Origin: Verpa conica | Lineage: Eukaryota > Ascomycota > Pezizomycetes > Pezizales > Morchellaceae | Length of the DNA stretch: 64,000 nt | NCBI GenBank assembly: GCA_033030425.1 | Contig: JAUFSD010000008.1 | Coordinates: 1,240,001 to 1,304,000, forward strand | Reading direction: 5' to 3' | Part shown: positions 1 to 64,000 of the stretch, one piece after another | Layout of the letters: each line of letters starts with the position of its first letter | How positions within the stretch are numbered: the first letter of the stretch is position 1 | The notes under the pieces: model-generated | Seen by the model: only the letters and a program-made list of their open reading frames with translations | Databases searched by the model: none | Told to the model about the DNA's origin: nothing | Position numbers and translations under genes: made by a program

Positions 1-428
1 TCGGCAACGCAAAATTCAATACTATGTTAGTAAGATTTCTGTTCTAAAGCAGAAAAAGGGCAGCCATATCGATGTTTCATTGTAAAGTACACCTAAATAG
101 TTTTATTTCCCTTACCGTGATACAAACCCACACCATTTGTGCCATGCATCAAAGAAGCTCTCAAAAAGTTCTGGATTATCATCTGAAACAGGAAACCGAA
201 TCTAGTGAAAACATAGGCAGATTTTAGGTGACCAGTGGTGCTGCACGCCCGGACACGACAATGCCCCGGGCTGTATTTTTATAGATTTACTCTACTTCAA
301 TATTTCAGTGGCATGTGTAATAAAACCAACCACGAGAAAGAAAGAAAGAAAGGCATCCTAGATTATTGAATTTCTAAAGAAAATCTTACAGACAATATCT
401 TCTAGGCAGTCTATGCGCAATTAGACAC
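1..428. other. 3' flank, no gene seen
   Basis: AT-rich sequence downstream of the peroxiredoxin stop. It holds a short GAAA-type run near 335-355. I see no splice-consistent coding exon in it. A gene to the left of the window could end here, but nothing supports one. Confidence 0.5.
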
Positions 429-1232
429 TTACCACTCCTTAAGAACGTTCTTGGCCGCAGACACTGCAACAAGTTATCAGCTTGTAGGCGGAGGTCTACT
501 TTGAGAACCTTACCTTTGACACCAGTGTTATCAGGCTCCACAAATGCCTTCAAAACCTTTCCGTCCTCGACAATCAAAGCATATCTTTTACTTCTAGGCC
601 CGCCAAATATTGTGGTTCCATCAAAACCCAAGTCCAAAGCATTCGTGAGCTTTAGGGCAGGATCTGCAAGAAACCGAATTCCAGCGGCTTTGCTACCTGC
701 TAAAGATTCTCCCCAAGCCTGTATACGGTTTTCTATGAGTTTTTACGGCCCTCATGCAGTCCTTAACTATAATCCAGAGTCTAACCTTGGTAACAAAGGG
801 ATCATTGACAGCGACAACATAGATCGGAATGTTAGGATTTGCCGAAATATACCCTGGTATATGCGAAGCGCTGCACGCAGGCGAAAATGCTGTAGGTTAC
901 GATTATCTCCTGCCACGGACTAGATCCCACCGGGAGTAACAATATACCAGCAGGAACTCCGAGCAAGATCGCCTTCTTTCCTTTCAATTCGTTTGCAATT
1001 GAAATTTTATTGCCTGTAGTGGGACAAAAATAAGTCAGCAAGTCCTCGCCGAATGGTCACAACGCAGTAGGCAAGTTATCGTACCTGGAGAATCTTCCAT
1101 AACCTCGATGTCAGGGATCAAGTCATCCACCTTGACCAAGGCACTGGCTGAAACATGGAAGGAACGTGCTGCGGGGAATGCGCTTCTCGCCAATAGAGGA
1201 GAGACATTGCGGAGCATAAATGCGGGGGACAT
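429..1232 (-). CDS. Mitochondrial type-5 (AhpE/PRX5-like) peroxiredoxin, single-cysteine form
   Basis: Thiol peroxidase that reduces hydrogen and alkyl peroxides. Exons on the minus strand: 1085-1232, 948-1013, 786-889, 514-718, 429-463; total 558 nt, 185 aa, all joins GT..AG and in frame. Residues 1-35 are rich in Arg, Ser and Ala with almost no acidic residues, like a mitochondrial presequence. The active site reads AFSPACSASHIPGY, giving peroxidatic Cys77 (the usual Thr of the PxxxT/SxxC motif is Ser). Later family blocks are AVNDPFV, AWGESL, GFDGTTIFGGPRSKRYA and a C-terminal LKEW. No other cysteine is present in the model, so a resolving Cys must come from another molecule (family knowledge plus inference). 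The start at 1232 gives the presequence; an upstream in-frame Met is less likely. Confidence 0.9.
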
Positions 1233-2979
1233 ATTGATGGTTGATGGTGATGATGGTGATGCTGGGTGGATATGTGCGGTTGACAGGTCAGCTACATTCA
1301 GAATGTCTATGCAGTCACCTTCACCCATCAGATAAGGATGCAAGGCAAATCTAGGATAGTAACTGAGCACCTACCAATAACTGGTCACATGATTCACTTT
1401 AATACTGGCAACATGGGCATAAAGCCTCGACTGGAACATACCGTATCTAGGAGCTAGTGGAACGGGAAACTGCCTGAAGTATTTGACAGACCCGCCGACG
1501 ATGGCCTTGGCAGAACCGGGGCAAGAGATCAACTTGGTCCGCTCCCGTCGTGATCCAACAAGCCCTGCAGCGCCTCCACCGCGGAGGTTCGTATCACTTA
1601 GGGATTCGTACAATACCTGTTATACGGAGATGTGAAGAAGATGTACGTAGATGCATAAGTTTACGGGTACGTATACCTACGCCAAAGAGTATGTAGATAG
1701 TTGTTGTCCTTCACTCTTCACTCAGTCGAGAAGGGGGAATATCTCCTTTCCACGCTCAGCATATCGATGTGACCATGGTTTCTTTTTTCTTCGTCTCGTG
1801 GGTACCCTAGGCGGGTAGGTACTAGGTTGACCGGGGTCGCAAAAAAGATCCCAACACAGTGGAAGAAAGTGTCTGTGCACAGGTCCAAGCGGAACACCTA
1901 GAGTAGAAGAACACTGGAGACGACGGTAATGCATCACTTCAATTCCCCTGTGGAATGGTGTGGTTAACTCTCTGACTCTCGAAGTCCTAGTCTTGGTACC
2001 TCAAAATAATCTGCCTTCCTATAGATTGCCCGGCGGTTTTCCCGCTTCACCTCAGTGCTAAGGACACCTAACTAAAACCGTGCGTTCCGTGTAAATATGA
2101 TACTGCCGGTAGACTTGTAGGCAGCAGAGTACTCTGAACAGACTGAGACTGCTTCCGGTCTGGCCATCTAAACCCCGGGGCGCGACATTTCAGATGGTGA
2201 GTTCCCTAGACATAGTCAACCAACCAGATGATTACAACCTGCCCGTCATTGTCTCTATGTTTCTTCCTAGGATGGCGCTCGAGTCCTTATGGTGGGCATC
2301 TAGAGCACACCATGTATGGGCTTCAGCAGACCCTTGGCTTGTGGTCAAACAGTTCGAGTATGCCATAGAAGAAGGCATTTGCATGTTGGCCTTCAGCGCC
2401 TACATATTTGCCAACTACTCCTAATACATGTGACACTGCTTAAGTTTGTAAGGGAGCAGAATTATCATTTCTGACCAGCTCTAAGTTCCGACTGGTACAA
2501 ACTACTGGGCCCAGCGGCTTGAGTTTCCTCTCTCTCTGTATTTTTTCGGTTCTGTCGTCCATCCTGGGATTATTTCAACACACCCACCCGTCCCCTTTCC
2601 ACCCCACCGGACGCCTCCTTGCTGGTTCGCTTTTTTTCTTACCCTCGACACTTCTTACCCCCACCCCTCCCCCCCAGAAACCTTACTAGACTACATACGT
2701 GGGGACTAAATATCGTTTACCTCAACCTCTGCAACTCGTCCCCGACCTTTCTCTTTCACCCTTTGCCTTTGCTTGTAGCAGGTTGTGATGGGATCCTGTT
2801 CCCCGTGTCATCGCTCCCATACTCAGTAACACCTTCGTCTAGATTCCTAGCTTTTATTACAACCTACAATAATCTCGTGTAATACCTAGCTCCTGGCTTG
2901 CGGCGTCCGGTTTATTTGTTCTCGAAGAAATTTCAAAGTTCCTGTGGACTCCCCGCCCGGCATCTCTCGCGCGACTATC
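1233..2979. other. Divergent intergenic region between peroxiredoxin and Skn7
   Basis: About 1.7 kb serving as upstream region for both the peroxiredoxin (-) and Skn7 (+). From about 2520 to 2880 the plus strand becomes markedly CT-rich (long runs of C and T), which is typical of filamentous-fungal core promoters and 5' leaders, here for Skn7. Short open frames in this stretch have no family signature and no splice support. Confidence 0.5.
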
Positions 2980-5447
2980 ATGGATTCTGGCAATTCTGCC
3001 GGTGGTGATGGGGGAATAGGAGCATCTTCCAACAGCAGCGACTTTGTGAGTTCCTTGGAAATTCCCGCAACTATGATGAACAAAAGCACAAACACATACC
3101 CTTTTTATTAAGAGCAATGGTTACTAATAATCCGAGCACTTTTAGGTCCGGAAACTCTTCAAGTACGTCTCGACTTTCCAATTGCCTGAACACACCTTAA
3201 TGAAACCGTTTTCCCAGGATGCTAGAGGACCCATCGCACAAAGATATTGTTAGATGGAGTGAGGCTGGTGATAGCTTTATTGTGGTTGATGTGTGACATG
3301 ACCATCCGAAACCGCGAGAGCTCTTTAAGTCTAACCGTTTGTGTTGGTAGACCAACGACTTTACGAAAAAGATCCTTCCCAATCACTTTAAACACTGCAA
3401 CTTCGCTAGTTTTGTAAGGCAGTTGAATAAGTGGGTCCCTCAAATATGCGTCCGCTGATTGTATAGTAGCACTAATACCTCGACAGATATGACTTTCATA
3501 AGATCCGAAATTATGATGCGGGGGGCGGAGGGAACCAACATCAGGTTTTATTCCCATGCCGTCTCGCTAAGAACACTAAACTGACTGTAAACACTGGATT
3601 GAGGCTTGGGAATTTAAACATCCAGATTTTCAGATGCATAATAAAGATAATCTTGACAACATCCGAAGGAAAGCACCTGCTCCAAGAAAACCACAGCTAC
3701 ATGGTGATGAAGCCGGTTCACAACAAATAGAAGGATTGCAAAACCAGGTCCGGGAACTTTTAAAATCGCAGAGTTTAATGGAGGGTCGGATACAGAAATT
3801 GACTAGTGAGAATCATGTGGTCATGCAAGAGCTGCAGAACATGCAGGAATCGCTACAAGCTCATGAACATCAAATTCAGTCGCATGATCAGGTGATGCAT
3901 AAACTATTACAGTTTTTATGGAAATTAGATGAGGAGATTAAGGGATTGAGGCAGGCCAGTAGAATACGTGCCGATCACCCACAACGGGATGGGGAACACT
4001 CTGAGGTCGTTTCACCCGTAGGCGGCAACACAGTGTTCACGGCAACTACTTCCCCCAATGACCAGAACGGCCCATCAACCCCTTTACAACAAGCACAAAG
4101 GCTCATAAATGGTTTTGCTGAAATTCCAAAAGCGAATTCCTCTTTACAAAACATGGGCGAGCTTGGTCAGTCGAATCAGGCAGAGTCTGCTAGCAGCTAC
4201 AGTAATTACAACACAGTTGGTAGACATTCACAGAATAGCCAGAGATCGAATTCAATGCAGAATGGTGGTATTCAAGGTGTTGGGCTTGATGGAGGTCATT
4301 TGTATAACATGGGGACATCAACTGGGATTGGAGAGGTTTATAGCAACGGCCAAGGAGGGAATATTGGATTTCCCATGACCTCTTCTCAGTCTGAAAATGG
4401 GCCTTTAAACTCATCTGGAAGACCAAATCCTGGCCGTAAAAAGAGTTCATCATTCGTCACCAATTGGGCTACTCCTCCAAGAGTTCTATTGGTTGAGGAT
4501 GACCCAACTTGTGCGCGGATCGGAACAAAGTTTCTCCAAACTGCTCAATGCGGAGTTGATATGGCGGTTAGATTCTCCCACCTTTTGTCCCTAGTGATAG
4601 AATTGGTTCTATGATGGTTGTATAAATATTAGGTTATCCATGGGGACAGTCTCTTGCTACTACAGTCATCATTAACACCATTTTGTTGCTTTAGTATTGT
4701 TGTAATCATTTACAGGCTGACATAATATCTAGATTGATGGCCTGGTCGCCGTCAACAAGCTCGGTAACAACAAGTATGACTTAGTGCTCATGGATATCGT
4801 CATGCCGCATTTGGACGGAGTATCAGCAGCTGCGTTGATCAGGCAGTTTGATAAAGAAACACCCATCATCGCTATGACATCAAATATCAGGCGTGATGAC
4901 ATACAAACTTATTTCAACAATGGTAGGATGCCCAGCCAATTAAATATAGCTATAAATATTTCCTAACTTTCTAGGTATGAACGATGTATTACCAAAGCCC
5001 TTTACAAAAGAAGGTCTCTTGAAGTTACTGGAAAGATGCCTAGGGCATCTCAAGGTTAACAAGAATGCGGGTCAGATACCCCCTCAGCTAAGTTTTAACG
5101 GCCCCGATAATCGAATTATCGACGAGGGTGTTGGGACATTAGTTAAGCCAACAAACTCTTTAAAATATCCTCACTCGCCTTCAAAATCCCCACAGAACCT
5201 TGGTATGTATGGTCGTTCGCCTGCCGATATCGATGAAGATCAGGCTGAGGAAGCGCCATCTGCTTTAGATGAAGGCTCCTACCTGCACATGATGGGTCCA
5301 TATGTGGGCAGTAGCAGTGCTCACGACCAAGGAAGTAACTTCTCTTCGCCGACCAGTTCTTCGCGTGGTATTCGGCGTGTGGCTTCCGAGATGGATGACC
5401 ATCCATCTCATTTAACTGGGGTTGACATAAAAAAGCCGCGGTATTGA
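2980..5447 (+). CDS. skn7: Skn7/Prr1 transcription factor with HSF DNA-binding and response-regulator receiver domains
   Basis: Nuclear response regulator of oxidative and osmotic stress, fed by the Sln1-Ypd1 type phosphorelay in yeast. Exons: 2980-3045, 3146-3162 (17 nt), 3218-3290, 3351-3430, 3487-3544, 3604-4566, 4733-4922, 4975-5447; 1920 nt, 639 aa. Residues about 22-110 are an HSF-type domain (MLEDPSHKDIVRW, FTKKILPNHFKHCNFASFVRQLNK, AWEFKHPDF). A Gln/Leu-rich coiled coil follows at about 138-213. The receiver starts near residue 400 (RVLLVEDDPTCARIG), with phospho-acceptor Asp440 in LVLMDIVMP and the conserved Lys in DVLPKPFTKEG. The C-terminus is low complexity. The acceptor before AWEF ends in GAG, which is unusual but keeps frame. 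The early exons are very short, so the DNA-binding domain is broken by five introns. Confidence 0.95.
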
Positions 5448-6672
5448 AAAACAACGTAATCGCTGTTTATTCTCCCACAAGTCGTTTTCTTCTCTTTCCT
5501 TTTTCCCTTGGAGTCCAGGCCGTCTCATGGAAGCGGCTCCTTTGTTTATTGTGAAGCACATTTTACTTAATTTGATGTTTTTTTGGGGGGGTTCGGATTA
5601 TGGCGCGGGTGGTTTTTATTTTATTCCATTCCATTCCTCTGTTAACTAGTATCACAGTTTTTACCTGGAGTATTTACCAGGACGGCAGCAGTCACGCAAT
5701 TTCCAACTTTATTACTGTTCTTTCGGAGGCGATATTTCCTTCGTGCTAGATATTTTCCCTCTCCTGCACCTGTACATGTAATCTTATATTTTGTTCCTTT
5801 CCTCAATTACTGGATTCATACTTTTTCTTTCTTTATTGCTTGTTTTGTATGGGGTTAGGAGTCGTTTATTTGGTGTTAGGGCTGAAATAGAGAGCACCTA
5901 CACAAGTGCTTCCGACCTTGATGTTTATTGAGGGATGTATATGTAGTCATTGTGGGTGCCTACTTATAGCTACCGTAGTAGGTACATGTAGTATATACCT
6001 TACCCCTACTTGATCTTCGGAGTTGAGTCAGCGACAAAAGGGTCATAGGCAACTACTGCCTGCGCCTTTATGTAGGTATTTACTAGTACGTATGTACGTG
6101 TATGTACCTACAGAGTCATCTCACATGAGCCACATAAAGTATGGGGCGGTGTAAGCAACTGCGCAGCCTCCCAGCCACAACTCAAAGCGCATATCATTGC
6201 TGTTGCTGTTGCTCCTCCTCGTTTCTCATTCAGGTTCTGGATTTATTCCTCTACCTCCCTACATACCTCTCCTACTTGTTCGCATCCGATCTTTGGATTC
6301 TCACGCCTCGCTCCTTCTCTGTTCTTGCATACCTACCACGCCTACCCCTCCTTATTATCTCGATCCTCCATCTTACCTTCCCCCTCCGCCTCCACCGTCT
6401 CAACCACCTCAACCACCTCAACCACCTCCCTATCTTCCCTTGTCACCGTCCTTTACATTTCTTCTTTCTCATTCAGTGCGTTGCTCGTGCAGCTTTAAGT
6501 GGTGTCGTTGTTTGGTCAGAGGTCCAAGCAACGAGCCTCTTCCCCTTTAGTCATCACCACGGTTGCCTCTGCTAGAAAACGGAAGGCAGCAGAGCAGACC
6601 GAACCGGACGCCAGCCCGGCCTCTAAAAGATTAAATCCCATCGGTCCATCGACTCTTACTGCATTCCCTGCA
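5448..6672. other. Skn7 3' region and RBR-ligase promoter/leader
   Basis: The first part is T-rich 3' UTR of Skn7. Two copies of the palindrome TACATGTA lie at 5773-5780 and 5983-5990. From about 6190 to 6480 the plus strand is a pyrimidine-rich leader for the RBR ligase gene, including a short tandem repeat of AACCACCTC at about 6401-6429. No gene seen. Confidence 0.5.
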
Positions 6673-8503
6673 ATGTCCAGCGATGATGAGTTCATGTCTG
6701 ACCAGATGTCTGACGGTGTGTACGGTGATGATGACGACGGTAGCTTAGGTGAGCTTGGTATGCGACAGACATCAGTTTTGAAGTTTGAGGCTTTGGGGCT
6801 TTGAGGGCTAACTTAAAGTTTGTGGACACAGAATTTGATGAAGATGATGATCGATACCTTGACGAAGGGAAAGAAGAAAAACCGTCAAAGAAAGCTTATG
6901 AGATCGATTTCAAAGTATATTCTGATGAACAAATCCGAAAAAGTCAGCAGAATCAGGTTGAAGAGGTAGCAAACATACTCGGGCTGCCTGGTGAACAGGT
7001 TGCGATTCTGTTACGTCACTTTAAATGGCAGAAAGATCGCCTTATTGAGAAATATATGGATAGTGGTGATGAGGTTCTGGAGGAAGCTGGTCTAGGCTCG
7101 AGTTATGATACCCCACCGAAACTAGAGAAGGTTGGAGGCTTCGTGTGTGATATCTGTTGTGACGATGAAAGCGGGCTGGATACCTATGCTATGAGGTGCA
7201 AACACCGGTACTGCATAAACTGCTACAGACAGTACTTGGAATCAAAAATAAAGGATGAAGGGGAGGCAACCCGTATACAGTGTCCATCCGAGGGTTGTTC
7301 TATGATAGTAGACTCAAAGACTGTGGATCTACTGGTACCTGTAGAAGTAGACAAAAGGTTAGTTTGTTCTCCAATGTTGTTTTGACATCATGGCTAATAA
7401 CTTATAGGTATAAAGAGCTATTGAATAGGACGTATGTAGACGATAAACCTAATCTTCGCTGGTGCCCAGCGCCAAACTGCGAATATGCTGTCGACTGTGC
7501 GGTACGCCCTGCCCAACTTCACACCATTGTTCCAACAGTCAATTGTCGCTGTGGTCACAACTTTTGCTTCGGATGTGGATTCTCTGAGCACCAGCCTTGC
7601 CCATGTTCACTAGTCAAAAAGTGGCTGAAGAAGTGTGAAGATGATTCGGAAACGGCGAACTGGATATCCGCAAACACCAAAGAGTGCCCTAAATGCGTCT
7701 CTACAATTGAGAAAAATGGAGGATGTAATCACATGACTTGGTGAGTAGTCTCAAGTCTCATTCAATACTTCGGTTTAGCTAACAAATCTTAAAATTAAGC
7801 CGAAAATGTAAGCACGAGTTCTGCTGGGTTTGTATGGGGCCTTGGCAAGAGCATGGGACGAGTTGGTATAACTGCAATCGGTTCGAAGAAAAGAGTGGCT
7901 CAGAAGCCCGTGACCAGCAAGCAAAATCGCGAGCTTCACTAGAACGATACCTTCATGTAAGTTGCGGTTGATGGTATTTTTCGACTCTCAGATGTGATAT
8001 GCTGACTCTGGGATTAGTACTATAACCGTTATGCAAATCATGACCATTCAGCCAAACTAGACAAAGATCTCTACATCAAAACCGAAAAGAAAATGACGAC
8101 ACTTCAATCTTCTTCAGGGATGTCATGGATTGAAGTCCAGTACCTTGAGGCAGCATCTAAGGTTCTACAACAATGCCGCCAAACGCTCAAATGGACCTAT
8201 GCCTTCGCTTTCTATCTTGAAAGGAATAACCTCACGTACATTTTTGAAGACAATCAAAAGGACTTGGAGATGGCTGTGGAGCAGTTGAGCGAGCTATTTG
8301 AGAAGCCGACAGACCAGCTCTCGAATGCCAAAAAGGAGATGCTGGACAAGACAGCGTATGTCAATAATAGGCGCATGATCTTGCTTGATTATACTGCTAG
8401 AGGTTTAGCGAAAGAAGAGTAAGACCTTTTATCTATTGATCTAGCTGAGAAAGTTTGGGCTAACTAGGTTAACAGCTGGAAATTCACGGTCGATTTGCAA
8501 TAA
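6673..8503 (+). CDS. Ariadne-type RBR (RING-IBR-RING) E3 ubiquitin ligase
   Basis: RING/HECT-hybrid E3 that accepts ubiquitin from an E2 onto a RING2 cysteine. Exons: 6673-6748, 6832-7357, 7408-7740, 7800-7956, 8018-8418, 8476-8503; 1521 nt, 506 aa. The N-terminus is acidic (MSSDDEF), then a UBA-like helical region, RING1 (CDICCDDES...RCKHRYCINCY), IBR (CPAPNCEYAVDC ... CRCGHNFCFGC), RING2 (ECPKCVSTIEKNGGCNHMTC) with probable catalytic Cys307 in GGCNHM, then a helical Ariadne C-terminal domain (LERYLHYYNRYANH ... RMILLDYTARGLAKE). Homologues are HHARI and fungal Ariadne proteins. The reading frame stays open upstream of 6673 but without ATG; MSSDDEF is the likely start. The last exon is only 28 nt and adds DWKFTVDLQ. 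Confidence 0.93.
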
Positions 8504-9070
8504 TGCAATTTACTTTTCTTCTCTGGATAGAGCTAGAATCAATGCCTAGGAGCACTTTATTTGCTTCTCGTTATTATGTTCAGTTTTTTCTATTTTGAAT
8601 CAAAGCACGACTGCATAAAACGTGATAATATCATGTGGGGGCTATCTTGGTTGTCTCACATACCTCTTTTCTATCTTCTTTTAGGGCCTGGATTTCTCGT
8701 TCGTTTTTGCATTCATGTTTTCATTGGTCTTTGGTATCCGGTGGTGTCTTGATTTTGTTCTGCTAGCATGGAAATGGTTGATGAGGACAATATATGGTAT
8801 TTTATGGCAAGTAGTTTGGGACTATAGTGATTTTATCTATGCTAAGAGAGCCATATAAGAAATTTCGGCTGCCAATCTTATTCGTTTCCCAGATGTTTCC
8901 TTTGTATTTTGTCTTAGAGGCCTAACTATGGCTGAAGTTCGGGTGCTGTCAAGGGTCACCTTTGCTACTCTCTCGTGTTACTAAGTTTATGTTATTGACA
9001 CTTGATATTAATATTGGTAAAGCAGGTGGTATGACGCGATGTTCTAGAAGATAGCGGCTCTGCGGCATGA
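8504..9070. other. Intergenic, no gene seen
   Basis: AT-rich 3' region of the RBR ligase followed by the short upstream region of the HAD gene. An open stretch near 8561-8752 is T-rich and has no recognisable domain. Confidence 0.4.
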
Positions 9071-11262
9071 ATGCTTGGCCAACTCCACGCGAAAAGCCCA
9101 AACGACGCGCTCGCTACGATCTACACGCCATATCGACTTTCAGCCTTCGCTCAAACGGTTTATATACCACGCCCCCTAAATAGGACGCATATCACTAATA
9201 ATCCCCCAGTTAGACCGACTATGAATAGCTGCTACCCGATGGTTGGCTTTAGCAGAACTTCAGAGTATACACTCTCTAACCTCTCACGCTGGAGTATTCA
9301 GAACCGACCGCTACCCAAACCAGAAACCATCAAGGCTGTCCATGTCTATGATTTTGACAACACACGTGAAAAGCACCCGTTCCATCAAATACAAAGTATA
9401 TCCGGGTATAACAGCAAACTGATATTTTTTTCCAACTATTTACGTAGTGTTTATGAGCCCGCTTCCGAATACAAAAATATGGACCTCCCCTACACTCACG
9501 TTTCTACAGCAGCAGGAGTGCTTCTCAAATGGAGGTCTGTAAATCAGCGTTCGGTTCTAGCATTACACAAAATAAACTCTAATTCATCTCATAGGTTGGT
9601 GGCATGATTCACGTTTCCTCGCTGCGACAGGCAAAGGTGTCGAAATTGAAGAGGGACTCGCATGGGAAGGCTGGTGGAATGAATCAATTGTGGACCTAGT
9701 AGAGCTATCTAGGAAGCAGAACGATGCTCTCACTATTCTACTTACTGGTCGTTCCGTCAATGGTTATGCAAATCTAATCCAACGGATGGTTACTAGCAAG
9801 AACCTGCAGTTCGATATCATTGCTTTGAAACCTGATACTAGACCAGATTCTGGAGATATCAGAAGTACAATCATCTTCAAGTGCATGTTTTTAGAAGATG
9901 TCCTAAACACCTACAGAGATGTTGAAGATATCAGGTAAGCCGCAATGCTCGGCGAATATTAGTCATGTGGTCTATGTTTTACTGACAGTGGTCTCTCGAG
10001 GGAGAGCTGGCTTGTTTCGAAGAGTATATGAAGACAGAATTAAACATGTTAAGTCCTTCGAAGGGTTTTTCACCCAATATAATATAGCACATCCGAGGGC
10101 TCCTGGTCAGAAGTCATTGGCTGCGGAAGTCATCCAGGTGGCTGAAGTAGCTGTAGATATTCCTTGTTTCTTTATTGGAGTGTTTCCCGTAACAGTTTTA
10201 ATTAGATGTTTTTTCCCTAGAAATCACTGGATCCTGTGGCTGAGCTTACTATCATGCAAAGTGCTGTTGACGACCACAATAGTACCTTGGAGCAAAGATA
10301 TGGGCCAAATGTCTCCCCTTTACAAATTAAGAAAAACGTATTCTATACAGGTGAGATATCCCCCAAACAAAGATTCCTATTAGATTACTAAAATAGATAT
10401 ATTTACCCATCGTCTGCAAAACAAGGGTATCTTTTATCACCGATAACAACGTCAAACTTACTAAATAGTCTACCTATTCCTAATGACTCCGGGATGAAGT
10501 TTTTGGGTAACAGTATCCTCATCGCTCCTAGACCTGTAAATCAACAGATTCTTTCCAAGGTTGGAGGACTAGGTAATACGGTCGAGTTTGATGTTATTGA
10601 ATGGGGTCATTGGGAAAACAAAGTATGGGCTGCCCGAGTGAAGCCTGCTAACCCCAATGTAACAATTCATACTGGTATATATTTTTTATTCTTCAGTTGT
10701 ATTACATATGATATACTAAATCCATGTCGCAGAGAATCCTATACCAATGATCGTCTTAGCCATCCGTGGATGGGATACAAAACCCATCGATGCCCAAAAG
10801 ATCACAAACTGGCAAGCACTTCCTGGAGAACAGGCTGTACGTGTAAATACTATTGTTGGAGAAAAATTGCTACTTCGAATCGAGGGGAATACCCCAGAAG
10901 GCGAGTAGAAATCGCTCTTTCCCAGTTGGCATCGGAATTTAGAGGCCCGCAACGACCGAGATAACGGGACCCATATTGATAAACAATCCCCCTCGTATTT
11001 TCTTGCATGAAGAACTTACATTTTAGGAGCTTGGTTCGGCAAGCGAACTTTTCAAAATAAAGCCGATAGAATATTTCAGCACCAATCAAGACGTGGGACA
11101 AATAGTCGCCACAACAGCTCGAATCGTAGCGGAAGGGGGTATAGGGGCAAGGGGCGGGGTGGAAGGGGCGGAAGGGGTCACCACATATCCAATGAGAGGC
11201 AATACTTTCCTAAGTCTTTCGATACCCATGACACGTTCTTTATGAATGAGTTTTATGGGTAG
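9071..11262 (+). CDS. HAD-superfamily 'Swiss army knife' RNA-repair-like protein (HAD_SAK_1) with RGG tail
   Basis: Fungal protein of the HAD_SAK_1 family, predicted phosphatase-like; the true substrate is not established. Exons: 9071-9365, 9448-9534, 9595-9934, 10023-10152, 10221-10350, 10426-10674, 10733-10900, 11027-11262; 1635 nt, 544 aa. The HAD motif I is VYDFDNTLF (Asp94 and Asp96 by this start), followed by SPLPNTKIW and GGWWHDSRF, then motif II-like ILLTGRS and the IxxYEDR block. The tail (about residues 495-520) is Gly/Arg-rich (RGYRGKGRGGRGGRGHH), an RNA-binding type tail. Joining exon 7 to 8 needs a GC-AG intron (10901-11026); with a normal GT rule the protein would stop at 10906-10908 and lose the RGG tail. 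The exon-4 donor could also be at 10147. The start at 9071 is uncertain; Met at 9221 is an alternative. Confidence 0.85.
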
Positions 11263-11754
11263 CTGCATAGATTGGCGTGCGGAGAAAAAATCGGATTTTT
11301 TTATCCTTGGAACATCTCAGGGGTCCCTATCATTAGAATTTGCCTTTATAAAAAATAAAATTCCCCATGCAGATACAACAGCCGTCTAGTATAAAGATTT
11401 ATGAGCTTTAAGCCTATTACAAAGTAATATCATTGCATTTATAATACCAGGAACCTTATTTTCGATAAGAGGGATGGTAGCTACCGACAAATCAAAATAT
11501 ACCAAAGCAACAGTTGTTTCTAGCATGTCCTACTCCTTGCGAATTAAGCTTGCCTTAATTTATAATTTGGAAAAAAGGAAATAATATAACAGTACATAGT
11601 ACAAAGCAGTCTTCACCCAGCAAAGTCAGTAATAATAATAAAGGATGAATGAGAAAAGTATATTGGTACAGTTTATCCTAGATGTATAATAAGTATATAA
11701 TGAACTAAAGAATGAGAATCAGGAGGGATATACCACTAGCCAAGTATTCTCAAA
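11263..11754. other. Convergent intergenic region
   Basis: AT-rich stretch between the 3' ends of the HAD gene (+) and the CDCA7-like gene (-). No coding signal. It probably holds both polyadenylation regions. Confidence 0.5.
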
Positions 11755-14119
11755 TCAAATCAACTTCTCAACTTCCTCATTCAGCTCCATGAACCCCGCA
11801 ATTTTTTGAAGCTGCATATACAACGCTTCAGTGTTCTCCTTCGTGATGAGTTCCTCTGGCCTTAACTTCTTCTCAGTCCGCTGCGGCAACCGCACCTCAA
11901 CCATGAGCTGCCTACTAGGCGTATCTAGCACTGCCTCTCTCTTCTTCTTCTTTGGTGTATCTGGCGGAGTTGCAGCAAACGACGAGTATTCGTTTGCTTT
12001 TTTATAGAGTATCAACTCAGACTGGTATTTGATCCACTTCGCAAGATGTCGGACATTACTCGCGCCTTCGACGGCATACCATATACGTGATTTGGCGGTG
12101 TCTTCATTCTCTGGTTCTGGAAGGTCTGGGAGGGAGGAATCATCGTTGGAAGGATTTGATGATTCATCAAACTGTGGTAGAGTTCCAGAAGGATAGGGGA
12201 GGGTAGGGTTTTTTTGAACAACAACCCATTGACCCCAGTCTTCTTCGCGTTTGTCGCGCTGGGTAAAAAGCCAGTATATATTACCCTTTGCATCGTTGCC
12301 CAGAGGGGAGTTTCTCGCAGTTGTCTTGCGGGAAGAGAACCTATCATTGGTAGAACGTTAGACTGTTACCTTGGTGAGCTTGATTGTAATTTACCATTCT
12401 TTCTCCTCAACACGAGCTACGAGTTTCTTATGTGCGTTAAAGGCATTCCCATAACGCTCATCCCACTCGGTTCGTTCACCAGCCTTTATAAGTAGCCGTT
12501 CCTTCTGTAATTCGGTCTTTGTCTGTTCCCAATCTTCACCCAAAGTCAGCCCATGGTCGCACCCCCCCCCCTTCCACTACTAAAATAAACCTACCAGCCT
12601 TCAGCCTCTTGATCTGCGCCACCGCCACCTTATGCCGCTCTCGTTCTCTCTCTCCATCCTCCTCGATTTGTGTTCTAACAATACTCGACTGCAATGCCAG
12701 ATGTATAACCAACATGATGACATTCAGTTTTCCATCCTCCTCACCACAATTGATATCCAAATCCTCAGCTACATATACCGTTTCAAGTAGATTCTTCAGG
12801 ATATTCCAGACATCTGGAGAGTCAGCCGTGACTTTCTTTATATTATCGACAGCCTCGTAAACCATATCACCATTAACAATTTGATTTGCATCGGCCTGAA
12901 CTATTGGGAGCAAGCTGGTGATCAGGTTGCGGTAAGTGAGGTCTGTCCACTCAGAGTTTGGATCGTTAATAGTGCGAACGTATTTCGGAGGGAGTTTAAC
13001 CATCAACTTTTCGAATCGGAGGAGAAATTCGCGAACGTGGCTATAAGTTTAGATTAGATTGGTTTATATAATAGGCTAATAATCTGAAGTTGGGGATCCA
13101 AACTTACAGCCGCTTCTCGATAACCTCTAGCGGGTATGAGATTCCAATAAACTCAAATTCAGGATCCTCGACATGTTTTGGTAGTTTCACAAATGGTCTA
13201 ATAGACACAGGAATTGTGGTCACCATTTTCGACTTTTCTTCTCTTTTCCTCTCTGATGTTTGTTTTGCGAGTTTCAGTGTTGCATTATTGGCTGGTCTAT
13301 CCTTTCCATTTTCCGTTGCTTGCTTATCTGCCTTGTCCTTTTTCTCGGTTGGTTTTTTCTTTTCCCTTTTCTCTTTCTCTATCTTCTCTGAACTCTCCTC
13401 CATGAATTCCTTATCCTTGCTTAGCGCTTTCCCTTTCTTCGACACAGCCTCCTTACTCTCCCTCGCAGCCCTTGCCGCTTCCACTGCATCCGGATCTTTG
13501 AGGAGCTGTGCCACTGTGACCCCCTTCTCCTTCGCAAAAGAGGTCAAGAAGCCAGTTGGAGGAAGCCCGTATTGCTTCCGGTGGGGTGCACAATTACAGA
13601 TTTTCCTGCAAATGGGACAACGCCAAACATACAACTCTGACTGGACATGACCAAGAAGCTTATTAAAATCCTTTGGGCGGCCCGTGGAAATAATTGATGG
13701 AATTTCTTCGTCATATCGCCGTTTTAGACAGTCCTGGCTATAGGATAATTAGCGCATATTACTCGATTGATTTGTAATATCTAGTAAGATAAAAACGATA
13801 GAATAAAGATAGACCTTGTATTAGATAGTACATACCAAAACATTTTTCCGCACCTCTCAGTTTTCTTCCCACGAGTAGTAAGATATGTACACTCCAAATA
13901 CACATCTCTGGCCTGATGACACTGGTGACAATGTCTCCCCGGAGCACCAGCAACACTCTCGCGTTTCTTTTTTTTAGAACCCTCGCCATTAACATCTGAT
14001 TTACGTTTTTTAGAGACCTTTTCTTGAGATGTTATCAAGTCATGATCCATCATATTCGCGCTTTCCCGCTCTGTTAAAGGCTGCTGAGGGGGCGGCGAAA
14101 GGAGAGTAGTTGCGGCCAT
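11755..14119 (-). CDS. CDCA7-like zf-4CXXC_R1 protein with DDT and WHIM-like regions
   Basis: Predicted nuclear chromatin protein. Exons: 13836-14119, 13108-13737, 12595-13040, 12395-12533, 11755-12340; 2085 nt, 694 aa. After a basic N-terminus (SKKRKS, SKKKKRE) comes a cysteine-rich zf-4CXXC_R1 module: CHQC, a Cys in YLECTY, RCGKMFCQDC, then WRCPICRKICNCAPHRKQ, ending PPTGFLTSFAKEKGV. A long Lys/Glu-rich linker follows, then a DDT-like helical region (HVREFLLRFEKLMVKLPPKY ... LTYRNLITSLLPIV), helices, and a WHIM-type motif (NSPLGNDAKGNIYWLF ... WGQWVV). The family includes CDCA7, partner of the HELLS remodeller. Here the last CxxC of the module reads CAPH, so one ligand would be His, and residues at ICF-type positions differ (see findings). 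The exon-3 to 4 acceptor (AAG at 12534-12536) is the weakest join. Confidence 0.85.
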
Positions 14120-14939
14120 TGGTGAGTGATATATGATGTTTCTCGGACTCGTAGGAGTGGGGGGGGTACGCAGAATGGTAAAGTCTAATATCTAAGAGCG
14201 CGTTGTTGTTATTGCAGATAGTTATGAGTTGTGAGTTGTTGGTGAATGATTCTAAAGGTGGTGATGAAGATACGCGTAAAAGACCGCTGATGTGGGTTGT
14301 TCACAGGAAGTCGCGTCCGAGGACAGTTATCTGAATTAGAGTATGTAACTAGTACATTTTGTTCCTCTGCCAAGAGGACAGCTGCGCGACATGGATCTGG
14401 CAATCTGGATGGCTCAGTGGATGTACCGGGATGGGGGATGCGCGGTGACCCAGTGACTTGGATCATCGGCATGGCATACTTTAATAGGATACGGCATGGC
14501 CCCGGTAATGTGGGCAAGAAACAAAGAGAGAGAGGGAGTGGCATACTGTATATGGAGTGAGTGAGTGAGTGGGAATAAAAACAATAACTCTTGCACATGT
14601 AGTCATGAGTGTATACTCTACTAGAGTATGCTTGATATATCATGTAAAGATGGTAAGTTTCTTAGCGTTTTTTTCTAATGATATATAATTAACGACCCAA
14701 CCCCTTTTATCTACTTTACAATAGAAATACATAACATCGCCCAATACAAGTCTTATAATAACATATACACACATACACCCCTCCCCCCATATATATGATT
14801 TCTCTTAATAACCGCTCACCTCTGAATGAATTCAACGACTCACGTAAAAGCTCACCTATCTTCACCTCTTGTCACTCGCCTCCCCCCCCCCCGAAAAAAA
14901 AGAAAAAAAAGAAGAAAAACTGCCCCTAACCCTACTCCA
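14120..14939. other. Intergenic: promoter of CDCA7-like gene and 3' region of Cmr1
   Basis: Both flanking genes are on the minus strand. The part next to 14119 should hold the CDCA7-like promoter; AT-rich and C-run sequence from 14660 to 14930 is the Cmr1 3' side. Open frames here are short and lack domains. Confidence 0.45.
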
Positions 14940-16538
14940 CTAACTAAACAACACCAACTTCCCACTTCCCGTCCCTCCTGCTACCCAATCCATACTCGGA
15001 TGAAACTGTGCAACTGCAGGCACAGCGGTAATACTCTCATCGCTTAGCTGCGCTAATTGTTCCCCGTTCTCAGAATATATATCCAAGAACCTATTCATAT
15101 TTGCAATCACAAACTTATGATTCCCGCCCGATGGGTTTTGCTGCCATTGGGGGCGGAGAATAGTTACCCATCTGTGTGTTAAGTTGTTAATAGGTGGGGA
15201 AATTCAGAGTAGGAATGGGAGAATTCACCTTCCAGTCTGATTATTATGTTTCACGGTATGCGTCGGCTCAAGTTGCTGCACACCCTTTTTCCCATCGCCC
15301 GCTTTCCAGGTAAGTGCGTTAGGAAATTTATAGATCTTAATCGTATCATCATATGAACTCGTCGCCAACGTCCCGCTACTATTCCATAACGCACAACTCA
15401 CACTCAACCGGCTAGTGTGTTCTCCTAGTAACGCCGGTGCTTTCTCATCTCCAGTCCCCGTGATTTTTCGCAGGTCCCAGATCTTCACTGTTCTATCTAG
15501 TGACCCAGTCGCACATAGGTGCGGTGCCCGGGGATGCAACCCAAACCCGCCAATCTTCTTCTCACTCAACCCCCAAATATCTGTGTTTGTCATCCTCATG
15601 TCACGCCGTCCAAGCCTCCCATCAAGAGTAGCGAAGTATAACATATTTGTGTCGACAACTTCCACGCCAGACAGGGCATCGTCTGCATCGCCTACATACA
15701 CTTCTGAGGCTACACCGGTTGCAAGGTCGAATTTGCGGATGCTACCGTCATAGGAAGAGGTGTAGAGAGATGTCGAGTCTGTAGGGTCGAAGGCGAATGT
15801 TGAGATAGTGCGGGAATGTATTTTATAATGGGAGATCTCAGGTATAGGTTCGCCATCGGGGTCCTCTTTTGAAGCAGAGGCATCAAAGATACCGAGGTTG
15901 CCAACTTTATCGGCAGCGAATATTAGTTGCTTTGTGGTGGTAGGGTGGAAGGCAAGGTGGTAGATTCTTTCAGGGGTAATCTTGATATCTGTAGAGCGTA
16001 CTTATCAGCCCTGCTCTTAGATGATTGTAGAGGAGGATGTATGGAGGGAGGGTGTACCATTCACTGTAAATTTTTCATATAAACTTAATCCACTCATTTT
16101 TTCTCTCATGCTCTTCAAGTCTTTATCACTAGTCCCCTCCACATCCTCCTCAGTAAATGTTTTTTCAAACCTCGCCCCCTTTGGTACATCCAACAACCCC
16201 TTCTTCAGCTCAAAGCTTAAGTCCCCAGGAACCCTCGCTCGCTTCGCTAGGTTCGCACGTTCTGCGGCGATCAGCGCTGCGTCATCGTTCTCTGCCTTCC
16301 TCTTCGCACCTATTGAATCGGCAGATAAACCCGCAAGTCGACTTGAGGTTCTTCGAGGAAGCAGTGATTCAGTAGGTACTTTTTTCGGGGCCCGCTTTGA
16401 GGATGTAGCACGGGATGGCGCCTTTTTAGGATTAATAGCGCTGACTGAGGCAGCATCGAGAGAGAGCTGTTTCAAGAGGGCTTTATTTTTGAGGATATTT
16501 TCTTGGCGGAGACGTTCGTAGTCATTTTCCTCTTCCAT
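14940..16538 (-). CDS. cmr1: Cmr1/WDR76-type DNA-damage-binding WD40 protein
   Basis: WD40-repeat protein that in yeast binds UV-damaged DNA and chromatin. Exons: 16058-16538, 15229-15988, 14940-15171; 1473 nt, 490 aa. The N-terminal third is charged and low complexity with the family opening ([20 protein letters not shown]) and a basic RTSSRLAGL block. The WD repeats begin after [14 protein letters not shown], with clear units at [77 protein letters not shown] and a final [13 protein letters not shown]. The protein ends SGKLVLFS. Length matches fungal Cmr1. The gene is head-to-head with the Mtf2-like gene across 336 bp. Confidence 0.93.
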
Positions 16539-16874
16539 TGTTGGTTGTTACTTGTGGGACGGGGGGGGGGGAAGAATTTTATATAGTACATGTATGTAGG
16601 GAATCTGGGACGACGCGATACCCCTGGATTGCTCTTTACGCGTCGTGAAGCGAAGTGTGGCGGTACTACATGAGGACTTCTAGCCACACAAGGTAGATAC
16701 TATGTGGTGGCACTGTAAAGCCACTTCCCTCCAGTAAGTGCCACCGCCATGCACTTGCGCCTCAGCCATCCCCCCAACCCCACCAACCTCTAAAAGAAAA
16801 AGAAAAAAGCTATGTGTACATGTATATATATGAAATCCTGTAGGTTTTAGACCGCAACAGGCACCACAATCACA
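16539..16874. promoter_or_regulatory. Shared divergent promoter of cmr1 and Mtf2-like gene
   Basis: A 336-bp region between two start codons. It has two TACATGTA palindromes (16587-16594 and 16817-16824); the second runs directly into a TATA-like tract at 16823-16831, about 45 bp before the Mtf2-like ATG. Confidence 0.55.
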
Positions 16875-18098
16875 ATGAATATATGGCCCCCCTTCAAACG
16901 CTCTCTCTCAATCACTCGTTTTCCCTCCTACTGCCTCAATCCCTCAACTTCCCTTCTCTCGCGCTACATTAGCACTGATACAGGCACCTTGGGACTCGAC
17001 GATGACATCCCCCTAGACCCCACTTACATCCCTTCTTCTCCAGAACCCAAAGACCCCTGGGCTTTCCTCCAAGGGAACCGTCCAAAAATTATACCCCACC
17101 ATGTCCCAAAGTTCCGCCAACTCCCTGTAAACGCTGCAAGTCCCGGCCACGCCGCCGACCTATTTGCGGGGAACCCATTCGCTGAAAACCGGCCGACAAG
17201 TGCCGCATCTGGTACCTTATGCGAGCGCGAGCGGTTGGTATTTACTGAAATCTTCGAGCAGATACTTTCCAATAAGACTGTCTTCACCCAACAACCTAAC
17301 TCAGGCGCACCATTCCCAAGCCCTTCACTCAACGCACTGTTCGAGTCTGCCGTCGGACCTCAGCAGAGCAGAAGTGAGATCTCGTTTGGGCCACAGAATG
17401 GTATTGATAGAGATTCCACTGTTGCCAGGTTGGCACTTGCTAGTAATTTTGAACATTTTAGCCCAGCCGTGAGAATGGCGGCAGCAAAAGCGGCGGGGGT
17501 TGTTGGGTCGGTGTGGACTTCTCGGGAGATGGAGGAAATTAAGGAGCAGCTCGGGGAAAAAATCCTGGAAATGAACAGGTGTGAAACGGATCTGGAGCTA
17601 GGGGCTTGGATGGAAGAACATGTTTTTTCTATGGTTTCTGGCTCAAAATCATTCCCGCCGGGAACCTACTCCTACCTCCTAGCAGAAGGTATGAGGATTC
17701 TTCGCGGCACATTCAACGATCTTCAGGGAGTCTTCTCCATTTTCAATAGAATCAAAGCGCTTGGTGCTGAGTCTTACGTCGTGGGTTGTAGCGTTGACGT
17801 ATATAACCAAGTGATTGCAGCCAAATGGGAAGGAACGAGAGACCTTTACAAAGTGAAGGGGCTGGTAGATGAAATGGAGACAAATGGGATACAGGGGAAT
17901 CTAAAGACTTTGCGGATTCTCAAGGAAATTATGCAGGATGTTGCAGCTGTGGATAATAGGCAAGGGTGGACGCATACACTGTTTAGTGAGGGAAATGAAG
18001 ATGTTGTCAGTGGACTGAGGGTGAAGGTGGGGGCTTGGGAGAAGCCTGGAATGAAACGGGGGAACATTGAAGAGACCTTGAAAAACATAAGTGTATAG
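16875..18098 (+). CDS. Mtf2-like mitochondrial protein
   Basis: Intronless 407-aa protein. Yeast Mtf2/Nam1 works in mitochondrial mRNA maturation and translation; the filamentous-fungal Mtf2-like family shares its C-terminal domain. The N-terminus (MNIWPPFKRSLSITRFPSYC...SLLSRYIST) is Arg/Ser/Leu-rich and fits a mitochondrial targeting peptide. The middle is Pro-rich (DPWAFLQGNRPKIIPHHVPKFRQ), followed by a helical PPR-like C-terminal half (DLELGAWMEEHVFSM, YSYLLAEGMRILR, YNQVIAAKWEGTRDLYKVKG). Assignment rests on overall layout and these blocks. Exact RNA target unknown. Confidence 0.75.
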   Translation: MNIWPPFKRSLSITRFPSYCLNPSTSLLSRYISTDTGTLGLDDDIPLDPTYIPSSPEPKDPWAFLQGNRPKIIPHHVPKFRQLPVNAASPGHAADLFAGNPFAENRPTSAASGTLCERERLVFTEIFEQILSNKTVFTQQPNSGAPFPSPSLNALFESAVGPQQSRSEISFGPQNGIDRDSTVARLALASNFEHFSPAVRMAAAKAAGVVGSVWTSREMEEIKEQLGEKILEMNRCETDLELGAWMEEHVFSMVSGSKSFPPGTYSYLLAEGMRILRGTFNDLQGVFSIFNRIKALGAESYVVGCSVDVYNQVIAAKWEGTRDLYKVKGLVDEMETNGIQGNLKTLRILKEIMQDVAAVDNRQGWTHTLFSEGNEDVVSGLRVKVGAWEKPGMKRGNIEETLKNISV

Positions 18099-18418
18099 GC
18101 GTTAGCTATTGTGAAAAGTAGGCTGGAGGTTCTCCTTTTGCCTTTACGGTATTCTTGCATATATTTTAGGTCATCTAGTTATAAATATTAAGTGCATCTT
18201 GTTTAACATGCACTTTCAGGACCACCAATTCGTGATTGAGCTATACCTACAAATGAGTTAAGAAAACCTGATAAATATATATCGCTCCTGGGGTTTCAGG
18301 CAAGGTAAATAACGAGAGTGTCATTTGCCTATACAAATAAGGAAGAAGCGAGTAGCTAACTCTTAAAACCCTTGGATCCCCCTACCTTTCCAGAAATAAA
18401 AGGCCCCTATGCACAATC
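18099..18418. other. Convergent intergenic region, nothing seen
   Basis: AT-rich 320-bp stretch between the stop codons of the Mtf2-like gene (+) and the complex I TYKY gene (-). Confidence 0.5.
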
Positions 18419-19550
<1,132 letters not shown>

Positions 19551-20134
19551 TGCAGGTGCTGGTAGTGGGGTAATTGTACTTCTGTGAGGCCAAAGGTAGG
19601 GACTGATGCTCGAAAGCAATTGGCGCAGAGCGGGGAGGGTCAGCCGTCTAAGGGACTATAGTTTTAAATTGCGGGGTGGGTTATGCGGGCAACTGCGGTG
19701 GTGGCGGGCGGAGGAGGGCTGCGAAACTTGACCTTTGGGGGAGGACCACCCACTGCTTATACGGGAGGGTTCTGATTGGCTGGAAGCGACCGCGGGTTTA
19801 GAAGGAGTTGTGCTCCTACAAGGTCTATAGTGAAAACATACCGAGTGATATTCCATCAGAATTCATCTCGTTTTTCATTTTATTTTTATGATTATTCCTA
19901 TCATTTTTGTTATTTTTATTTCATGCCGGGGGAGCTCGGGGGAATCCTGTGTGTATGGCCGCTAGGGACAAAAAAACTGGACCTCCGGGGTGTGACTTTG
20001 GGGCATCGCGAAAAATAATCGTCACTTTACCCAGCAACCAACCATCCTCCACTTCCATCACATTTCCCCTCCAACCCCACCTAAATAAACAATCCCGCCC
20101 CCCTCGTAATCTACACATCATCTATCACACAGCA
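19551..20134. promoter_or_regulatory. Shared divergent promoter of two complex I genes
   Basis: 584 bp between the TYKY start (-) and the ACP start (+). The left half is moderately GC-rich with G-runs; the centre (about 19855-19925) is T-rich; the right half (20030-20110) is C-rich leader of ACP. No experimentally known element recognised. Confidence 0.55.
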
Positions 20135-20847
20135 ATGTTCAGGTCGGCTGTTATTCGTGCCTCGCGCTCATTCTCCACCACCGCTGTCGGTGCTCGAGTT
20201 ACCACTCCCTTCATCACTCGACCAGTTCTTAGAACATGTGTGAATCCTACCCCGGTAAAACCAGTGATGGCGTTTACCGCCATTCGTTCATACTCTGCAC
20301 CGGCTTCTTTGTCCAAGGAGGAGATTGAGGGGAGGATAGTCGATCTCTTGAAGGATTTCGAGAAGGTTTGTCCAATTTCACATGGCAAACTGGACTGGTA
20401 TTATAAACTAACCACCGAGTAATTAAAGGTCACTGCAGATACAAAAGTAATTTTTACCACTTGATATATGTCATTAGGACTTGTAATTGACCGCGCAAAT
20501 AGGTCACAGGAACTTCTCACTTTTCAAACGATCTGGGTCTAGATAGTCTCGACACCGTCGAGGTCGTCATGGCTATCGAAGAGGTTTGTGGCTCATCTGC
20601 AAACTTAACCACAGCTACTAAGACTGACTTTCTCTCATAGGAATTTAGCATTGAGATTCCCGACAAAGAAGCCGATGCTATCCAAAGTGGTACGTAGCCC
20701 AATATACACTCTAAAAGGGATTTATAAACTAACCTTTAAACAGTTGAGCAAGCAGTTAACTACATTGTGTCTCAGCCTGATGGTCAGTAACCACTTGTCT
20801 GTGCGTATCACCCTACGTTTGCTGACAGCGCCTATCTAGCTCACTGA
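20135..20847 (+). CDS. Mitochondrial acyl carrier protein (complex I SDAP/NDUFAB1)
   Basis: Carries acyl chains on a phosphopantetheine arm for mitochondrial fatty acid (lipoate precursor) synthesis and is also a complex I subunit. Exons: 20135-20365, 20429-20446 (18 nt), 20503-20583, 20641-20689, 20744-20782, 20840-20847 (8 nt); 426 nt, 141 aa. Residues 1-50 form an Arg/Ser-rich presequence (MFRSAVIRASRSFSTTAVGAR). The mature domain has SLSKEEIEGRIVDLLKDFEKV, then FSNDLGLDSLDTVEVVMAIE with the modified Ser98 in DSL, and EFSIEIPDKEADAI, ending NYIVSQPDAH. Two very small exons (18 nt and 8 nt) are needed; each keeps the frame and matches the family sequence. Confidence 0.95.
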
Positions 20848-21652
20848 AGTCTTTTATCGTTCGTCTTCCTTAATGGCTGAAACCTGCGCGGTTGGCTCTT
20901 GTATTCCACCCCCCTCCGTATTGTACATGCCCAGTAGTGTTGAGGCACTGCTATATTGCTTAGAGAAGAAGGAAGAAAAAACATACTCCTCAATATAAAG
21001 TTCCCTGTTTCGGCTGTGATAGCCGGTTGTCTCATGAAGCCACATTTCCTAGTCGAGAGCAATCTTCAAGCCCGCGAGGAAAAGAAGATACAATTGTGCA
21101 AAGGGCGAAAAGCGGGCAGAGTATTCTCGATTTTTATGTGCAAGGTATCACAGGTATTATTAGTATAAGGAGTGTATTCAGATGAAAAGGCATGCATATT
21201 CCCGGTGTAGATATGATTGGAGTAGAGCCCACCTAAAACAACTATTTGGAGGGGGGAGCTTTTGTAGCTTTGGTGAATCTCCTTCACCTATAGGATTACA
21301 TATATAGCAGGACCTACATCTCAGTACCATCCCACTTCCACCTTGATCATTTGAATCTGCAGCCGAGTCTCCCTTTTTCACTCAAGCTCTAGACGAGCCA
21401 CCGCTGTCCCAAGATATCCCTCTTTCTATTACTGTTTTCAGTGGATGACCTAAACTGTTCTCCACTGACCACAGTCCCCCCGCTTCTCTTTCGCTCTGCT
21501 CTACGCGTCTTCTCCCATCCCCTTCCATAGCCCTCAGTGCCAGTCGCGGCCTCTCTTCGTCGCGTTGCACTAGACAGGCAACTTGAACAAGAACAACCAC
21601 TTCACATATCCATCATCCCACAGACGACGACGACAGCGAACCCCACCCCACC
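20848..21652. other. Upstream region of the Vps74 gene
   Basis: Holds the ACP 3' region and the Vps74 promoter and leader. From about 21310 to 21640 the plus strand is pyrimidine-rich. No gene seen. Confidence 0.5.
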
Positions 21653-23050
21653 ATGGCTTCGACTGCAGGATTGACACGGCGGAGAGGAGGCGGAGGAAGT
21701 GGAGGAGGAGGAGGTAGCGGTTCGGGCGGGAATGAGGAGGAACGCAGTGGATCACCAAGCATAAGGCCTTCGCCTACCGAAGCGAGAACTGGTGGAGAGA
21801 CATCCTATACTACGGAAAATGGACACAAGATTGGTGAGTGGACAACCCGGACTCAGGAATGCCTGGTAAACGGTTTTTGTGAGGTTGAATCTAATATGAG
21901 GGGGTAGCGTTCGACCCAAGGGATATCAGTGAGAACCAAGAGAGGAACAAGCAGCCAAAGTTGACTTTGATGGAGGAAATCCTACTCTTAGGACTGAAGG
22001 ATAAACAGGTGTGCATCTTTTCCTTACCACCCAGATACTAAATCATCTCAACATCAAATTTGCCTTGAGGTGTAGGATCTACAGTTCTGACCGCTAAAGC
22101 TGCACCATAGGGATACTTGTCATTTTGGAATGACAATATTTCCTATGCCCTCCGGGGCTGTATAGTTCTAGAGCTCGCCTTTCGCGGCCGTATCTCCATG
22201 CAAAAAGACTCCTCCCGTCGACGTTTCCCACTAGCAGACCGTATAATCGAGGTGATCGACGATACACAAACCGGCGAGGTTCTGCTCGACGAAGCTCTGA
22301 AAATGATGAAGGCATCCGAGAAGATGAGCGTAAGCTCTTGGATTGACCTCATGAGCGGTACAGCACAGGCCGCACTCCCATGTTTCACTTCTACCGACTG
22401 AGACTAACGATTGTGCGCTTGAATGATAGGTGAAACATGGAATCTTATGAAAATTGGCTACCAACTTAAACAAGTCCGCGAACGGCTCGCAAAAGGCCTA
22501 GTAGACAAAGGCATCCTCCGCACTGAAAAGCGGAATTTCCTTCTCTTCGATATGGCTACCCACCCTGTCGCTGATGGTGGTGCCAAGGACGAGATTCGCC
22601 GGCGTGTTCGAAACGTCCTGACGTCCCGCACAGTTGTGCTTCCTGGAAATCCGTTCCTACCTGAAGAAATGGAGTTCCGCTTTCTGCGCACCGTAGCAAT
22701 GGTCTGTGCTGCATATGCTGCAAATGTGCTTGAGAATGCATTAGCGACACTTGGACATGAAGCTAGGGAACGAGCGTTCGCGCATGTTGATGAGCTGTTG
22801 GCGGAGTATAGTCAGTGGCCATTTGGAAAGAGGAATACCACAGGAGGTGTGGGGCAGAACTTGGGACAGGTGACGAGCGAGGAGGTGAATAATAATAAGG
22901 ATCGGGAACTTCAGTTGGAGGTAAGCTACTTTTCAACCTTTTCGGTCATTACTTTGGGCGGCATTCTAGATCCTAACTACTATTTATTACTATTCATAGG
23001 TAGTATCAGCTGTCCTAAGTGTATTCACCAGGCTAGACTCGCTCCTGTAG
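21653..23050 (+). CDS. vps74: Vps74/GOLPH3 Golgi PI4P-binding protein
   Basis: Peripheral Golgi protein that binds PI4P and retains glycosyltransferases by linking them to COPI. Exons: 21653-21833, 21908-22008, 22111-22357, 22430-22920, 23000-23050; 1071 nt, 356 aa. The first 45 residues are Gly/Ser/Arg-rich and basic ([19 protein letters not shown]), then the GPP34 domain: [68 protein letters not shown] (contains the Trp of the PI4P pocket), [17 protein letters not shown] and the C-terminal TRLDSLL. Length and blocks fit fungal Vps74. Confidence 0.95.
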
Positions 23051-23430
23051 TGGATTAGATAGACACTGATGTTTTTTTATTACCGCATATCTTCTCAAAG
23101 TGTAATTGATCTTGTTACTTGTTATCTTCTTTTGTTCTTCCCTCTGGTCTGAAAAAAAAGCGAAACGTTTAGTGCTGGGATCTGGCTATGCTTTCCTACT
23201 TGATCTAAAATGAATTGGTGTTCTTTTTGCTTTTTGATACTCCAGTTACATTCTTGAATTTTCTTGTTGCTACTCACCCCACTCCACAATCTCTTGATTG
23301 AAGGAGCACTGTTGTCCTCCCTATGAGAATATAATGAATCCCCACATAACTGTTTATAGAAGAGGTACAATTTATGTCTAAGCCCTATGCCCTATAGCTA
23401 CATCCCTCCTAAGCCAGTTCTTAAGCCATC
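23051..23430. other. Convergent intergenic region, nothing seen
   Basis: T-rich 380-bp stretch between the stops of Vps74 (+) and the ankyrin-repeat gene (-). Confidence 0.5.
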
Positions 23431-24392
23431 TCAAGATCCGCTACTGGCTCTCTGTCTCTGTGGCGTAGTCCTTTCACTCCTGCCAAAGATTGGTGTTGCA
23501 GCCCTAGACCTTGTGTTCTCTACCATATACCGCTTCTCGGTTTCCTGGATGAGGCCTTGGAAGTACTGTTCGGCCTGTATGCTATAAGAATAGTCGAGTG
23601 GGATGAAGCCTTGCCGGTTGCGTTTTTCGCAGGCTGCGCCACGGTCGACCAAGGTACGGATTACTTTGAGGTGACCGTAGGCAGACGCGTACTTTTTGTT
23701 CAGCTACCATGATAATGGTGATGAAAGATATTGGGGACGTACATGAAGAGAGGTATTTCCAAGGGCGTCCGCTACATCTAATTCTGCACCTAAGTCTAGG
23801 AGCATCTATGCTTTAATCAGCTGCCAGTCCCACTCCTTTTCCTTCTCTTACTAGCAACTTACATTCACCACCGCATCCTTCCCGTTTTTCGCGGCATGCA
23901 TCATCGCCGTAACCCCCGTTTTATTCCTCCAATCAATGCACCTCTCGAATTCGCTCGCGATAAAGTGTACCGCCGCTTCATGCCCTTCCCCCGCCGCAAG
24001 CATTAGTGGTGTATCCCCATTTGCGTTTTTTGAGATTCCATCACGCTCATGACTTTCATACTTGATGAGGTGTTTAACGATCTCGAGGTGGCCCTTTTCG
24101 GCGGCGAGGTGAAGGGATGTGCAGCCTGATATATCAGGATTGTAGAGTGAGCGAGGATGGTTTTTCAGGATCCTCTTAGTTCTAGCTTGGTGTTAGTTGT
24201 CGAACTAAGAGCTTGGACTGGATAGCTACGCGCATAAATCGAGGATGAATGGGAGATATACAAGAGGAGGTCACCCTGGAGGATGGCATGGCGTAGACGA
24301 ATAGATACGTCAATCCTGTATTGTAATCGATAGTTAGTATCAATTACATGGTTACACTTCTCTGAGACTGTAGTGGAGAGTGTGGGTTACAT
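23431..24392 (-). CDS. Ankyrin-repeat protein, possibly Avo2-like (TORC2)
   Basis: 232-aa protein made almost only of ankyrin repeats. Coding exons: AT of the start codon at 24391-24392 (or 24348-24349), then 24262-24315, 23863-24181, 23743-23805, 23431-23691; total 699 nt. Repeats read: MIDVSIRLRHAILQGDLLL, GCTSLHLAAEKGHLEIVKHL, NGDTPLMLAAGEGHEAAVHF, KTGVTAMMHAAKNGKDAVV, LGNTSLHYASAYGHLKVIRT, then a closing RQGFIPLDYSYSIQAEQYFQ and a Ser/Arg tail. The closing block and size resemble fungal Avo2 (TORC2 subunit), but that is from memory and weak. No ATG exists in the first clear exon: the Met codon can only be made by splicing AT to G at 24315. Confidence 0.75.
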
Positions 24393-25807
24393 TATTTCGT
24401 AGATATCATGATATGATAATAGCTCTGTGAAAGAGGGGCATGGTATGAGGTTCTGCTACTTCTGTGATTACATACCTAGCATGTACATGTATGCATTAAG
24501 TCCAGGCCGCTGTCATTCGGATGATCCAACCAGCTCCACCGTTGGCTGGTGCAGATGCCAAGAAGGCTACATGTCTGAGGCTATTTGAGCCGCTGTCTTA
24601 GGCTTTGAGTTGAGTGTCAAGTTTTGAAACATATCCAAACTCACAACTTGGAATAATCAACAGGATCTGTGGTGACCAATAAGGCTACTAGAAGTTCTTG
24701 TTTACAGCTAATAGTAATACCCTAATCTTTACCGGATTAGATTCCTAAGCTCCTAATAACCAGGGAAGACTATGGAGATAGTTCTGTTGTCAACTACTCT
24801 GAAGTGGGCGTGGGCTGGTAAAGTTTTCAAAAGATTTAAGGCCACACAACAGAAATTACAAGGGAGGGTATACAGCTCCCTAGTACCATGCCTATTAATG
24901 GTTTTAGGGATGAGAAATTTTATTGGTAAAGGAGCCGGTATTAGTTTTCATGACAGGATAAAAAAAAGGCTGCTGCCCTTGGGCCAGGAAACATCTTGAC
25001 GAAAAACACCACGGCTTTAGGCTTTTGGAACTCACCACATGTAGCAGGCAGGCTAATCATAATATTCTACCCCTCTAGGGACTTTGTATGAAGCAATGAT
25101 TGAAACTCAGACTCTGGAATATTGGCCTTTACAGCGGTACCTTTCAGTAAGAGACCCCTCCCCGGATTTATCTCAGTATATGAATGAATGAATTTATCAT
25201 AAGTACATGCAACCCTAAGGTTTCATCTCAGTATAATTCTGGCACCAAAGTGGGAAAATCTTGATTGACCCTGACATAGTATAGGCACAGGCACGTCACA
25301 GGGTTAGGTTTGCTAGATAAACAAAACCGATATCAGAAAACCGTTGCATATCGCTGTTTAATCAATAATAGAGACTTTAAGGCAATAGGTACTAACGCTT
25401 TCACATGTAGCTTTCTTGGAGGAAATCGAAGTATATGTACATGTATAACACCCCCTCCCCAGATTAACCCATGACAAACCCTGGGAGAAATTACTGTACC
25501 AGCCCTCTAGCAGGTGGTGATGGGTGTAAGCCTAAATACATGGTCTAAAGGCATCCACTGTGGCACACGCTGGCAGACAAGGCTAAAGATTACTAGCCAC
25601 ATAGACACCTGTCCTCTTAGAGTCATGTCCTACCTTAGATAGTTCCTCTCCTGTTCTATTTACATAATATCATCCTTGGTTTTCCGTCTATTCGAATGAG
25701 ATCATTTTCTACATTTAGACTATCTGATGGTAAAGAACGTCAGACAGCCTACACCACTCAACCACATTTCATATCCCCAACCTGCTCCTCTAGTTTCTCT
25801 AGAAGAG
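24393..25807. other. Gene-free stretch with a short dispersed repeat
   Basis: About 1.4 kb, AT-rich. TACATGTA occurs at 24484-24491 and 25438-25445. The 29-nt segment at 25181-25209 recurs at 38631-38659 (27 of 29 identical by eye). An open frame near 24772-24999 has no domain. Confidence 0.45.
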
Positions 25808-27114
25808 ATGGCTGATTTTTGGGCCGGGTATTTTCCCTAAGAGCATATTGTTCCCAATAATGACTGGTGTCCTAATACCTATTCTATGACTATAGTTACA
25901 TCTCCGGTGCCGCCTCTATAATAATCGGTTCCCCCCTTGACATTATAAAAGTGCGCCTGCAATCACGCTCTCATGCCTCACCTCAAGCCTATTATTCTTT
26001 CGAGAGTGTAGGTGACTCGGTTAAAGGTCCTCCTCTATCCATAAATCCCTACTAGAAAAATACTAACAAACTCACAGGTGCGGCGGCTCCAATCATCGGG
26101 TATGGAGCTCTCAATGCCCTTCTTTTCGTCTTTTACAAGCGCTCCTTGGAGTTTCTGGGCGAATCACCAACGAACCCTATAAACCTCTGGAAAATCTGGA
26201 CTGCTGGGGCAGTTGGGGGTTTGGCCTGTTTTGTTGTTTCTGCTCCGACTGAAGTCTGCCTACTTGATTACCACTACTAGCCTGTCCATGGAGCTTACAT
26301 TGTGGGAGATAATAGTTAGTGAAGTGTCGCACCCAGTTTAGCCCAAGCTCTCAAACATCCTGGAGCATAACTAAGCAGATTATGCGCACGGAAGGACCCC
26401 GCGGATTGTATAGGGGGGGGGTAGTTACAAGCCTTCGGGACTCGATTGGATATGGCTTCTAGTACCATCTACCCTCCTCGTCTCTCCATAGCTACTAAAA
26501 AAGCGCAGCTTCTGGTCTTATGAAGGCACCCAACAACTCCTTACCGCTAGCGTTGACACGCGCACCACTTCTGTACTTAAAACCCTATTTTCCGGGGGCG
26601 TAGCGGGATGCGTGACTTGGCTTTCTATATACCCACTAGACGTTATCAAAACTCGGGTCCAGACACAAATCACGGCTTCAGATACAATGCTATTACCCCA
26701 ACAAGGTAGTACAGTAGCTTGTACACAGTTGGGGGCTTGGGAGTGTTCAAAGGCAACATATAGAGAGGGCGGGTGTAAAGTCTTTTTTAATGGGCTAGGA
26801 GTATGGTGAGTTGACCCCTCCATTTTATATACGCGATAAGTATATTTGATACTCAAGCTTCCTCCTTGTTTGAGAATAGTATGTTGAGAGCTTTCCTAGT
26901 AAGACCCCTCCCGAGCAATGGTATTGAAACACAATTGATAATTTGTCATTCGCAGGTAAGCGCAGTTGGGGTGAGTCTAGATTACTAGTATTTTATTCTT
27001 TGCTATATTTAGTGTGCTAAGAACCTATGTTTTGAATAGTTCCTTGTTTATGAGTGGGCTATGGACCAGTTGCAACCCATAAAGGAGACGGTGGAAGATC
27101 GAACTATTATCTAA
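25808..27114 (+). CDS. Mitochondrial carrier (SLC25) family transporter
   Basis: Inner-membrane solute carrier; substrate not determined. Exons: 25808-25827, 25896-26026, 26078-26253, 26316-26461, 26509-26805, 26880-26898 (19 nt), 26956-26970 (15 nt), 27040-27114; 879 nt, 292 aa, the usual carrier length. It has all three tripartite signatures: GSPLDIIKVRLQ in repeat 1, APTELVKCRTQ in repeat 2, and YPLDVIKTRVQ in repeat 3. Other typical pieces are GYGALNALLFVFYKR, RTEGPRGLYRGGVVTSLRD, and FLVYEWAMDQLQ at the end. It resembles the carnitine/ornithine branch in outline only. The region looks broken when read without splicing, but every stop falls inside an intron, so the gene appears intact. 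The 19- and 15-nt exons near the 3' end are the least certain part. Confidence 0.82.
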
Positions 27115-28104
27115 GAATCTTTGAGGGACATAAATACCTAGAGTTTTTAATCCTATAAGACTTTGATCTCTGGTGATATATACTTAGAGTAGGCGTTAAA
27201 TAGATGGTTGGTGTGAGCACAACTACACAATCACCACGAGTGGTTTTAGTAAGTTCCCCACGGCCTCCAGATATCTTTTATTAAGCCTGCCCGTCAAACT
27301 GTACTGTGTATTTTCAATCTGATATAGTTTTCCACATGATCTTAATATTTATAGAAGCTACGATATATGTATTTAATAAGAATGACCCTAATTATATAAG
27401 TAGGTTTAGTGAAGCAACCAACGGCAAGTTAATTAATTTTGATCACATTCAATAAACATATAAAAAATAGAAATTTCATTTGTGCGTCTATCATTCTTTA
27501 GTTATAGCATAGTCGCTCTATAAGGGCTCGGGCTATAAAGAATACCTGCCTTGTAAGAGTGCGTACTCAAGGCACCGACAGCAATTATTTATATGTACTA
27601 GGCCTTTTCCATAAGGATGTTTGCTTTATAAGGGTATAGTATCGCCCTAGTTTTATACTCCTATAAGATTATTTTGCTGTATTGATATTACTCATTTATA
27701 AACAGGACAAAGGCGGGCCAACAAAACACAAAGGAGAAAAAGATTAGAAGAGCTATCATGCAAAAAATTTCGAAAGAGCAAGATATAATACTAGAGATAC
27801 GTAAGAATGTTATGAGATGAAATTGACTAGGCCCCGCAATGATACCACATGAGAAAAAATGATTTCCCCTTAAAAAAAGTACCATCACCTATTGCACCGT
27901 CTTATCCTTAGTGCACCAATTCGTTCCTTCTTTGAAAAACCGACAAGCCCCAGAGCAAAAAAAAGCATAATACAATAGATATATAGTTTAAAAGAAAAGA
28001 AAAAGAGTAGGGCACCCAGAAAACTAGCTCCTGAATTCTCTGGATGTCCAAAAAGTGCGAAGGTGTCGCCCCTCTAACCCCCCCAAAATACACAACAAGT
28101 GAAC
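27115..28104. other. Convergent AT-rich intergenic region
   Basis: About 1 kb between the stops of the carrier (+) and NoxA (-). Strongly AT-rich, no coding signal. Confidence 0.45.
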
Positions 28105-30065
28105 TTAGAAATTTTCCTTCCCCCAGACGAATGAGAAACCAGGCTCAGAGTATTGATTACATTTGACATGGAGTGTCGATCCGAGAGGCTTGGGCCCACA
28201 GAAGACTAAAAGAAATCCGTTAGCACAACGCTCAGGTAGGACAAGATAAAAAATATAGAGAAAACTTACAAACGCCAACATCTGCAGGCTTGTGCATAGA
28301 CCGAATACTTTTAAACACAGTATCCCAGTTGGGTCTACCGAAATTTGTAGGAGCTCTGAGACCAGTAATGGCATCCTTCTCGGCATTGGCATCGTTAATC
28401 ATGATGTTGGTAGCATCATCAGGCTTTATCTTCGCGGTCAGGTATGTGTGAATCTCAATAAGATGTCCAATATCCTGGGCCTCGATAGCCAAAAGCAAAG
28501 AGCGGAACCATTCAAATGAGCCAAAGTCACGACAAATCCAGAAGAAATATACTTTGTGGAGTCTTGTCTTCTTTTGAGGGTAATTACTTCTATACCAAAT
28601 ACTCTTCAAAATTGATGCAAAGGGAGTAACACCAATACCGGCACCGACAAGGACCGAAACTTCGTATTTGAAAACGTCTTCGGATGCAGATCCAAAAGGC
28701 CCATCGATGTAGACTATAACCACAATGTTAGTAGCTGGTAGTAAGAAAAAATCACGGCATAATCATACCTCTAGGCAAAACTCTACGAATAGCCGGGTCA
28801 ACATCTTCTTTTGTATTCTTATCCACACCAATAACCCTCGACTCTCTTCTCTTCGACTTCTCGGCTTTAGCATCACCACCACCACCACCGCCGCCTCTTT
28901 TCTCAATGTTGCAGCCTAGAGTTTTACCAAGGGCTTTGGTGAAGTCTCCAACCATACGAACATGAACAGAAATATAGTCTTCCTCCGGAGCACTAGTAAG
29001 TGTGAATGGATGATACTGATAAATAGATACTTCAGGGCAGCAAAGGAAAATATATTGCCCTGCTTTTGTAACGGTGCGGTCTTTCTTGATCTGAATCTCA
29101 ACGACGTTGCTGGGATGCTCAATAACCTTACTAATATATGTCTTGTGTTTTCCACGGATCTCACGCATAGTTCTCTCGCCGAGGTAAAGAAGACCACCAA
29201 CCATCCAGAACTTCCAGAAAACGCCAATACCGTCACAGAAAGGAGGACGGTCAGGCTTGATCATGCAGAAAGCACCATGGAATGACCAGAAAAAGAAGAA
29301 AACGAGAAAGAGATGGTGAGAATACCTTAGAACTAGTTAGCAATCCATATATATTTCTCGGAATTATTGGCACTTACCAAAACCTCTCGAAATTAGCTCT
29401 GCGAGGCTTCTCCATTGCTGTCACAGCCATAATCATTAGGGATATAAGCATGATATACCCAGTCCAACCAGGTCCGGAAACAAAATTAGCTTGTAGCCAC
29501 CCTACGAAACCAAGTTTATTCTTAATGGCTAATTGGGCGAAATTGTTCCAATGAGCAAACGTGTGAAGCCATGAGAAGAAAACAATTGACCAAGCAATCA
29601 CTAAATAGAAACAGTTAGTTGTTTCCTACAAAATGCGTAGGGGCTAATTACTTTTGTGAAAAGTAATATTCTTGTCAAACTGTATAATGCCGTTAAGCGC
29701 AGTTTGACGGGCCATAGAGATGAGGTTACGGCAAACGGCTGTAAATAAATAAATAAAAAATCATTAGCCTAATAACTATTTAGAGAATTACTCATGACTT
29801 TACTCACGTAGCAGGATCAAGGCCACATCTACATGCAACACCAAAGCAGCAGACCTAGCAATAGGTAATGTGATCCCGAAAACCTCCCGAGCACCAACAA
29901 GACTGTCCTTGAGAGTATAATGAATAAAGCCGAAGCCGAACACAAGCATATGTAACAGTATAAACAGACCGACAAAACTAGTCAAATGTTAGAAGCTAAG
30001 TTTTGAAATATTAGCTATTAGGTTAAATTTGTAGCTTACATTCGCCGGTAGCCTTCATTGACCAT
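28105..30065 (-). CDS. noxA: NADPH oxidase A (gp91phox homologue)
   Basis: Membrane flavocytochrome that passes electrons from NADPH through FAD and two haems to oxygen, making superoxide; in filamentous ascomycetes it is needed for fruiting-body development and hyphal signalling. Exons: 30040-30065, 29808-29977, 29652-29738, 29378-29600, 28769-29325, 28270-28713, 28105-28205; 1608 nt, 535 aa. The start MVNEGYRRM begins a short cytosolic tail, then membrane helices with haem-ligand pairs near HTFAHW and SHHLFLVFFFFWSFHG. FAD site HPFTLTSAPEE; NADPH sites VGAGIGVTPFASILKS and FFCGPKPLG; C-terminus WGKENF as in NoxA. A Gly run followed by a Lys/Arg-rich insert lies before the VYIDGPFGS block. 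No EF hands, so not NoxC type. Confidence 0.97.
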
Positions 30066-33000
30066 CCTAATTTTCTTGTTAGTTTATCCAACGTTTGGAG
30101 ATAACTCAAAAACCCGTGGAGCGCACATACCAGCGGTCGATTTTCTGCTTCAAAGTGAGCATTTTGTTATCCCCTCCGGTGATATCCGCAGAACTCATCT
30201 TTGCCATCAGAGCCGGCCAGCGAGACCGCTCCGATTGGGCGCCCAACTTCTTGAAGCCGGTGCTCATAACTGCCTCTTTCTCCTCCGCCCTTGTCTAGAA
30301 TTGTACGGTGGATGAGGCGATCAACGCGTGGGAATTAGACCCCTGCAGAGGTTCTTTCAGGACCAGCTGAAGCACAAGTATACCACGAGAAATGACAGAA
30401 GTGTATTGGTCTCGCTCGCCTGCGATGCTCCTCGGTGAGATCCCTTGGACTAAATTCGTGGTAGAATGGAAAATGCCGAGAAGCCAAAGGAAGGGAGTTT
30501 AACGAAAGAAGGGAAAATTCAAAGATGGGGGGATGAGCGAGGGGAGTAGGAGAAGAAAAGGGAGAGCATGAGCCGCTGTGGGGAGAGGAGAGACAAAGGG
30601 GTTCCAATGGACTGATTCGAGTGAGGGATGGGGTGACGGTTTTGAGCGGGTGCCGGCTACGCTTGTCTTTCTATGAGCTACAGATCGTACCCAGCGGTTA
30701 CTGCAGGTGCGAACACCTGAACAGGGGCGCTAATGCTTCCAAAGATCATTTATCTCTATTAAGCCACCCGCTACCCAAAAGACCATCTGACATGCTGTGA
30801 ATTCTATGCAAACATCGCTATCGGTAATTCTTGGTTGGTGCTTGTTATGTGCTTGGGCCATTCCTGTGCCTGGCCATATCATCTACTTTCACCAACGACT
30901 GAATCCAGGAGTTGAATAGTGGCTTATTTGGCCACATTAAGCACGGCGGCTACGGAGCCAAGACCTTTGTGGTTTCAAGTACGAAACCCCAAACGCCAAC
31001 CGACACAAGCACCTCAAGCGATGGGTTTTACCTCAGGTGAGTTACATGTCATTCTCTTAGCCCGAGTCAATCCCTAATGCTGCTTCCAGATCTAACGGTT
31101 CTTCTGTTCCCGAACAGAACCTCCTGTGTTACCTTCCTCTCCAGAGCTCAGATCCCTGGGGAGATCAGGGGCTTGCTAAACAGCCCTCACCTATCCAACC
31201 TCAGGCAGTAAGAGCATTGAAATGCCTCTAGAATACGCTACACCTCAAATTTTACCTGTAGAAACTCGAGTACAAGTTTTACAGGATTTCTCTAGTTCCC
31301 TAAAGTCTAATATAGCTTTTGCTTATGCGAGATTAATTACGCTGGTTCCCACCCGATATCTGGGAGCTTTAAGAACTTATTGGAATCAAGATAACTATCA
31401 TAGGTGATGATATTTAAGGATCTTGCCTCTAGCTTCTAGAATTCTTCAAGACCCATTAGCCACCCTTTAGCATTTTCCTTTATCCGAGAACTTGAACCTC
31501 ACGGGTTAAGCCCCGATCTCCCTAGAATTTTACTTACTACAGCCCCAATACTAAGATCCAGAGACAATACCTCTGGGGAAGGCATATCTATTTAGACTAT
31601 AATTTAGTACTAGAATATACCTCAATAGAGGTTTTCTAACTTCATTAGAACTTAACTCACACAATAGTATCCTAAAATTCGTCCTGATCTGGAAAGGTAA
31701 TAGGCAGATCTTTTAGTGGATATTTTTAAGCAAGTTGTTTCTTGGCACCACACATTTGCCTCATAAAAATACAGAGTTAGTCATGGTGCAGTGGGTTGAT
31801 AGGTGGTGAGCTGAGCTTGACCCTCTAATTTTGGTTGCCTAATATATCTGCTGGACGTTTTGAGATTACTTGATGTTGCACATATATACCATTTACAGCG
31901 TACAAATTCCCACAGGTCCTAGAACAATATTTCCTAAAGTAATATTAGCCCACTGTCATTGAGGTAAACTTTTTTTGGTCCTTGTTTTTATTTTTTAAAA
32001 TTCGCCCCTATTAGCTACAAAATTTATATAGAATTTCCGACTCACAAAGTTCCTTTATACACAAGTCCCTCTAATCTTCAAAAGTGCTTTGATAGCCCAG
32101 CCAACCCCCTCTTCTACCAAAGTGTATATGTCTTCTATTTCCATTAAATACTTAGCTAAGCTTAGGACTTACTCCGTCTTGTGGTTGTACTACTACTAAT
32201 AATAATAATGTAACTGTTGGTCTATAGGACGGAATATGAACTTACTAATCGCTTAAAGGTGGTACGTCTTTTTAAAATCCCTTCTATACTATATACTTTA
32301 TATAACCCGTTTTTTTTCGGTAGAGCACCAACGATCTCTGGCAATAAACCAATCGGCAATCCTTAAGCTAAACTCAAGACTTTGTAAGACGACGGATAGA
32401 GGTAAAGGTTAATACCATTCTAGTAGCATGTAGTGTTTAATAGCTACCCGCAACTCCCCTCCTACAACTCCAACTCTATACCCTTGGATATTATAAAATA
32501 CCTGGCATGGGGCCTCTTAGCTGCTTGTAGTAGTAACTTGAATATTAATTTACCCCTAAGCGCTTTAAGTCCCATCTGTTCACTACCTTTGCTATCCTGT
32601 GACAGAGTGACTTTTTACCGCACTATCTATATCAACTGTGGTTCCTCCCTGACTTTTCCCTTCATATCACAACCAATCACAGTTAAGAAACCTTTATCAA
32701 GGTTCTTTGAGAAACTATATAAGGTTCTCCTCCTAGGAGCACACTTATGAAACTAGTCAAGTCTGATATGTTCTATTCGCTAACCCCTAGACTTAAATGG
32801 GCTACAACTTAATTTTTATCATCGGACGAGGTATGAGAGTATTTATCTTGTAAGCGTACGACTAATAGCGCCTAATGATATTTTATATAGAGAAAAAGAT
32901 TGTTGAGTATCCGTATTGAAAGGATTAGAGTTAGATTGAGACGTAGAAGTCCTAATTTAGGAGTAGTGAGAGTAAAAACTTAAATTTAGAAGTGCCTAAA

Positions 33001-34766
33001 ATTAGTAAAAATAACTATAATATACCTTAAAAGCTAATGATATTAGAAGGGGCTAGATGCTACGGCATTTCTATAATCATGTGGAATCACTCGATTTTAT
33101 TATAAACTAGCGCGTATAAGAGTATACTATTGCTCCCAAGGTATGTCCTATAGGGAAATTTGGTTATAGTATACAATGAACACCTCAAAAAAATTAGCTT
33201 GTAAAAGGCTGAATTGAAATTTAAACGGCCACTTCCACGAGCGACACTTAATACAAGGTCCCATTTGAGGGGCGTTAGGAGCCAGCAAAGTCGCCTCCAG
33301 GTGCTTGCTGATCACTAGAGAATAAAACAAGACCCCAGTATGCCTAGTACTAGGACGTCCAAGGGCTATATTATGCCTCGGATTTTGGCACTGATGAAGG
33401 GCCCAAGTGACATTTCCCGGAGGGTGTCGAAAAGGGTATCCGGATATCCGGCCACTGTTATACATAGTACCGTTTCTCGTTATTTACATTATTTGGGGCA
33501 AGAAGAACCTGTAGTGGAATTTTTTAATAAGAGATTCTACCTTGACCTAGCGAATCTACGAGTTAACCCATGCTTTCGAGGCTTACACTCTTCATGCTCC
33601 TTTTTACTTGTCTTGGGGGGGTATCCAGAGTTGTATGACATGTTTCAGTTCTTCATAATAGTAATCCTGCAAGTTTTGAGAGGCTGAGAATAAGCATTCT
33701 AACAAAGCCCAAAAGCAACGGGAGATGTAGGTTGTTCGGGCTATTTTTACCTGTAGTACATGTATATATATATGTAATCATATGTAATCTTCTGGGCATG
33801 TTTGTTTCTGCTTGATCCTGTCGCGCTAGAAGTGTACATATATGTATGTATATCTTACACGTAATATCATACGTATTGGTAGTCTTCCCATGTGACGCTA
33901 AGTTACAAGCCTCCTCGCCGCGCGTTTGGGGGTTCCGGTAAACAAATCATATGCTCTCCTCGGGTCGGCTGAGTATTTCGGCTTCTTGGGACCGTCTTTG
34001 TCCTAAACATAGAGAAGAAATGAGCAAAGCTCAGTTAGTTGGCTGACTTGTTCTTAATAGCCCTTTTTTCATTATAGTAGGGGTGTTCAAAGGCGCAGTA
34101 CATACATGTAAATATGTGTGTACCCATAGTGTACATGTATGGCACATTTGCCTGTGGAACTCAGCCTCCGCCCACGTGCGGAGGGGTGGGAATCGTTGAA
34201 AACATCACAGTGCCCCACGATGCCCCTCTTTAGGGCAACCAGCAACTGACTGCATCTTAGGAGGCCACCGCTCTCCTCATCAAGTCGTGCGATTTCCTCA
34301 TCTCGTAAACCCTACTGTTCAGCCCCAGGGCTTTTCTTACTGTTCGGGTTTCTACTGTATCCGGGCTGCTGCATACTACAGTACTATTTTCTATCTTGCG
34401 GGCCGGTCGGCAATCGCCATCTAGCCAGTGGAGTCTAGTCGGGATACTGTCCCGGTTCTACGTGCTTTGTGAGATCCCTCATCCAATAGTTCCAACACTC
34501 CATCACAAAACCCGTTATTATCCCGACAGCGGAAAGGTCAAGTTCCTGGCTCCGGTGCGGGGTGAAAAGATCGCGTCGCCTCTTGGAGAATTCGAGTTAT
34601 TTTTTCTGGTAATTTTCCGGCGCACGGCTGACGCAACCAGTTCCGGTACGGGAGCGCTGCTTCGGGTGGTCAGTTTTCACAAAGAGGTGAGAGCTCATTT
34701 GCTTTGGGCCCCGCCCTGGCTCTTCTACTTAAGTTGACCCTCTTTGGCCGCACAGATCCACGGAAT
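30066..34766. other. Gene-poor 4.7-kb stretch
   Basis: Upstream region of noxA (first about 600 bp, purine-rich on plus strand near 30480-30600) and of skt5 (last about 600 bp). The middle is AT-rich. TACATGTA occurs at 33757-33764, 34103-34110 and 34132-34139. Around 33340-33600 the plus strand encodes a short frame with a helix-turn-helix look (SDISRRVSKRVSG, STVSRYLHYLG) that could be a decayed Tc1/mariner-type transposase start; this is weak. Around 31200-31400 another open stretch has no signature. Confidence 0.4.
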
Positions 34767-37700
34767 ATGTCCGGTATGGGTGCCACATTCTATCCCGGAA
34801 ATGATGATTACATGATGCCCGAACTCAATATCGTATCTCCAGCCCCTCAAAGGTTTGCTCCTCCTTTGTTCTATTTTATATATCTTTGGTCCCTGCATTT
34901 GATTTGGCGATTCTATTCACCGCTGAGTTTGTTTAACGCTTCTGTTGTTGCCCCCGCAACCCCTCTAACCTCCTATTACTGTCAACTTACTGATGTCCAC
35001 CAGAGTAATGCCCGAAGTTCCAGGACACATAACAGAAAGTTTAAAGCATCTCGAAATCGACGGTAGCAACATGATGAATCAAAGGAACCAAGGTAACTAC
35101 CCCCAGACGCACAATACCGATTCAAACCCTCAAGGAAGGAACTTTTCCGACTCCTACACCACTCCACCACCATCACAAGGACACAACTCTCGGCCTTTAA
35201 GCGAAGACCGAGGGGTCCGGTCTAGTTATGCTTCGTCGTACCACTCATCGATAGGTGACGACTACCGGTTTTCGGGCATGGAGGAGCCGGTATACTCTCC
35301 ATTCCCAAGGCTCATCAATCCCGGCCCGAACATTCCCCCAACGGACGAAGAGAAGGAGGCGCAGATTGAGGGGGCTCGTTTGGAAGTTCTCTCCTCGAAC
35401 GACCCGGAAATGCAGTTGATATGGGCTCAGGATGCGCTGAGCTATGTCGAGGTTTCGGTAGCATATCATAATCGAATTTATGAGGGTACAGGGAGGCCAA
35501 TGACTCCAGCACTTGAGCACCAAATCAAAACGGATGCTATTAGTGTTGTAAGCTTTTTAGCAGATCAACACCACCCACGTGCAGAATTCATGAGGGGGAA
35601 CTGGTTAGAGTTTGGAAAGTTTGGGTTCAGGGTGGATAAAAAAGAGGCCTTCAGATGTTATGCCCGGGCAGCGGAAAAAGAATTCGCTCGTGCTGAGTAC
35701 AGGATGGGGATGCAATATGAGAATTCGAATGAACCTATGAAAGCGATCAAACACTACACCCAAGGAGCAGCTTTGGGTGACTCTGCATCCAATTACGTAG
35801 GCAAATGTCTTTAAAATTTGTTTAAATTTATGCTAACTCCTTGACAGAGACTTGGAATGATGACTTTATTGGGACAGCATGGCCAAAAACAGGACTATGC
35901 GAGGGGTGTGAATCTTATCAGACAAGCAGCTCAAACTGCCGATGAAAATGCACCCCAAGGAGCTTATGTAAGTATGCCACTAATATATATTTTTAAAAAT
36001 CAGCACTAACTAAGCGATAGGTTTATGGCATGTTATTAGCTCGTGAGCTTCCTGGGATAGAAATTCCGGATCTTTTTTTGCCTCTTGATATTAGACAAGC
36101 AAGAGAGATGATCGAGAAAGCCGCCTTTCTTGGATTTGCTGTAAGAAATATAACTCTAGTAAATACTCATTCGCTGACAATTATCTAGCGCGCTCAACTT
36201 AAAATGGGAACAGCATATGAACTGTGCCAGCTAGGGTGTGATTTTAACCCAGCGTTGTCACTCCATTATAATGCACTAGCCGCAAGGCAAGGTAGATATA
36301 ATTCGAATAGTACAAACTATCAAGGTTTCGACTAATTGTTTTCGTAGGCGAGCCCGAGGCAGACATGGCCATTAGTAAATGGTTTCTATGTGGCCATGAA
36401 GGGGTTTTTGATAAGAACGAAGAACTGGCTTTCAAGTATGCTCAGCGAGCAGCAGCAGCTGGACTTGGAACAGCAGAGTTTGCAATCGGTAAAAAAACTC
36501 AACCTAGCTACCGGAACTATTTTAAATGATTGCTTACATGTTAAAGGGTATTTTTATGAAATCGGGATGTATGCCCCAGTTGACTATAAGGAAGCACAAA
36601 GGTGGTATGCAAAGGTAAGGAAACATAAATTTCATATACTAGGACACCATTAACTTAGGGTTAGGCTGCGGCACATGGTAATAAGGATGCAAGCGGCCGA
36701 ATTGATGGCATATCACGCTCTAAAACCCTATCCCGGAAAGATCACGAAGCCGTTGCCATTTCGAAGATTAAAGCACGACACGGCTCCCAAAGGCGGGTCC
36801 AAAACCCCATAACAGAGAGGCGCCAATCGATTGTACCTCCTGTTATAAGTCCAATAGAAGAGGCTGTGGACATGCCCGATCCTACTATTCCTGGAGGTAA
36901 TTATTATTCTGGTCCCCTGCCCGTTCAACATCCTCCTCGCCCTTTGAGACAAGGCACTATGCCCAACATCAATCCAGGGTTTATGTCACCGGATATTACT
37001 AGTCACTTGCAACCCCTTGGTCCCCCCCAATCTCCTATCCAACCACAAAGGCCTAGTTCTGCTGCCCCCTACCCCACATCTGGTTCCGCTGGTCCTGGGT
37101 CTCACCCGTCACATAGGCCGTCTTCTGCGGCTGCATTTGGTCCGCTACCCCGACCGATCTCTGGAATACCACGAACTAACAGACCTTATTCTATAGCTAT
37201 GGGTGGTGGCCCTCCTCCTGGGATGATCCCACCAGCAGGTACATACCCCGGCGGTGCGCCTCGTCCATATACTTCAATGGGTGATGCTGGCCCTGGTCGA
37301 AGACCGTCTGGATCCGGAAGACAGCCTTTTGGTCCACCACAAGGGTATCCTCCACACTCGAATGGGCCAGAACCAGCTGGGTATCCTGGGGGATTTAATG
37401 GTGATATAGTTCCTCGGATTCATACCCCGAAACCGCCTCCAGCGCCCTCAGTGGGTAACCCTGCTCCGCTTGATATTGGATTTGAGGCACCTGATCCAAG
37501 ACCGAAGCCACCGAAGCCGTCGAAAACAGCACCTCCAGGAGGGCCAATAGCTCCTCCTCCAAGTAGCTCTGGCAGACCTGGGACATCCCAGGGGCCTCAA
37601 GGCACAGCAAGTAGACAGCCGCAAGGACCCCAGTACGGAGGCGGGCAAGGAGGCAAAGAGCTTTTTGATGGTCCGCCTACTCCTACTATGACCCAAGCCC

Positions 37701-37909
37701 AAGCCCCTCGACCAGCTACAGCGGAAGCACCACCAAAGCAAATTTCGACACCACTCCCCAAACCACCAGGAAAGGGACCAAAGACTTTTGAGGATATGGG
37801 TGTTCCTCAAGCACCAAAACAAGAGCAGGATTGTGTAAGTATTCTACCAAGAAATAATCACGCCAAAACAAACTTTACTAACCGTCGTACGCTTTAGGTC
37901 ATTATGTGA
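34767..37909 (+). CDS. Chitin-synthase activator Skt5/Chs4 with SEL1 repeats and CAAX box
   Basis: Activates and anchors a class IV chitin synthase at sites of wall growth and septation. Exons: 34767-34852, 35004-35796, 35848-35967, 36021-36140, 36189-36291, 36348-36488, 36547-36614, 36665-37834, 37898-37909; 2613 nt, 870 aa. The N-terminus is low complexity. SEL1/TPR-like repeats run through exons 2-7 (RAEYRMGMQYENSNEPMKAI, YRLGMMTLLGQHGQKQDYA, QLKMGTAYELCQLGCDF, YFYEIGMYAPVDYKEAQRWY). The C-terminal 380 residues are Pro/Gly-rich. The protein ends DCVIM, a CAAX prenylation box; the Cys codon ends exon 8 and the last exon is only 12 nt. If the final 63-nt intron were retained, the CAAX box would be lost. 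Confidence 0.92.
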
Positions 37910-40900
37910 AGCAGACAATTTCCCAAATATTGTTTCTCAACTTCCTTTATTCCCGTTTTCCTTGTACTTGAGCCACACATTGGGCTGGCGAATTGGTTGT
38001 ATGGTGCGTTTTTAATATTGGGGAGCTACTTGTGACAGGAATGAAAGCGTGATTTTGGCAATACAGCAGCCCATCACTTGCTGGATTTCTATTTTTATTT
38101 ATTCTCCTTGAATTCTATATCCCCTCCAACCTAACCTCTCTCGTCATTTTTATAATATATATACCATTGACTAGAGAGAGTGGCACCGAGGCTACTTTCA
38201 TCTTTAACCATTTCTCCTATATATTGTATGTACAATCATTTTATATCGCATCTACTATATCATAGATTTTGCAGCAAGAGCTCTCCTATAGACTGAGGAT
38301 TTTGAATAATTAGATTTAAGTTAATTATACTAAAGTTTGTTTCCATGTTTGTTTCTAGAAGATGTATGACTCATAAACTTAATATTCAACGTGGCTGGAG
38401 AAAATGGGGGGGTATAAGAGCTACTAGATTTTCTTATTAGTGGGTAGCTTATAGATTCTCTTGTGGCAATGGTTAGGAGTTATATTTTGACAACCCACCC
38501 ACTCACCTACTAGAGATCTATTATGGTACTTATATGTCTGGTCATTAATCTGATAGCATAGCTAATACCCAAGAGGCACTCTAGGATGTCCCAATCTTAG
38601 GTTATCAATGCATGTCTAGTGTGGTAAGAATAAATGAATGAATTAATCATAAGTACATGAAAACTCTGAGGTTATGGTACTCTGACCCAAAAAAAGCTAG
38701 TAAATAAAGCAAAACAAACCAATACAAGCACCGCTACTCCGTATCCTTGATTTCCCCATCCTCATCTGTCTCAACCACCTTACTTCCTCATATCAGCTCC
38801 AATATATCTACTATTTCCTTTTTTTTCTTTTTTTTCTTCCCATTTTACTTAACCCTCTTAGTTATTTCTTCTTCGTATCTCTGAATCCTAAAACCACTTA
38901 ACCTCTTCCTACTTTCTTTAGGAACAATTCACTTCCTGCACCTACACTTCCCTTTTTTCTATTCTATTTTCAACTTGCATTCTAGCTTAGTGTGGTAAGA
39001 GGATGTTGATGAGTAAACTAAAATATCTTTTTTTCTACTAATTAATCAACTGATGTTATGCGGGCTATTAAGCTTTAAGCAATATTTCTAATACTAAGTA
39101 TTGATAGCTACTCTGTCCCTATTTTTAAGACGGGTTGGGGATATGAATAAACCTATGTACTCCTTACAGCGCAATATGTAATGAGCTATCAAAATTATCA
39201 TTTCCTCCATGATAAATCACTCGCTTTCACTTAGGGATTGGTTCTGCTTTTTTCTCTCTCAATGATTACATGAGCCCTTGGGCTATGGTAAAGGTACTGG
39301 TCCTACAAACAAATATTATTCTCAACTATGGCTACAAGATTGGGGTTTCTACGTTGTAGGAATCATAAAATTTTGAAACCTGGCCAGAAAAGCGGGCTGA
39401 AATCACCGTGTGATGTCAGTGGAAGATAAGATAAGGTGGGGGGGAGTTGATATTGTAGATAGGCATTAATATTTTATTTTAAAAATTTCTTTACTCAAAT
39501 TTCCTCGCTCATAACTAGATGAGGAGTGATTAGAAATTCCTTTATAGATATTATTATAGTATACTAGTCCTGTAAGAGCTAGCTATATACATATAAAATA
39601 TCCCCGGTAGTGCCGGTATGTGAGGCCATGGGGGTTATAAGATGCTATCATGTCCCTTGAATAAATTAATCATGTCTCTTGGGACGTAATAGTGAAACTT
39701 TTCCTGTTTCCGAAATCAAAACAGCGAACCTTCTCTCCTTTTAGATACACTATAGAAAAAATTACTTATAAGAAAAAACATTTAGATAAAATAGTATCAT
39801 AATATATCACTCGGCAAGATTCTTTACGTGGTAGCGCAATACTCGTGTAGTATAAAGTTAAATATTTCTAGGGATTGTAATATACTAAGTAGCCAGATAG
39901 GGCTCAACATCAAATATAAGCTCGAGTGATCCACTATGATTTTATAACCAAACAATGAACATGGAATAGTTCAATTCACAAGAATTTAATTAGGCAGAAC
40001 CTAACTACTTCCCTAAGCCCCCATACTCATCTTTTACAGCCACGGCCCCTCACCTTTCCTCATCTTAACTATCTTAGCTATGATAAACAACTACCTTCCA
40101 CCCCACCCCCTTCACTACCCCACCCACCCTCTCCTCCACCTGACACTTCCCGACAAGTTCTATAACCGCCTCTACCAACCTTCTGCACTCCATACGTCTT
40201 CCTAGACCACCACATATTGCCACACTCGCAGTTTTAGAATTAGTCACACGAGTACATTTTGACCCACCCGGGTTCTCCTGCTCACACTAAAACTCTGCCT
40301 TTCTTTTCAGCAAATCTACTACCGCTAACAAAACATCGCTCGCGAGGGGAGAGAAATTGCTGGATTCGCATGTGTAAGCGGTTGGCAGATAATTTTCTGG
40401 GTAGTAGCATATGTTGGTTGTAGAGTGCCATTTGGCTCGATGTAGTGGCTTGTATGATTCTGGATGACACGGAGATGGTGATGGGGAAGCGTAGGCTTGG
40501 ATGGCAAGGAGGGGGATTTTGAGAAGGATATAGAAGGGAAGGATTGGGTAGAGCATTATTTAGAACTCTGGGAGGGGCTATGGGAGCAGATCGAGAGGCT
40601 GTAGTTGTGGTCAGTTCAAGTGATAAGATGGGGAAACACTCTTGTATAACGCTATCTACTAAAATTCCAAAGTAGTACTATTCGGAACCGCCAAAAACAT
40701 CTAACGGTGAACTCGCATGACTAGATCACAAAGTATCACTAATCAAAAACCCAGAATTACACAAAATATCACAAGCAAAAGCCCTGTGACTCTATAATAA
40801 AAAACATACTCCTAGTTTCGACTTTGAACACAAAAAGGACGCGTAGACAAAGGAATATAACTACATGTGACAGTATTGAGATACTATATAAAAACCAAAA

Positions 40901-41292
40901 TACAGCACACGCTTAGGTCAGACTTGGTGCACAAACGGACGAAAAACAAAAGGAACCAGAAAAGAAAGCAAAGAGTGATATGATATGAGAGAAAGTGAGT
41001 GAGTGAAAGTCAATGAGAGCTATGTAAAGAGTGATATGACTATGCAGTTTCAATCCAAAAAGTAAAAGGCATGTGTCAAGAGTTGCTGAAGGTTCATAGT
41101 AATAAAAGCAGCAAAAACCCATGAGAAAAACGCCTCGCAGACCTGCCCTAGAGAGTATAAAAAAAACAAAAAACAAAATAATAGATAACAGACTGTAACC
41201 TCCCCTCCTCCACCACTACGCCTCATCAGAAAAGAAAGAAAAAAATACGACTAGACTAGTAGAGTATTACTATAGTCCTCTTCATTCAGAAA
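37910..41292. other. Gene-poor 3.4-kb AT-rich stretch
   Basis: Lies between the skt5 and syf1 stop codons. Mostly AT-rich. One copy of a short dispersed repeat (38631-38659, shared with 25181-25209). The octamer TAGTGTGG, which also begins the MITE at 56958, occurs at two places here (about 38616 and 38989), both followed by TAAGA. No coding signal beyond short frames near 40282-40556 and 40913-41176. Confidence 0.4.
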
Positions 41293-44011
41293 CTAGCCCT
41301 CCATGTCCAAATCGATTGCATCTGGGTTACTATCCTTTGGAGCTGTAGTAGCCTTTGCGGATGAGCTCGGCACGATATTACCCTCCTTCGCCGCAACGAA
41401 ACCCTGGGGTGCCCTAGCCTCCCTTTCAAGCGCAGCCATGGCATCCGCTTTCTCGTCGTCATCCTCATCGTCATCCTGTGCCCCCTTCTGCTGCCCCCTA
41501 GCCAAGGCCTGGGAAGCGATAAAGTTTACATCAGTATTGTACTGCGCCTGCACACTCCTCTTAATTCTGAGCATTTCTTTAAATGTATCTTCGTTTCCAT
41601 GCTGGATTTCAAAGCTTTCCCACTTGCTCCAGAACTCGGGGCTGATACGTGGGTCACAGAACTGGGATGCATGGCCGTAGATAGCCCTTGCACGGTCTAT
41701 TTCACCAAGACGACGTTCCATCTCGGCGAATTTAAGGCACATTTCCTTGGCTTCTTTGTCGGGAAGAGCTTCAATCGCTCGTTCGTAGATAGGGCGGGTT
41801 GAAGTTAGGCCGAAGTTAGATGCAGACTTGGTGATGTAAAAATCAAACATCTCGAAGCGGTCTTCGTCAGCGACGGCGCGGGTGGCACGTTCGTATATCC
41901 GCATTGCGTGACGGGCAAGACCGCGCTCTTCTTCGAGATTACCATACATGAGGTAGAGGACTTTTGCAAATTTCGGTGGGACACCTTCGACAGCTTGCTC
42001 AAAGAGATCACGGAGTCGCTCAATGTCGATTTGTCGGTTGACGGCCTTGGTGAGGTATAGATTCCAGAGTTCGAATGCAACTGGGTAAGAGAACAGGTCT
42101 AAGCCTCGTTCGTAAACCTAGGTCGAGGTCAGCATGAGAGCATTAAATATGTCGAGTTAAAATGAATATATACCTTGAAGCTCTCCTCAAAATATTTGCT
42201 CTCTTCTAGAAGATTAGCATAGTTTACCACAGTTTGTGGTGTCGCGATTCTGAGCTCAAAGATCCTTTCATAGACTTTCTTCGTCTCTTCTAGTGTACTG
42301 ACACTCTCAACAAGGTCAACATAGAAACTCCAAAGCTTCCAACTCTTGTGCACCCTCTGCTGTGGAGCGAGAGTCTCATCGAAATAATCCACCGTGCTTC
42401 TTTTAGGTGCCTGAGTAGCTTTTGCCATGATCTTGACTGCCTCGTCGAAATTATCATTACGAAGCTCTAACTCCGCCCATTCCACCCACATTTCCGCGAG
42501 TTCCTGGACAGACTTAAAAGGGACTCGAACAGCCTTTTCCATAATCATCCGTGCCTGCCTGATATCCCCGTGCTTCTCATAAAACTTGGCATATCCAGCC
42601 CACAAAGAGTGAAATTGCCCAACAGCTTTTTTTGGGCTGACAGCTGCCACAGCATCGGTATATGTTTGAACGATTTGTGTCTTGTTATCACCCCAGAGTG
42701 CAACCCGCTTTTCCCACTCGATAACATTGTTGGGATTTTGCCTCAACAAAACGTCGTTAACCAGGAATGGTCGTCGGTCCATAAGCTGTTCAAAGCGCAT
42801 CATGCGGATGTCGAGATCAAAGTCCGCGTCTTCGTCCATTTTGCCCTTCTCCTGCCGCTCAGCGGCAGCCTCCATCAGAGTCCCAATGACAGACTCCTCG
42901 AACTCGGTATAAGAGTCAAAAATCTGCGTAAAGTCCCGAACAGTCATGACGGTAGTAACACCCTCTTCGAAGGCATCTCTAGCAGCCTCGAAATCACCCT
43001 TAGAGATCCAATAAGTGCCCAAAGACGTCCATAGTTTCCCCCGCTGGTCGCTGAACTTTCCAATACCACTCCGCACAATTTTCTCCACATCGATATTCTT
43101 GATTTCCCTGGCATTGCTGACGAGAAGGTCACACAACTCGCTCCACATCTGAAAGTGACTCTTGCCCTGCTTGCTGCGGAAGTTTGGGTTGTCCAATACC
43201 TGGATCCATTTTTGCGCTGCTTCCTCATATCTGCCCATCTCAACCAAAAGCTCGATAAATTCTTCGGCCTCCTCCGGGTGGACCTGCATATATCGCTTCC
43301 ATATCCTGATGGCGGTTTCTCCAGAGGCCGAGTTGGCAAAAGGAATGTAGAGGGCCCAGATGCGGTTATGCTGTGTTAGGGGGAGAGCCCGCAGGGAGCG
43401 GTCAAAAGTGCGCCTGGTCTTTGTAACATGACACTGTTTCAAGAGGAATGAGAGATAGTCCGTCCAGATGCGGGGCATCTTGTTGAGGAGGATAAGGGAG
43501 CGCTCATAGCAATCGTTGACCTTTTCGTACTCCGCCCTGTACCTAGCCGGGTTAAGGGACGAAACGTGCTTAACCCTAAGATCGAGATACTATTATAAAA
43601 GGGATAACGCGTTAGCAAGGAAAGGGGGGGGGACTACAGTCGTTGGAAATTTCTGTTTCTTTTCTTCTTTTATTGGAAAAGGACGTGACTTACCATCTTC
43701 CAAAGTTTGTAAGATCTTGGCAAGGTTTTGCAGGCCCTCTCGAAAACGAAAACCTGTTCCTGAATTGACCCCGTCTTCATTTTGTGATCAATGTATTTCA
43801 TCCATAGTTTTAGCGAAGAGTAAGGGTCCCTTAGGATCTCCTGTTCGTAATGCGCGTCCTCGTCGGAAATCAGGAATAGATCGATCGTGTTCTTTGCGAC
43901 ATTGGAAATGTTGGCAGCATTTGTAAACTTCTTTTGGACCAGAAGGGTAGTGGTGGTAGCAGAAGACGAATCGACCTCCATTGGCGCGGATACAAGGAGC
44001 TCGCCGGGCAT
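41293..44011 (-). CDS. syf1: Pre-mRNA-splicing factor Syf1 (Xab2), HAT-repeat protein
   Basis: Component of the Prp19/NineTeen complex, acting in spliceosome activation. Exons: 43694-44011, 42174-43589, 41293-42117; 2559 nt, 852 aa, all joins phase 0. HAT (half-TPR) repeats fill most of the length: DPYSSLKLWMKYIDHKMK, VFERACKTLPRSYKLW, PRIWTDYLSFLLKQC, TFDRSLRALPLTQHNRIW, WVEWAELELRNDNFDEA, WKLWSFYVDLVESVSTLEET, FYITKSASNFGLTSTRPIYE. The tail is acidic (DDDEDDDEKADAM) and ends DAIDLDMEG. Length and order match fungal Syf1. The gene is head-to-head with the Oxr1 gene. Confidence 0.96.
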
Positions 44012-45447
44012 CTCAGGATGAAAGAGTGAGTTGAATGCAGGATGCGAGCGTGAGAGTGAACCCGCAGGAGATGCAAGCCGATTGGACGTGCAACTCGTGC
44101 CAGGCTTCTCGTTCGATTCCTGTTTCTAGATTATAGTTCACTGCCCATGGAATATTTAGGATGTTGATATTAAAAAATTGTAAAAGCGGTGATGTTGAAC
44201 GAAGAATGGGGGGCTGGTTGTTGAATAAAAAACAAAAAACGGGGGGGTGTTGTATTGTTGTTAAAGACTGTTGCAACTGGGGGGGAAGGTGATCGAGATG
44301 GGGATGGAGATGGAGATGGAGATGGGGAAGAGACGAGATGAGGTCAGTAGTGAGCGAGAAGGAACGAAGGAAAGGACTCAGGCTGTCTCCAAGAAGAAGA
44401 AGAAGAAGCAGAAGATGAACAGAGGATGAACAGAGGATGAAGCAGAATAGAAGATGATGAAAAAGACCAAGAGACTATCTAGGGAATTCCTTGCGTACTG
44501 CAAAGACACTAGACACTTTCCAGGAATGTTTCGTAGTTAGGTTGTTTCAATAAAACAATAATAATAACCACCACCGAGACAGATAACACTCCCGCGGGCC
44601 TTCCTGGCTGGCTGACCTGTGCCTGTGGAGTAATCCGGGCTGAGTGTCGGGCTGCATACTACACAGCCTGTGTATACTACTGGTCCCTCGTAACGGTCGC
44701 CAAAAACACGGCCCTCCAGATTACCTGAAACCCCTCCGTTGCCCTGGGTCGGTTTTGAATGCCACCCACCTATTCTGCAACGGTCCACAACCCCCCTCCC
44801 TCCTCGTGAAGATCCGCTCCTTATATCGCCACTTCTATACTATTGGTAATAGTGGCTTGCTGCTGCTGCTGCTGTTGTTGTTGTTGCCCTGTCCTCCTGT
44901 CCTGTCCTGTCCTGTCATATTATATCCTGTCATCCTATCGCTGCCGTGCTGCCCGTATGTACTCTACTTCTCTTTGCCCCGTACCAAAATCTATGATATT
45001 ATAAACACGCAAGTTCTAGTAACAATCCCGTTTGTTATACCATTCCTGTGCATGTAATGTAAAGCTTTATTAGAGAGGCACACAGGATTACGCCAGTAGG
45101 ACTCCGTTGCGATACGTAAGACTTGCAGGGTGAATCATATAATTAGCAGGTGGAGCCTGCCTGTCCAGAGACACGACACCGGATGGATGGATCGTGGCCT
45201 CACAGCAGCAGGAGCCCAGACAGCATACCATCTCTTGAGCTATTCTACAATAAAATAAAATACCCCTTTGCCCAATTCACTGAGCTGATCATCCTTCACT
45301 CCCTCTCTAGTAATCAAAGAATATATCCTATCCTCACTCATTCACTTCTCACAACCTCTTCTCATCTCTTTCCTACGGCCTGGATAACATCTAAGACATC
45401 GCCCTCACAACTCACTGGAACTAGAGATCCCCCCCCCCACGGCAGCC
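44012..45447. other. Divergent promoter region of syf1 and the TLDc gene, with simple repeats
   Basis: 1.4 kb. Simple repeats on the plus strand: GGAGAT units at about 44299-44330, AAG units at about 44391-44410, CTG then TTG units at about 44861-44886, and TCCTG units at about 44888-44918. The part before 45448 is CT-rich leader of the TLDc gene. No gene seen. Confidence 0.5.
44861..44918. repeat. Adjacent microsatellites (CTG/TTG, then TCCTG)
   Basis: A run of CTG triplets passes into TTG triplets, then after a short gap into four or so TCCTG pentamers. Intergenic, in the syf1/TLDc divergent region. Confidence 0.7.
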
Positions 45448-46327
45448 ATGAGCACCGCGTCCGCGTCCTACCCCAGCATCCCTGACACAATCTCCTCCGC
45501 CTTATCGTGGACCTTCCATCGCCTAACTTCCGAACCACTTCGCAAACCCACCTCTCCCGAAATGCATTCCGAGAAACCTCCTTCCCGTCGCGCATCACCG
45601 TTTACCCCTCCCCCACTCGCCCCATTGCAAATATCTGGATACTCCGCATCTACCACCTCGTGCCTTCTCTCCAGAGCTCTCGCCGAGGAGATCCGATTAT
45701 TGTTACCCGCGAGACTGCAGCTGCACGAGAATTGGACACTGGCGTATTCGCTTGAGCAGCATGGCGTGAGCTTGGCAACCCTATACAGGAGGGGGCAGAA
45801 GGGGGGCTTTGTTTTGGTGGTTAAAGATTCCGCTGGCGGGGTAGGTTATGCACTCTGATATGATATCGGCCCAATTTACTAAGAATCGTACTCCCGATAG
45901 GTCTTTGGCGCCTTTGTCAATGAGCCCTTTCATCCCTCAGGACGCTACTACGGGACTGGCGAATGCTTCCTATGGAAAGCCGCTATCCTTCCTCAGAAGT
46001 CGTTCTCGGGTACTTCAACCCCAGACCATACAGACCGGATTCGATTCAAAGCGTTCCCATATAGCGGTATTAACGATTATATGATATTATGCGATAACAC
46101 TTTCTTATCCGTAGGTGGCGGGTATGTTTTATTCCCCTCCCTCCCAGGCGGGGAATCCGGAGGTTAAAGCTAACATAGAGTATAGTGATGGGAAATACGG
46201 ACTTTGGCTTGATGACAATTTTGAGAAGGGTGTGTCACAATCCTGCATGACATTTGGGAACGAACCGTTATCAGAGGAAGGAGAGAAGTTTGAGATTATC
46301 GGGGTTGAACTTTGGAGAATCGGATAG
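45448..46327 (+). CDS. oxr1: TLDc-domain protein, Oxr1-type oxidation resistance
   Basis: TLDc proteins protect against oxidative damage, and yeast Oxr1 promotes V-ATPase disassembly. Exons: 45448-45840, 45901-46121, 46186-46327; 756 nt, 251 aa. After a Pro/Ser-rich N-terminus of about 55 residues the TLDc domain begins ([40 protein letters not shown]). Diagnostic blocks are [62 protein letters not shown] and the ending [12 protein letters not shown]. Complete at both ends. Confidence 0.94.
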
Positions 46328-48366
46328 TTTTTGGCGCACTAGGGGTGTACCTCTCCACTTCTCCATCTTCTTTTCTTAAATCTGCTTTATCTTGGGTTTT
46401 ATTTTTGGCGTTGTCTGTTTGCTATTATCCCTTTCATCTCCCTAGTGGAGAATTCAGGTTATTTTCAGGTTATGTTTTATATGATTTTACGGATGAGCTG
46501 TATAGGGGAGATGGAGGGGCGAGGGAGGTGATGTTGTTGATACGATGTGTTTGATGGTGATGTTTCATGTGCACAGACATAGGCCTACCTGTTTTCTTCT
46601 TCTGGGTGGCAACTCTTTTTTTCGGGGTGGTATTTTGTTTAGGTACATGTATTACAGCTTCATAAGTATACAGAAAGATATAATGAATAGATGTTTATGA
46701 TTTATATATTCGTCGCTGAAGGTGGTTTGGGGGGCTATCGTGCGAGACCCTTGAGCTTGTATTAGGTTATGTCGACCACATGTAAACCTGACATGTGCTG
46801 GTCAAGCTGTGTCCCAATGTATAGAATTGTGAGTGATACCCCATGAGTACAGGGTTAGGATTCTACGGCCATTAATTTAGTCTGGTATCCTTGTGGATAG
46901 GCTAATCTTATGAAGGGATGGTTAGAACGTTCTAGATTCAGTAGTACTGTACATTAGTAGTTGAGTTTAGGGAAGGGGTTTTTATTATTTGATATATCAA
47001 AGTATAGTACCAAAAAATGGGGGGTAGAATCAGTATGGTGTTAATGACATGGAATTCTGAGTAGCCTAGGATTAAACAAGTTATATTGTATTATACGATC
47101 TCTTCAAAAATGCGGTAGTCTTCTTGGTTCATCTCCGCATTTGTTTTTTTAGCAATGTGGTAGTCTTCTTACCTCATTTTTTTTCGTACTGTATTCTTAA
47201 AAGCCTCCACACTTTCGATACCCAACTACATGTACCTGTAAAAAACTAGCGGATTTAGATGGTGAGGATGAGAATAAGAAGCCAACGTCTGCCTATAAGA
47301 CTACGTCTTATAAAAAACCATACCATAGTTAGGACCCGTAGCATTAAATTAAGGAGTTATCTTGCTTAGCATACATATACATTTGGGTACTAAGAGTACA
47401 ACTTGCACATGATGAACTTGAGGGGATCCTCAAATATAGAAGTTGACTCAGACCCTGTAAAGTGCTAGCCTTTCATAACGAACGATACGGGTTGGGGAGC
47501 GTAATTACGTAATTTTTATGCGGTATTTAGCCAACGATGCGATTATGCAGTGAGAAATTGACTTTTGATGCGGTATAATAACCTTTCATCTGTATAGTAG
47601 GTAAATTTATGTTATGGACAGCTGCCCAGGCATTTGTGTGCCGACTCGTATGCCGCTACGCGGCGGGTAGCCATTGACCAGATAATTCCGGGCTTTTCGT
47701 GAATTAAAAGACTACATGATGGCTATGGTTCTCTAAGGATAGTCTTTTGGTGGGAAGAGCCTTGTAGCTGCCTTGCTACCCATATCTCGCTGTCTTCTAT
47801 GTCCACTTAATAGTAGCCATTCTATGTAGCTAAAAGAGTTGAGTCTAGCATGAGTTACCTGGTGATACAGATCATGACCAAAAGAAAAACGGTATTATTC
47901 TCCTCCTTCAGCTCAATCTCACGCATGTAGCCGTTAGTCCGATAGTCCGGTATTGCGGAGGAGGTGAGTCATTTGTTAGTGGGGACAGTAGATGATCCGC
48001 GGACTGTAGCACCTTTAGTGTACTAGTTAATTGTTCCTAGGGGTTCACTAGTACTCGAGGATGGAACCCATAGTCTACAAGGCTGGACGCGCTGGTTAAA
48101 ATAGATCGTGAAGAATTATCTGAGCAATACCCATGTGATTTTTATAACCGTAACTATAAGGTTGAGATTGCAATGCCAGAATTCTGGTATAAGCGGCGAT
48201 TGAAAATCAAAGGTTTAAGCTCAGGGAGAGTAAATAAATGGAGCATATGATAGATATTACCAATTAAACTTACCGTATTTCCTAATTTTTTCCCTGTAAG
48301 TACTGAGACTATATAAGGGTCATAGTAATTCGGGTAATTCATTAACCAGGTCAAACTGTCTCTGTT
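46328..48366. other. Gene-free stretch before the retrotransposon
   Basis: About 2 kb. TACATGTA at 46644-46651 and 47227-47234. An imperfect tandem duplication (shared core GTGGTAGTCTTCTT/GCGGTAGTCTTCTT) lies at about 47107-47180, and ATGCGGTA recurs near 47518 and 47570. No gene seen. Confidence 0.45.
47107..47180. repeat. Imperfect tandem duplication
   Basis: Two diverged units of roughly 45 bp, each with GGTAGTCTTCTT then a C/T-rich piece and a T-run. Seen by eye only. Confidence 0.4.
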
Positions 48367-48371
48367 ATTAT

Positions 48372-48577
48372 TAAAGTTCAGTGTAAAGTGAAGAAGATGA
48401 TTTTATTAAAACGAGTGGGAAATCTATCCCCTATTTATACAATAATATCTGTTACACAAAATAATATGAGTCATTCTTGACGGAATGCTCTTCCTTGTTC
48501 CGTAAACTTCCACAACAAAATAGATAATTCCATTATCTTAATACATGACTAATACATGACAAATGTACAATTTAACA
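48372..48577 (-). repeat. 3' LTR of the copia element
   Basis: 206 bp copy of the 5' LTR, no difference found by eye over its length. Confidence 0.95.
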
Positions 48578-48587
48578 CTTCCCCTCA
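48578..48587 (-). other. Polypurine tract
   Basis: Purine run ending GAGGGGAAG on the coding strand, directly before the 3' LTR; expected plus-strand primer. Confidence 0.8.
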
Positions 48588-51398
48588 TTTGTTACCTCGT
48601 ATTGAAATGGCATGTTGAAGGTGTGCTGGTTTTGGTAGACCTTTTGTGAGAATGTCGGCAATATTGTCAGAGGTGGAAACATATTCTAGAGTGAATATTC
48701 CTGATTCGTACCATTCACGGGTAGAGTGGTATTGAATATCGATATGTTTGGATCTATCATGGATTCGTGGATTTCGGACCAGCTCAATGGAGCCAGTGTT
48801 GTCAGCGTGTATTGTATAGTTGTAAAGTTGACCAAGTTCTGTTAGGCCGGATTTTAACCATACAAGTTGCTTCGCGGTTAGGTTGAGGGCCATGTATTCC
48901 GCTTCAGTGGTTGACGTAGCAACTGCTCTTTGTTTGCGACTTCTCCAACTGATAGTTGAGTTTCCAAGTTGAAAGACGTATCCAGAAAAGGATTTTCGAT
49001 CAGAGACGTTGGAACCGAATGAGCTATCTGAGAACCCATGTAATGTGTTGTCGGAGTGTTTGGAGTAGAACAGTGTCCAGTCTTTAGTGCCTTTGAGATA
49101 TCTGAGGACTCGTTTGGCAGCAATTAGATGTTCTGCCGTAGGACAGGAGGAAAACTGGGAGAGAAAAGTGACTGTGTGAGAGATATCGGGTCTGGTGCCG
49201 ATACTGGCATACATAAGGGATCCGATTATGGATTGATAGAGTTTTTGATTATCTATCATGGACTCTATTGTTCCTGTTGTGAGTAGAGTGTTGGGTTCAA
49301 GTGGCGTGCCAACTGGTCTAGATTCATGCATTTGGAACTTTTCGAGGAGTTTTTGTATGTATCCTTTTTGAGAGAGGTGTATGCCGTCTGAGGTGCAGTC
49401 AATTTCTAATCCCAGGATGTACTTGGATTCCCCGAGGTCTGTGCATTCGAAATCTGTCATAAGAGACTGTTTGATGCTTTGACGATAATTGTTGCTGGGT
49501 CCAAATATCATAATGTCGTCAACGTAGACGGCTAGGTAAATGTGTTCTGTGGAATTAATGAACACACATGGATCGAAGTAGGATGCTTTGAATCCTTTCA
49601 GTTTGAGAGAGTCGACCAGGCAGGCGTACCATTCTCGGGGGGACTGTTTCAATCCGTAGATGCATTTGCGAAGTTTACACACTTTGTTGTCTTGTTTGTA
49701 TCCTTCAGGAAGTTCAAGATAGATCTCTTCCTTGAGGACACCGTGGAGAAAGGCAGTTTTGACGTCTAACTGAATGGGAATCCAGTTGTTATGGGCAGCA
49801 AGGGCTAGTAGGAGCCGTAGGGAGTCATAACGGGCAACTGGTGAGAATGTTTCATCGAAATCGAGACCTGGTATTTGTGAATATCCTTTGGCGACGTATC
49901 TGGCCTTGTATCGTTCAATGGTTCCGTCTCGGTTGTGTTTTGTTTTGTATACCCATTTTCCTTTTACAACTTCTCGATTTTGAGGTCGTTCTACTATATC
50001 CCATGTGTTGTTTTTAATGAGTGCGTCGTATTCTTCCTTCATTGCTTTATTCCAAAGTTCTGTGTCTTCCCCTGAGATGGCTTGTCGAAAGGTAACTGGA
50101 TCGGAGCTGACGTAGGCATAGTGAACTGGGATGTCAGTTGCAGTGTTTGCTCTGGCTTGACGAAGTTGTTTCCTAAGATCATTCCTTTGAGTTCTATGTT
50201 CTTTTAAGGAATCGTCTTTTAGACGTTGGTGATCTCGAGGGTCTTCGTTTTGCTCGATAACTAGAAGATCATCTTTCAGATCTCTGTCTAGTTTCTCAAT
50301 TTTGGCTTGTATTCTGCGTATTTCTGTGTCCCTTTGTTCCTGTTCGATTTGAGTTGTTTTTTCGACTGGTTTCTTTTCTCTTGTTGACCGTCTGGGTGTT
50401 TGGAATGGAGGTGGAATTGGTGCAATTGTTTCCTTTTTTGGTGGAGATAATGGAAAGTCTCCTGGTGTGTGTGTTTCTGGTTCTGATTCTTCATCAGAGT
50501 CTGGTAGCGGAAGTATAAATTCTTTTTCTTCCCCTTCGTCTTCTAAAGGAATTGCTTCTTTACCTTTTGAAGATGACTCTGGTACTGTCGCTTCGAGTTT
50601 TGGAGTTTCTATAGGGGGGTAGGAGATATCAATCGATACTTCCCCTGAAGCTGGAGGGGGGAACGTGAGATCTCTAGTGACTACCACCTTGTGTTGAGAT
50701 GGTATCCAAACTCGGTATTGTGTGTCGCTGTCTGTGTACCCAACAAATTTTCCTTCGACTGCTCTTGGTTCTAATTTGCTTCCGGCTGGCCTGGCTTCCT
50801 TGTGAATATGGATGTAGCATTTCTGACCGAAAGGGTGAGCATGTTTGATTGTTGGTTTCTTTCCATGGAGTGCTTCGTATGGGGTTTTATCCTTTAGAGC
50901 ACTGTGTAGGAGTCTATTTTTGAGATAGACAGCAGTTGAGTACGCCTCTTGCCATAGGATTCTGGGATGGTCCATTATCATGCATCGAACCATTGTGGTT
51001 ACCGTCCTGTTAAATCTTTCGGCTACTCCATTTGACTCATGGGAGTATGGTGGCGTTGTCTCTTGAGTAATGCCCTCTTTTCCGAAGAAGGTCTTGGTGT
51101 TTTTGTTGACATATTCGCCTCCACCATCAGCTCTGAACCTTTTTATTGTGGTGTTATGCTGATTTTTGACCTTATTGGTGAAGTGTTCGATGGCTTTACA
51201 CGCATCGTCTTTATTCTTTAGAAAGTAAATCCAAGAATAGCGAGTGTAGTCGTCTATAAAAGACATATAGTACTGGCATTTGTCCTGAGACATTACTCTT
51301 TGTTCTGAGAGAGATCTGAATGGACTAGTTCGAAGGGTTGTGTGGCTCGAGTACTTATTGTCTTTGGGACCGAATGAGTGCTTTTTGAAAGCGCGCAT
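48585..51398 (-). CDS. copia pol: integrase, reverse transcriptase and RNase H
   Basis: Long open frame of 937 codons. Integrase core: FIDDYTRYSWIYF, RADGGGEYVN and ESNGVAERFNRT give the D,D35E triad. A charged linker follows. Reverse transcriptase: WVYKTKHNRDGTIERYKARY, QLDVKTAFLHG, KCIYGLKQSPREWY and the catalytic YVDD in AVYVDDIMIFG. RNase H: GFSDSSFGS, TTEAEYMAL and HADNTGSIELV, ending near DILTKGLPKPAHL. The true N-terminus joins the upstream reading by another frameshift near 51310; the Met at 51398 is unlikely to be a real start. Confidence 0.9.
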   Translation of the reverse strand: MRAFKKHSFGPKDNKYSSHTTLRTSPFRSLSEQRVMSQDKCQYYMSFIDDYTRYSWIYFLKNKDDACKAIEHFTNKVKNQHNTTIKRFRADGGGEYVNKNTKTFFGKEGITQETTPPYSHESNGVAERFNRTVTTMVRCMIMDHPRILWQEAYSTAVYLKNRLLHSALKDKTPYEALHGKKPTIKHAHPFGQKCYIHIHKEARPAGSKLEPRAVEGKFVGYTDSDTQYRVWIPSQHKVVVTRDLTFPPPASGEVSIDISYPPIETPKLEATVPESSSKGKEAIPLEDEGEEKEFILPLPDSDEESEPETHTPGDFPLSPPKKETIAPIPPPFQTPRRSTREKKPVEKTTQIEQEQRDTEIRRIQAKIEKLDRDLKDDLLVIEQNEDPRDHQRLKDDSLKEHRTQRNDLRKQLRQARANTATDIPVHYAYVSSDPVTFRQAISGEDTELWNKAMKEEYDALIKNNTWDIVERPQNREVVKGKWVYKTKHNRDGTIERYKARYVAKGYSQIPGLDFDETFSPVARYDSLRLLLALAAHNNWIPIQLDVKTAFLHGVLKEEIYLELPEGYKQDNKVCKLRKCIYGLKQSPREWYACLVDSLKLKGFKASYFDPCVFINSTEHIYLAVYVDDIMIFGPSNNYRQSIKQSLMTDFECTDLGESKYILGLEIDCTSDGIHLSQKGYIQKLLEKFQMHESRPVGTPLEPNTLLTTGTIESMIDNQKLYQSIIGSLMYASIGTRPDISHTVTFLSQFSSCPTAEHLIAAKRVLRYLKGTKDWTLFYSKHSDNTLHGFSDSSFGSNVSDRKSFSGYVFQLGNSTISWRSRKQRAVATSTTEAEYMALNLTAKQLVWLKSGLTELGQLYNYTIHADNTGSIELVRNPRIHDRSKHIDIQYHSTREWYESGIFTLEYVSTSDNIADILTKGLPKPAHLQHAISIRGNK

Positions 51399-52470
51399 GG
51401 TCCGCAGTGGAAATTACTTGGTTTCTTCTTGAGACGAGACGGTCAAGATATAGGCTATGAAGACTAGACGGATGTCCGAGTGCTTCATGCCATTCAGAGT
51501 AAGAAGAGAGACGTGCTACATTTTCAACTATTTGTACATTCCAGTGCCCGTTTACCAATTTTCCCCAGAGTAATTCTTTTTCGCCCTTTTTAACAATTTT
51601 GTTTCCTCCTCCTGCATCAACTCTGCATCCCTTTTTATCAAGAACGGTCTCGGAGATGAGACCAACTGGTCCGAACGTGGGGACGAGGAGTACATTAGTG
51701 AGAACGACTGAAGATCTTCCTCCGTCAGGGAGCCAACACTCGATGAGAATATCTCCAATTCCTGGAGCTCGGTGAGCGGTCCCATCAGCTGTTCTAACGA
51801 TTCCGTCGTAAGGTCGAACCGTAGTGAAGAGTTCTTTATGGGGAGAGATGTGAGCAGTTGCGCCAGAGTCGAATATCCAAGATGAGAAGGACGAGGAATT
51901 GTGGTGTACCATTAAAACGGTTGCCGAGTTATGTGTGCTAGTGGAGACGTTATCCTCCTTTCCTTTTCCTTTTCCTCCTTTCTTTCTCCATTCTTTTTCC
52001 TTCTTGAGCCTTCTGCAATCATCGTGGGTGTGATTTGTGAGCTTTTTTCCTGTTTTCGCCAAACAGTAGGTACACCATTTCTTGGTGCCATGACTGGTAT
52101 TGAAGACAGTGTCTTCGGAACTGCCAGTTTTGTTGGCGGATAGATCGGTGAGTCTATTGTAGACGTCTTCATAGGAGAGATTCTCCTTGGTTTGGAGATT
52201 GTCGATGATGTTTACCATTGAGGTGGCAGTGTTTAAGGAAACAAGCAGCAATGCTGCTTTGGCTCGGTTGGATTCTGCGACGGAGTGGAAGTCTTTGGAT
52301 AGTCCTTCTTTTGTTGTGTCCTGGCATCGTTGCTGAAACCTATTCCATTGATTTTGGAATGTGGTTAGGTGGTCTGCAAGAGAGGTGTTGTCCTGGTAAC
52401 GTAGGTTCAGGAGCGTTGTGAGGATATTAATTGTTGTTGCTGGAGTTTCCCTATCGTAAAGGTCTTTAAG
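51355..52470 (-). pseudogene. copia gag C-terminus, zinc knuckle, protease and pre-integrase
   Basis: Continues gag in a shifted frame without its own ATG (DHLTTFQNQWNRFQQR, LLLVSLNTATSMVNIIDNL). A CCHC knuckle reads CTYCLAKTGKKLTNHTHDDC. The aspartic protease active site is WIFDSGATAHIS. The pre-integrase HxxxxH zinc ligands are in WHEALGHPS. The paired CGPC cysteines fall in a different frame near 51405-51420, so a second shift lies at about 51450. The frame stops at 51355. Confidence 0.8.
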
Positions 52471-52823
52471 CGGCTTTCGTGTGCGCTACCGGCGGCAACG
52501 ACTGTGGTTTGTAGTTCTTCTGATACACCGTTGAGTAGAAGTGCGAGAGCTCGCTTAGAGATGGATTTCCAAGTCTTATGCTCTGAGGAGGTTTTATCGG
52601 TTGGTTCTTTTTCCTCGCCACTTACATTTTCCCACCATTCAACTGAATCAAAAGTAATCTTCCAGGCTCCTGCCCAGGTCTGATAGTTTGACTGTCCCTT
52701 AAGAACGGGAAGTCTATCTGTCTTGACCATGAGGTTTCCCATAGGATTGGGAACGGCAGTGCTCGTAGGTTGGACTACAGTTTCATCACCGGACTTGCTT
52801 GTAGAAGCTGCTCCTGAAGACAT
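52407..52823 (-). pseudogene. copia gag, N-terminal part, ends early by frameshift
   Basis: Starts MSSGAASTSKSGDE at 52823. It contains gag-like blocks (LPVLKGQSNYQTWAGAWK, WENVSGEE, SKRALALLLNGVSEE). It leaves the family sequence near 52470 and stops at 52407, while the matching continuation lies in another frame. Likely a one-base indel; it could be a sequencing error. Not a viral gene of animals or plants. Confidence 0.8.
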
Positions 52824-52895
52824 GGTTTTTGGTATTGGGTGTATGTGTTTGTGTGAGAGAGAAAAAAGAATAGCGGGGTTTATTGTGCAGAACCC

Positions 52896-52907
52896 GGGCT
52901 CATAACC
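52896..52907 (-). other. Primer-binding site, half-tRNA-iMet type
   Basis: Immediately inside the 5' LTR the coding strand reads GGTTATGAGCCC. This is complementary to the anticodon stem-loop of initiator tRNA-Met (GGGCUCAUAACC), not to a tRNA 3' end. Copia and Ty5 are known to prime this way. Confidence 0.8.
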
Positions 52908-53113
52908 TAAAGTTCAGTGTAAAGTGAAGAAGATGATTTTATTAAAACGAGTGGGAAATCTATCCCCTATTTATACAATAATATCTGTTACACAAAATAA
53001 TATGAGTCATTCTTGACGGAATGCTCTTCCTTGTTCCGTAAACTTCCACAACAAAATAGATAATTCCATTATCTTAATACATGACTAATACATGACAAAT
53101 GTACAATTTAACA
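52908..53113 (-). repeat. 5' LTR of the copia element
   Basis: 206 bp; begins TGTTAAATTG on the coding strand at 53113 and ends CTGAACTTTA at 52908. Termini are TG..TA rather than TG..CA. Appears identical to the other LTR. Confidence 0.95.
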
Positions 53114-53118
53114 ATTAT

Positions 53119-54067
53119 AACTATAGGAAAGCAGGGTGTTTTTGGTATGGCATTGGTGGGGGGTATTCTGGAGAATGCTACAGCTGTGTTACAAGACTTT
53201 TTGACCACTCGGTACTTCCCACCGATGTGGTAGTGAAAATGTCCCCTTTCCGCTATTGTATAGTAGCGATCTATTTCGCATTTTGACTCGAAATTTGTTA
53301 GATACTAGCATATATTAGTTTTGGGTCTAGGGCCCACTAACTATCTTTATATTTTAAATGGGAAATGGGGTTGATAGGTTATTTGTTATAGTTTCGTTAG
53401 GATAGGTTTTGAGGAGGCCTTGCATCGCTTATTAATTACGACTTGATAACCTCAGACAGTATATTAGTAGTAGTAAAAATAGTGAGAATTAAAAAGAACC
53501 TGTGGCAAATGTTTAGTGCTGCTGTTGTAGCAATTCTGACCATTTAGGATATGATGTGTACAACTAAAGTAAATATAGGATATAACTCGTGCTCGCTACC
53601 GTAGGTATATCTTTTAGAGAGTCCCTAGAAGACCAGTAATTCCAAATTAGCTCTAGCCGGGTGAATTGTTTTAAAGAATTTACGATCGCTTATACTCGGC
53701 ATGTAGGCGTTCTTACAGGGCCCCTGTAGTTGCATGTATGACTCTACGGCGTGTAGCTTTTTAGCTGAAAACTTGACTCATTTCAAGAGTGCTAGGCCCA
53801 AAGATACCTAAATATTGATGTTACCTCTACGATCATCCATAAGGCTGAGGAGGTTCTTCAGCTTGCTTTTTCACCGACACATGCACTGCCATGGTAACAA
53901 TTGAATCAACATTCCGTGTAAACTCTCACTTAGCTGAGACAGCTCATTAGTATGCGAGAATATTGCGTAGAAATTCGCTCAGAGGCTACTGAGAAATTGT
54001 GACTCCCCCGCGGTTAGTTATACCGTAACATTTATCAAAGGATTTGAGTCCCTCGAATACATGCATG
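53119..54067. other. Gene-free stretch after the retrotransposon
   Basis: About 0.95 kb, AT-rich, no coding signal. It forms the upstream region of the E2-F-box gene. Confidence 0.45.
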
Positions 54068-54076
54068 TATATAAAG
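54068..54076 (+). promoter_or_regulatory. TATA box of the E2-F-box gene
   Basis: TATATAAAG, 57 bp before the ATG at 54133. Its position argues that the earlier in-frame ATG at 54061 is not the start. Confidence 0.55.
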
Positions 54077-54132
54077 GTACATTCCACCCCTTCCACCCAC
54101 AAACCCAATATCCTCCAGGCCATTCCCAAAAC

Positions 54133-56788
54133 ATGACATTACAGAAAAACAATCGTGTCAATTCTCGTCTTCTTACCCGTCTCCAGAGCGATCTCAAAGA
54201 ACTCACCGCCAATCCCTACCAGGGGGTTGATGTCTATCACCATTCCGATAATCTCCAGAAGTTTTGTCTTGTCCTGACGCCTTTAGATGGCCCCTTTCTC
54301 GGCCTACGCCTACATTTCGAGGTGAATTTGCCCGGGACATGGCCCATTGATCCACCTCAGATTTCGTCAAGCTCAGACCTAAATCATCCAAATGTGTTTG
54401 GTGGTTACGTTTGCTCGGATTTATTACGCCTGTATAATGAAATACCGGAGGAAGGTTATACTGGTGGCTATACACCGGCCTTTACGCTTGGCGGGCTATT
54501 CACCCAGTTCCTATCATTTTTCTCATCCGAGGAGGTAAGATAATCTCTCCTCTGCCTATCTTAATTGTAAAAAGTGCATATCCAGCTTACAAATTCACAA
54601 TTAGGTCGAACAAGAAGGAGGTATGAAAGTGAGGATTGGGAATCGATTTGAGGAAAGATATTATTCAGCAGAAGTGCTTAAGTCTAGCGATTGGCTGAAT
54701 TTGCTTTACTACGGCCCGACGTCGCTCCCCGAGGCTCGTGATCACTACCTTAGGGAAGTTGAAGCTGGAGGGAACACCGAATCCGTGTATGCACGATACA
54801 GAGGGGGTACACACTACTATAAGTCTGTCAACTACACGGTGACAGTTTGGCGGCCAAGTTCTGGAGGGGAGTCAAAATTTGTTAAGGCTACTTGGGTTAA
54901 CCCAAGATACCTTTGGACAAAGCAGAAAGTTGAGGGATTTCAATGCTCCAAGTGTGGATATGGAACACCATCGATGCCCTGTTCCATACCCATTCAGGCT
55001 CCCAGTGGCATTACCTCAGACGCCGTATCGTGGGTCGAGATTGAGAAGGCAAGAAGGGCCTTTGAGGACAAAAAGTCTATGGATGAGAGAAAACTTCGGA
55101 ATTTGAAAAAAAAGCTTCGAGAAATTATTTTGCTCAAGGAGCGGCAGTCCACCGGAGAAACGCTGCAAGCAAATCAAATCAGCAAGATATCAACACAAAG
55201 CAAAATCGCCACGGAAATTGAGGAGCTTGAGGCAAAGATAACGAATCAAAACTCCACCAAGATCCCCGAAGTTCAGATAACAAGGGTCAATTCATTTAAG
55301 CCCAAGACTAAGGAGCACGAGACCCTAGGAGTAGGTGTTAATGCTGCCAAGGTCTCGCACAATACTAGAGTTTGCCATCTCAATATCCTTAACGACGATG
55401 TCCTCCTTCTGATTGCGGCCTCTCTGCCTTCCGAGTCCTTAATAAATTTCGGAAAGGCATATCCTCACCTACACGCACTCGTTACGGAGCACCACGTCCT
55501 TCTCCAACGGGAGTTAAAGTGTTTCTTCTTGCGAACACCTCTCAATAACCCCACAAATCTCCTCGGGGTTGGAGTCAATGTTGATAATATGGGTGGCCTT
55601 GAAAGTTCGTTTGACTGGCTTTCAATGGACGCATTCGAACTATTCAAGGTACGGAAGAGTATTGATAAAAAGGAATTTAAATTCTTTCTTCCATTGGGGT
55701 TTAGCACTTCCCATTTCGAAAGGGCTTATAATAGCGGGAAACTGTTTGAATATATCGATAAGATCACCACTGCAATCCCCGCAAAGAGAAGAGCGACTTC
55801 TGAAAATGAAGCCTTTGCACTCAATGCTGCTGAGAGGCGAATACAGGTGTTGTATAAGTTTTGCAATTCTATCATCGTCTCATTGATGCGCACTACAGAT
55901 GATCTTTATTCAGGATCGAGCTTGGAGGGTAACGCAGGCTCTTCGAAAACACTACTCTTTGCTAGCGAGAAGGCGTGTATTGGATACCTCCAGATATACC
56001 ATTTGCTACTTTGCATTATGCGTAGAGAGCCTAAGCTCCGAGACAGGGCTTTGGCTCGTTTGAGGGCCTTCTGTAGTACAGATGCGAATAGGGCAAAATC
56101 TTCAATTCCAGATCTAGGGGAGTTTCTAGTCATGGCAGCGGTAGTCGCAGGGAGCCATGAGCTGGTGAAAGAAGACGCGGAAACTTGCAGCAAACATACC
56201 ATGAGGACTCCATCAGTCTACAGCGAGGAGTCTGAGGAAGACGGCTGGGTCCTGGCTGGACAGAAGGGGAAGAAATTGAAGCTGATCGAGAAACAGAAAT
56301 CACTTCGCGGTGGGACAATCTCCTGGAGAGAGCATCTTGTTGGTCCTTTTACCAATGAAGTCCTCACCCGCAATGTGAGATGGGTCATTCAAAAACACCC
56401 CTCTCTCGCTATCATTAATGGCCCAAGTCCTCAACTCCGCATGCGCACAACCTTCAATGAGAGTAGGACCTCTCTACGACTAGTTATGTTTCAAGTTTTT
56501 TTCCTGGAGACGTTCACCGCTGATCATATCACCCGTCAAATGGCGAGCCAGTACGGGTTTGCTGGCCCAGAGGTACCGACGATGATCACGAAGGGTATTA
56601 AGGAGATTTACAGTATTGATAGGTGGGAGCTATTCTTTGGAAGGATCGGGTTTGGAAGAGCTGTACCATCAAAACCACTGCCGGTGAATAAGATGCTCGA
56701 AGATGCGGTTACCAGGAGTGCTCACAGGGGGTATCATAGGGATCCTAGAAGCTCAGGCGGGTATCAGGGTAGTAGACGTGGCAAGTGA
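54133..56788 (+). CDS. Ubiquitin-conjugating (UBC/E2) domain fused to an F-box region
   Basis: Exons: 54133-54534 and 54605-56788; 2586 nt, 861 aa. Residues about 8-135 are an E2 fold: SRLLTRLQSDLKELTANPY, FEVNLPGTWPIDPP, then HPN (85-87) and VCSDLL with the probable catalytic Cys94. Canonical E2s have 8 residues from N to C; here 7. A small CxxC..C motif (FQCSKCGYGTPSMPC) follows, then a Lys/Glu-rich coiled coil. An F-box-like segment sits at about 393-440 (LNILNDDVLLLIAASLPSES, NFGKAYPHLHALV). The rest is helical without known motifs and the end is Gly/Arg-rich (SSGGYQGSRRGK). F-boxes bind Skp1 in SCF ligases (family knowledge); one chain holding both E2 and F-box suggests a self-charging substrate adaptor (inference). 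The start at 54133 is preferred because a TATA box lies at 54068-54076. Confidence 0.85.
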
Positions 56789-56949
56789 TTAATTGCTAAT
56801 TATTGGTCGTATTGTATATATATATCTATGAAGGGTTGTGGGGTTAGGGTTTGGGGTTTGGGGTGACAGGTTCTCGTGGTATTAGCTGGTCTTTCATATT
56901 GAGTCTGTCTTGTAGTAATAAAAGCCTAAATGTATTACATATATCAAAA

Positions 56950-57455
56950 GTTTTAGTTAGTGTGGTCCACGAGGCCGCTCGAGGCAAGGTAGGGGAGGTG
57001 GTCTCGAGGTGCCTCGGCTTTGTAGGCCTCTGGCTTTGGCTCGCCTTGGGTATTAGGAGTCTGGCCTCGAGGTACCTTGAGGAGCCTTGAGGCATAGAAT
57101 TATTTTTAGTAATAATTTAAGAGCTATTAAATACTCCACTACAGAGTATTTTAGTGTAGTTCCCTGCTATTACCTACTACCCTATTACCTATTTTATGGC
57201 CTTTGAATCAAGCTCACTAATAGTGGGTGATGAATTGTGGTGGGAATGACCAAGGTAACCTATTTTACTCCTACTAGAGTCTGTAATCTTTTATTTAATT
57301 TATTATTATTTACCTCGAGCCACCTCGAGGCGAGCCCAGAGAGAAGCCTCGAGGTACCTCGACCTCGTGGCCCCCCGGCCTTGCGCCCCCTCGAGGCCGA
57401 TACCTCAAGGCGAGGCCCGAGGCGCCTCGGCCTCGTAGACCACACTAGTTTTAGT
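56950..57455. mobile_element. hAT-like MITE, 490 bp, with 8-bp target duplication
   Basis: Element 56958-57447. Terminal inverted repeats of 20 bp with one mismatch: left TAGTGTGGTCCACGAGGCCG, right (reverse strand) with T in place of the second C of TCC. Flanked by GTTTTAGT at 56950-56957 and 57448-57455. An 8-bp duplication and TAGTG ends fit the hAT superfamily. The outer parts are GC-rich and full of CCTCGAGG/CTTGAGG motifs; the middle is AT-rich. No transposase. It lies about 170 bp past the E2-F-box stop. Confidence 0.85.
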
Positions 57456-57996
57456 ATGAAAATTGAGCCTAGACGACTACCTGAGTGATCTAAAATGGCA
57501 CATGTAGTATCTTCACAGTTATTAAAAGAAATAAGATGGGGGTGATGGCTGTAAGCTTTTCTTTTCCCTTTGCATTTGATTAAATGTGTGTATATACCCT
57601 TAATACATGTATTATATAGTTTTCTTTTTCCTGTAGCGGAGTAAAATAAATTTGTTGGGACACTGGCTGGCCTTTTTCAAAATCTCCGGTAGCTCATTCC
57701 TAACAGTGATAAACCCGCAATAGGTATGTAAGAGGTTAGAGAGCTCATAAGAGACTACGCGAGATCTGCCCGCTGTTTAGCAAAGATCTGTTGGGACTTG
57801 GGTCCTTTTGTAGCCAATCCAGGGGTGTCACGTGGCGGGAAACAAATCACTGCTTATCACTCGCACGTATCCACAGTCCAGCCATGTTTAGTTAAATCAG
57901 ATGCCCTTAAAAATCAACACTCAAGTCACTACAGGAAAGAAGAAAATATAGGCTCAGGTAAATCCCCCCCCCCAAAAAAAAACACCCCGTACCATA
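57456..57996. other. Intergenic, no gene seen
   Basis: Between the MITE and the sqs1 stop. TACATGTA at 57604-57611. C-run followed by A-run at about 57963-57985. Confidence 0.45.
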
Positions 57997-60516
57997 TTAG
58001 CCCAACCCTGCTTTGGAAATTTTCACCACTGCTGCAACTGGCACCACAATCCCTTTATTCCCATCTATCCCTAGCGCCATCCCAGTTCGATACCCCATCT
58101 TCTCTAGCATACGTCGTCCTTTATTATCCTCGGCAATCTCGGGCGCAGAAGCACCCACAACGTCGCCTTCACGATGGTGTACCACACCTCCTCCGCCGCC
58201 ACGACTACGAGCTTCATTACGACCCCCGCGCCCGACGTGGGCGTCGGGGCGGCCGAGGAACTTCTTTCGGTTCATAATAGCAGCGATTGTATCTTCATCG
58301 CGTTCGAAGTATGACGAACGCCCAGTCTTGTAGAGTGTAGTAAATCGGGTCTTACCACCACCTACAGATTTAGATTTGAGGCCAAAGGCACCGGCGAAGG
58401 TGTGTGCTAGTTTACGATCCGATTTGTGCATTGGGGGAAGGGCAAGGCTAGATTTGTTAGCATGTCTAGTTTACCGAGAAATTTGGTAATAACAGAAAGT
58501 ACCTTTGGTGATCGCTCAGTAAGAACGCCATAATCTCCCTCTTCAACTCCTCTACATTCATCCCTTCTTTCCACTTTGCCATTGCATCTCTCTTCCCACC
58601 CTTTGCACCCAGTAGCCCATCAGCTCTTAACGCTTCTCTCTCCGCCCTTCGCGCTTTCTTCTTTTCGCGGTCTTTCTGCCAAGCACTCTGGATATCATCC
58701 TCTAGCTCTGAGTCGGTAAGGCCTAACACCGATATCTTGGCCTTGCCTTTCTTGCCTTTTGCTCGTCCCTTTTTGACAGCTGTGAGGCTCGGCCGATCCC
58801 ACTCCATGATATCAAAATCATCGTAAGCATCCGCAAATCGTGTGGCGTTTGGAAAGGACCCAGTACGGCGATTAGGGACGATGTCCGGTAAGTGAGATCT
58901 GTCTTTCGCCCTCTTTTTACCTTTACGAGGCAAGTCAAAGCGCATGAACTCGTGGAGCTCAAGGTTGAGTTCAAGATCCGATTCTGTGATCCCCATTGCT
59001 TCCTGTCGTTGCAGAAATCTCGCTAGTTTTGCATCATCGCCAGAGTCTTCATTATCTTCATCTCCCTCACTGTGCTCAGTACTCCCAGCGGCGTTTGCCG
59101 CGTCGGCTGCTTTTTGAATAAGAATCTCTTCATAACTTTCAATCTTAGAATTGGCGCTAGAGTCGAGAGATTTGGCGAGAACCCAAGTTGCATCATCGAC
59201 TTCGTAGCCAGACCATTTAATAAGGTACTGCACACCACTCGGACGTTCCCGCTTTCCTAGGATACTGTCAACGGGGCCTTTAGGTCCCTCACTACTGGTT
59301 GAAAGTCCCTCAAAATCATCAAGCTCATGATCCTCCCACATAGAAGCTTTATACGCATTTACAGCATCCGAGTCCTCGGCTGCGTCCTCTGAGTCTGTCG
59401 TAGAAGACCAAGAATCATCACCGCCCCGATCACGCTGATTAGCAGCTATACCGATGGGGTCACTTGATTCACCCTCAGCAAAGTTATCTACATCCTCGGT
59501 GGCCTCCGCACGCATTTGTGCGGCTATATTTTCGATGTAATCGTTGATGGCTGCGTCTTGTTCTGACTTCTTGTGCTGTGGCTTGCGACGGCGTTTATTG
59601 CCTTGCGTAGCGCGGGAGAAGGGGATATTTTTTAAAGAAGGAATGGATGGGAGATCGATAGTGGGTACTGTGGGTACTGTGTTGTTAATCGTTGTAGTGG
59701 TAGTTTGTGTGGTTATTATTTCAACGATTTTTGCCTCTACAGTTGGCTGTGGTGAGGGCTCTCTTTTCGGTGGAGCGACCTGGCGGGGGATTTGAGAATT
59801 GGTGCGGGATAATCCAGGCCGCATTTTCCGCGGAATGAAGACGATTTTCTCGCTGCCAGAGGAGGAGGCCGAGCCAGGTCGAATGGGAGACGGTGAGCGG
59901 ATCGGAGAGTAGACTGGGATGGATACTCGAGTTTGTCCCTTCGGCTTTAGACTTGGGTCACCGGTGACATCGACAACGAAATTTTGCTCCGGAGGGTCCA
60001 AGTCTAGTTTTTGGAGGTCTATTTCTTCTTGCAATACCTCAGTTGAAAGCTCGGCAGGAGAGTCTGTCTCCTCAAAATTCATGGTAATATCTTGATCCTC
60101 ATCCTCGTCTTCAGTCGAATCTGCTGGCAGTTCTCCTTTGACCTGCATTAGTTGCTGCCCCTCCTCAGGAGGGAGTACATTTGCATTCAGCGGCTTTAGT
60201 AAGTCCGAGGGCTCGAGGTGGCCAGCAGCGACGAAAGAAATTCTGGCATGGCGGAGTGGGTTGCCTGTGTAGTTGCCATGATGCCGTTCCGTATTCTTTG
60301 CTTCATCTGCGAGAGAGAAACCGTGGTGGGTATTTTCTAGATGATAATTTAGCGGTTTGAAAATTTCGTAGAGTAGAGTTAAGCCTCACCAGATAAATGA
60401 GAGAAGTCTCGCCCACTACCACTATAGCCTCCTCTGCCGCCTCTTCCACCTCGACCTCGACCCCGTACATCTCCACCCCCTCTGTATTTCTTACCACCAC
60501 GCCCCCGGGAAGCCAT
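57997..60516 (-). CDS. sqs1: Sqs1-type G-patch/R3H protein
   Basis: Sqs1 is a G-patch cofactor of the DEAH helicase Prp43 in splicing and ribosome assembly (yeast knowledge). Exons: 60390-60516, 58503-60306, 57997-58447; 2382 nt, 793 aa. The N-terminus is RGG-rich (MASRGRGGKKYRGGG ... RGRGRGGRGGRGG). A long acidic, low-complexity middle contains SGDDAKLARFLQRQEAMG and HEFMRFDLPRKGKKRAK. The R3H-like region reads LPPMHKSDRKLAHTFAGAFG, LKSKSVGGGKTRFTTLYKT. The G-patch is MLEKMGYRTGMALG, near the end (AAVVKISKAGLG). The order RGG, R3H, G-patch and the size match the family. Confidence 0.92.
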
Positions 60517-61671
60517 TGGGGATAGATTGACTAGTATTCGATCGGTTGATGGTGGGATAGGGGATTGGAAAGAGGAAGAAATGAGAAAGAAAGGTTGGGA
60601 AATAGCTCATGCAGAGAGTTTGGTGGGTATCATCACATAAGCGGCTGATCGTCTCGGTACTGTACAGTATAGTGTATGCTCTTCTTATCTTATCGAGATG
60701 AGGGAAAAGCGGATGCCTGAAGCCGCGGTTGCAGTGGGTGGTGTGCAACTTAAGGCCACCAATCCTGTAGCCACCAGCATGGACAATCCAACCCGCTATT
60801 GGCAAGCAGGCCTGATGGTAATCTCGAGTATTATATGGGAGATTATTATATAAGTAATGGCTGTATAAGGTAAGTAGAATGTGAGCGAGCGAGCAAATAG
60901 ATGTCCCCGCCCTACATATACATATGCTATCTCAAGATCTTATCAGATCATCTCGATGCCGAGCGATATGTGATAGGCTACCTATGTAGTTGGCGGGGCA
61001 AGCAGCCAGGGTCGAGAGCTTCAGCAGGGATGACGGTGGGGCCCGAGGAGCTTCAAGGGACAGGAGACAACTCCCAGAGTATGACTGGTCCGGTTGGGAG
61101 GCAACTCATGGTGATCCAACACGGGACTACTGGCCTCTGACTCTTGGGCTCACGTTCATTTGTCTTGTGGACTGCATGCATCCCTTTCCCTATCTCCTCC
61201 ACACTTGTACCTAGATAGGGTGTATCTGACATCACAATCGCCCCTCTTGCACCCGCGTCAACGGTGCATCCACCCCATCACTGTCCTCACAGCTGTGAGT
61301 TACACAGCTACCCGTACATCCCATACTCCATGTACTCTACACGTTTTGCTACATTCCTCACTCTCTCACACAACTAAACAACTTCAACTTGTCTCCCACT
61401 CCCTCTGTCTGTCCTTGTGAATAGTAAAGGAGCTATCCTGCTGTCCTGGTGGTAGCTTCAGTAGTATAACAACACAGGGTACTCAGAACACGTCTCTCCC
61501 AGCCCCCCCATTACTTCACTCATCAACCCACGTATACGCATCTCATCAAATTCCTACATCTGCAGCAGCCACCCCATCTCATCTAACCCCCCTCCCCTCT
61601 CATTTCCACCCTCCTCTCCCATCCACCTCCACCCCTGCTGCTCCTCTCTAGAAAAGCAGCCCCCTCCCGAC
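60517..61671. other. Divergent promoter region of sqs1 and atg4
   Basis: 1.15 kb between two start codons. From about 61490 to 61665 the plus strand is strongly CT-rich leader of atg4. No gene seen. Confidence 0.5.
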
Positions 61672-63185
61672 ATGTTTAGCTTCAGCAACGAGGGAATTCA
61701 TCGCCTTGTCCAGAAATTCTTGTGGGATCCCGAACCAAAGAACACAGACGCTATGAACTCCATCTGGTGCCTCGGCCGTGAATACCCGAGTGTTCTCCCC
61801 CCTTGTCCTTCCGCCCCCCCACCATCTACAGAGTGTAGCGGTGTTCTAAGCTCACCCCAGTCGCGAATAGAGGAAAGTGGAAGTGGTGGTGTTGGTGAAT
61901 CTTCATGGCCAAAGGCTTTCTTGGACGACTTTGAATCTAGGATATGGATGACATACCGTAGTGACTTTGCACCTATCCCAAAATCAGCCGAGAATGCTGC
62001 TGGTTTATCGTTTATTACGAACCTGAGGAGCCAGATGCCGAACCAGGCAGCGGGGTTTACTAGTGATAGTGGGTGGGGATGTATGATACGCTCAGGGCAG
62101 TGTGTTCTTGCAAATGCACTGTCAGATCTACAGCTGGGTCGAGGTATGTGCATGATTGTAGCTTCCCCATACTCTGCATCTCGCTAATAAAGAATAGATT
62201 GGCGGCGGAATCAGAATCCGGCGGCGGAGAAGAAGCTATTAGCTCTCTTTGCGGATGATCCGAAAGCTCCATTCTCTATCCATCGCTTCGTCAAACATGG
62301 CGAAGAAGCCTGCGGGAAACACCCTGGGGAGTGGTTTGGGCCGTCCGCCGCCGCCAGGTGTATTCAGTGAGCTTAGAGCACCTTTATTCAAACGACTTTT
62401 CTAACTAGATATAGGGCACTTTCGAATAGCTACGAACCCGCCGGCCTCCGTGTCTACATTACCCGTGACGGCGGTGATGTCTACGAAGACGCCTTCAGGA
62501 AAGTTGCCATTGTCAATGGTGAATTCAAGCCCACACTTGTCCTAGTAGGAATCCGTCTCGGAATCGAGAGAGTTACACCCGTGTATTGGGAAGCTCTAAA
62601 GGCCTGTGTACAGATGTCACAGTCTGTTGGTATTGCTGGGTAGCCATCCATCTTCTCTCACCTCTATTGCTATACTAAAATTCTTTTCTAGAGGCCGCCC
62701 ATCATCGTCTCATTACTTTGTTGGTGTCCAAGGCGACACTTTTTTCTACCTCGACCCACATCAAGCTCGCCCTCTTCTTCCTCACCGCGCTAGCCCTGAT
62801 GATTATACAACCGAAGAAATTGACACTTGCCATACCCGTCGGTTGAGGAGGTTGCATTTGAAGGAGATGGATCCGAGTATGTTGCTTGCATTTTTAATTA
62901 AGGATGAAGCGGGCTGGAAGGAGTGGCGGCGGGGTGTCAGTGAGGTAGGGATTCCCCAGTTTAGCAGCCTGACGAAAAGAGAAAGAAACAAATAGAAGCG
63001 GTGGAGAAATATTGGGACCAGAAAGAGACATTGTATTGACGACAAAATAGGTCCAGGGAAAGAAAGTTATCAATGTGGGCGACCTGGAGCCGAGTGTGCA
63101 CGGGCACACAGGCGGGCCACGAGACGAGGCTATAGCAGAGGTGGAAACATTTGACGATGACGATGACGAGGAGGGACTCCAATAA
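61672..63185 (+). CDS. atg4: Autophagy cysteine protease Atg4
   Basis: Peptidase of family C54 that trims Atg8 and releases it from phosphatidylethanolamine. Exons: 61672-62143, 62198-62357, 62415-62639, 62692-62944, 63051-63185; 1245 nt, 414 aa. The opening is [24 protein letters not shown], then a Pro/Ser-rich loop. Core blocks: [27 protein letters not shown] with catalytic Cys137, [17 protein letters not shown] with the Asp and His of the triad, and [15 protein letters not shown]. The last exon adds [14 protein letters not shown] and an acidic tail (DDDDDEEG). The final intron (62945-63050, 106 nt) is the longest; reading through it would give a short alternative tail. Confidence 0.96.
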
Positions 63186-63897
63186 AGTAGTTGCTACTAC
63201 AATGATTAAGCAATTGGGTCTAGATCGACTTTTGGTGGGTGTAGAATTGGCGTTTCCTTTTGTATTGTGGGGTTTCTTTTGTTGCAAGACTTATAGCACT
63301 ATAACTTTGAAGAGTTGGGTGAGATAGGTTTTGTGTAATCATTTTTCCCTCTCGCCCTTTATCTTTGTTGCTGCGATTTTGTTATTGGTGTCCCTTTTTA
63401 TACGCCGCACCTCCCGAGTCTATTCCAAATCCCTCCCACAGCTATCCCTTGGAATATTATTCACTCTTGAATCCGATTTATAGCTTTTGCTGTACTTCTA
63501 ATTTGTCACCACTGGTTGTTTGTTGGATGAAGGTTTATTAAGTGTGAGGGGACATCTAGTCCTGTGGGGCTGAGATTCTGGGATGATGCTTTGGGTGGGA
63601 TATATTGGCTAAACCAAGGATGGTTTAAAGGGTAGGGGGTGGGCTAAATATGTAGGCATAGAGAATCAAGACATTAGGAGGATGTGATTTTGTGATGGGT
63701 GATTCCTTCGAAACGGATACGCTACAAATAGCTTTCAGTCATGAACTCGCACTCGCACATAATAGGCCCCTGAAATAAAACTGCAGTTTAAGGTCCCATC
63801 TAATCCAATCACATCACTACTTAGGTATACAGTATACAATAAAACCCGCTATCCCCTGGTGTATACTCCAAAGAAACCAAAAACGCCAGAACTCCCT
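63186..63897. other. Convergent intergenic region, nothing seen
   Basis: T-rich 3' side of atg4 and 3' side of the truncated gene at the right edge. Confidence 0.45.
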
Positions 63898-64000
63898 TTA
63901 TTTTCGTTTCCCCTTCCCCTTCCCCTTCTTAGCACCTCCACTATTAGGGACAGGTTTAGCATGAGCAGGGTTGTCCCTCAAATGATTAAACATCTTCGTA
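63898..64000 (-). CDS. C-terminal end of an unidentified protein (cut by window edge)
   Basis: An open frame of 33 codons plus stop (TAA at 63898-63900) runs in from the right edge. It reads KMFNHLRDNPAHAKPVPN then a Lys/Gly tail (AKKGKGKGKRK), as found in basic RNA-binding or ribosomal-type proteins. Family not recognised. The purine-rich coding strand (GGGGAAGGGG units) supports a real basic tail. Confidence 0.5.
   Translation of the reverse strand, partial: TKMFNHLRDNPAHAKPVPNSGGAKKGKGKGKRK

What the first reader, a model, noticed from the sequence alone, without database searches (positions are those of the whole stretch)
54133..56788. One polypeptide with an active-looking E2 domain and an F-box
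Seen: an E2 fold with HPN (85-87) and Cys94, a CxxC..C mini zinc motif, a coiled coil and an F-box-like segment near 393-440, in two exons with one clean intron. Known: E2s and F-box adaptors are normally separate SCF partners. Inference: the protein could carry its own ubiquitin and recruit Skp1 or substrate in one chain. The HPN-to-Cys spacing is one residue shorter than usual, so activity is not assured.
Basis: partly seen in the sequence, partly recalled or inferred. Interest (0 to 1): 0.75.

Follow-up and report, generated by a model that had tools for sequence, protein, structure and literature searches.

The report
E2 enzyme fused to UBR4-like ligase
A fungal gene joins, in one protein, a complete ubiquitin-carrying (E2) enzyme, a worn-down F-box-like segment and a large tail predicted to fold like the ligase end of the giant human ubiquitin ligase UBR4, so it may be a self-contained ubiquitin-tagging machine from an unstudied family.

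The parts
54133..54534 (+). Exon 1: start codon and first part of the E2 (UBC) domain, residues 1-134, with HPN (54385-54393) and catalytic Cys94 (54412-54414)
54535..54604 (+). Intron, 70 bp, GT...AG, phase 0
   Evidence: relatives run through the junction
54605..56788 (+). Exon 2: rest of the protein, residues 135-861, and the stop codon
54605..54937 (+). Second part of the E2 domain with inserts; last E2 helix at about residues 234-245
   Evidence: fold alignment of the Morchella orthologue, residues 10-288; helix at exon-2 residues 100-111
54944..54955 (+). C248-x-x-C251, just after the last E2 helix; proposed zinc ligands
   Evidence: C248 88 of 91 and C251 87 of 91 rows
55031..55252 (+). 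Helical hairpin / coiled coil, residues about 277-350; not conserved across the 23 aligned rows
55379..55522 (+). F-box-like helical segment, residues 393-440, degenerate in this clade
55505..56725 (+). UBR4-like hemiRING-UZI module, residues about 435-841
55520..55522 (+). C440, proposed zinc ligand (near UBR4 C4838)
   Evidence: 91 of 91 rows
55712..55714 (+). H504, proposed zinc ligand (counterpart of UBR4 H4887)
   Evidence: 89 of 91 rows, 2 gaps

Best explanation
The gene encodes an E2/E3 hybrid enzyme. Its N-terminal E2 is charged with ubiquitin by E1 on Cys94 (inferred). Its C-terminal UBR4-like hemiRING-UZI module, tethered in the same chain, binds and modestly activates an E2~ubiquitin, its own or that of a second molecule (inferred). 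The F-box-like segment, a recognisable F-box in some relatives, lies between them and here probably serves as a packing or adaptor piece rather than a working Skp1 hook (inferred). UBR4's hemiRING has low affinity for its free E2 and is helped by other E2-binding regions; a covalent fusion would remove that need. Shown: gene structure, conservation, E2 identity by sequence. Predicted: the folds. Inferred: all biochemistry.
Against: No sequence-level link to UBR4: the C-terminal profile finds no UBR4 chain at E<=10 and Foldseek alone gave 0 of 422 matches at E<=0.001 for the exon-2 model. Two of UBR4's four zinc-ligand positions would not be Cys here. The two models draw on overlapping relatives, so they are not fully independent. 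18 of 91 rows lack the E2 stretch, among them the Morchella importuna record P0004 and twelve metagenome records; that this is truncated gene calling is assumed, not tested. No activity is shown.
Confidence: 0.65

Rival explanations
1. E2 plus SCF adaptor: the F-box docks the protein on Skp1-Cul1 and the C-terminal part binds substrate, so the E2 is brought to an SCF ligase.
For: Pfam F-box at the same place in relatives; a mixed family profile finds F-box proteins in the PDB, best E 1.6e-4.
Against: No F-box hit in the window protein or in 10 of 11 tested clade-mates; a profile of the window's own clade finds no F-box protein; the C-terminal part looks like an E3 module, not a substrate-binding repeat.
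Confidence: 0.15
2. The UBR4-like part is a pseudo-ligase or scaffold: it keeps the fold but has lost E2 activation, and the protein works as an E2 with its own substrate-binding scaffold.
For: Two UBR4 zinc-ligand positions (C4841, C4890) would be L443 and R507, and Cys is found at these columns in 0 of 91 rows.
Against: Four other Cys/His, enough for a zinc site, are the most conserved of the protein, which speaks for a kept zinc-bound core.
Confidence: 0.15
3. The F-box-like helices are not an F-box by origin but the N-terminal layer of the E3 module, and the Pfam matches in some relatives are likeness.
For: The segment runs into C440 without a linker and is predicted with good confidence (blocks of 88-92 pLDDT); protist-like relatives keep an alignable segment there without a Pfam F-box match (0 of 6).
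Against: Scores above Pfam's cut-off in 5 of 9 Glomeromycotina and Cercophora-type relatives. This rival bears on one segment only and can hold together with the best explanation.
Confidence: 0.35

Closest known systems
UBR4 E3 module, hemiRING-UZI (PDB 8b5w, 8btl; PMC10873205)
   Different: Here fused to an E2 in one chain of 861 residues; second Cys of UBR4's CxxC and Cys of its HxxC not kept; no sequence-level match.
E2/E3 hybrids BIRC6 and UBE2O (named as such in PMC13061254, passages seen)
   Same: UBC domain and proposed E3 function in one chain.
   Different: E3 part is UBR4-like; UBC is N-terminal (that it is C-terminal in BIRC6 and UBE2O is recalled).
Rad6/UBE2A, UBE2T and UBE2N-type E2s
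   Same: Complete E2 fold, HPN, catalytic Cys.
   Different: HPN-Cys one residue shorter, inserts in the last third, long C-terminal extension.
F-box proteins (Cyclin-F, FBXO3, FBXO31, Skp2)
   Same: Family profile matches them; some relatives pass Pfam's F-box cut-off.
   Different: The window protein does not; its LPxE start reads LNDD.
Yeast Ubr1 C-terminal part (PDB 7mey)
   Different: Ubr1 has a RING and is a separate chain from its E2 Ubc2.

Membership tests
Ubiquitin-conjugating enzyme (E2) | UBC sequence family above curated cut-off | tested here: met
   UQ_con 41.7 bits, cut-off 27
Ubiquitin-conjugating enzyme (E2) | HPN and catalytic Cys | tested here: met
   HPN 85-87, C94; Cys in 73 of 73 rows with a residue
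Ubiquitin-conjugating enzyme (E2) | Complete E2 fold | tested here: met
Ubiquitin-conjugating enzyme (E2) | Thioester formation with ubiquitin | not testable with these tools
   Needs an E1 charging assay
F-box proteins | F-box model above cut-off in the window protein | tested here: not met
   No hit at E<=10
F-box proteins | F-box model above cut-off in relatives at the same place | tested here: met
   5 of 9 Glomeromycotina and Cercophora-type rows; 0 of 11 tested clade-mates; 0 of 2 (P0069, P0072); 0 of 6 protist-like rows
F-box proteins | Skp1 binding | not testable with these tools
   Needs a pull-down
UBR4-type hemiRING-UZI E3 module | Fold | tested here: met
UBR4-type hemiRING-UZI E3 module | C2HC zinc ligands at UBR4's own positions (CxxC and HxxC) | tested here: not met
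   C440 and H504 kept, but 0 of 91 rows have Cys at 443 or 507; residue match inferred from alignment ends. So it is not filed as a strict hemiRING.
UBR4-type hemiRING-UZI E3 module | Sequence-level homology to UBR4 | tested here: inconclusive
   Profile A6 finds no UBR4 chain at E<=10; a profile-profile test with UBR4 relatives was not possible
UBR4-type hemiRING-UZI E3 module | E3 activity with an E2 | not testable with these tools
   Needs biochemistry
E2/E3 hybrid enzymes | UBC and E3 module in one chain | tested here: met
   By sequence for the UBC, by predicted fold for the E3 module
E2/E3 hybrid enzymes | Ubiquitin transfer without a separate E2 | not testable with these tools
   Needs reconstitution

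The most novel reading that the evidence does not exclude
The E2 tail (C248-x-x-C251) supplies two of the four ligands of the hemiRING-like zinc, with C440 and H504, so that one zinc ion staples the E2 to its E3 module. The pair would then be an obligate, zinc-locked E2-E3 enzyme found across fungi and in an unnamed, deeply separate group; I found no such design described.
Probability: 0.4. Interest if true: 0.82.

Novelty: new variant of a known kind. Interest (0 to 1): 0.66.

Why it matters
E2/E3 hybrids are few (BIRC6 and UBE2O are the ones named in the human E3 compendium PMC13061254), and UBR4's module was described only in 2024 (PMC10873205). A compact chain of about 860 residues with both a complete E2 and a UBR4-like module would be an easier system than 574-kDa UBR4 for asking how a hemiRING-UZI handles E2~ubiquitin, and it points to an unstudied ubiquitin pathway spread over fungi.

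Tried and rejected
Paralogues in the own genome: none found. Exon 2 has its own full match plus a 58-residue match of 24.3 bits in the coiled-coil stretch, taken as chance; exon 1 matches itself and two places that UQ_con also finds. Viral contigs: 98 pattern matches, none a relative. PF13764 (UBR4) in the own genome: nothing, but the control rang nowhere either, so uninformative. Foldseek on the exon-2 model: 0 of 422 matches at E<=0.001. F-box chains did not appear among the 50 rows shown of either structure comparison; that does not exclude the fold. Ubr1's E3 part does not appear among the 50 rows, where E2s fill the list. Reading CxxC..C as a self-contained zinc knuckle: dropped, C260 is not conserved. 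Pseudo-E2 (UEV): dropped, the Cys is not replaced in any of 73 rows. A third homologue search from P0080 gave 8 proteins, all of the same unnamed group.

Literature: searches showed no report of a UBC plus F-box or UBC plus hemiRING protein in the listings (only open-licence papers are held). Papers, what I saw: PMC10873205 abstract, outline and sections 8, 9, 10, 14; PMC7618180, PMC13061254 and PMC11354881 found passages only; every other paper a search listing.

Rows used: A1 22 of 80 relatives plus the window; A2 58 of 80 plus exon 2; A3 52 of 83 proteins; A4 9 and A5 11 of 23 fragments; A6 11 of 23, two of which (P0072, P0074) I cut short; A7 10 proteins; tree 32 of 91; the counts use all 90 relatives (and the window).

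Full report
Gene. Exon 1 is 54133-54534 and exon 2 54605-56788, split by a 70-bp phase-0 intron. The joined frame is 861 residues. The Morchella importuna relative P0004 and the Agaricomycetes run straight through the junction; the M. sextelata record P0001 carries about 28 extra residues at exactly that point, which looks like a retained intron. The window lies in a 45.8-Mb assembly of 25 contigs. The nearest relatives are Morchella and unnamed metagenome proteins, 49-53% identical over the aligned part. In a tree of 32 of the 91 rows the window groups with two Morchella proteins (97/92), then metagenome P0003 and Wilcoxina (100/99 each), so a Pezizomycete host is likely (inference). The gene is single-copy.

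F-box. The window protein has no F-box hit (E<=1, E<=10). In relatives the same stretch does have one: of 9 tested Glomeromycotina and Cercophora-type proteins (P0065, P0067, P0068, P0074-P0079) all show a match at E<=0.03 by the better of two F-box models, and 5 pass a Pfam cut-off. In the window's own clade 1 of 11 other members tested shows a match, P0052, below cut-off. P0069 and P0072 show none, nor do 6 of 6 protist-like members. A mixed profile of 11 fragments finds 8 PDB sequences at E<=1: Cyclin-F, FBXO3, FBXO31, an Skp2 chain, FBXO2, FBXW7, FBXO44, and 1fs1_A, labelled p19 (recalled to be the Skp2 F-box chain); best E 1.6e-4, 3 of 8 at E<=0.001. A profile of 9 fragments from the window's clade finds no F-box protein. 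So the segment descends from, or resembles, an F-box and is degenerate here.

Zinc. UBR4's hemiRING uses C4838, C4841, H4887 and C4890. In both models the 8b5w alignment starts five residues before the invariant Cys (window C440) and five before C4838, so C440 falls on C4838 if that stretch has no gap; the 8btl_A rows start so that it would fall one residue off. H504 lies at the start of the helix after the hemiRING-like strands, as H4887 follows its strands. The other two UBR4 positions would then be L443 and R507, Cys in 0 of 91 rows. In 91 rows the most conserved Cys/His are C440 (91), H504 (89), C248 (88) and C251 (87); then H600 (79), H61 (76), H85 and H845 (75 each) and C94 (73); the E2 residues are low only because 18 rows lack that stretch. 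P0057 lacks C248 and C251 and P0061 has Tyr for C251, while both keep C440 and H504: mild evidence against a strict four-ligand site unless those records are mis-modelled. I propose that C248/C251, three residues past the E2, replace the two lost ligands. The geometry could not be tested: model coordinates were not among the files given.

Mechanism. UBR4's module binds UBE2A weakly and other regions hold the E2 (PMC10873205 Discussion; PMC7618180 passages). A covalent E2 would solve this. Whether the module acts on its own E2 or a partner's is open: a zinc site next to the last E2 helix lies, from general knowledge of E2-RING complexes, away from the usual RING-binding face, so action in trans or as a dimer is plausible.

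Standing. The class E2/E3 hybrid exists (BIRC6, UBE2O; PMC13061254 passages). A UBC with a UBR4-like module did not turn up. Hence a new variant of a known kind, with a bolder zinc-staple reading left open.

Noticed in passing
window 48585-52485, minus strand: Copia-type retrotransposon upstream of the gene: reverse transcriptase, integrase and Pol beta-barrel domains in two overlapping frames (gag match below cut-off).
   Followed up: partly
window 57997-60385, minus strand: Adjacent frames carry R3H, G-patch and, unusually for such a protein, a chromodomain (43.6 bits); probably one gene with an intron.
   Followed up: partly
proteins P0080, P0084-P0090: An unnamed, deeply separate group of longer relatives (UBC, CxxC, same C-terminal part); 6 of the 8 were scanned, and an RRM passes Pfam's cut-off in P0087 and P0089. 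Host unknown.
   Followed up: partly
family tree: Pezizomycete members group with Agaricomycetes (16 rows, 100/99) and not with the Cercophora group, so Ascomycota are not together: old paralogy, transfer or uneven rates.
   Followed up: partly
proteins P0002-P0014: Most are metagenome records that begin near the intron and so lack the E2; probably gene calling that misses exon 1. Upstream DNA was not examined.
   Followed up: no
window 56960-57440: Stretch rich in CTCGAGG-type palindromic words just downstream of the gene, seen by eye.
   Followed up: no
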